Shown: positions 1-36,757 of the stretch, in pieces | Position numbering within the stretch: position 1 is the first letter of the stretch | Layout of the letters: each line of letters begins with the position of its first letter | Translations under genes and position numbers: made by a program | The notes under the pieces: model-generated | Database searches by the model: none | What the model was told of the DNA's origin: nothing | The model's input: only the letters and a program-made list of their open reading frames with translations | Assembly: GCA_903904005.1 (NCBI GenBank) | Contig: CAIVAR010000159.1 | Span: 1-36,757, forward strand | Length of the DNA stretch: 36,757 nt | Reading direction: 5' to 3' | Origin: an uncultured Anaeromyxobacter sp. | GTDB lineage: Bacteria; Myxococcota; Myxococcia; Myxococcales; Anaeromyxobacteraceae

Positions 1-1163
<1,163 letters not shown>

Positions 1164-1185
1164 CGCGGGCGGACCCTAACACAAG

Positions 1186-1215
1186 GGCCCCCCCGCGGGT
1201 ACGCGCGGAGGGGCC
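1186..1215 (-). terminator. GC-rich hairpin terminator behind the aminotransferase gene
   Basis: GGCCCC (1186-1191) pairs with GGGGCC (1210-1215), then a C.A mismatch, then CCGCG (1193-1197) pairs with CGCGG (1204-1208), with a six-base loop. Read on the minus strand, the stem is followed by the T-rich TTGTGTTAGGG. It lies between the aspartate aminotransferase stop and carB and would reduce read-through into carB. Intrinsic termination is inferred because the T-run is imperfect. Confidence 0.5.
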
Positions 1216-1242
1216 GGGAATCGGTTGGCTTCGGACCTCTTC

Positions 1243-2442
1243 TTACTCCAGGCTCTTCACCATCTCGGCGAGGCGATCGACACCCTTGTCGATCTGGTCG
1301 AGTCCGATGGCGAACGACAGGCGCAGGTACCCGGGGGCGCCGAAGGCGGAGCCCGGGACGACCGCCACCTTGTGGTGGTCGAGCAGGTGGGCCACGAACT
1401 TCTCGTCGGTCCCGATGGGCTCGGTCTGGCCGGGGATCCGTTTGCCGAGGAGACTTCCCACGTAGGGGAAGGCGTAGAACGCCCCACCCGGGTCGAAGCA
1501 GGTCACCCCGGGGATGGCGTTCAGCCGCTTCACGATGTGCTGGCGCCGCTCGTCGAAGGTCTTCCGCATCGTCTCGATCTCGGCATCGAGCGGCAGGGTG
1601 AGCGCGCCGAGGGCGGCCTTCTGGGAGATCGAGGCCGGATTGGACGTGGAGTTGTCCTGGAGCTTCTGCATGGCGCTGATGAGCGCCTGCGGACCCGCCG
1701 TCCAGCCGATGCGCCAGCCGGTCATGGCGTAGGTCTTGGACGCGCCGTTCACGAGTGCCACCTGGGGGTGGATCGACGGGTCGACGGTGAGGACGTTCTC
1801 GAAGCGCCCCTTGTAGACGAGGCGGTCGTAGATGTCGTCGGTGACGATCAGGATGTCGGTGCCCTTCACCTGGTCGATGATGTTGCGCAGGGTGGCGCGT
1901 CCGAATACGGCCCCGGTGGGATTGGACGGGCTGTTCACGATGACCGCGCGGGTCTTCGGCCCGAAGGCCGCCTTGATGGCGTCGGGGCTCGGCTCGAAGC
2001 CGTCCTCGTGCCGGGTCTGCACGATCACCGGGACGCCGTCGGCGAGCCGCACCATGTCGGCATAGCTCACCCAGTACGGGGCGAAGATGACCACCTCGTC
2101 GCCGGGGTTGAGGAGCGCCTGGAACAGGTTGTAGAGCGAGTGCTTGCCGCCGCAGGAGACGAGCACCTCGGTCGCCTTGTAGGCGATGCCGTGCTCCTGG
2201 GCGATGCGCTTGGCGATGGCCTCACGCAGCTCCGGGATGCCGTTCGTGGGGGTGTACTTGGTGAACCCGGCGTCGATGGCGGCGATGGCCGCCGCCTTGA
2301 TCGCCTTCGGGGTGTCGAAGTCGGGCTCGCCGGCACCGAACCCGACGACGTCGATGCCCTTGGCCTTGAGCTCCTTCGCCTTGGCGGTGATGGCGAGCGT
2401 GGGGGACGGTTTCACCGCGTCGAGCCGCTTGGCAAGTCTCAT
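1243..2442 (-). CDS. aspC: Pyridoxal-phosphate aspartate aminotransferase (class I, I-gamma type)
   Basis: This cytosolic enzyme transfers the amino group between aspartate and 2-oxoglutarate, using PLP. It is 399 aa, the usual length. The N-terminus MRLAKRLDAVKPSPTLAITA is typical of the bacterial I-gamma group. FGAGEPDFDTP, FTKYTPTNGIPELREAI, VNSPSNPTG, ILIVTDDIYDRLVY and the PLP-lysine motif NGASKTYAMTGWRIGW are all present; the Lys of SKTYAMTG forms the internal aldimine. A longer reading frame reaches 2499, but the ATG at 2442 has AGGAG upstream (CGTCAGGAGATCCCGAGG), so that start was chosen. Substrate range (aspartate versus prephenate or another amino donor) cannot be read from the sequence; some members of this group also make arogenate. 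Confidence 0.93.
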   Translation of the reverse strand: MRLAKRLDAVKPSPTLAITAKAKELKAKGIDVVGFGAGEPDFDTPKAIKAAAIAAIDAGFTKYTPTNGIPELREAIAKRIAQEHGIAYKATEVLVSCGGKHSLYNLFQALLNPGDEVVIFAPYWVSYADMVRLADGVPVIVQTRHEDGFEPSPDAIKAAFGPKTRAVIVNSPSNPTGAVFGRATLRNIIDQVKGTDILIVTDDIYDRLVYKGRFENVLTVDPSIHPQVALVNGASKTYAMTGWRIGWTAGPQALISAMQKLQDNSTSNPASISQKAALGALTLPLDAEIETMRKTFDERRQHIVKRLNAIPGVTCFDPGGAFYAFPYVGSLLGKRIPGQTEPIGTDEKFVAHLLDHHKVAVVPGSAFGAPGYLRLSFAIGLDQIDKGVDRLAEMVKSLE

Positions 2443-2520
2443 CCTCGGGATCTCCTGACGGAAATGGGGAAGCGCGGAAGGGGGGCCCGAGGATACCAAC
2501 TCGGGGCTTGGTTGGGTGGG

Positions 2521-3006
2521 CTACTTCGGTGGGAACTTCTTGCGGAGCCCGGCCGCCACGTTGGCCGGCACGAGGCCGGAGACGTCACCGCCGTAGCTCG
2601 CCACCTCCCGGACCAGGCTACCGGTCACGTAGAAGTAGTCCTGCCCCGTCATGACGAAGACCGACTCGAAGTCGGGGTCGAGCTTCGAGTTCATGTTGGC
2701 GAGCTGGAACTCGTACTCGAAGTCGGACACGGCCCGGAGGCCGCGCAGGACGGTGTGGATCTTCCGCTGCTTGGCGTAGTCGACGAGCAGGGTCTCGAAG
2801 TGGTCGACCTCGACCCGAGGGTCGTTTCCCACCGCTGCGCGGATGAAGTCCTCGCGCTCGGCGAGCGTGAAGAGCGACTTCTTGGAGGCGTTGTTGGCCA
2901 CCGCCACCACCAGGCCGTCGAAGACCTTGAGCCCCCGCTGGATGAGCGAGAGGTGACCGTTCGTGAGGGGATCGAAGGAGCCGGGATAGATGGCGAGACG
3001 CCGCAT
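2521..3006 (-). CDS. coaD: Phosphopantetheine adenylyltransferase
   Basis: CoaD adenylates 4'-phosphopantetheine with ATP to give dephospho-CoA, the penultimate step of CoA synthesis. At 161 aa it has the standard length. It starts [20 protein letters not shown], which contains the nucleotidyltransferase (T/H)xGH motif as [36 protein letters not shown] and the C-terminal [20 protein letters not shown] follow the family closely; SLVRE replaces the common SS.VRE. The stop of rsmD lies only 15 nt upstream, so rsmD and coaD are almost certainly co-transcribed, a pairing found in many bacteria. Confidence 0.97.
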
Positions 3007-3021
3007 CGGGCCGAGTATCCC

Positions 3022-3558
3022 CTACTCCCTGCGATAGATCGAGACTCCCGTGTCGCCGTAGGCGCGCCGGTCCTCGAGGACCAGTCCGCCGGCCCGGTCG
3101 GGCGGGGGGGAGCGCCTATCGTGCTCGGCCACGACCGCCGCCCCCGTCCGGAGCACCCGATCGAGGGCGGTCAGGGCCGCCCCCGGCCCCTCGGCGTAGG
3201 GGGGGTCGACGAAGGCGAGGTCGAAAGAACCGGGGGCGAGGCCGGCGAGCGCGTCGGCCACCCGCCGCCGCACCACCGTGACCCGCCCCTCGAAGCCACA
3301 CGTGGCCGCGTTGCGGACGATAACCGCCGCCGCGGCGGGCGAGGAATCGATGCAGGTGGCCTCGACGAACCCGCGGGAGAGCGCCTCGAGGGCCATGGCC
3401 CCGGTCCCGGCGTAGAGGTCGAGGACCCGCCCGCCCTCGAAAAACTGGCCGAGCACGTTGAAGACGGCGGCCCGGACCTTGTCGCTCGTGGGGCGCGTCT
3501 CCTCCCCCTCCGGCGCGGCGAGACGCCGCCCCCGCGCCGTTCCGGCGACGATCCGCAC
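3022..3558 (-). CDS. rsmD: 16S rRNA (guanine-966 N2)-methyltransferase RsmD
   Basis: RsmD methylates N2 of G966 in 16S rRNA of the 30S subunit, using S-adenosylmethionine. The 178-aa protein opens with MRIVAGTARGRRLAAPEGEE and then TRPTSDKVRAAVFNVL, both family signatures. The SAM-binding motif I is VLDLYAGTGAMALEALSRG, followed by CIDSS. The catalytic motif IV FVDPPYAEG (DPPY) is intact. Only 3 nt separate its start from the stop of the upstream cation transporter gene, and coaD follows 15 nt downstream, so it is the middle gene of a tight three-gene unit. Confidence 0.95.
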   Translation of the reverse strand: MRIVAGTARGRRLAAPEGEETRPTSDKVRAAVFNVLGQFFEGGRVLDLYAGTGAMALEALSRGFVEATCIDSSPAAAAVIVRNAATCGFEGRVTVVRRRVADALAGLAPGSFDLAFVDPPYAEGPGAALTALDRVLRTGAAVVAEHDRRSPPPDRAGGLVLEDRRAYGDTGVSIYRRE

Positions 3559-3561
3559 CGA

Positions 3562-4554
3562 TCAGCTCCCCGCCGCGTGGGGGGCGCAGCGCCCCTCCGG
3601 CGCGTGGCCGTGGACGTGGACGTCGTCGTAGAGGTGGGCGTAGCCGGCCGACTCGATCTGGATGGTGGTGTGGTCGATCCCGAAGCGCTCCCGAAGCCGT
3701 CCCTTCACGTCGTCGAGGATGGCGTCGTTGCGCCCCAGGTCGGCCTCCGCCACCACGACATGGGCCGAGAGGGCATGGTGGCCGCTCGAGATGGTCCATA
3801 CGTGAAGGTCGTGGACGGCGAGAATCCCCGCGACGCTCCCCATGGCGCCGCAGACGTCGTCGATGGCCAGGTGGCGCGGCACCGCCTCCATGAGGATGTC
3901 GGCGATCTCGAGCGAGAGGCGCAGTGCCCCCCAGAGGATGAGCAGGGAGATGGCGAGGGAGAGCAGCGGGTCGATCCAGGTCCATCCCGGCTCGAACCAC
4001 ATGGCGACGGCGCCGGCGAGCACCACCACCGAGGAGACGGCGTCGCCGAGGACGTGCAGGAAGGCCGACCGGGCGTTCAGGCTGTGGTCGGCGTGGAGCC
4101 AGCGGAGGACGACCAGGTTGGCCAGCAGCCCCACCACGGCCACCCCGGCCATCACCCCGAGCTCGATGCGGGCGCCCGGGTGGCGCAACCGCTCGACGGC
4201 CTCCCAGACGATCCAGGCGGTGAGCACGACCAGGGCCGCGACGTTGGCCTGGGCCGCGAGGACCTCGGCCCGGCGGAAGCCGAAGGTGCGCTTCTCGTCT
4301 GCGGGTCGGGACGCGAACCGGACCGCGAGGAGCGCGAGCCCCAGCGCGGCCACGTCGGTGAGCATGTGCCCGGCGTCGGAGACGAGGGCCAGCGAGCCGG
4401 AGACGAAGCCGCCCACCGCTTCGGCCACCATGATCCCCGCCGTCACGGCGAGCGAGAGGGCGAGCCGCCGGGCGCTCCGCGCCGTGGATGCCCCGTGGGC
4501 TCCCTCGGCGTGGACGTGCCCGTGGTCGTGCGGCTGGTCGTGATCGTGTGCCAT
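3562..4554 (-). CDS. Cation diffusion facilitator, zinc-type (CzcD/ZitB-like)
   Basis: This inner-membrane antiporter exports divalent metal, probably Zn2+, in exchange for protons. The 330-aa protein has a His-rich N-terminal tail (MAHDHDQPHDHGHVHAEG) and a second His cluster near the C-terminus (VHVHGHAPEG). About six membrane segments follow. The intramembrane metal site is visible as SDAGHMLTD in TM2 and HVLGDAVSS in TM5; the HxxxD/HxxxD pattern is typical of zinc-selective members. The cytoplasmic C-terminal domain has HDLHVWTISSGHHALSAHV. It is the first gene of the minus-strand unit leading into rsmD and coaD and is divergent from the gene at 4623, with a 68-nt shared promoter space. 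No metal-responsive operator was recognised. Confidence 0.93.
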   Translation of the reverse strand: MAHDHDQPHDHGHVHAEGAHGASTARSARRLALSLAVTAGIMVAEAVGGFVSGSLALVSDAGHMLTDVAALGLALLAVRFASRPADEKRTFGFRRAEVLAAQANVAALVVLTAWIVWEAVERLRHPGARIELGVMAGVAVVGLLANLVVLRWLHADHSLNARSAFLHVLGDAVSSVVVLAGAVAMWFEPGWTWIDPLLSLAISLLILWGALRLSLEIADILMEAVPRHLAIDDVCGAMGSVAGILAVHDLHVWTISSGHHALSAHVVVAEADLGRNDAILDDVKGRLRERFGIDHTTIQIESAGYAHLYDDVHVHGHAPEGRCAPHAAGS

Positions 4555-4622
4555 GGTCCTTGGCGCAGTCTAATCGACTCGTCTAGCATCGGCAGCGCCC
4601 CGATCCCGCGTCGACCCGGACC

Positions 4623-7600
4623 TTGAGACTCCTCGCCCTCCTCCTCTCGATCACCCCCGCGCTGGCGGTGGCCCAGTACGATCCGTCGCTTCGCTGGCGG
4701 ACGCTGGAAACGCCACATTTCCGCGTCCACCACTACGAGGGGGAGGAGGCGCTCGCCCAGAGGACCGCCGGCGCCCTCGAGCGGGCCAGGGAGCTCCTCG
4801 CCCCCTCCTTCCCCGCGCTCCCGCCTGGGAAGGCCGAGGTGGTCCTCGCCGACCACACCGACGAGGCCAACGGTCTGGCCACCGTCTTCCCCTACGACGC
4901 CATCCACCTGGTGGCGACCCCGCCGGACTCCCTGTCCGAGCTGAACGACCACGCCGACTGGCTCCTCTCCCTGGTCGCCCACGAGTACGTCCACGTCATC
5001 CAGATGAACGTCCGGGGCGGGGTCCCCGCCTTCCTCGACGCCATCCTTGGGAAGGTGCTCCTCCCGAATGCCATGGTCCCGCCCTGGCTCACCGAGGGCA
5101 TGGCGGTCCTTCACGAGTCCGGCCCGGGGCACGGGCGCAACGCGAGCGCGCTCTTCGACATGTACGCGCGCGCCATGGTGATGGAGGGAGGTCTCTTCTC
5201 GCTCCCCGAGGTCTCGAACCAGCCGCTCGACTGGCCACTCGGGAACATGTGGTACCTCCTCGGCGGCCGGTTCCTCTCGTTCCTCCAGGAGCGTTCTGGC
5301 GAGGCCGGCCTCCGGGTCTTCCTGGCCGAGCAAGGGCGCTACGTGTGGCCCTTCGCCATCGGGGTGGTGGCCGAGGAAACGCTCGGTGGGGAGGCCTTCC
5401 CCGCGCTCTGGGACTCCTTCGGCAAGGCGTTGCGCGAGCGGTACGAGGCGCAGCTCGCCGAGATCCGGCGCGCCCCGGTGACGGCGCCGGAGTGGGTCAC
5501 CCGCCGGGGGGCGCGTGTCCTGCACCCGCGCTGGTCGCCGGACGGGACCTTCATCGCCTGGTACGACCGGGGGCTCGACGGACCCCAGGGGATCCGGCGC
5601 GCCACGCCGCAGGGATTGGACCTGGGGCTCGCCGCCGAGATCCCGGCCAACGGGACCTTCGCCCTCCTCTCGCCCGTCGAGGCCATCGTCGCGGTCGAGG
5701 ATTACTACCGGTACTACTGGCTCTGGAGCGACCTGTGGCGGGTCGACCTCGCCACCGGCAACCGGACCCGCATCACCACCGGGGAACGGGCCACCGATCC
5801 CGACGTCCTCCCCGGCGGCGCCTTCGTCGCCTACGTGGCCCGGGTGGCCCCCGGGGAGATGGCGCTGAAGCGGCTCTGGCTCGCGACGGGGACGACCGAG
5901 GTGCTCTTCCACGAGCCCGGGGCGCAGCTCTACCTCCCCCGGATCTCGCCCGACGGGCTTCGCATCGCCTTCGAGCTCCAGCAGGGCGCACGGCGCGACA
6001 TCGCGGTGTGGGAGGACGGCCGGGTCGTGCGGGTGACGAACGACGACGCCCTCGACACGAGCCCGGAATGGCTCCCCGACGGGCGGCTCCTCTTCTCGTC
6101 CGACCGTACCGGCGTCTACGACCTCTACCTCTTCGCGCCCGGCCCTGGCGGCTGGCGGGACCTGGCCGAGGTGCAGAAGGCACCCCTCCTCCCGCCCACG
6201 CCGGACACGCTCCTCTCGCTCGTCCCCCCGGTGCGCCGCGAGATCGCCGTCGCCGCTCCCGTGGCGCCGAGCCCGGCGGCCCCGCCCGTGACCATCATCC
6301 CCGGCGAGGTCCGCCGGGTGACGAACACCGAGATGGGGGCGATGCAGCCGGCCGTCTCGCCCGACGGCAGGCAGGTGGCCTACGTCTCCTACTCGCGGGC
6401 CGGGTACGACCTGGCCCGGCTCGATCTTTCCCCCGCCCCACTCCCCGAGGCGCAGGCGGCCGCCCCTCGGCCGGGAGGGATCGCCTACGACCGCGACCCG
6501 GGCTACCCGGCCGTTCCGTACGATCCACTTCCCATGCTCCTCCCTCGATACTGGCTCCCGGTCTTCGGGCAGGGCGCGGGTGGATTCACGCTGGGTCTGC
6601 TCTCCTCCGCCTCCGACGTGGTCGGGCTCCACTCCTGGGCGGCCGACCTGCGCTGGAGCTTCGGCACGTCGACGCCGGTGTACGACGTCGCCTACGTCGG
6701 GCAGTGGCTGCGAACGCCGCTCGTCCTCGGTTCCTCCCGCTCGATCGGCTGGGCGCCCGAACTCACCAACGTCCGCGAGGAGGTCTGGACGCCGCTGCGC
6801 GCCTCGGTGCTCGTTCCGATCCGCGAACTCTACCACCACCTTTCGGTCTCCCTGGGCTGGAGCGGGACCTTCTACCGCACGCTCTCCCCTCCCCCCGGCC
6901 CGCTTCCGCTCCGGGACGGCTTCCGCAGCATGGTCGGCGGCAGCCTCGCCTACGACGACACCCGGCGGTACGTGAACAGCATCTCCCGCATCTCCGGCTT
7001 CCAGGCGTCGCTCGCAGGCGGGGTCACGAACCGCGCGCTCGGCAGCGACTACGACTACGCCTGGGGAGAGGCGGAGTGGAACGGTTACCTTCGCGTGCCT
7101 GGCACCCGGCAATGGGTCCTCGCGCTCCACCTCGCGGCCGGCATCTCCGACGGGACCTTCGGCGGGCAGTACCCGTTCTCGCTCGGTGGGATCCCGTCAC
7201 CGGACGTGGCGAACCTCCTGCTCTCCGCGCTCGGATTCGCCACCGTGGGCTCACAGCCGAACCAGCTGCGGGGATACCCGTCCGGCATCTTCCAGGGGAG
7301 CCACCTCCTGTCGGGGACCTTCGAGCTCCGCTTCCCCATCCTCGCGCCGCAGTGGGGCTACTCCACCTGGCCCTTCTTCCTTCGCCGGATCTCCGGCGCC
7401 CTCTTCCTCGACGCCGGGAACGCGTGGGTGCCGATCGAGGGGGTTCCCTGGTCGGAGCGCATCCGGTTCGGGACCGGCGCCGAGGTGGACGTGGAAATCG
7501 TCCTGGGCTTCTATCTGCCCGTCCTGCTGCGGTTCGGCATCGGCCAGGGGCTCGGCCGGCTGCTCGCTCCCTCCGGCGCCCCGGACCCGTACCGTGGGAC

Positions 7601-7634
7601 CCAGGTCTACGTGACGCTCGGGGAGTCGTTCTAG
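4623..7634 (+). CDS. Secreted fusion: HExxH peptidase-like domain, TolB/PD40 propeller, Omp85-type barrel
   Basis: This 1003-aa outer-membrane protein starts at a TTG with a signal peptide (MRLLALLLSITPALAVAQ). Residues 20-260 resemble peptidase-MA/gluzincin domains: HEYVH at 120-124 gives HExxH, and WLTEGMA (Glu158) would be the third zinc ligand. Residues about 275-620 hold TolB/PD40 blades, e.g. HPRWSPDGTFIAWYD, LPRISPDGLRIAFE, SPEWLPDGRLLFSSDR and QPAVSPDGRQVAYVS, interrupted by a Pro/Ala linker near 540. From about 640 to the C-terminal TQVYVTLGESF the sequence reads as alternating amphipathic strands with GGIPSPD, LRGYPSGIFQGSHL and ALFLDAGNAW, as in BamA/TamA/Omp85 barrels. There are no POTRA repeats. 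The domain calls rest on these motifs; catalysis and substrate are unknown. No good Shine-Dalgarno precedes the TTG. Confidence 0.82.
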   Translation: MRLLALLLSITPALAVAQYDPSLRWRTLETPHFRVHHYEGEEALAQRTAGALERARELLAPSFPALPPGKAEVVLADHTDEANGLATVFPYDAIHLVATPPDSLSELNDHADWLLSLVAHEYVHVIQMNVRGGVPAFLDAILGKVLLPNAMVPPWLTEGMAVLHESGPGHGRNASALFDMYARAMVMEGGLFSLPEVSNQPLDWPLGNMWYLLGGRFLSFLQERSGEAGLRVFLAEQGRYVWPFAIGVVAEETLGGEAFPALWDSFGKALRERYEAQLAEIRRAPVTAPEWVTRRGARVLHPRWSPDGTFIAWYDRGLDGPQGIRRATPQGLDLGLAAEIPANGTFALLSPVEAIVAVEDYYRYYWLWSDLWRVDLATGNRTRITTGERATDPDVLPGGAFVAYVARVAPGEMALKRLWLATGTTEVLFHEPGAQLYLPRISPDGLRIAFELQQGARRDIAVWEDGRVVRVTNDDALDTSPEWLPDGRLLFSSDRTGVYDLYLFAPGPGGWRDLAEVQKAPLLPPTPDTLLSLVPPVRREIAVAAPVAPSPAAPPVTIIPGEVRRVTNTEMGAMQPAVSPDGRQVAYVSYSRAGYDLARLDLSPAPLPEAQAAAPRPGGIAYDRDPGYPAVPYDPLPMLLPRYWLPVFGQGAGGFTLGLLSSASDVVGLHSWAADLRWSFGTSTPVYDVAYVGQWLRTPLVLGSSRSIGWAPELTNVREEVWTPLRASVLVPIRELYHHLSVSLGWSGTFYRTLSPPPGPLPLRDGFRSMVGGSLAYDDTRRYVNSISRISGFQASLAGGVTNRALGSDYDYAWGEAEWNGYLRVPGTRQWVLALHLAAGISDGTFGGQYPFSLGGIPSPDVANLLLSALGFATVGSQPNQLRGYPSGIFQGSHLLSGTFELRFPILAPQWGYSTWPFFLRRISGALFLDAGNAWVPIEGVPWSERIRFGTGAEVDVEIVLGFYLPVLLRFGIGQGLGRLLAPSGAPDPYRGTQVYVTLGESF

Positions 7635-7646
7635 CGCCCTCGGTGC

Positions 7647-7675
7647 TTGCGGGGGCCGGATAGCGGTGCTAAAAA
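7647..7675 (+). promoter_or_regulatory. Probable sigma-70 promoter of the tRNA-Thr gene
   Basis: TTGCGG (7647-7652) and TAAAAA (7670-7675) are separated by 17 nt. They are followed by the GC-rich discriminator CCCCGCG, typical of stable-RNA promoters under stringent control, and the mature tRNA begins about 14 nt after the predicted start point. The prediction is made by eye from spacing and position. Confidence 0.45.
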
Positions 7676-7695
7676 CCCCGCGTTTCCCGGGCTTC

Positions 7696-7771
<76 letters not shown>

Positions 7772-7778
7772 CCTTTCA

Positions 7779-7827
7779 AGGGGTTAGCTAGGCCGGGTGG
7801 TACCCGAAAGGGTGCCGCTTGGCCCCT
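7779..7827 (+). other. Structured region right after the tRNA (GAAA tetraloop hairpin)
   Basis: GGTACCC (7799-7805) pairs with GGGTGCC (7810-7816) around a GAAA tetraloop. GGCC (7791-7794 and 7821-7824) and AGGGG/CCCCT (7779-7783 and 7823-7827) can form competing outer helices. It could be the tRNA terminator or a small structured RNA; there is no U-tract. The whole stretch 7772-7937 is non-coding as far as can be seen. Confidence 0.4.
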
Positions 7828-7895
7828 CTTGGGTCCCGAGTTCACCTCCCAATGGCACGTATACGGCACAGTAGCCCCCCCGTTGACGGGTGAAG

Positions 7896-7908
7896 TCACT
7901 GTCAGTGA
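7896..7908. repeat. 13-bp operator-like palindrome TCACTG-T-CAGTGA
   Basis: TCACTG and CAGTGA are perfect inverted halves with a one-base centre. A TTGACG at 7883-7888 lies just before it, so the palindrome falls in the spacer of a possible weak promoter pointing (+) into the 3' end of the histidine kinase gene, antisense to it. A 13-codon open frame (MARIRHSSPPVDG, 7852-7893) precedes it. The function is unknown. Confidence 0.35.
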
Positions 7909-7937
7909 ATCATGGGCCCCAGCCTGCGTTTATGGGG

Positions 7938-9509
7938 CTATTGCACGGGTTGCAGCCGCCGCAGCGTCCGGGCCAGCCCGTCGGCGTCGAGCGCCCCGGC
8001 CCGGGCCACGACCTCCTCCGCCCAGCGTGCCAGTTCCCGGTCGCCGACGTCGGTCGCCATCCGGGCGGCCCGCCCGGCCAGATCGCGGGCGCGGGCGGCG
8101 CTGGGCGCCTCCGCGAGCGCCTGCGCCTCGGCGACGAGGGCACTGTCCCGGCCCCGCAGCGGCGCCGCCGGCGTGGCCTCCGCCTTCGACTCCGCCTCCA
8201 CCAGGGGGAGCGTGAGCCGGAAGGTGCTTCCCCTGCCCAGGTCGCTCTTCACCTCGATCCGGCCGCCCATCCGCTCGGCGAACTGCTTCGCCAGCGCGAG
8301 CCCGATCCCTGCCCTCCCCACCGGGGCCCTCCCCTGCCGGAACGGCTCGAAGAGGAGGGGGAGGTCGTCGAAGGGAATCCCGGGACCCGTGTCACGAACC
8401 GTGAACAGGAGGGCGGGCTCTCCGTCCACCCCGGACACGGGGACACAGGTCACGCTGACCTCCCCGCTCGTCGTGCACCGCACGGCGTTGCTCACCAGGT
8501 TCGAGAGGACCTGCTGGAGGCGCACGCCGTCGCCCACGACCGCCGCCGGTACCGACGGGGCGACCTCGATCCGGAGCGCCAGCCCCTTCGCCGCCGCGGT
8601 CGCGAGGAACCGCGCGCGGAGATCCTCGAGCAGCTCGCGGAGCACGACCGGTCCCCCGCGAACGTCCGGGACGACGACCTCGGCTCGGGCGAGGGCCATC
8701 ACGTCGGTGAGCAGTGCGTGCAACGCGGACCCTTCCGTCTGGATCGCGGCCAGGGTCGCCCCGTCCCGCCCCTCGGGCGTCGTCCGGCGAAGCTCGCGTG
8801 CCGCGGCCACGATCCCGGCGAGCGGCGAGAGGATCTCGTGGGACACGCCCGCCATGAAGATCGACTTGGCCCGGCTCGCCGCCTCCACCTCCCGGGATCT
8901 CCACCAGGACTTTCGGCGGGTCCTGTGGAGGTGCCAGGAGGTCACCGCGCCCACGAGCTGGGCCACGACGACCGCCGACACGATGCTGAGGTAGCCGGCG
9001 ACCGGAAGCGGATTCCGGTAGCGGGCGAGGAGGAATGCCGTGTTGACGCTGACGAGCCCGGCCACCAGGGCTTGCCAGCGGAAGGGGACGGAGAGCACGG
9101 TCCAGATGGCGAAGACCATGACGGCGTCGAGCGGCAGGAAGAGGTATCCGTCGGGGGGACGGGAGGAGACGATGGCCCAGTCCACGACGACCATGGCGAT
9201 GCCGGCCAGGACGAGGGCCCGGTCCCGTCCGCGGGTCGTCCGCGCCCGGGCCGCCACCACGAGCATGGCCACCGTGAAGAGCACGAATCCCAGCCGGAAG
9301 GCGAGGAGCCGGAAGAGCATTCCCCTCGACCCGGCGACATCGAAGTCCGTTCCCGCGAGGAAAAGGGCGTTGGCCGCGCCGATCGAGAGCCCGATCCGCG
9401 CGACCCGGTTCTCGGCAGGCCGGCTGTCGCGCCGGTAGGCCTCCTCCATCACCGGATCGGCGAGGTGGGCTCCGGCGAAGTTCGCCGACTCGACGGCCTG
9501 GACCGTCAC
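7938..9509 (-). CDS. Membrane-bound histidine kinase
   Basis: This 523-aa sensor kinase starts at GTG 9509, whose GTGA overlaps the stop of the response-regulator gene by 4 bp, so the two are translationally coupled. Residues 1-40 are cytoplasmic; about six membrane segments span 40-190 without a large periplasmic loop, so the signal is probably sensed in the membrane. The HisKA domain has the phospho-acceptor His224 in GVSHEILSPLAGI. The HATPase domain shows the N box (LSNLVSNAV, 335-343), G1 (VRDTGPGIP, about 371-379) and G2 (GIGLALAKQFAERMGG, 401-416). A helical 80-residue tail (about 440-523) has no recognised domain and could act as a docking or phosphotransfer-like module. The frame stays open upstream to 9788, but that stretch is Arg/Gly/Pro-rich shadow coding. 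Confidence 0.9.
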   Translation of the reverse strand: MTVQAVESANFAGAHLADPVMEEAYRRDSRPAENRVARIGLSIGAANALFLAGTDFDVAGSRGMLFRLLAFRLGFVLFTVAMLVVAARARTTRGRDRALVLAGIAMVVVDWAIVSSRPPDGYLFLPLDAVMVFAIWTVLSVPFRWQALVAGLVSVNTAFLLARYRNPLPVAGYLSIVSAVVVAQLVGAVTSWHLHRTRRKSWWRSREVEAASRAKSIFMAGVSHEILSPLAGIVAAARELRRTTPEGRDGATLAAIQTEGSALHALLTDVMALARAEVVVPDVRGGPVVLRELLEDLRARFLATAAAKGLALRIEVAPSVPAAVVGDGVRLQQVLSNLVSNAVRCTTSGEVSVTCVPVSGVDGEPALLFTVRDTGPGIPFDDLPLLFEPFRQGRAPVGRAGIGLALAKQFAERMGGRIEVKSDLGRGSTFRLTLPLVEAESKAEATPAAPLRGRDSALVAEAQALAEAPSAARARDLAGRAARMATDVGDRELARWAEEVVARAGALDADGLARTLRRLQPVQ

Positions 9510-10807
9510 GCTCCGGCGTAGTCCCGGAGCTTCGCGTAGAGGGTGGAGCGGCTGATGCCCAGGTACCGGGCGGCGGCAGCCCGGTTTCCTCCCGCCCGGT
9601 CGAGGGCCGCGAGCACCGCCTGGCGCTCCACCTCGGCGAGGCTTCGGGAGCCCTCCGCCGCGGCCTCGGCGCCGACCCCGCCCCGGGGAGCGGGAAGGGC
9701 CAGGTGAACCGCCTGGACGGGCCCGCTGCCCGCGCGCTCGAGGGCGTCGGCCATGGTCCGGCGAAGCTCCTCCCGGTTCCCTGGCCATCCGTGGGCCCGG
9801 AGCGCCTCCTGGGCCATCCTCTCGATCCCGGGCCTGCCCTGGGCGGGCGCCCGCGCCGCCACGTCGTGCCGCGCCAGGATGAGCACGTCGTCCTCCCGCT
9901 GCCGGAGCGGCGGGACGGAGACCTCGGCAGTCGCGAGCCGGAGGTAGAGCCCCGAGCGGAACGTCCCCTCCCTCACCCGGGCGGAAAGGTCCTGGCTGGT
10001 GCTCGCGACGACCCGGAAGTCCAGCCCCCGCGACGTGCTGGTCCTGGCCGCGACGGCCTGCGCCATGGCCGCCTCGAGCCGCTCCTGGTTCGCTGCGTCG
10101 AGGCTCGATACCTCCTCGAGGTGGACCGTTCCACCGACCGCGCTGGCGAGGGCTCCGCCCCCTGTCCCGTCGCCGAAAAGGAACATGGCTGCCTCGCCGG
10201 CGCTGCAGGGAACCGGGACGAATGGACCGGCGGCCCGGTGGCTGCCCGCGTGAAGCGCCCGCGCCACCGCGCCGAACTCGCTGCCCGGCTCCCCCGTGAG
10301 GAGAACGGAACGGTCACCCGTCGCCGCCACGTCGATGGCGGAGAGCATGGCCAGGAACGCGGGCGAGGCCCCGAGGAGGCCGGGGGGAAGGTCCCCTCCG
10401 GCGGCCCGCTCCAGCTTCGCTACCTCCCGGGCCATCGCGTGGCACGAAAGGCCCCGGGCGATGGTCGTCACGAGTCGCAGATCCTCGGACGGCTTCACGA
10501 GGTAGTCGTAGGCACCCGCCTGGAGGCACTCGACGGCCACCTCGGCGTCGCGCTCGGCGGTCAGGACCACGACGGGTGCGTGAGGGAGCGTCCTCCGCAA
10601 CGCGCCGAGGAGCTCGCGCCCGGAGAGTCCGGGAAGTCCGAGGTCGAGCACGACCGCATCCGGCGCCATCGACTCGAGCGCCGAGAGCGCCTCCTCCGCC
10701 GACGCCACACCGGTCACCGCGTGTCCGGCGGACGTGAGGGCACGCTCGAGGGCGCCCCGCATGGAGGCGCCGTCCTCCACGACGAGGATCTGGGTACGGG
10801 TCGGCAT
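9506..10807 (-). CDS. NtrC-architecture response regulator with degenerate AAA+ domain
   Basis: The 433-aa protein has receiver, AAA-like and Fis-type HTH domains. The receiver is intact: E11/D12, phospho-acceptor D55 (VVLDLGLPG), T83 and K105 (YDYLVKPSE). The central region (about 140-350) aligns with sigma-54 activators but has lost the working parts. Walker A reads GEPGSEFG (172-179) instead of GESGTGKE, with no lysine. Walker B reads VHLEEV (228-233). The GAFTGA loop is absent, replaced by FGDGTGGGALASA. FRSGLYLRLATAEVSVPPLRQREDD survives. The C-terminal helix-turn-helix is intact (AVLAALDRAGGNRAAAARYLGISRSTLYAKL, about 398-427, quoted in family form). It is probably a phosphorylation-controlled DNA binder that does not remodel sigma-54 holoenzyme. 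AGGGA precedes the ATG at 10807. Confidence 0.88.
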   Translation of the reverse strand: MPTRTQILVVEDGASMRGALERALTSAGHAVTGVASAEEALSALESMAPDAVVLDLGLPGLSGRELLGALRRTLPHAPVVVLTAERDAEVAVECLQAGAYDYLVKPSEDLRLVTTIARGLSCHAMAREVAKLERAAGGDLPPGLLGASPAFLAMLSAIDVAATGDRSVLLTGEPGSEFGAVARALHAGSHRAAGPFVPVPCSAGEAAMFLFGDGTGGGALASAVGGTVHLEEVSSLDAANQERLEAAMAQAVAARTSTSRGLDFRVVASTSQDLSARVREGTFRSGLYLRLATAEVSVPPLRQREDDVLILARHDVAARAPAQGRPGIERMAQEALRAHGWPGNREELRRTMADALERAGSGPVQAVHLALPAPRGGVGAEAAAEGSRSLAEVERQAVLAALDRAGGNRAAAARYLGISRSTLYAKLRDYAGA

Positions 10808-10849
10808 GGCTTCCCTAGAGTGTATCGCCTGGGCTTCGAGGATACTCCC

Positions 10850-11176
10850 CTACGCGACGATGATCCCGGGCGGTACCTCGAGGGCGACGGGGGGCCGTGG
10901 AACCTCGAGGCTCCTGCGCCCGGCGAGCACCTCGAGGGAGAGAGCGAGGAGCTGGGCGCCCAGTTCGGAGGAGCCCTCGACGTCCAGCTTCTGGTAGAGC
11001 CGCTTCCGCCGGGCCCGGATCGTCTCCGCCGACACGCCGGCGGCGGAGGCAGCATCCCTGCAAGAGAAGGCCCTGGCGATGCGGAAGACCTCCCCTCGCT
11101 CCGGCGGGGTGAGCCGGACGTGGGCGATGAACCGGCGGACCAGGGGTTCCAGCATGTCCTCCTCGATCACGGGCAT
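10850..11176 (-). CDS. Small LuxR/GerE-type helix-turn-helix protein
   Basis: The protein is 108 aa. Residues about 24-80 form a GerE-like four-helix HTH: LTPPERGEVFRIARAFSCRD, then AASAAGVSAETIRARRKRLY and QKLDVEGSSELGAQLLALSL, matching the LuxR pattern L(T)xxExxV...a.g.s..xIA..L..S..TVr.h...iy.KL.v.nR.el. There is no sensory domain, so it resembles free-standing effectors such as GerE. It sits 10 nt after the outer-membrane protein gene and 42 nt before the NtrC-like gene, inside the same minus-strand unit, so it is a third regulator of the locus. The N-terminal 20 residues are acidic and carry no recognised function. Confidence 0.75.
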   Translation of the reverse strand: MPVIEEDMLEPLVRRFIAHVRLTPPERGEVFRIARAFSCRDAASAAGVSAETIRARRKRLYQKLDVEGSSELGAQLLALSLEVLAGRRSLEVPRPPVALEVPPGIIVA

Positions 11177-11186
11177 CCGGCCGTCC

Positions 11187-12191
11187 CTAGTTCCAGTAGT
11201 ACCGGAAGTTGATCCAGGCGAGCGTGGCCTTGGACACCTGCTGGGACTCGAGCGTGCTCCACTTCCAGTCCAGCTCGAGGCCGAGCGCGAGGTCCTTTCG
11301 CCCGGTGTAGTAGAACCCGAACCCGGCTTCCTGTGCCGTCGCCACCCCGCTCCCGCCCACGGGAGTGGTGAGCTGGTACGCCAGGTTCACGCCCACCGGC
11401 AGCCAGGAGAGGAGCGGCCGTGCGTCGAACTCGCCCACGCCGGCGATGGTCACCCCGTTCTGGGATCCGGATGCGCTGCCGGTCTTCGTCGGCGCGATGA
11501 ACTGGAAGTTCGCCGTGAACCCCAGGTACCGGGTGGGCGCCCAGGAGCCGACCAGACCGCCCACCCAGGTCACGGTGTCGGTCATCTGGAGCGCTCCGCC
11601 GAGGTCGGCCGAGCACTGGGTCGGATCGGCCCGGCAGGTGTTCAGGGCGTCCACGAGTCCCTGCGCGAGGAGGAGGGAGTAGACCGGACCGTAGCTCGCG
11701 TCGATGGTCGCCGCAAATCTGAAGTTGTCCCCCACCGGGAGGCTGCCCTTCACGCCCACCGAACCGGTGATCCGGGCGGAGGTCCCGACGGTGAGCGCCG
11801 CACCGCTGCCGGTGCCCAGGTAGGCGCTGGTGTTCAGGACGGCCCGCGCCGACAGGTACTCGAGGATCCGCACGTTCAGGATCATGCCGAGCCCCAGGCC
11901 GGTGTAGCCGTACCACTTCTCTCCGATGACGGCGGGCGGGGAGAGCTGAAGCTCCGGCCCGAGCGCGTTCCCCGACCCGAGGCCGAAGAACATCCCGAAG
12001 GCGGTGTACGAGAACGGGTCGTCGATGACGTGGGAAGGCATGAAGAGGTGCCCTCCCAGTTCGCGGCCGAACTTATCCGTCTGAACCGGCGCCGGGGGCG
12101 GCGTGGCGGCCGTAGCCGTCGCCTCCTGGGCGAGGGCGGGACCGGCAACGAGGATTCCAGCGAGTGCAGCGGTCAGCAATAGTCTCTTCAT
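11187..12191 (-). CDS. Outer-membrane beta-barrel-like protein of unknown function
   Basis: This is a 334-aa exported protein with a clean Sec signal peptide, MKRLLLTAALAGILVAGPA, cut near ALAQ-E. A Pro/Ala-rich linker follows, then many short amphipathic strands with alternating aromatic residues (GYTGLGLGMILNVRILEYLS, FRFAATIDASYGPVYS, WAPTRYLGFTANFQFI, EAGFGFYYTGRKDLALGLEL). The last residues WINFRYYWN end in aromatics, as is usual for barrels read by the Bam complex, although the final residue is Asn. Two cysteines (CRADPTQC) may form a disulfide in a loop. Two ATGs occur in tandem (12194 and 12191); the second was chosen because GGAGG then lies 7 nt away. It is probably co-transcribed with the repeat protein upstream (54-nt gap). 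Confidence 0.7.
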   Translation of the reverse strand: MKRLLLTAALAGILVAGPALAQEATATAATPPPAPVQTDKFGRELGGHLFMPSHVIDDPFSYTAFGMFFGLGSGNALGPELQLSPPAVIGEKWYGYTGLGLGMILNVRILEYLSARAVLNTSAYLGTGSGAALTVGTSARITGSVGVKGSLPVGDNFRFAATIDASYGPVYSLLLAQGLVDALNTCRADPTQCSADLGGALQMTDTVTWVGGLVGSWAPTRYLGFTANFQFIAPTKTGSASGSQNGVTIAGVGEFDARPLLSWLPVGVNLAYQLTTPVGGSGVATAQEAGFGFYYTGRKDLALGLELDWKWSTLESQQVSKATLAWINFRYYWN

Positions 12192-12248
12192 CATTCGTCC
12201 TCCGGACGAGGGTTGGGTTCCAAGGGTTTCGCTTTCTCGCAGCAGAAA

Positions 12249-14630
12249 TCAGCGGCGGCCGCCTCCTCCGCGACTCCCGCCGCGCCCGCCGCCCCGGTCC
12301 CATCCACCGCCACCGCCACCGCGGTCCGCTCCGCTGCCGGAGGAATCTCGGGACGAACTGGCCCCGGCGGAGCGCTGATCACCAGCCGTGCGGGCGGCCT
12401 GCTCGTTCGAGAGTGCCTGGCTCTTGTCGGGGGTCGTGTCGCTCCAGCCCCCGCCCGAATCGTGCTGCTGGAAGGTTCCGGTCTGGGAGTTGTATCGGGA
12501 GACGTTCCCGTCGTGGTCGGCGTAGGTCTCGTTCCCCGCGTGGACCGCACTCGTGGACTGGCCGTCCGGCCCCGTGACCTTGCCGGCGCTCACCGTCTCC
12601 GACTTGCCCGTGGCGGCATTGCCCACGGTGGCGGTCCCGCCCGACGCCTTGACGCCGGTGCTCGGGTTGTAGGTCGTGCCCGAGGCGCCGTGGGCGTAGT
12701 TCCCCGTGTAGACGTTCTGGACGCTGCCGGTCTGCCCGGCGCTCATGCGGCCGGTGGTGGAGTTGTAGGAATGGGCCGTCTGGCTGGACCAGGCGTTGCC
12801 GGTCGAGGCGTTGAAGCCGCCCGATGTCCGCGTCACGGCGCCGGTGCTTCCCCACTGGTGGTAGACGTTGCCCGAGGTGGCGGCCCAGCCGCCGGGCCCT
12901 CCCCACGCCGCGCCGCCGTGCCAGCCCCAGGCCGCCCCGTAGCAGGGCGCCGGGCCCCACATGGCCATGCCGACGGCCATGCCGAAGCCGAATCCCATGG
13001 CCCAGCCGGTCGCCGGGGTCCAGGCCATGGCCACGCCGTAGCCGTAGGTCGCCGGCGGCGGGTACCAGACGTACGCGCCGACGTAGGCCGGGTAGACGTA
13101 GCCCGTGCCGTAGACGACCACTCCGTCCGGTGTGATGACCGCGCCCAGGTAGCCGGGCGTGTAGCCCACGACCACCGTGGTCGGGGTCGCGGCGTAGATC
13201 TTTGCGTAGGTGATCCAGTAGAGCGGCGAGCTGGGCGGGATGGAGTAGATGACCGCCGGGATCATCGACGCCGTCAGCCACGGTCCGGCCGGCGATCGGG
13301 ACACGAACCAGATCCCGAGATAGAGCGAGTACCACTCGGTCGGCGTCACCATGAGGATGGGATCGGGTGAGTTGAAGACGTACGAGAGCGGTGTGCCCGG
13401 GATGGGCTTCAACTCGACCGGGCCGACGATGGTGGGGACGAAGAATGCCCTGGAGCGGTCCACGGTGGCCTGCTGCGGGAGGCTCGCCGCGATCACCGCC
13501 GCCGCCGCCTGGGGGGTACCGGGAACCGACGCCTTCATGTTCTCCTTGGGGCTGCCGTCCGGGACCAGGGCGAAGTCGGGAGGAAGGGACTTGCCGGGGA
13601 CGAAGGTCCACGGTCCGCTCAGGCCGGGGGCCGAGAACCACCGGCCCGAGGCGAGCACGTAGGTGAGCTGGTCCAGGGTGTCGATGAACACGTTGCCGGT
13701 GGTGTTGGCCACGTAGAGCAGGTTGGTCGTCTCGATCGGGATCCAGGCGGGCGCGCCCTGGAAGATCACGAGCTCGGTGGGGCGCGTGGCGAGGAGAAGC
13801 GCCGGCGGGTTCTTCTTCAGCGTGGGCATCTTCTTCGTCGTGTCGTCGGGAACGCCCTCGAGGAGGTCGACGACCTTCTGCGCCGAGAGCTGCTTCGCGA
13901 GATCGTCGGCGCCCTTGGGCCCCTTCTTCGCGACCGCCCACGGCCCGGCGAGGGACGGCGCCTGCGCCCATCCGTCCCAGACGTGGACGTAGGCCACGCC
14001 CTTCGCGTCGAGGACGACGAGGGCGCGGGTGTTGACGACGCGCTGCAGCTTGGTGCCCTGGACCGCGGTCAGCACGGGGTCGCCGTCGACCTGGATGAGG
14101 ATGGTCGGGACCTGGCTGAAGACGAAGGCGGGCGGGTCGTTCCTCACCGGGACCTTGGCCGCCTTCTCATGGGCGCCGATCACCTTGAGCGACTCCTCGA
14201 GCCGGTCGAGCGACATGGTGGACGGGCCTCCCGTGAGGGCCTGCTGCACCGCCGCGCCGTAGGCCGCGGCCCTGTCGGGCGCGCTCGGGAAGCGCGGGTT
14301 CGAGACCTGGATGTCCTGGAAGGCGACGACCCGGGTCGTGCGGTCCACGATCGTGACGGCCTTCAGCGTCACCGCGCCGAACGTCGCGGTGTCCGTCCCA
14401 TCGGGAAGCACCGAGATGGCGGCGTGGGCCTCGAGGTCGTAGCCGTCCCAGGAGTCGAGCTGCGGCTGGAAGATGGTGTAGGTCAGCCCTCCCTGGTCGA
14501 GCGTCTTTGGCCAGGGATCGGAACTCACGGGAGTTGCCGGCGCCATCGGCGCCTGGGCGTGGGTCCATGCGACCGGCGCGAGGAGGGCAACGACCAAGAT
14601 GGACCCGGCGACGGCGTATGTTTTCAGCAA
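12249..14630 (-). CDS. Large exported protein with three 110-residue GPW repeats and low-complexity tail
   Basis: This 793-aa protein starts at TTG 14630, chosen because GGAGGAACCCC precedes it and a signal peptide (LLKTYAVAGSILVVALLAP) follows at once. The start overlaps the upstream transporter gene by 7 bp. Three homologous units end in W-x2-[AS]-x3-[AS]-GPW at residues 221-231 (WAQAPSLAGPW), 331-341 (WFSAPGLSGPW) and 441-451 (WFVSRSPAGPW), exactly 110 residues apart. Residues 480-580 are Tyr/Gly/Trp-rich (VVVGYTPGYLGAVITPDGVV, YGYGVAMAWTPATGWAMGFG). Residues 600-725 contain N-x-x-T-G repeats (NASTG, NSTTG, NPSTG, NAATG, NSQTG). The end is an Arg/Gly tail. No enzyme motif was seen. A cell-surface or matrix role is inferred from export, composition and the neighbouring barrel gene. 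Confidence 0.78.
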   Translation of the reverse strand: MLKTYAVAGSILVVALLAPVAWTHAQAPMAPATPVSSDPWPKTLDQGGLTYTIFQPQLDSWDGYDLEAHAAISVLPDGTDTATFGAVTLKAVTIVDRTTRVVAFQDIQVSNPRFPSAPDRAAAYGAAVQQALTGGPSTMSLDRLEESLKVIGAHEKAAKVPVRNDPPAFVFSQVPTILIQVDGDPVLTAVQGTKLQRVVNTRALVVLDAKGVAYVHVWDGWAQAPSLAGPWAVAKKGPKGADDLAKQLSAQKVVDLLEGVPDDTTKKMPTLKKNPPALLLATRPTELVIFQGAPAWIPIETTNLLYVANTTGNVFIDTLDQLTYVLASGRWFSAPGLSGPWTFVPGKSLPPDFALVPDGSPKENMKASVPGTPQAAAAVIAASLPQQATVDRSRAFFVPTIVGPVELKPIPGTPLSYVFNSPDPILMVTPTEWYSLYLGIWFVSRSPAGPWLTASMIPAVIYSIPPSSPLYWITYAKIYAATPTTVVVGYTPGYLGAVITPDGVVVYGTGYVYPAYVGAYVWYPPPATYGYGVAMAWTPATGWAMGFGFGMAVGMAMWGPAPCYGAAWGWHGGAAWGGPGGWAATSGNVYHQWGSTGAVTRTSGGFNASTGNAWSSQTAHSYNSTTGRMSAGQTGSVQNVYTGNYAHGASGTTYNPSTGVKASGGTATVGNAATGKSETVSAGKVTGPDGQSTSAVHAGNETYADHDGNVSRYNSQTGTFQQHDSGGGWSDTTPDKSQALSNEQAARTAGDQRSAGASSSRDSSGSGADRGGGGGGWDRGGGRGGSRGGGGRR

Positions 14631-15730
14631 GGGGTTCCTCCATCCGCTTCCGTGGTGGAATCTCGAACCAGCGGGGCACGGTCGATGTCCCCGACCCACG
14701 CCACGACCAGCGTCCAGGTGACCGCCAGGAGGACCGGCCCGACGAAGAGTCCGATGACCCCGAGCGTCATCACGCCGCCGATGACGCCGGACAGGATCAG
14801 GACGAGGGGAAGGTCCGCCCCCTTCCTGATCAGGTAGGGGCGCAGCACGTTGTCCATGGCCAGGATCAGCACAGAGAGGACGAGGAGAAGCGTCCCCCGG
14901 ACAGGCGCCCCTGACAGGTAGAGCCAGAGGGTCGCCGGAACGACCACGAGGAGAGGTCCCACCTGCGCGATGCAGAGCACGAAGACAACGGCCGACAGGA
15001 GCCCCACACGCGGAACGCCGGCGAGCAGCAGGCCGGCTCCGGACAGCACCGTCTGCGCGACCGCCGTGACGACGACGCCGAGGGCCACTGCCCGCACCGC
15101 CTGGGCGGCGAGGACTCCTGCCGCCTCACCCCGCTCTCCCGCGAGGCGACGGAGGAAGCGGAGGATGCCCCGCGCCACCTTCTCGCCCGAGGAATAGAGG
15201 AGGCCCGAGACGAGGACGGTCACGAGGAGGTGCGCGATCACGGTGCCCACGCCTCCGACCCTGGACAGGACCCATTCCGCGGCCTGCTTCACGTGGGGGT
15301 GGATCTGGGCGGCCACGGCCTCCGGGTTCCCGGTGTAGGCCAGCCACCGCCCGGACAGGCGCTCGCCCACGACGGGCACCTGCGCCAGCCAGGACGGGGG
15401 CGGAGGAAGCCCGTGGGTGGTGACCGAATGCAGGAGTTCCTTCGTGCGCTCGGCGTGGGCGACGATGGCGTCGGCCCCGAGCCAGACGGGCGCGACGATC
15501 AGGACCAGCATCGCGACGATCATCACCGCGACCGCGGCCCCGCGGCGCCCGCCGAGGCGCGCCTCGAGGCCGCGGAGGATGGGCCAGGTCGCGATGACGA
15601 TCGCGCCGGCCCAGACCACCGCGAGGAAGAAGGGGCGCACGACCCAGGCGCTCATCGCGATCATCGCGAGGATGGCCAGCACCCCCAGCGTGATGCGGGG
15701 GAGGTCCACGACGGGCGGCGGGATCCTCAA
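14624..15730 (-). CDS. AI-2E family (PerM/YdiK-like) membrane transporter
   Basis: The 368-aa inner-membrane protein has about eight hydrophobic segments in the AI-2E transporter arrangement: two N-terminal helices, a soluble domain (about 80-150, with EAVAAQIHPHVKQAAEWVLS), then GLLYSSGEKVARGILRFLRR, AVRAVALGVVVTAVAQTVLS and the C-terminal DNVLRPYLIRKGADLPLVLI followed by GVIGLFVGPVLLAVTWTLV, which are the family's best conserved parts. Family members export small molecules or ions (Na+/H+ antiport has been reported for some); the autoinducer name does not prove a quorum-sensing role. The start is TTG at 15730 without a clear ribosome site, so it is uncertain by a few codons. It overlaps the next gene by 7 bp. 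Confidence 0.88.
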   Translation of the reverse strand: MRIPPPVVDLPRITLGVLAILAMIAMSAWVVRPFFLAVVWAGAIVIATWPILRGLEARLGGRRGAAVAVMIVAMLVLIVAPVWLGADAIVAHAERTKELLHSVTTHGLPPPPSWLAQVPVVGERLSGRWLAYTGNPEAVAAQIHPHVKQAAEWVLSRVGGVGTVIAHLLVTVLVSGLLYSSGEKVARGILRFLRRLAGERGEAAGVLAAQAVRAVALGVVVTAVAQTVLSGAGLLLAGVPRVGLLSAVVFVLCIAQVGPLLVVVPATLWLYLSGAPVRGTLLLVLSVLILAMDNVLRPYLIRKGADLPLVLILSGVIGGVMTLGVIGLFVGPVLLAVTWTLVVAWVGDIDRAPLVRDSTTEADGGTPC

Positions 15731-15772
15731 GGCTTGTCTACCGTGTCGTCCAGCTGGGCGAGGCCTGAAGGA

Positions 15773-18628
15773 TCAATTGCAGACCAGGTTGCCGTTCGAG
15801 TTGGTCACGAGCGACCCGTACGTGCAGTCGGGCAGGAAGTCCCACGGGTCGTAGACGATCGAGGTGGAGACGTACTGGCCGGAGTCGTTCCTGCAACTCG
15901 CGAAGAGCGTGTACCCGTCCCAGGAGATGTTGGTGCAAGTCTCGGTGTAGGTCCCCGAGGGAGCAGCGATGCCGTTAGCGGAGTACGCGGGACTGTAGGC
16001 CGGGGAGGTGCTCACGGACAGGGCGGAGGTATTCGTGGAAGCAACGGGCGTGAGGTTCACGTAGTAGACGTTTCCGTCCGCCGTCTGGACGCCGATGCCG
16101 CCGTTGCCGACGTTCTGCTGCCAGCAGTTGGAGAGCCCGGGCGGCCATGCGTTCGCGTTCATCATGCTCGTGCAGACCGGGGTGCTCGACGCGCCCATCG
16201 GAAGCTGGACGGTCACGACGTAGAAGGGCAGGTTGTAGCCGTTCGGAAGCGTCACCTGCAAAAGCGCGACGTGGTCGAGCCAGTCGCTTTCGGAACCTCT
16301 CTGGTACATCCCCCCGTCGTTCAACCGCCACGAAGACCCGGTGCCGGATTGGTAGAAGTTTCCTCCGCCGTACCCGTAGTACGGGCTCGTGCTGTTGCTC
16401 GACGCAATGAGCGAGAAGTCCGTCGCCAGGGAGCCCGGCGCAACGTAGAAGGAGTACGCATTGTCGGTCTGGATCCTGGCCCAGTAGCCCATGCATCCAC
16501 CGCTGCTGCTGCTGCACGACGACCCGAAGCCGAACGGCTGGGTCGTCGAGCCCGCCATGCTGCTGTTCACCAGATTCGTCCCGCCCCAGGTGCTCGGGAT
16601 GAGCCACTCCCAGAGGAAGATCGATGGGGCGTCCAGCGTGCCGGCGGCGGTGCTGGCCCATCCATCCGTGCCGTTGGTCGGGACCGCGCCGGCCGCGACC
16701 GAGCCATTCGTGGCGTAGGCCTGCATGTTCAGGCCGTCGTAATACCCGCTGCCGGTCGAGGGGAACGGGGTCGCACAGTTCGCGAGCGTGAGGGTCTCCT
16801 GGCCGGCCGGGTTTCTCGTGAGGGCCGATGCCCCGGTGCATGAGTACAGGTCGTTCACGCCCGGATACTGGTAGAGCACCCCCGCGGACGACGTCGCCGG
16901 CACCGGGGGGTTCTGTTCCGTTCCGATGCCGATGACGTTCCACCCCGGGACCACCTTGGAGGCGATGTAGGTCCCCCCGGTGATGGCGCCCAGGTTCGCC
17001 GCCGGGATGGGCGCGTAGAGGGTCGCCTGCGCCGGATAGTTGATCGTGAACGAGGGGTTCGACGCGGAGCCCGGGATGGTCGTGCTCGGCGGCGGCGCGG
17101 TGTACGCCTGGGTCGAGAGCAGCGGGTCGGAGATGATGAAGTTCATCACCCCCTGGTAGAGGTAGTTCACCCGCTGCGCGTAGAGGATCGCCAGGTTCTG
17201 CTGGGCCTGCAGGAAGTACTGCTGGGTGCTGGTGAAGGGGTTGCTCGTGGCGGTGGCGCCGGGGGCCGGCAGGGCCCGGGAGCACGACCCGCTCGCGAAT
17301 CCCCCCGGACAGTCCATGCCGAGGGAGCTGAACGGGATCTGTCCCGGGGAGCCGGTCAGGGCGTTCGCAACGCTGAAGGAAACCGGGAAGGTCGGCTCCC
17401 AGGGCGGGATCTGCTGGAGGTCGGTCTCGCGGTTCGGCGTGGGGCAGGTCGCCCAGGAGGGAACGGTGGCCATGGCGCAGATCTGCCCCGTCACGTACTG
17501 GTTCCAGTTGTAGAAGTTCATGTAGTTGGTCATGGCCTCGACCTCGTACAGCCAGTTGAGGGCCATGAGGTTCTGCTGGTAGACCGACATCACGAGCTCG
17601 TTCCAGGCGGCGATGCTGGTGACGAGGTTGGTCCCGGCCGTGCCCTGCACGGGCAGCGCGGTCGCGAGGAAGTTCTGGTAGGCGCCGATGAGCAGCGCCG
17701 CGGTGGTGTTCGCCGAGGTGGTCGTCCCGGGGAAGGTGGAGGTGGCCTTCGTCACCAGCGACTTGATCCCGCCCCGGGCATTCGAGATCTGATCGGCCAG
17801 GTTGGTGGAGAGTCCCGAGGTCGGGCTGTACGACGACGCCTCGGACATCGAGAGGTTCGCGGCCGCGGCCGTGATACCCGCGCTGCCGAGAGCGCTGGAC
17901 GAGACCAGCGCAGCCAGGATGGGCATCTGGCCCGAGCTCGACGCGGCGTTCTGGCCGAGGGAGACGGTCGAGGGGGTGGACGTCGCCGGGCCGACCCCGA
18001 TCGACTCGTAGAAGAAGGTGTAGCCGAGGCTCGAGGTCGAGGAGGCGTTGGAGAAGGTCCCGCCGCATCCGGTGCTGCTCGGCAGCACGAGCGTGGGTGT
18101 GTAGATCTGCTGCTGCAGCTTCACCCAGTTCTGAAGAGCGCCGCAGGCACCCTCCTGCGAGGTCAGCGCCACCAGGTTCAGGTACATCTGGTTGCCCGTG
18201 GCGACGTCCTGCTGGAGCGTCGTGATCTCCTGCTGCTGGTAGGCGAGCTGCGTGTTGATGGTGCTGATCTGCGCGGCCACCTGGTTTCCGTTCACCCACT
18301 GGGAGATGACCGAGATGGGACCGAGGACCGGGGCCGCCTCGGGACAGAAGACGGCGAGGACGCCCGCCGTGGCCGCGATGTCGCCGGACACCGCCCCCGA
18401 CCCGGCTGTGCTCCTGCTGCCCGTCGCGAGGCTGCGGCTCGTTGCCTGGGACCCCCGGGGGGGCCCTACCGGCTCGGCGAGGCGACGGGCGATGGCCACG
18501 TAGTCGAGCGGCCCGTCCACGACCACCGGCGCCGGAGGCGCGGGCGGCGCGGACGAACCGTTGCACGCCGAGAACGCGACGGCCGCGAGGGAGAGGAGCA
18601 TCGGACGGATGAAGGTCTTCGTTCGCAT
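15773..18628 (-). CDS. 951-aa lipoprotein of unknown function
   Basis: The N-terminus MRTKTFIRPMLLSLAAVAFS-AC has a lipobox (AFSAC), so the protein should be lipidated at the Cys and anchored to a membrane. After a Pro/Ala linker and the segment DGPLDYVAIARRLAEPVGPP there is a helical, Gln-rich stretch (about 110-150: NGNQVAAQISTINTQLAYQQ followed by QEITTLQQDVATGN) that may form a coiled coil. Residues 180-480 are Ser/Thr/Ala-rich. The C-terminal half has many aromatic and Asn/Gly residues (SPYYGYGGGNFYQSGTGSSW, PNGYNLPFYVVTVQLPMGAS) and several Cys pairs, and the protein ends LVTNSNGNLVCN. I do not recognise the family. It lies 42 nt upstream of the AI-2E-type transporter on the same strand and is probably part of the same transcript. 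Confidence 0.75.
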   Translation of the reverse strand: MRTKTFIRPMLLSLAAVAFSACNGSSAPPAPPAPVVVDGPLDYVAIARRLAEPVGPPRGSQATSRSLATGSRSTAGSGAVSGDIAATAGVLAVFCPEAAPVLGPISVISQWVNGNQVAAQISTINTQLAYQQQEITTLQQDVATGNQMYLNLVALTSQEGACGALQNWVKLQQQIYTPTLVLPSSTGCGGTFSNASSTSSLGYTFFYESIGVGPATSTPSTVSLGQNAASSSGQMPILAALVSSSALGSAGITAAAANLSMSEASSYSPTSGLSTNLADQISNARGGIKSLVTKATSTFPGTTTSANTTAALLIGAYQNFLATALPVQGTAGTNLVTSIAAWNELVMSVYQQNLMALNWLYEVEAMTNYMNFYNWNQYVTGQICAMATVPSWATCPTPNRETDLQQIPPWEPTFPVSFSVANALTGSPGQIPFSSLGMDCPGGFASGSCSRALPAPGATATSNPFTSTQQYFLQAQQNLAILYAQRVNYLYQGVMNFIISDPLLSTQAYTAPPPSTTIPGSASNPSFTINYPAQATLYAPIPAANLGAITGGTYIASKVVPGWNVIGIGTEQNPPVPATSSAGVLYQYPGVNDLYSCTGASALTRNPAGQETLTLANCATPFPSTGSGYYDGLNMQAYATNGSVAAGAVPTNGTDGWASTAAGTLDAPSIFLWEWLIPSTWGGTNLVNSSMAGSTTQPFGFGSSCSSSSGGCMGYWARIQTDNAYSFYVAPGSLATDFSLIASSNSTSPYYGYGGGNFYQSGTGSSWRLNDGGMYQRGSESDWLDHVALLQVTLPNGYNLPFYVVTVQLPMGASSTPVCTSMMNANAWPPGLSNCWQQNVGNGGIGVQTADGNVYYVNLTPVASTNTSALSVSTSPAYSPAYSANGIAAPSGTYTETCTNISWDGYTLFASCRNDSGQYVSTSIVYDPWDFLPDCTYGSLVTNSNGNLVCN

Positions 18629-18713
18629 GCCTGGAGACTATTCACCCCTCCTCCGCCGTCCAGGGCCGTTCGGTGGGCACTTGGGTATGTAGGAACGCGT
18701 GCGACCGGCGGTG

Positions 18714-18770
18714 ACGCGAAAGCGTACGGAAGTCGTACAGGTGCGGGGCTCGACCGTCCGGAAATCGGTC
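18714..18770 (-). other. Cluster of small hairpins between mscS and the large lipoprotein gene
   Basis: Three short inverted repeats lie within 60 nt: ACGC-GAAA-GCGT (18714-18725), GTACG-N5-CGTAC (18724-18738) and GACCG-N9-CGGTC (18752-18770). They sit in the 200-nt gap 18629-18828, which holds no gene. They may end the MscS transcript or form a leader for the lipoprotein gene. No U-tract or known riboswitch core was seen. Confidence 0.3.
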
Positions 18771-18828
18771 ATTCACCAACCGTAGACCCGTCCCGGCGAG
18801 GGTCTCCGCAACGAGGCTCGCCCGCCGC

Positions 18829-20493
18829 TCATCCTGTCGAGGTGCTCGTCCCGCACCGCTCGACGACCGCCAGGACCCCGAGAAGCAGCTCCTCCCGGAC
18901 CGCCTGGAACTCGGCGGAGCTCGTGGTCATCACGTCGGCCGAGATCTCGATGTCGAGGGAGTTCGCGCCGAGCGCCGCGAGCCGGGCCCGCGCCTCCCCC
19001 GCGTCGAGCTTCGGATGGGAGTCGAGCAGCGCCTGGAGCCCGGCGAGGACGGCCCGCACCTGCTCCTGGGTCGACTCGCGGGAAATTCCGACGGTCGTCT
19101 TGAACGGCATCCGGTCGCGCGCCGAAAGGTTCACGATCGACATCTTCGCGAGCGAGCTGTTGGGGACCGTGGTCACCGTGCGATCCGCGTTCCGGATGCG
19201 CGTCGACCGGATGCCGATGGCGAGGACGGTCCCGTTCGCATCGCCGACCTTGCACCGGTCCCCCACCCGGATCGGCTTGTCGGCGAAGAGGTTCAGTCCT
19301 GCGATGAGGTTCTCGAGCGTGGGCTGGGTGGCCAGTGCGACCGCCAGACCGCCGACGCTGACCCCCGCGACGATCCCGTAGACCGGGATCCCGAGCCGGT
19401 CGGCGCCGATCGACAGCAGCACGAGCGCGCCGGCGAACCCCAGGACCCGCGAGGTGAGACGGATGAGATGGGCGTCCACGCTCTCCGCGGCGATGCGGGG
19501 GGAGGCCACGAGCGCCTCGGCCACGACCGGCGCCAGCCGAGCCGACGCGCCCGCCGCGCCCATGAACCCCACCGCGGTGGCCGCGATCTCGATGGCCACG
19601 GCGAGATGGCTGACCACGTTCACCTGCACCAGCGTCAGCCACACGAAGGCCGGCGTCACGACGACCACCGTGACCGGGAACACGAGCCTTCGCAGCGCCC
19701 GGGCGAGCGGGGACTGCCCCTCCGGGCTCCCGGACCGGCGGAACGCGAACGCGAGGATGACCGCGTAGGCGGCCCCCAGGACGGCCAGGGCGAGCCACTT
19801 CCAGACGACCTGCCCGCCGATCGTGGCGCGCAGCCAGGCCGGCTGCGCGTGGATCCAGGCGTACGGGATCCACCATCCCCCGCCCTCGGCGAGCATCGCC
19901 CCCAGCCACCGGGTCGGGACCGGGCGTTTCACCGGGAGCGCGTGCGTGCGCTGCGCGAACTCCTCGGCGCGGGCGACGGTGTCCGGGCTGAAGAGGAAGT
20001 CGCCGGCCTCCGGCCCGCTGTCGACGCGGATCAGGGTGATCTCGGTGTCCGGGATGGTCCAGCGCCGGGCGGCGGCGTCCTTGCCGGCCGCCATCTGCTG
20101 GGCGTCGGGCACGTCCTCGAGCGGCGGGAGCGCGATCCGGGTGAGCGCCGAGAAGAGCGCGATGGCCGCCGAACGCCCCATCTTCCTCCGGGCGGCAGGA
20201 GCGATCTGCTGGAGATCGAGGCACCGGACGGCGTCGTCGCCGAGTGCCAGGAGGTGATCGAAGCCTGCCCGGGTCTGGTCGTGGACGTAGACGTCGGCCG
20301 TGTACCGCATGACCGCGTCCCCGGCCTCGAGGAACCGCTTCAGGGTGGCCCGGGGACTCGACCGGTCGGCGGGCTGGAGGGGGCGGGACGGCGCCTCGGC
20401 GGAGGCCGGAGCCGCCACGAGCACCAGGGCGGCGGCCATCGCCAGGAGCGGCCCGCGGGCGGCTCGCGTGGCCCACTTCGTCGTTGCGGTCAT
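18829..20493 (-). CDS. MscS-family mechanosensitive ion channel with extended N-terminus
   Basis: The 554-aa protein starts at ATG 20493 with GGAGGA 7-12 nt upstream. A signal peptide (MTATTKWATRAARGPLLAMA, ending APASAEA) is followed by about 170 residues of periplasmic sequence, then about four to five membrane helices. The channel core has the TM3 helix and beta-domain signature GIPVYGIVAGVSVGGLAVAL, ATQPTLENLIAGLNLFADKP, IRVGDRCKVGDANGTVLAIG and TVTTVPNSSLAKMSIVNLS. It releases solutes on membrane tension; the periplasmic domain may tune gating or sense another cue. The reading frame stays open up to 21009 across the antisense selenoprotein gene, but no ribosome site supports a longer protein. 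It may be the first gene of the minus-strand envelope locus. Confidence 0.9.
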   Translation of the reverse strand: MTATTKWATRAARGPLLAMAAALVLVAAPASAEAPSRPLQPADRSSPRATLKRFLEAGDAVMRYTADVYVHDQTRAGFDHLLALGDDAVRCLDLQQIAPAARRKMGRSAAIALFSALTRIALPPLEDVPDAQQMAAGKDAAARRWTIPDTEITLIRVDSGPEAGDFLFSPDTVARAEEFAQRTHALPVKRPVPTRWLGAMLAEGGGWWIPYAWIHAQPAWLRATIGGQVVWKWLALAVLGAAYAVILAFAFRRSGSPEGQSPLARALRRLVFPVTVVVVTPAFVWLTLVQVNVVSHLAVAIEIAATAVGFMGAAGASARLAPVVAEALVASPRIAAESVDAHLIRLTSRVLGFAGALVLLSIGADRLGIPVYGIVAGVSVGGLAVALATQPTLENLIAGLNLFADKPIRVGDRCKVGDANGTVLAIGIRSTRIRNADRTVTTVPNSSLAKMSIVNLSARDRMPFKTTVGISRESTQEQVRAVLAGLQALLDSHPKLDAGEARARLAALGANSLDIEISADVMTTSSAEFQAVREELLLGVLAVVERCGTSTSTG

Positions 20494-20623
20494 CTCGTGT
20501 CCTCCGGGGGCAAATAAGTACTCGCCTCCCACGAGATGTCCAACGGGAGCATCGACCGTCCGGATCTCGTACGCTCCGGGGGCGGTCACCGTCGGTCGGA
20601 CCTGGCAGTCGCCGTCCGATCGG

Positions 20624-20652
20624 TTGGCCAGCCGGACGAGAGCCCTTATTGT
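20624..20652 (+). promoter_or_regulatory. Possible promoter for a leaderless selenoprotein mRNA
   Basis: TTGGCC (20624-20629) and TATTGT (20647-20652) have a 17-nt spacer, each matching 4 of 6 consensus bases. The expected start point is about 20659, exactly the A of the selenoprotein ATG, and no Shine-Dalgarno precedes that ATG. A leaderless transcript is therefore inferred. Confidence 0.35.
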
Positions 20653-20658
20653 CTCCCC

Positions 20659-20892
20659 ATGCTCACGATCGAGTACTGCACCGCCTGAGGGTATCTCCCC
20701 AGGGCCCGAGGTCTCGGGCAAGCCATCGAGGAGAAGGTTCCCGGAAAGGTGAAGGTCCACCTGAAGGGCGGGAGGCGAGGGTCCTTCGAGGTCACCCTCG
20801 ACGGGGAGGTGATCCATTCCAAGCTCGACACCGGGGACTGGCCGGACGAGGCGAAGGTGGTCGCGGCGGTCGCAGGGCGGCTGGCGCGCTGA
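20659..20892 (+). CDS. SelW/Rdx-family selenoprotein (UGA-encoded selenocysteine at residue 10)
   Basis: The 77-residue protein reads MLTIEYCTA-U-GYLPRARG when the in-frame TGA at 20686-20688 is decoded as selenocysteine (U10). It is a thioredoxin-fold redox protein of the SelW/Rdx family. The CxxU motif (C7-T-A-U10) sits in the family's redox loop at the usual place near the N-terminus. The rest matches SelW region by region: KVPGKVKVHLKGG, GSFEVTLDGEVIHSKLDTGD, WPDEAKVVAAV. The normal stop is TGA at 20890-20892. A bacterial SECIS hairpin begins 15 nt after the UGA. Family members use CxxU or CxxC to reduce partner proteins; the partner here is unknown. Standard gene finders break this gene at the TGA. 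Upstream in-frame codons offer no other start. An alternative, a nonsense mutation of a CxxC homologue, is much less likely because the TGA sits exactly at the Sec position. Confidence 0.9.
20704..20719 (+). promoter_or_regulatory. Bacterial SECIS element of the selenoprotein mRNA
   Basis: GCCCGA (20704-20709) and TCGGGC (20714-20719) form a perfect 6-bp stem around the loop GGTC. With its closing A-U pair the apex is AGGUCU, the same as in the Escherichia coli fdhF SECIS, whose loop G and U contact SelB. Counting U of UGA as 1, the loop GU lies at 26-27, one codon further than in fdhF (23-24) and within the range known for bacterial SECIS hairpins. It lies inside the coding sequence and encodes R15-A16-R17-G18-L19-G20. 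Confidence 0.8.
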
Positions 20893-20954
20893 CCCGGGCG
20901 CGGATTGGCCTTCCGGCGCTGGCCTTGCTACCGTTTCCGGCAGGGAGATCCACC

Positions 20955-21455
20955 ATGCCTCGAACCTCGATCCGTGAAGGCTCCAACCTGCCGTCCGTCC
21001 TGTTCGCATCGCTCGGGATCGCGCTGGGAATCCCCCTCGTCCACGACGACTTCGACCGGCGCCTCCTCACCGCCGACAGCATCTTCCACTCCCTGGTGAC
21101 GGCACTCCTGGCCGCCCTCCTCCTCCCCGCCTGCAAGTCGTCGGCCCCCTACACGCTTCCGGCCGCCGGCATCAACGCCGCCCTCGCCGCCACCGCCTCG
21201 GTGGCCCAGCGCAGCGCCGGCGGCTGTTACGCCCAGTGCGTGGGCGGCACGGTCTGCAACCCGAACACGGGTTTCTGCGACTCGCCCGGCGCCGTCTGCC
21301 TCGGCCTCGATTCCGATCCCCTCTCCTGCCTGAACCGCCCGGGGACGACGATGGATGCCGCCTCGTCGGTTCCGGTGATGGGCCCGATCAACTCTCCGAT
21401 CGGCATCTCGCCCGCCACCGGCTCGGTGCCGCCCCCTCCGGGTTCCCGCCCATAG
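20955..21455 (+). CDS. Small Cys-rich lipoprotein-like protein
   Basis: The 166-aa protein starts at ATG 20955 with AGGGAG 7 nt upstream. An unusual 58-residue N-terminal region (MPRTSIREGSNLPSVLFASL, then GIALGIPLVHDDF) precedes what looks like a lipoprotein signal, LVTALLAALLLPAC-KSS (lipobox LPAC). A second possible start is a GTG inside LVTALLAA, but this would lack a basic n-region and a ribosome site. The mature part has a Cys-rich core, GGCYAQCVGGTVCNPNTGFCD-like (residues about 94-116), of the CxxxCxxGxxCNxxTGxC kind found in many myxobacterial surface proteins, and then a Pro/Ser-rich tail. The function is not known. It lies 62 nt after the selenoprotein gene and 53 nt before the CurA-like gene. 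Confidence 0.7.
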   Translation: MPRTSIREGSNLPSVLFASLGIALGIPLVHDDFDRRLLTADSIFHSLVTALLAALLLPACKSSAPYTLPAAGINAALAATASVAQRSAGGCYAQCVGGTVCNPNTGFCDSPGAVCLGLDSDPLSCLNRPGTTMDAASSVPVMGPINSPIGISPATGSVPPPPGSRP

Positions 21456-21508
21456 TCCCGGGCGCCACCGCCCCATCCGGTCTAGGATTGCCGGGAGGAG
21501 GAGTTCCC

Positions 21509-22537
21509 GTGACCCAACCGATGAACCACCAGTGGTTGCTCGCCCGCCGTCCGGAGGGGCTCGTCTCCGTCCAGGACTTCCAGTACGTCGAATCTTCCGC
21601 GCCGGAGCCGGCCGACGGCGAGGCCCTGGTGCGGAACCTCTTCCTCTCGGTCGACCCCACCCAGCGCGGCTGGATGGCCGGCGACACCTACCTTCCGGCG
21701 GTGAAGATCGGCGAGGTGATGCGGTCGTTCGCGGTGGGCGAGGTGGTCGAGTCGCGCCACCCCGCGTTCAAGCCCGGACAGATCGTGCAGGGGCTCTTCG
21801 GGTGGCAGGAATTCGCGATCGCCCGGCCCGGCACCCCGTCCTCGCCCACTCCGCTCCCGGCCGGCGTCCCCATCGAGACCGCCATGAGCGTGCTCGGCCT
21901 CACCGGCATCACCGCCTACTTCGGGCTTCTCGACGTGGGGCGACCGAAGCCCGGGGAGACGGTGGTGGTCTCCGGCGCCGCGGGCGCGACCGGATCGGCC
22001 GCCGCCCAGATCGCCAGGATTGCCGGGTGCCGCGTGATCGGCATCGCAGGCGGCCCCGAGAAGTGCGCCTACCTCACCGGGGAACTCGGCCTCGACGGCG
22101 CCGTCGACTACCGCTCCGCGGACCCGGCCAAGGCGCTGCGTGCCCTCTGCCCGAAGGGGATCGACGTCTTCTTCGACAACGTCGGGGGGCCCATCCTCGA
22201 CGCCGTCCTCGCCCAGCTCGCCCTGCGCGGCCGCATCGTGCTCTGCGGAGGAATCGCCCATTACAACGACGCCCGCCCCTCCCCCGGCCCGTCCAATTAC
22301 CTCGCGCTGGTGGTGAAGCGCGGGCGCATGGAGGGGTTCATCGTCCTCGACTACCTGTCCCGGTCGGGCGAGGCGGTGACGGCGCTCGCCGGCTGGCTCC
22401 GCGAGGGACGGCTCAAGGACCGGGTCGACCTGGTCGACGGCCTCACGAACGCGCCCGAAGCCCTGCTGCGGGTCTTCGCGGGGAAGAACCAGGGCAAGCA
22501 GCTCGTCCGGCTCGGCAACCCCACCCGCCCCGCATGA
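21509..22537 (+). CDS. NADPH-dependent oxidoreductase, MDR superfamily (CurA/LTB4-dehydrogenase type)
   Basis: This 342-aa cytosolic enzyme belongs to the zinc-free alkenal/one reductase branch of the medium-chain dehydrogenases, which reduces C=C bonds of enones with NADPH. It starts at GTG 21509 behind GGGAGGAGGAG. Family marks are FLSVDPTQRGWMAGDTYLP, EVVESRHPAFKPGQIVQG, LGLTGITAYFGLLDVGRPKPG, the nucleotide-binding VVVSGAAGATGSAAAQIAR, VDVFFDNVGG-like DVFFDNVGGPILDAVLAQL and GRMEGFIVLDYLSR. No catalytic-zinc Cys/His set is present. Its stop overlaps the glycerate kinase start by 4 bp (ATGA), so the two are translationally coupled. The natural substrate cannot be read from the sequence. 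Confidence 0.9.
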   Translation: MTQPMNHQWLLARRPEGLVSVQDFQYVESSAPEPADGEALVRNLFLSVDPTQRGWMAGDTYLPAVKIGEVMRSFAVGEVVESRHPAFKPGQIVQGLFGWQEFAIARPGTPSSPTPLPAGVPIETAMSVLGLTGITAYFGLLDVGRPKPGETVVVSGAAGATGSAAAQIARIAGCRVIGIAGGPEKCAYLTGELGLDGAVDYRSADPAKALRALCPKGIDVFFDNVGGPILDAVLAQLALRGRIVLCGGIAHYNDARPSPGPSNYLALVVKRGRMEGFIVLDYLSRSGEAVTALAGWLREGRLKDRVDLVDGLTNAPEALLRVFAGKNQGKQLVRLGNPTRPA

Positions 22538-23667
22538 CCGGCGACGCGCGCCGCGTCCTCGTGGCTCCCGACTCGTTCAAGGGGAGCCTCTCCGCCGTGC
22601 AGGCGGCCTCCGCCATGGAGCGGGGCGTCCTCTCGGCATGGCCCGGCTCGCTGGTGGAGAAGATCCCCATCGCCGACGGCGGCGAGGGCACGGTCGAGGC
22701 CATGGTGATGGCCACCGGCGGCCACTTCGAGACCCGGACCGTCCGCGGTCCGCTCGGGGAGCCGGTGGACGCGCGCTGGGGCGTCCTCGGCGACGGGCGC
22801 ACCGCGATCCTCGAGATGGCGGCCGCCTCGGGGCTCACCCTCGTCCCCCACGGGCGGCGCGACCCCGGCATCACCTCCACCTTCGGAACCGGCGAACTCC
22901 TGCTCGCGGCGATGGACGCAGGGTACCGGCGCATCGTCATCGGCATCGGCGGCAGCGCCACCAACGACGGTGGAACGGGGATGGCCCGGGCGCTGGGCGT
23001 CCGATTCCTCGACGACGCCGGAAACCCGCTCCCCGACGGAGGCGCCGCCCTGGCCGGGCTCGCGTCGGTCGACCTGGCGGGCGCCGACGGCCGCCTGGCC
23101 GGGATCGACCTCCTCGTCGCCTGCGACGTCGACAACCCCCTCACCGGACCGCGCGGCGCGTCCGCCATCTACGGTCCGCAGAAGGGGGCCACACCGGCGA
23201 TGGTCCGGGAGCTCGACCTGGCGCTCTCCAGGCTCGCCCACGTCGCGACCCGGGCCACCGGACGGGACGTCGCCGACCGGGCGGGCGCGGGAGCAGCCGG
23301 GGGACTCGGGGCCGGGCTGCTGTTCTTCACCCCGGCGCGCCTGCTACCGGGGGTGGGTCTCGTGCTCGACGCCGCGCGGTTCGATGAGCGGGTTCGCGGT
23401 GCGAGCCTCGTCCTCACCGGCGAGGGGCGCACCGACCACCAGACCGCAATGGGGAAGGCGCCCGTCGGGGTGGCCCGTGCCGCCCGGCGGCACGGCGTCC
23501 CGGTGCGGCTCGTCTCGGGGAGCCTGGGGCCGGGGGCCGAGGCGGTGCACGCCCACGGCATCGACCGGATCCACTCTGCCTCCCCGCCCGGGATGCCGGT
23601 GGAGGAGGCGATGGCGCGGGCGGCGGAACTGCTCGAGTCGGCGGTGGCGGCATCCCTTCGGGGGTGA
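22534..23667 (+). CDS. glxK: Glycerate kinase (GlxK/GarK type)
   Basis: The 377-aa enzyme phosphorylates D-glycerate with ATP (class I family; most members yield 2-phosphoglycerate), linking glyoxylate or serine breakdown to glycolysis. It opens VLVAPDSFKGSLSAVQAASA, then IPIADGGEGTVEAMV, both hallmarks. GRRDPGITSTFGTGELLLAA, IGIGGSATNDGGTGMARALG, DVDNPLTGPRGASAIYGPQK and LTGEGRTDHQTAMGKAPVGV follow in family order. The length is as expected. The ATG at 22534 overlaps the oxidoreductase stop. No other glycerate-pathway gene (hydroxypyruvate reductase, tartronate semialdehyde reductase) is next to it, so its pathway partner is not evident. Confidence 0.95.
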   Translation: MTGDARRVLVAPDSFKGSLSAVQAASAMERGVLSAWPGSLVEKIPIADGGEGTVEAMVMATGGHFETRTVRGPLGEPVDARWGVLGDGRTAILEMAAASGLTLVPHGRRDPGITSTFGTGELLLAAMDAGYRRIVIGIGGSATNDGGTGMARALGVRFLDDAGNPLPDGGAALAGLASVDLAGADGRLAGIDLLVACDVDNPLTGPRGASAIYGPQKGATPAMVRELDLALSRLAHVATRATGRDVADRAGAGAAGGLGAGLLFFTPARLLPGVGLVLDAARFDERVRGASLVLTGEGRTDHQTAMGKAPVGVARAARRHGVPVRLVSGSLGPGAEAVHAHGIDRIHSASPPGMPVEEAMARAAELLESAVAASLRG

Positions 23668-23734
23668 CCCAAGCTGGCCACCGGAGATCTCGTAACCATC
23701 GATGTTTGCTGCCTGTTCCGTCTCGCGAAAGAAA

Positions 23735-23763
23735 TTGATTCCCGGGTCGGCCGGCCGTAGTCT
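23735..23763 (+). promoter_or_regulatory. Weak promoter candidate ahead of the glutamate dehydrogenase gene
   Basis: TTGATT (23735-23740) and TAGTCT (23758-23763) are 17 nt apart in the 137-nt gap before the dehydrogenase gene. The -10 matches only 3 of 6 bases, so this is a low-confidence call based on spacing and position. Confidence 0.25.
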
Positions 23764-23804
23764 CCGACCTGACCCCTCCCCAACCCGTTCACCCGAGGTG
23801 CGGC

Positions 23805-25337
23805 ATGAAGGCGTCGCGCAAGGACAGTCCCCGCAAGAGCATCTTCGACGAGACGATGGAGGCGTTCTACCGCGCCGCCGAGCTCATCCATCTCAACCCT
23901 CGCGTCCGGCTCGAGCTCGAGGAGCCGGACTTCGAGCACATCTTCTACATCACCATCGAGACGCGCGACCGGCTCGTCCCGCTCACCAAGGAGGAGGAGG
24001 TCCGCTTCAAGGACCTCCCCGCCTCCTCGGTGAAGGCCGGAGAGGCCCTCGAGCCGCTCGCCAACGGGCAGCTCGTCCTCCACCGCCGGGCCCTGCTCAA
24101 GGCCGACTTCACGCTTCGCGAAGGGGTCCTGCGCATCCCCAAGCGCGGCCTCTTCCGGATCGAGAAGGGCGGCCCCAAGAAGTTCAAGGCCTACCGCATC
24201 CAGTACAACCAGGTCCGCGGCCCCTACAAGGGCGGCGTCCGTTACCACAAGGACGTCTCGCTCGACCTGTTCAAGGCCCTCGCCGCCGACATGACCTGGA
24301 AGACGGCCATCGCCGACATCCCGTTCGGTGGCGCCAAGGGTGGCGTCCGCATCGACCCGGCCGCCTACTCCAAGGAGGAACTAGAGCACGTCACCCTCCG
24401 CTTCATCTACAAGCTGAAGAACGTCATCGGGCCCTACGTGGACATCCCCGCCCCCGACGTGAACACCAACCCCGAGATCATGGCCATCATGATGCGGCAG
24501 TTCACCGACGGTGAGCGGATGCCGCACGCCATGCGCGGCGTGGTCACCGGCAAGGACGTGCGCATCGGCGGGTCGGAGGGACGTGCCAAGGCCACCGGCC
24601 AGGGCACCGTCTACTGCCTCGAGGAGTGGGCCCGCTGGCGCGGCGAGAGCCTGGCCGGCAAGCGCGTGCTGGTCCAGGGCTTCGGCAACGTGGGCACAGC
24701 CTCCGCGGAGATCCTGCACGCCATGGGGGCCAAGATCGTCGGTGTCCAGGATGCCTACGGCTGCATCGCCAACGAGAAGGGCATCGACATCCCCGCGCTC
24801 CTCTCCCACGTGGCCGGTCCGGAGAACCTCCGCCGCACCGTGGACGGCTTCACCGGCGCCAGCGCCCTGAAGGCGCAGGACTTCTGGAAGCTCGACGCCG
24901 AGATCGCCATCCCCGCGGCGCTCGGCGGAACCATCACCGGCGACGTGGCCGAGGGGCTCAAGGTCCAGGTGGTGGCCGAGGCCGCCAACGGGCCTACCAC
25001 CCCCGACGGCGACCGGGTGCTTCACGACCGGAAGATCGACCTCATCCCCGACATCATCTGCAACGCGGGCGGCGTCACCGTGTCCTACTACGAGTGGCTC
25101 CAGAACCTGCGCATGGAGCACTGGAGCGAGGCCGAGGTGAACAACCGGCTGGAGCGGGCCATCAAGGCCAACTACGGCATCATCCACGACATCGCCAACG
25201 ACAGCCCGCAGAAGACACCGCTCTACGACTCGCGTCGCTTCGTGGTCGGCAAGAAGATCGACGCGCGGACGGCCGCCATGGCGCTCGCGCTGCGCCGCAT
25301 CGAGGCCCACTACCTCCTCGAGGGCTTCTCGCAGTAG
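23805..25337 (+). CDS. gdhA: Glutamate dehydrogenase with an N-terminal insert
   Basis: The cytosolic Glu/Leu/Phe/Val dehydrogenase interconverts glutamate and 2-oxoglutarate plus ammonia. Conserved parts are YRIQYNQVRGPYKGGVRYH (substrate loop, K142), MTWKTAIADIPFGGAKGGV (K166, catalytic K178), DIPAPDVNTNPEIMAIMM (catalytic Asp), the nucleotide-binding VLVQGFGNVGTASAEILH, and EAANGPTTPDGDRVL with IICNAGGVTVSYYEW. At 510 aa it is 60-90 residues longer than ordinary hexameric enzymes. The surplus lies at about 55-127, between strand IFYITIETRDRLVPL and KFKAYRIQYN, where most homologues have a short turn. The insert has alternating charged and hydrophobic residues (HRRALLKADFTLREGVLRIP). It could affect oligomer contacts or allostery. 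Cofactor preference (NAD or NADP) is not decided. GAGGTG precedes the ATG. Confidence 0.93.
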   Translation: MKASRKDSPRKSIFDETMEAFYRAAELIHLNPRVRLELEEPDFEHIFYITIETRDRLVPLTKEEEVRFKDLPASSVKAGEALEPLANGQLVLHRRALLKADFTLREGVLRIPKRGLFRIEKGGPKKFKAYRIQYNQVRGPYKGGVRYHKDVSLDLFKALAADMTWKTAIADIPFGGAKGGVRIDPAAYSKEELEHVTLRFIYKLKNVIGPYVDIPAPDVNTNPEIMAIMMRQFTDGERMPHAMRGVVTGKDVRIGGSEGRAKATGQGTVYCLEEWARWRGESLAGKRVLVQGFGNVGTASAEILHAMGAKIVGVQDAYGCIANEKGIDIPALLSHVAGPENLRRTVDGFTGASALKAQDFWKLDAEIAIPAALGGTITGDVAEGLKVQVVAEAANGPTTPDGDRVLHDRKIDLIPDIICNAGGVTVSYYEWLQNLRMEHWSEAEVNNRLERAIKANYGIIHDIANDSPQKTPLYDSRRFVVGKKIDARTAAMALALRRIEAHYLLEGFSQ

Positions 25338-25352
25338 GCCGGTTCGCCGGAC

Positions 25353-26978
25353 TCAGGCGTCGTCGCCGCAGACCGCCGGGAGGAACTCTTCCCGTCGGTC
25401 TGCGAGCAGCCGCGCCTCGCGGGGGAGCACGCCCCGCAGCACCAGCGCCCCCGCGATCCCCAGCACCACCCATCCCCCGACGAGGATGGCCGGCGACTCC
25501 ATCCGGAGCGCGAGGAACGCCGGCAGGGCGAAGGCGCCCATCGCCGCCGAGACGATGCCCATCCCGATGAGGCCGGAGAAGGTGGAGAGGGCCGAGTTGC
25601 GCTGGATGGCGAAGGAGGCCGCCTTGGGGCGCAGGATCGACACCACGTTGCCCGAGGCGAAGAGCCACGGCGCCATGGCTGCGTGAAGGACGAGCGCCGC
25701 GGCGAAGGCCCACGGGGGCGCCATCCCCTTCCCCACCGCCGCCATGACCGCCGCCGAGACCAGGAAGAGGACGAGGCTGTAGGCGTACAGGACGAGCCCC
25801 TTCGCCCGCAGCACCGCCGTGAGATCGAGCGGCGCGAGGAAGAGCGCCCTCGCCCCGCCCCGCTCCCACCCGAAGGCGTTCAGCCAGAAGGCCTGGAGCA
25901 GGAGGTGGCAGTAGACGGCGGCGCCGAAGAGGGGCAGCGCGCGGACCACCTCCCCCGCCTCGGCCGGGATGCGTGGCTCCACCTTCATGGCCACGAATGC
26001 CATGAGCACCGGTGCGAGCAGCGCGTCGACCCGCGCCAGCGGCTGCCGGTAGAGGTAGCGGGCCTCCTTCTCCAAGAGCGCCCCGAACCGCCCGCCCCGC
26101 AGGCCGAGCCCCACCTCGCCAGGCCGTCCGACCGAACCCTCGCCCGACGACCCGGCGCCGCGGGCCTGCGCCAGGGCGATCCGGAAGGCCAGCCATCCGG
26201 TGATGGCCGTCGCCAGGAGGAGCCCCGCGATCCAGGGAAGGCTGGCGGCCACCCGACCCGCGAAGAGTTCGCGGGCGGCAGCGGCGGGGAAGGCGCCCGG
26301 CCAGGCGAACCACTGGATGATCCGGAGCACCGGGATGGCGTCACTGGCGGCTCGCACCGGGCGATCCGCCGACCAGAGCAGGAGGACCAGGAACCCCACC
26401 GAGACGCCCACCGACCCGATCATCGCCCACTCCCGCATCCGGCGCGTCGAGAGGACCGCGGCGAGCACCTCCTGGATCAGGGCGATCAGGACAACCGTCG
26501 CGACGGCGAAGGCGATGAGGACGACGAGGAGGACGGCGAGCCAGGCGCCGGGCCTTGCGATGGCCGCGCCCACGAAGACGCCGCCGAGCATCGCACCCCA
26601 GACGAGCCCCACGGGATCGCCCAGCAGCCCGGTGAGGAGCCCCATCGCGTAGACCCGTGCGGGCCGGATGGGGAAGACCAGGAACCGGCGCAGGTCGAGG
26701 CCGTCCCGGTCGTTCAGGGTGAGGCTGACCGCGGTCCAGGTCTGCCAGATTCCGAAGAAGATGGCGGAGGCGCCCACGTCGGTCCGCAGCCCGCCGGCCG
26801 CCCGGACCGCCTGGAACGCGCCGAAGCCGATGGCCACCGCGAAGGCGAGCCCCACCGGCACGGCGATGACGAGGAGCACGACGCTCGCCACCCCCTCGGC
26901 GATCCCACCGCGCGCGGTGAACCGGCGCCAGAGGAGTCTCCCCCGCAACTCGGCGAGGGCCCGGAACTCGTTCCTCAA
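25353..26978 (-). CDS. ABC exporter membrane subunit
   Basis: The 541-aa integral membrane protein has about 12 hydrophobic segments and two related halves separated near residue 285 by a hydrophilic, Gly-rich stretch (ARGAGSSGEGSVGRPGEVG). FLVFPIRPARVYAMGLLTGL and ALFLAPLDLTAVLRAKGLVL occupy equivalent places in the two halves; such (F/L)xxP(I/L)xxxxxxxxKGL motifs are typical of ABC-2-like exporter permeases. It starts at TTG 26978, where TTGA overlaps the ATPase stop by 4 bp. With the adjacent ATPase it makes a two-gene exporter; the cargo is unknown. The gene is convergent with the glutamate dehydrogenase gene, 15 nt away, with no clear terminator between them. Confidence 0.85.
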   Translation of the reverse strand: MRNEFRALAELRGRLLWRRFTARGGIAEGVASVVLLVIAVPVGLAFAVAIGFGAFQAVRAAGGLRTDVGASAIFFGIWQTWTAVSLTLNDRDGLDLRRFLVFPIRPARVYAMGLLTGLLGDPVGLVWGAMLGGVFVGAAIARPGAWLAVLLVVLIAFAVATVVLIALIQEVLAAVLSTRRMREWAMIGSVGVSVGFLVLLLWSADRPVRAASDAIPVLRIIQWFAWPGAFPAAAARELFAGRVAASLPWIAGLLLATAITGWLAFRIALAQARGAGSSGEGSVGRPGEVGLGLRGGRFGALLEKEARYLYRQPLARVDALLAPVLMAFVAMKVEPRIPAEAGEVVRALPLFGAAVYCHLLLQAFWLNAFGWERGGARALFLAPLDLTAVLRAKGLVLYAYSLVLFLVSAAVMAAVGKGMAPPWAFAAALVLHAAMAPWLFASGNVVSILRPKAASFAIQRNSALSTFSGLIGMGIVSAAMGAFALPAFLALRMESPAILVGGWVVLGIAGALVLRGVLPREARLLADRREEFLPAVCGDDA

Positions 26979-27763
26979 GCCCCCACCTCCCGGGGGCCGA
27001 GCCAGGAGAGTCCCGTCCCGGCGGGCCGCTCCTCGCCGACCAGCCGGATGAAGGTCTCCTCGAGCGAGCCGGTCGCCCGGACCTCCGCGAGGGAGCCCTG
27101 CGCGATGAGCCGGCCGTGGTGGATGATCCCCACGTGGGTGACGAGCCGCTCCACCACCTCGAGGACGTGGCTGGTGAGGAAGATGGTGAGGGCGCGCCGG
27201 GCCACGAGATCCTGCAGCATCCGCCGGATGCCCGACACCGCCACCGCGTCGATCCCCTCGAAGGGCTCGTCGAGGAAGAGCAACTCCGGCCCGTGGATGA
27301 GCGCGCAGGCCAGCGCGAGCTTCTTCTTCATCCCGTGGCTGTAATCCTGAACGAGCTTGCCCCCCTCGGCGGAGAGCTCCATCGCCTCGAGGAGCTCGCC
27401 CGCCCGGAGGGCGGCTACCTTGCGATCGAGCCCGTAGAGCTGCCCCTGGATGCGAAGCATCTCGGCACCGGAGAGCCGCTCGAACAGGGCCAGCCCGTCG
27501 GGCACCACGCCGATTCGCCCCCGGACCTCGAACCCGTCGCGCGAGAGGTCGGCACCCAGGACCCGGGCCTCGCCGCCGCTCGGGCGAAGCAGGCCGGTGA
27601 GCATCTTCATGGTGGTGCTCTTCCCGGCGCCGTTCGGTCCCAGGAAGCCGTAGAACGCGCCGGCCGGAACCCGGAGGTCGAGCGACGACACGGCCGGCTT
27701 TCCGTCGAAGAGGCGGGTCAGCCCGCGGGTCTCGACCGCGAGCCGTTCCGGGGAATCGGACAT
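26975..27763 (-). CDS. ABC exporter ATP-binding subunit
   Basis: The 262-aa nucleotide-binding protein belongs to the CcmA/NatA-like exporter group. Walker A is GPNGAGKSTTMKMLTG, the Q-loop region is GVVPDGLALFERLSG (Gln replaced by Pro-Asp context), the signature motif is YSHGMKKKLALACAL (a YSxGM variant usual in this group), Walker B is LLFLDEPFEGIDA and the switch His lies in LTSHVLEVVERL. It hydrolyses ATP to drive the permease encoded immediately downstream with a 4-bp overlap. The pilZ gene ends 45 nt upstream on the same strand. Confidence 0.93.
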   Translation of the reverse strand: MSDSPERLAVETRGLTRLFDGKPAVSSLDLRVPAGAFYGFLGPNGAGKSTTMKMLTGLLRPSGGEARVLGADLSRDGFEVRGRIGVVPDGLALFERLSGAEMLRIQGQLYGLDRKVAALRAGELLEAMELSAEGGKLVQDYSHGMKKKLALACALIHGPELLFLDEPFEGIDAVAVSGIRRMLQDLVARRALTIFLTSHVLEVVERLVTHVGIIHHGRLIAQGSLAEVRATGSLEETFIRLVGEERPAGTGLSWLGPREVGA

Positions 27764-27808
27764 CCGGAAGGGATAACGCGGAGCCTCGCCCGGGGCCCGC
27801 CCGGCTGC

Positions 27809-28186
27809 CTAGTGAAGCGCCCGCTGCGCCTCGCCGCGCGCCTCGAAGTAGAGGAAGCGAACGCCCATCCCGTGGACCGAGGCGTGGACGTCCTGCCCGG
27901 CGCGCCGGCCGACCAGGTGGCAGACGTAGCGAACCTCGCCGACTGCCGTCATGTCCCCCGACTCGGACGGGAAGGCCACGTGCACCTGCGACCCGATGGG
28001 GTGCGGGGTGGCGGTCTCGACGAACATCCCGCCCTCCGAGATGTTCCGGGCGATGCCCATCCCGCAGCCGTGCTCCCCCTCCAGCCACACGGGGAAGACC
28101 TTGTCGAGGCGGGAGCCGCCGCGGCGGTCCGACGCCTTCGGCGGCGCCGCGCCCTCTTCCTCGACCGCTCGACGGAACCAGGACAT
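27809..28186 (-). CDS. PilZ-domain protein (probable cyclic-di-GMP receptor)
   Basis: The protein is 125 aa, a single PilZ domain. The c-di-GMP binding marks are an arginine motif near the N-terminus (RRGGSR, about residues 21-26; canonical RxxxR) and NISEGGMFVET (canonical [D/N]xSxxG). GSQVHVAFPSESGDMTAVGE followed by VRYV and GMGVRFLYF complete the barrel. It would translate c-di-GMP level into a motility, envelope or export response through protein contacts. It is preceded by its own strong promoter set inside a perfect inverted repeat, and the ribosome site GGAGG lies 8 nt before the ATG at 28186. The ABC exporter genes follow 45 nt downstream and may share the transcript. Confidence 0.88.
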   Translation of the reverse strand: MSWFRRAVEEEGAAPPKASDRRGGSRLDKVFPVWLEGEHGCGMGIARNISEGGMFVETATPHPIGSQVHVAFPSESGDMTAVGEVRYVCHLVGRRAGQDVHASVHGMGVRFLYFEARGEAQRALH

Positions 28187-28191
28187 CGAGT

Positions 28192-28224
28192 GAACCTCCG
28201 CCCCGGAAGATAGGGCGGAGGTTC
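28192..28224. repeat. Perfect 12-bp inverted repeat covering the pilZ promoter and ribosome site
   Basis: GAACCTCCGCCC (28192-28203) and GGGCGGAGGTTC (28213-28224) are exact inverted copies with a 9-nt centre. On the minus strand one arm lies in the promoter spacer, the centre contains the -10 box TATCTT, and the second arm contains the pilZ Shine-Dalgarno GGAGG. As DNA it is a plausible repressor operator; as RNA, in read-through transcripts from htrA, it would fold and hide the ribosome site. Confidence 0.75.
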
Positions 28225-28235
28225 GATGTCGTCAA
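28207..28235 (-). promoter_or_regulatory. Sigma-70 promoter for pilZ
   Basis: On the minus strand TTGACG (28235-28230) and TATCTT (28212-28207) are separated by exactly 17 nt. The -35 matches 5 of 6 and the -10 4 of 6 consensus bases. The predicted start point lies about 15 nt before the GGAGG-to-ATG interval, inside the second arm of the inverted repeat. Confidence 0.65.
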
Positions 28236-28267
28236 AATAACGACCTTTGCCTACATCCCCGGAAGGG

Positions 28268-29857
<1,590 letters not shown>

Positions 29858-29940
29858 GGAACCTCTCTCGATCTCGGGTTGTCCAAAACAGGGGAAAAAC
29901 GTCCGCGGGCACGGGGACTATTCCCGGGCGTCCGAGGAGG

Positions 29941-30456
29941 TCAGGCGCGGACGAGCCGCCCCACCCGGACCCGGGCGGCCCGGAGCACCCGGTCGCCGAT
30001 GCGCCAGCCCGGGCGGAGCTCCTCCACGACGATCCCGTCCTGGGCCTCGTCGGTCACGGCCGCGAGGTCGATGGCCTCCCCGGTCCTGGGGTCGTAGGGC
30101 AATCCCAGCACCTCGAGCCGGGTCGCGCCGAGCTCGCCGATCCGCTTCTCCAGGGTGGTGAGGGTGAGGCCGAACCCTTCCCGGAGGTCGCGGAGGGCGG
30201 GGTCCTCGCGCCCGGAACCCGGTGCGGAGGCCCGGAAGGCCATCTCCAGCCCGTCATGGGTCTCGAGCAGCACCTGGGCCAGGCGGGCCTTCTCGGCCTC
30301 GAGGACCCGGTCCTTCTCCCGCTCGACCCGCTGCCGGAAGGCCTTGTTGTCCTCGACGAGCGAGGCGCACGTGCGCGTCAGTTCGTCGATCCGCTCGGCC
30401 TGGACCCCGACCGTCTCCTCGAGTTCGCTGAATCCGGCGCTGTGTCGATCGGTCAC
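29941..30456 (-). CDS. grpE: GrpE, nucleotide exchange factor for DnaK
   Basis: The 171-aa cytosolic co-chaperone has a long N-terminal helix (about 8-95: ELEETVGVQAERIDELTRTC, ASLVEDNKAFRQRVEREKDR) and the family core LLETHDGLEMAFRAS, REGFGLTLTTLEKRIGELG and the C-terminal beta domain LGLPYDPRTGEAIDL, with IVVEELRPGWRIGDRVLRAARV matching the GrpE signature (V.xvl..GY.l.drvlRpA.V) except that GY is GW. GrpE releases ADP from DnaK. dnaK, dnaJ and hrcA are not in the window, and no CIRCE element precedes it. It may be a second, divergent GrpE; a similar gene elsewhere cannot be excluded. Confidence 0.85.
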   Translation of the reverse strand: MTDRHSAGFSELEETVGVQAERIDELTRTCASLVEDNKAFRQRVEREKDRVLEAEKARLAQVLLETHDGLEMAFRASAPGSGREDPALRDLREGFGLTLTTLEKRIGELGATRLEVLGLPYDPRTGEAIDLAAVTDEAQDGIVVEELRPGWRIGDRVLRAARVRVGRLVRA

Positions 30457-30498
30457 GAAATCCTCCCGCGACGCAACGTAAGGTCGCGACAGGCCATG

Positions 30499-30900
30499 TC
30501 AATTCGAAAAAGGGAGCCCGAGCAGCTTCGCCACGGTCTTCCCGTCCGCGGCCGGGAATTCGTACTGGTCGAACTCCTCGGGGCGGACCCACCGGTGGTC
30601 GTGGACCCGGGCGTTCCGGACCGCCCCCGCCCGGATCTCGCAGCGGTAGACGCAGAAATCGATGTCGTAGCCGGCGTATGCGTGCTCGACGTGCACCACC
30701 CGCTCGCCGACCCGGACGGAGACCTCCATCTCCTCCTCCAGCTCGCGCGCGAGAGCGGCCTCGTCCGTCTCTCCAGGCTCGACCTTGCCACCGGGGAACT
30801 CCCAGAGGAGCGGCAGCGTCGCCGCCGGCGACCGCTGGGTGATGAGGTAGCGGCCGTCCTTCTCGATCATCGCGCCCACCACCCGGATCTTGCTGCGCAT
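30499..30900 (-). CDS. MutT-like Nudix hydrolase
   Basis: The 133-aa protein starts at ATG 30900 behind GGAGGGATC and begins MRSKIRVVGAMIEKDGRYLI. The Nudix box is GGKVEPGETDEAALARELEE followed by EMEV; the metal-binding RExxEE core is complete, while the usual Gly near its end is Glu. QRSPAATLPLLWEFPGGKVE is close to MutT/8-oxo-dGTPases and to the CTP-pyrophosphohydrolase group (NudG type), so sanitising oxidised or modified nucleotides is the likely task. WVRPEEFDQYEFPAADGKTV is the typical C-terminus. It is divergent from the beta-CASP gene with a 57-nt shared promoter region, and grpE starts 42 nt after its stop. A CGCGAC-N10-GTCGCG inverted repeat lies in that gap. Confidence 0.9.
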   Translation of the reverse strand: MRSKIRVVGAMIEKDGRYLITQRSPAATLPLLWEFPGGKVEPGETDEAALARELEEEMEVSVRVGERVVHVEHAYAGYDIDFCVYRCEIRAGAVRNARVHDHRWVRPEEFDQYEFPAADGKTVAKLLGLPFSN

Positions 30901-30957
30901 GATCCCTCCGCCCCCGATGCCGTCTGGATAGGCGACGCATTGTAGAATCGCCGGACC

Positions 30958-32352
30958 ATGGCGTCCATCCGCTTCCTCGGAGCAGCAGGCACGGTGACGG
31001 GTTCCCGGTTCCTCGTGGAGGCGGGCGGACGACGCGTGCTCGTCGACGCCGGGCTGTTCCAGGGATTGAAGGAGTACCGGCTCCGGAACTGGGCCCCCTT
31101 CCCGGTTCCCCCGTCGACCATCGACGCCGTGATCCTGACCCACGCCCACATCGACCATGCCGGCGCCCTTCCCCGGCTGGTCCGGGAGGGGTTCCGCGGG
31201 GAGGTCTTCTGCACGCCGGCCACGGGTGATCTCGCCGCCATCCTGCTGCCGGACTCGGCGCGACTGCAGGAGGAGGAGGCCCGCTACGCCAACGCCAAGG
31301 GCTTCTCCCGCCACGCTCCCCGCGCCCTCCCGCTCTACGACGGGAACGATGCCGCCGCAGCGCTGGAGCGGCTGCGCACCCTGCGCTACGGCAAGCCCCG
31401 TGAGATCGTCCCCGGGTTCACCCTGAGCTACACGCGGGCCGGCCACATCCTGGGGAGCGCCTCGGCCCTGCTCTCCTTCGCGACGGACGCCGGCTCGCTG
31501 GTCCGGGTCCTCTTCTCCGGGGACCTCGGCCGCTACGACGCCCCCATCCTGCCCGATCCGGAACCGCCCCCGGAGGCCGACTACCTGGTGGTGGAGTCGA
31601 CCTACGGCGACCGCTCCCACCCGCCCGACACGGCTGCCGATGCGCTGGGGCGCGAGGTTCGCGCGGCGGTGGCGCGCGGGGGAGCCATCGTCATCCCGTC
31701 GTTCGCCATCGGGCGGACCCAGGAGGTCCTCTTCCTGCTCCGGCAACTGGAGCAGGAGGGGCGCATCCCGATCCTCCCGGTCTTCGTCGACTCCCCCATG
31801 GCCACCGACGCGACGCCGGTCTACCGGGCCCACCGGGAGGATCACGACCTCGAGATGGACGCCCTGCTGGATCGGGGCGTGGAGCCGCTCTGTCCGGCGA
31901 AGCTCTCCTTCACCCGCACCGTGGAGCAGTCGAAGGCCATCAACCGGGTTCACGGACCGTGCATCATCGTCTCGGCCTCCGGCATGGCCTCGGGCGGCCG
32001 GGTCCTCCACCACCTGGCGCGGCGGCTCCCGGAGCCGTCGACCACCGTCCTCCTGGTGGGGTTCCAGGCGGTCGGGACCCGTGGCGCGAGCCTGCAGGCC
32101 GGGGCGCCGACCATCCGCATCCACGGAACGGACGTCCCGGTGCGGGCCCGCGTCCTCTCCCTCCCCGGCTTCTCCGCCCACGGCGATCGCGACGAGGTGG
32201 CGCGCTGGCTCGACGGGATGGGCGGGGCGCCGCGCCGGACGTTCTGCGTCCACGGGGAGCCCACGGCCCTCGCCGCCCAGGCCGAACGGATCGCGGCGCG
32301 CGGCTGGAAGGTCCACGTCCCGGCCCAGCTCGAGTCGGCGGAGATCGTCTGA
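30958..32352 (+). CDS. Beta-CASP metallo-beta-lactamase-fold hydrolase (RNA exonuclease-like)
   Basis: The 464-aa protein starts MASIRFLGAAGTVTGSRFLV, typical of the YsiG/YbcI-like branch of the MBL-beta-CASP family, which also includes CPSF73 and RNase J. Zinc ligands appear in HAHIDHAG (62-69), AGHILGSASALLSF, SGDLGRYDAPILPDP and the final SLPGFSAHGDRDEVARW. VESTYGDRSHP marks the beta-CASP boundary, and ASGMASGGRVLHHLA and RTFCVHGEPTAL (motif C His) are the beta-CASP motifs. It probably degrades or trims RNA, though few homologues have been tested. A TAGAAT -10-like box (30943-30948) lies 10 nt before the ATG, so the leader would be very short. The next gene overlaps its end by 4 bp. Confidence 0.9.
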   Translation: MASIRFLGAAGTVTGSRFLVEAGGRRVLVDAGLFQGLKEYRLRNWAPFPVPPSTIDAVILTHAHIDHAGALPRLVREGFRGEVFCTPATGDLAAILLPDSARLQEEEARYANAKGFSRHAPRALPLYDGNDAAAALERLRTLRYGKPREIVPGFTLSYTRAGHILGSASALLSFATDAGSLVRVLFSGDLGRYDAPILPDPEPPPEADYLVVESTYGDRSHPPDTAADALGREVRAAVARGGAIVIPSFAIGRTQEVLFLLRQLEQEGRIPILPVFVDSPMATDATPVYRAHREDHDLEMDALLDRGVEPLCPAKLSFTRTVEQSKAINRVHGPCIIVSASGMASGGRVLHHLARRLPEPSTTVLLVGFQAVGTRGASLQAGAPTIRIHGTDVPVRARVLSLPGFSAHGDRDEVARWLDGMGGAPRRTFCVHGEPTALAAQAERIAARGWKVHVPAQLESAEIV

Positions 32353-33203
32353 GGATCCCGCCCCGAGCCGGCAGGGTCCTGCGGCTCGACGGGGCCATGG
32401 GGACCGCGCTCCTCGGCCGGGGGCTCCCGCCCGAGCTTCCTCCCGAGACCTGGCTCGCCACGCGCCCCTGGGAGGTGGCGGCGGTCCACGCCGGGCACGT
32501 CGCCGGCGGAGCGGAGCTGCTCCTCACCTGCACCTTCAACCTGGCCCGCCTCGACCTGGCCGGCGTCGACCTCGACCCGTTCGACGTCGCCCGACGGGCC
32601 GTGGCACTCGCCCGCAGCGCCCGTCCGCGCCTCGTCGCCGGATGCGTCGGGGCCACCGGTCTCTCGCTCCCCGGGGCATCGCCGCCGCCGCCCGGTGCGC
32701 TCCGCGACCGAACCGGGCGTGCCGTCCGGGCGCTCGCCGCTGCGGGGGTCGACCTCCTCTGGCTCGAGACCCAGCTCGACCTCGAGGAGGCCCGGGTGGC
32801 GCTCGCGGCGGCGCTGCAGACCGGGCTCCCCGTGGTGGCGACCGCGTGGCTGCGCCCGGCGCCGGGGGGCATGGCCGCGCTCGACGGCCGGCCGGGCGAG
32901 GAGTTCCTCTCCGCGCTCTGGCGGGACGGCGCCGCGGCGGTGGGGGTGAACTGCGTGTCCCCGGACCGGCACCTCGTGGGGGTCGTCGCCGCGACGGCCG
33001 CGGCAGTGCCCGTGCCCGTCGTGGTGAAGCCGAACGCCGGGCTACCCGGCGAACCGGTGACCCCGGAAGCGTTCGCCAGCGGGGTGGCCGACGCCGTCCG
33101 CGCGGGGGCGTCGATGGCCGGAGGGTGTTGCGGGGCCGGACCGGCCCACCTGCACGCCCTCGGGTCCCTGCTCCAATCGCGCGGGACTCAAGCCCGCGGG
33201 TAG
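32349..33203 (+). CDS. Homocysteine S-methyltransferase-family protein
   Basis: The protein has about 284 aa. LRLDGAMGTALLGRG, TNTF-like LLTCTFN, GCVGATG, WLETQLDLEEARVALAAALQ, and the zinc cysteines in VGVNCVSPD and MAGGCCGAGPAHL identify the Pfam S-methyl_trans (MetH/BhmT N-terminal) fold that passes a methyl group to homocysteine. The conserved LDGAMG requires translation from before the first ATG (32397), but no ATG, GTG or TTG is available. The best start is CTG at 32349, overlapping the upstream stop (CTGA) behind GGCGGAG; this is an inference. The methyl donor (S-methylmethionine, betaine or a corrinoid) cannot be told. Its tail overlaps the convergent pheA gene by 16 bp. Confidence 0.85.
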   Translation: MRIPPRAGRVLRLDGAMGTALLGRGLPPELPPETWLATRPWEVAAVHAGHVAGGAELLLTCTFNLARLDLAGVDLDPFDVARRAVALARSARPRLVAGCVGATGLSLPGASPPPPGALRDRTGRAVRALAAAGVDLLWLETQLDLEEARVALAAALQTGLPVVATAWLRPAPGGMAALDGRPGEEFLSALWRDGAAAVGVNCVSPDRHLVGVVAATAAAVPVPVVVKPNAGLPGEPVTPEAFASGVADAVRAGASMAGGCCGAGPAHLHALGSLLQSRGTQARG

Positions 33204-34006
33204 GACCCGAGGAGCAGCATCATGTGCACCTGCCGCCTCACGCCGGCGAGCGCGTCGGCGCACTCCGGCTCGGCGCGGTGCCCCTCGAAATCGAGGAAGA
33301 AGACGTAGTGCCCAACCGCCGTCTTCGTCGGACGGCTCTCGATGCGGGAGAGGTTGATCCGGCGCGTGGCGAACTCGGCGATGACCTCGTAGAGGCCGCC
33401 CGGCCGGTCCCGGTCGAGGGTGAAGGCGATGCTGGTCCGGTCGCGACCGGTCGCCTTCCCGTCCTCCCGTCCGAGCAGGACGAACCGGGTGAAGTTCTCC
33501 GCCGCGTCCTGGATCGACGGAGCGAGGATGGCGAGGCCGTAGCGTTCCGCCGCGCCCTTCCCGCCGACGGCCGCGAGCCCCGTCTCCTCGGCGGCACGCC
33601 GGGCGGCGTCCGCGGTGGAGAGGGTCGGCTCGGTGGGCACGCCCGGGAGCCGCTGCCGGAGGAAGGCGGAGCACTGCCCGAGCGCCTGGGGGTGCGAGAG
33701 CACGCGCCGGATGGAGGCGAGATCCGCACCGGGGCGGACGAGCAGGTGCTGCTCCACGGGGAGCACCAGTTCCTGGCGGATGCGCAGCCCCGGGCGTTGC
33801 ACGAGCAGGTCGAGCGTGGCCCCGACGGCCCCCTCGATGGAGTTCTCGACGGGCAGGAGCGCCACGTCCACGTCGCCCCCGAGGGCCGCCTCGTAGGCGT
33901 CGGCGAAGCTCGGGAACGGCAGCCGATCGGCGCCGGCGAGCGTGGCGCAGCGAGTCACGGCCTCCTCGCTGAAGGTTCCGGGGGGGCCCAGGTAGGCGAC
34001 GCGCAT
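33188..34006 (-). CDS. pheA: Prephenate dehydratase
   Basis: The 272-aa monofunctional enzyme converts prephenate to phenylpyruvate in phenylalanine synthesis. It starts MRVAYLGPPGTFSEEAV. LLPVENSIEGAVGATLDLLV, SHPQALGQCSAFLR and the catalytic TRF motif (T173-R174-F175 in AENFTRFVLLG) form the PDT domain. The C-terminal ACT domain (about 190-270) has GGLYEVIAEFATRRINLSRI followed by ESRPTK, the phenylalanine-binding signature, so feedback inhibition by Phe is expected. No chorismate mutase domain is fused. It is divergent from the TolB/TPR gene (48-nt gap). Confidence 0.95.
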   Translation of the reverse strand: MRVAYLGPPGTFSEEAVTRCATLAGADRLPFPSFADAYEAALGGDVDVALLPVENSIEGAVGATLDLLVQRPGLRIRQELVLPVEQHLLVRPGADLASIRRVLSHPQALGQCSAFLRQRLPGVPTEPTLSTADAARRAAEETGLAAVGGKGAAERYGLAILAPSIQDAAENFTRFVLLGREDGKATGRDRTSIAFTLDRDRPGGLYEVIAEFATRRINLSRIESRPTKTAVGHYVFFLDFEGHRAEPECADALAGVRRQVHMMLLLGSYPRA

Positions 34007-34054
34007 GGGCCGTTTCTAGCATACGATGGCACCTTTCGCGTTGCCGGAGGCCGT

Positions 34055-35638
34055 GTGGCCCTGTCCGAATGGATCGACGAGCTGCGGCGGGGGGGCCTGG
34101 CCTGGCTGCTCGATCGTCGCCGGAAGCCCGCCTCGCCCGGAGCCTACCTGGCCCGCCGTCAGCGGCGGCGCCTGCTCGCCCTCGGCGGCGTGGCGGCGGC
34201 GCTCGTGCTCGTCATCCTCGGCACCGTCCAGTACGCCCGCCGGAGGCCCGGAAACGCCGCCTCGGGCGTCCCGTCCATCGTGGTCCTGCCGTTCGTGAAC
34301 CTGAGCGGCGACCCGGACCAGGACTACTTCGCCGACGGGCTCACCGAGGAGATCCAGGGGGCCCTCGCCCAGATTCCGGGGCTGCGCGTCATCGGACGCA
34401 CGACCTCCTTCGCGCTCCGTGGAAGGACCGGCGACTTCCGAGAGCTGGCCCGGCAGCTGGGGCTGACCTCGGTCCTCGAGGGCAGCGTCCGGCGCTCCGG
34501 ATCCCGCCTGCGGGTGAGCGCCCAGATCGTGGACGCGCGGGAGGGCTTCCAGCTCTGGTCCCAGACCTTCGACCGCGAGGCGGGCGACGTGCTGGCCGTC
34601 CAGGACGAGATCGGGCGCGCCGTCGCGAGCGCCCTGGAGCTGAAGCTCCTGCCGCCCGGGAGGGGGTCCGGCAGCGCACGCCCCGTGGACCCGGAGGTCT
34701 ACAACCAGTACCTGCTGGCCCGCCGCTTCCTGGCCCCCTCCGACCTCGACGGCTTCGTGCGCGCGGCCGCGGCGTCCGAGAAGGCCATTTCGCTCGCCCC
34801 CGGGTTCGCGCCGGCCTGGGCCACCCTCGCCGCCGCGTCGGCCGGGATCAGCGACTACGTCGAGGCTCCCGACGAGATCGAGTCCAACCGGAAGCGGGCG
34901 ATCTCGGCTGCCGCGCGCGCCATCGAGCTCGACCCCCGCCTCGCCGAGGCCTACGCGACCCGCGCGCAGTTGCTCGCCCAGGCCACCTGGGACTGGGAGG
35001 CCGCGGGCGAGGACTTCGATCGGGCGCACGCCCTCGCGCCCGGCGATGCCGACATCCTTCGGAAGGAAGGGGCCTGGCTGCTCGCCCCGCAGGGGCGCCT
35101 CTCCGAGGCCATCCAGCTCCTCCGGCGCGCCACCGAGCTCGACCCCCTCTCGGTCTCGGCGTGGAACAGCCTGGGGCTTCTGCAGGTCGCCGCCGGACAG
35201 GGGGACGAGGGGGAACTCTCTCTGCGCCGCGCCGCCGAGATCGATCCGGAGAACGACTACGCCCGGCAGGGGCTGGGGGTGCGGCAACTGCTCTCCGGTC
35301 GGCCGGAGGCTGCGCTCGCCGAGACCAACCGGTGCTCGCCGGGGTTGTGGCGCCTGCGTGGGGCGGCCCTGGCGGAGCACGACCTCGGGCACGTCCGCGA
35401 GGCCCGGACGGCGCTCGAGGAGCTCACGGCCCAGTTCGCCTTCCCCTCGCCGTACCAGATCGCGGAAGTCCACGCCTGGCGGGGGGACGCCGACCAGGCC
35501 TTCGCCTGGCTCGAGAAGGCGATGGTCGCGCGCGACCCCGGGCTGCTCCTCCTGGCGTGGGACCCGCTGCTCGCCCGGATCCGCGGCGATTCCCGGATGG
35601 CGGCGATGCAGCGGCGGATGAACCTGAACCCGGGGTGA
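34055..35638 (+). CDS. Membrane-anchored TolB-like/TPR protein
   Basis: The 527-aa protein starts at GTG 34055 with GGAGG 4 nt before it. A basic N-terminus is followed by one membrane helix (about 41-58, LALGGVAAALVLVILGTV). Residues 72-195 form the TolB-like/FlgO-type domain often fused to adenylate cyclases or CadC-type HTH regulators: SIVVLPFVNLSGDPDQDYFA, DGLTEEIQGALAQIPGLRVI, GRTTSFALRG, VLEGSVRRSGSRLRVSAQIV and DGFQLWS-like EGFQLWSQTFDR. Several TPR units follow (e.g. AISAAARAIELDPRLAEAYA, SEAIQLLRRATELDPLSVSA, ELSLRRAAEIDPENDYARQG). Here no cyclase, kinase or DNA-binding domain is attached, so it is probably a scaffold whose partner is encoded elsewhere. Topology puts the TPR part in the periplasm if the helix is a signal anchor. 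Confidence 0.85.
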   Translation: MALSEWIDELRRGGLAWLLDRRRKPASPGAYLARRQRRRLLALGGVAAALVLVILGTVQYARRRPGNAASGVPSIVVLPFVNLSGDPDQDYFADGLTEEIQGALAQIPGLRVIGRTTSFALRGRTGDFRELARQLGLTSVLEGSVRRSGSRLRVSAQIVDAREGFQLWSQTFDREAGDVLAVQDEIGRAVASALELKLLPPGRGSGSARPVDPEVYNQYLLARRFLAPSDLDGFVRAAAASEKAISLAPGFAPAWATLAAASAGISDYVEAPDEIESNRKRAISAAARAIELDPRLAEAYATRAQLLAQATWDWEAAGEDFDRAHALAPGDADILRKEGAWLLAPQGRLSEAIQLLRRATELDPLSVSAWNSLGLLQVAAGQGDEGELSLRRAAEIDPENDYARQGLGVRQLLSGRPEAALAETNRCSPGLWRLRGAALAEHDLGHVREARTALEELTAQFAFPSPYQIAEVHAWRGDADQAFAWLEKAMVARDPGLLLLAWDPLLARIRGDSRMAAMQRRMNLNPG

Positions 35639-35656
35639 ACCCCGGCGCCGCCCACG

Positions 35657-36097
35657 TCAACGGGGAGCAGGACTGCCCACCACCTCGTACCGGATGAACC
35701 GGTCGGTCGCCTCGAGCACCCCGATCTGCCAGCCCTTGAAGTCGATGGCTCGTCCCTGGGCCAGATCGAGGGTCACCTCGGCGCGGTACTCCGGGCGCTC
35801 GGCCTCCACCCCGTTCGCGATCTTGTGTTCCTCGTATCGCACACGGACGATGCTCTTACCGGACGGTCCCACCCCGGTGAGGCCGAGGTAGACGATCTCC
35901 GCGTGAAGACCGTCCACCCGGGAGACCTTCGTGACGGGCGAGATGGAGACGACGGTGCTCGTGTTGTCGACCATCCTGCCGCCGACCTCGACCTCGAGGG
36001 GTTCGCCCTTCCGTGCGAGGCTGGTCGGCGGAGGGGCCTGGACGGAGCCACAGGCGGCAAGCGTGAGAAGGAGCGTCACCGCCAGGGGTCGTACCAT
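35657..36097 (-). CDS. Small lipoprotein of unknown function
   Basis: The 146-aa protein starts MVRPLAVTLLLTLAAC-GSVQ with a good lipobox (LAAC), so it is probably an outer- or inner-membrane lipoprotein. The mature part is rich in beta-strand pattern (EPLEVEVGGRMVDNTSTVVS, ISPVTKVSRVDGLHAEIVYL, EYRAEVTLDLAQGRAIDFKG, FIRYEVVG) and looks like one small beta-sandwich. It is convergent with the TolB/TPR gene, 18 nt away. The family is not recognised. Confidence 0.75.
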   Translation of the reverse strand: MVRPLAVTLLLTLAACGSVQAPPPTSLARKGEPLEVEVGGRMVDNTSTVVSISPVTKVSRVDGLHAEIVYLGLTGVGPSGKSIVRVRYEEHKIANGVEAERPEYRAEVTLDLAQGRAIDFKGWQIGVLEATDRFIRYEVVGSPAPR

Positions 36098-36217
36098 CGG
36101 GGCAGTCTACGGGAGGACTCGACCCCGGCCCAACCCCCGTCCGGGTTGAGAGCGCTCACAGGTCCTGGCCCTCCCGGGGCACTTGCAATCCCTTCTTCCG
36201 ACGGGGAGCATGACGTC

Positions 36218-36541
36218 ATGACCAAGCGATTTCTGATGGTGATGTTCGCGCTCTCGATGGCGGCGTGCGGGCACAAGGTCCGGGTGACCACCCAGGACTT
36301 CGCGACCGGGACCTTCGTCGTCTGCGGGAAGAAGGGGATCTCGAACGACGTGCTCACCCAGAAGGCGGTGGAGGTCTGCCCCGGCGGCGCGACGCTCGTG
36401 AAGTGCGGCTCGCAGGCCTTCGCGTCGAGCACGGCCCCCGCGTCCTCCGGCATGGTCGCCGCGTCGGGCACCAGCTCCGACAACTGCTGCCAGTTCAAGT
36501 GCCCGCCGGCAGCCCCCGGGGCACCAGCGCCCGCGAAGTGA
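36218..36541 (+). CDS. Small Cys-containing lipoprotein
   Basis: The 107-aa protein starts MTKRFLMVMFALSMAAC-GHK, with the lipobox MAAC. The mature part carries two Cys pairs (FVVCGKKG, EVCPGGATLVKCG) and an NCCQFKCPP cluster before a Pro/Ala tail, suggesting disulfides in the envelope. The ATG at 36218 has GGGGAG about 10 nt upstream. The 120-nt gap to the divergent lipoprotein gene holds a CAACCC-N6-GGGTTG inverted repeat (36132-36149) and the palindrome GAGCGCTC. The stop is followed immediately by a strong hairpin. The function is unknown. Confidence 0.75.
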   Translation: MTKRFLMVMFALSMAACGHKVRVTTQDFATGTFVVCGKKGISNDVLTQKAVEVCPGGATLVKCGSQAFASSTAPASSGMVAASGTSSDNCCQFKCPPAAPGAPAPAK

Positions 36542-36565
36542 CGGTGCGGGGACCTCCCCGCACCG
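36542..36565 (+). terminator. 10-bp hairpin directly after the small lipoprotein gene
   Basis: CGGTGCGGGG (36542-36551) pairs perfectly with CCCCGCACCG (36556-36565) around the loop ACCT. It begins on the base after the TGA stop. There is no U-tract, so termination is inferred from stability and position. Confidence 0.55.
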
Positions 36566-36581
36566 GTGCACGAAAGAGGAA

Positions 36582-36610
36582 GGGCGACCGGGATCCACTC
36601 CCAGTCGCCC
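36582..36610 (+). terminator. Second hairpin, the probable target of intron insertion
   Basis: GGGCGAC (36582-36588) pairs with GTCGCCC (36604-36610), and inside it GGGA (36590-36593) pairs with TCCC (36599-36602) around TCCAC. It is followed by GTTCCATG and then the intron. Group IIC introns characteristically insert a few nucleotides after such terminator-like stems. Confidence 0.6.
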
Positions 36611-36618
36611 GTTCCATG

Positions 36619-36757
36619 GTGTGCCCAGCATGGGCGTGACGTGGAGGTGAAAGTCCTCTGGGGAACCCGGTCGCAGGGACCCCGAGCGAACCGCAAGGTG
36701 CCGACCGCGAGGGGAGCGCTGAAAGAAGCGGGGAGCGAAGCCGCGAGCCGACGAACA
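36619..36757 (+). mobile_element. 5' end of a group IIC-type self-splicing intron (cut by window edge)
   Basis: The sequence starts with GTGTGCCCAGCATGGGCG, matching the bacterial group II 5' boundary GUGYG and the opening stem of domain I (GCCCAGCATGGGC). It continues with GGTGAAAGTCC (36646-36656), CCGCAAGGTG (36691-36700), GCTGAAAGAAGCGGG (around 36718-36732), GGGAGCGAAGCC and CCGACGAACA. The order and wording parallel domain I of known IIC introns such as that of Oceanobacillus iheyensis (GUGUGCCCGGCAUGGG..., ACGCAAGGGUG, CUGAAGGAAGCGGACGGC). Domains II-VI and the expected reverse transcriptase/maturase gene lie beyond the window. There is no long open frame in this segment, as expected for ribozyme sequence. 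Confidence 0.85.

Follow-up and report, generated by a model that had tools for sequence, protein, structure and literature searches.

The window, by which we mean the whole stretch of 36,757 nucleotides analysed here, is contig C159 of the genome of an uncultured Anaeromyxobacter sp. (G000; 4.56 Mb, 98% complete). Its plus strand carries a selW-like gene of the Rdx family at 20659..20892, which starts with an ATG at 20659-20661, contains an in-frame TGA as codon 10 (20686-20688) and ends with a second TGA at 20890-20892. Read through the first TGA, the gene gives a product of 77 residues (MLTIEYCTAUGYLPRARGLGQAIEEKVPGKVKVHLKGGRRGSFEVTLDGEVIHSKLDTGDWPDEAKVVAAVAGRLAR), with selenocysteine (Sec) predicted as U10 of a C7-T-A-U10 motif. 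A divergent gene for an MscS-type mechanosensitive channel lies at 18829..20493 on the minus strand, and its recognised domains fall in the part starting at 20493. Downstream of the selW-like gene, an ORF of 166 aa (20955..21455, plus strand) has no Pfam match. Further along the plus strand, a frame at 21532-23667 matches the glycerate kinase family over residues 342-706 (PF02595, E 1e-142) and is preceded by a region without Pfam match, which points to a fusion or else to a start placed too far upstream. In two genomes of the same genus, blastn similarity to the window was confined to the readthrough ORF (locus positions 1493-1722, approximately from the ATG to the final stop), and the flanks showed none. 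Since the flanks are unrelated within the genus, there is no conserved operon around this gene. A scan of viral contigs found no relatives.

The readthrough protein matches Pfam Rdx (PF10262) at E 5.3e-20 over residues 2-71 (71.9 bits, cut-off 22.6) and NCBIfam TIGR02174 (SelT/SelW/SelH) at E 7.2e-20 (71.1 bits, cut-off 34.2). Both matches extend across the UGA, and hence the observation is real rather than a product of chance. The CxxU motif directly follows a strand at residues 2-7, and its columns 7 and 10 are invariant in the alignment. The original prediction of a hidden 77-aa SelW-like frame with C7, U10, GSFEV, HSK and GD-W was exact in its coordinates, and all of these motifs, as well as the Rdx match across the UGA, were recovered. 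Our results show that 20659-20892 is a genuine gene for a small SelW/Rdx redox protein.

The closest solved structures by sequence are C17orf37/MIEN1, SAV_2001 and mouse SelW. Family and fold are shared with mammalian selenoprotein W (2npb; sequence match E 6e-6), the native form of which also has CxxU, and with MIEN1/C17orf37 (2ljk; E 6e-10). An AlphaFold2 model built from 26 aligned sequences, with U modelled as Cys, reached a pLDDT of 95.6 and thus predicts an Rdx/thioredoxin-like fold with high confidence. In a Foldseek search, the 23 significant (top) PDB matches were all SelW/Rdx proteins (TM 0.74-0.92), with thioredoxins ranking behind. The Cys-form bacterial Rdx proteins 3dex, 2fa8, 2obk and 2oka share the modelled fold with TM-scores of 0.87-0.92 of query length. 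Such Cys-form proteins have CxxC where selW has CxxU, and in the alignment of 3dex with the selW protein the redox motif reads CTQC.

A single stop inside an otherwise open frame might also be explained by decay, where a Cys copy acquired a TGC-to-TGA nonsense mutation and became a pseudogene. Past the UGA, dN/dS in same-genus comparisons was only mildly below 1 (dN 0.22-0.31, dS 0.37-0.49), which is not very low and would fit this explanation. Against it stands the distribution of the TGA among relatives. Rdx genes were found in 18 of 60 related genomes, and in 17 of these 18 the gene had a single in-frame TGA. Across 145 genomes of the order, there were 88 Rdx matches in 87 genomes, and 86 of the 88 had one in-frame TGA; in this search, members of the window's own family outside its genus had no Rdx. 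At the level of the phylum (195 genomes), the in-frame TGA was present in 97/100 Rdx matches. We inspected 41 copies directly, including one from a Candidatus Tectomicrobia MAG and one from the MAG of an unclassified bacterium (two further loci were missed by the motif search), and the TGA occupied the same codon in 40 of them, the remaining copy (L017) having TGC there. Retention of the TGA across families is a strong argument against decay. The similar lengths to which the frame stays open across copies and the presence of selA, selB, selC and selD in the genome also speak against it. A decaying pseudogene is therefore very improbable.

The genome was indeed found to contain all four components of the Sec machinery, as the original prediction had implied. 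The selC gene encodes a tRNA-Sec (80 bits) with a UCA anticodon (tca in ARAGORN). SelA (470 bits) and SelB (307 bits with its neighbours, in a frame of 727 aa) are on the same contig at a distance of ~5-6 kb, and SelD scored 387 bits. A second tRNA-Sec candidate (C142, 50.7 bits) was rejected because it is a tRNA-Ser(tga). The selD gene (L040, G000:C7:13565-14491, minus strand) itself has a single in-frame TGA at HGAG-U-ACK, which makes it a selenoprotein gene; this context places the TGA at the position of the catalytic Cys17 of E. coli SelD. The Sec type of the SelD gene argues strongly, although circumstantially, that this organism decodes Sec. All checks of the original prediction that could be made by computation, namely for an Rdx match over the UGA, for Sec machinery in the genome and for a CxxC homologue in a relative (see below), were positive, and they turned up nothing that would have refuted it.

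The machinery also accompanies the TGA in relatives. In the set of 60 genomes, all 17 TGA carriers had machinery, with a tRNA-Sec above the cut-off in 14 and SelA in the other three (G039, G049 and G055), in which no tRNA-Sec above the cut-off was found. The only carrier of a Cys copy in this set, G030, had neither SelA nor a tRNA-Sec above the cut-off. Its copy (L017, G030:C109:27858-28061), from the same order as the window, has TGC in place of TGA and hence provides the CxxC homologue at the same position that the original prediction had named as confirmation. Another genome, G097, carries a tandem Rdx pair (L070, G097:C44:127685-128259, minus strand), in which the first copy has CNSU with TGA and the second, ~170 nt downstream, has CVTC without TGA; this pair is a natural Sec/Cys duplicate.

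An alternative explanation might be that suppression, or a different genetic code, makes the UGA a codon for some other amino acid, for example Trp. We found no support for another amino acid or an altered code, and several observations speak against it: selW itself and several of its orthologues terminate in TGA, a homologue has Cys at this position, and the genome encodes a tRNA-Sec with a UCA anticodon. This reading is extremely improbable, and the internal UGA almost certainly encodes Sec.

A predicted bacterial SECIS (bSECIS) hairpin is located at 20704..20719 on the plus strand, with stem GCCCGA/UCGGGC and loop GGUC. Published bSECIS criteria comprise a loop of 3-9 nt, a stem of 4-16 bp, a G within the first two loop bases, a spacing of 16-37 nt and an MFE <= -7.5 (PMC13188914). 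The window hairpin falls within these ranges, with its 6 bp stem, its loop GGUC, 21 nt from UGA to loop, and -11.1 kcal/mol for the surrounding 24-nt segment. The filter is weak as stand-alone evidence, however, because 89 of the 566 TGAs in the G+C-rich window pass it (16%). Conversely, the strict filter rejects seven of the TGA carriers. When the window was scanned against Rfam at gathering scores, a tRNA was the only match and no SECIS family was found. The fold of the window hairpin alone was not significantly stable, since its z was ~0 and 23 of 300 synonymous recodings were at least as stable. We therefore relied on conservation. Pooled over the 41 copies, which are related to each other, the hairpin exceeded its synonymous recodings in stability (mean z -1.29).

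In most of the 41 copies, the hairpin lies at an equal distance from the UGA, and most relatives from other families have GGCCGCC-CGUGC-GGCGGCC or a near variant at this same distance. The loop G at +26 (column 26) is invariant in a 17-row alignment, outside of which stands the more distant L035 with its loop one base further on, and the encoded peptide varies (RGLG versus RAARAA). Furthermore, the codon containing the +26 G has T as third base in 30 of the 40 TGA copies, although T fills just 189 of the 2800 third positions counted across these genes. As judged from these sequence comparisons, it is the positional conservation, and not the fold score, that is the evidence for a putative recoding signal. 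The Cys-form copy L017 keeps a short hairpin with a GTC loop at the SECIS position, which is no stabler than its synonymous recodings (z 0.34) and is possibly a SECIS remnant. In mammalian SelW, the SECIS is located in the 3'-UTR. The hairpin described here differs from it by lying inside the coding region.

The gene was also predicted to be antisense to an open frame, and this frame spans 18829-21009 on the minus strand (726 aa). One might argue that the real gene is on the minus strand and is merely mirrored in the sense match, because long open antisense frames overlap selW and the antisense translations are likewise similar between species. Yet, the sense frame fits a curated family (E 5e-20) and keeps its catalytic motif, and over codons +1 to +15 of all copies the third positions show the most variation when read in the sense frame (4775, as against 3155 and 2659). 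The antisense frame is the MscS-type channel gene extended upstream beyond its likely ATG at 20493, and the recognised domains lie in the part from that ATG onwards. Hence, a minus-strand gene at this place has next to no probability, and the sense frame is to be regarded as the gene, across which an automatic caller could stretch the MscS-type gene.

In the window, no clear Shine-Dalgarno motif precedes the selW ATG, and a scan for the sigma-70 consensus upstream of selW returned nothing. A -10-like box (TATTGT, 20647..20652, plus strand) lies 6 nt upstream of the ATG and is a tentative promoter element. Among the 17 copies with an ATG at this position, TAnnnT at a spacing of 5-8 nt occurred in eight, where 0.14 were expected from the local background; this pattern was picked post hoc, and at least five of the eight carriers are close relatives from the same genus. 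A -10-like box (TATnnT or TAnnnT) together with the lack of a clear Shine-Dalgarno motif was seen in the window and in L023, L024, L025, L026, L031, L034 and L061. Possibly, although we consider it rather unlikely, the selW mRNA here and in several related genera, where such a box ends ~6-7 nt ahead of the ATG, is leaderless and has its 5' end at the AUG or right beside it. If so, codon 10 would receive its Sec on a leader-free transcript, when the ribosome has barely moved past initiation.

Sec insertion and redox activity are inferences from what was computed here: membership of the SelW/Rdx family, the redox motif, the conservation of the UGA, the hairpin, the Sec machinery of the genome and the modelled fold. 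The best explanation, with a probability of roughly 96%, is a selW-like selenoprotein gene with SelB-mediated Sec insertion at the UGA of codon 10. The ribosome would initiate at the ATG at 20659, and SelB bound to the hairpin ~21 nt downstream would bring Sec-tRNA-Sec, supplied by SelA, SelD and selC, to codon 10. After Sec insertion, translation would run on to the second UGA (20890), which would then act as stop. The 77-residue thioredoxin-like product would cycle its CxxU via a selenenyl-sulfide, probably as part of thiol/peroxide redox metabolism.

These features are consistent with the bacterial SelW-like selenoproteins described by Zhang and Gladyshev, which share with our protein the Rdx domain, the N-terminal CxxU, a bacterial SECIS just past the UGA and the predominance of the Sec form (PMC1088965; PMC1794560). 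With 48 genes, SelW-like proteins outnumbered every other selenoprotein family in the Sargasso Sea data set; the same study called the function of SelW unclear and mentioned a reported glutathione interaction (PMC1088965). A later study listed SelW-like as one of 25 selenoprotein families, with Sec apparently as its original form, and its table of 2006 recorded the family in Desulfotalea, Geobacter, Desulfotomaculum, Alkaliphilus and Symbiobacterium (PMC1794560). Our results differ from this published set in lineage, and its entry for Anaeromyxobacter dehalogenans contains 11 selenoproteins without SelW-like among them (PMC1794560). In a search of a limited part of the literature, we found no papers on SelW in myxobacteria. 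The original prediction had remarked that Sec-containing SelW is known in only some bacteria. Sec-containing SelW is not unusual, however: the family is a published one (PMC1088965; PMC1794560), and the Sec form is the norm in this phylum.

Sec-type SelW is thus a long-known bacterial family, published since 2005, and what is new here is a member in this lineage. The general understanding of selenoproteins is not changed by this selW gene. Our analysis does confirm that SelW of the Sec type is encoded in a lineage from which the literature searched contained no such report. Almost every Rdx gene found in the phylum has the in-frame UGA, and genes of this kind are at risk of being missed or truncated in annotation. 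With the Cys copy of G030 and the tandem Sec/Cys pair of G097, the phylum offers a natural set for comparison of the Sec and Cys forms.
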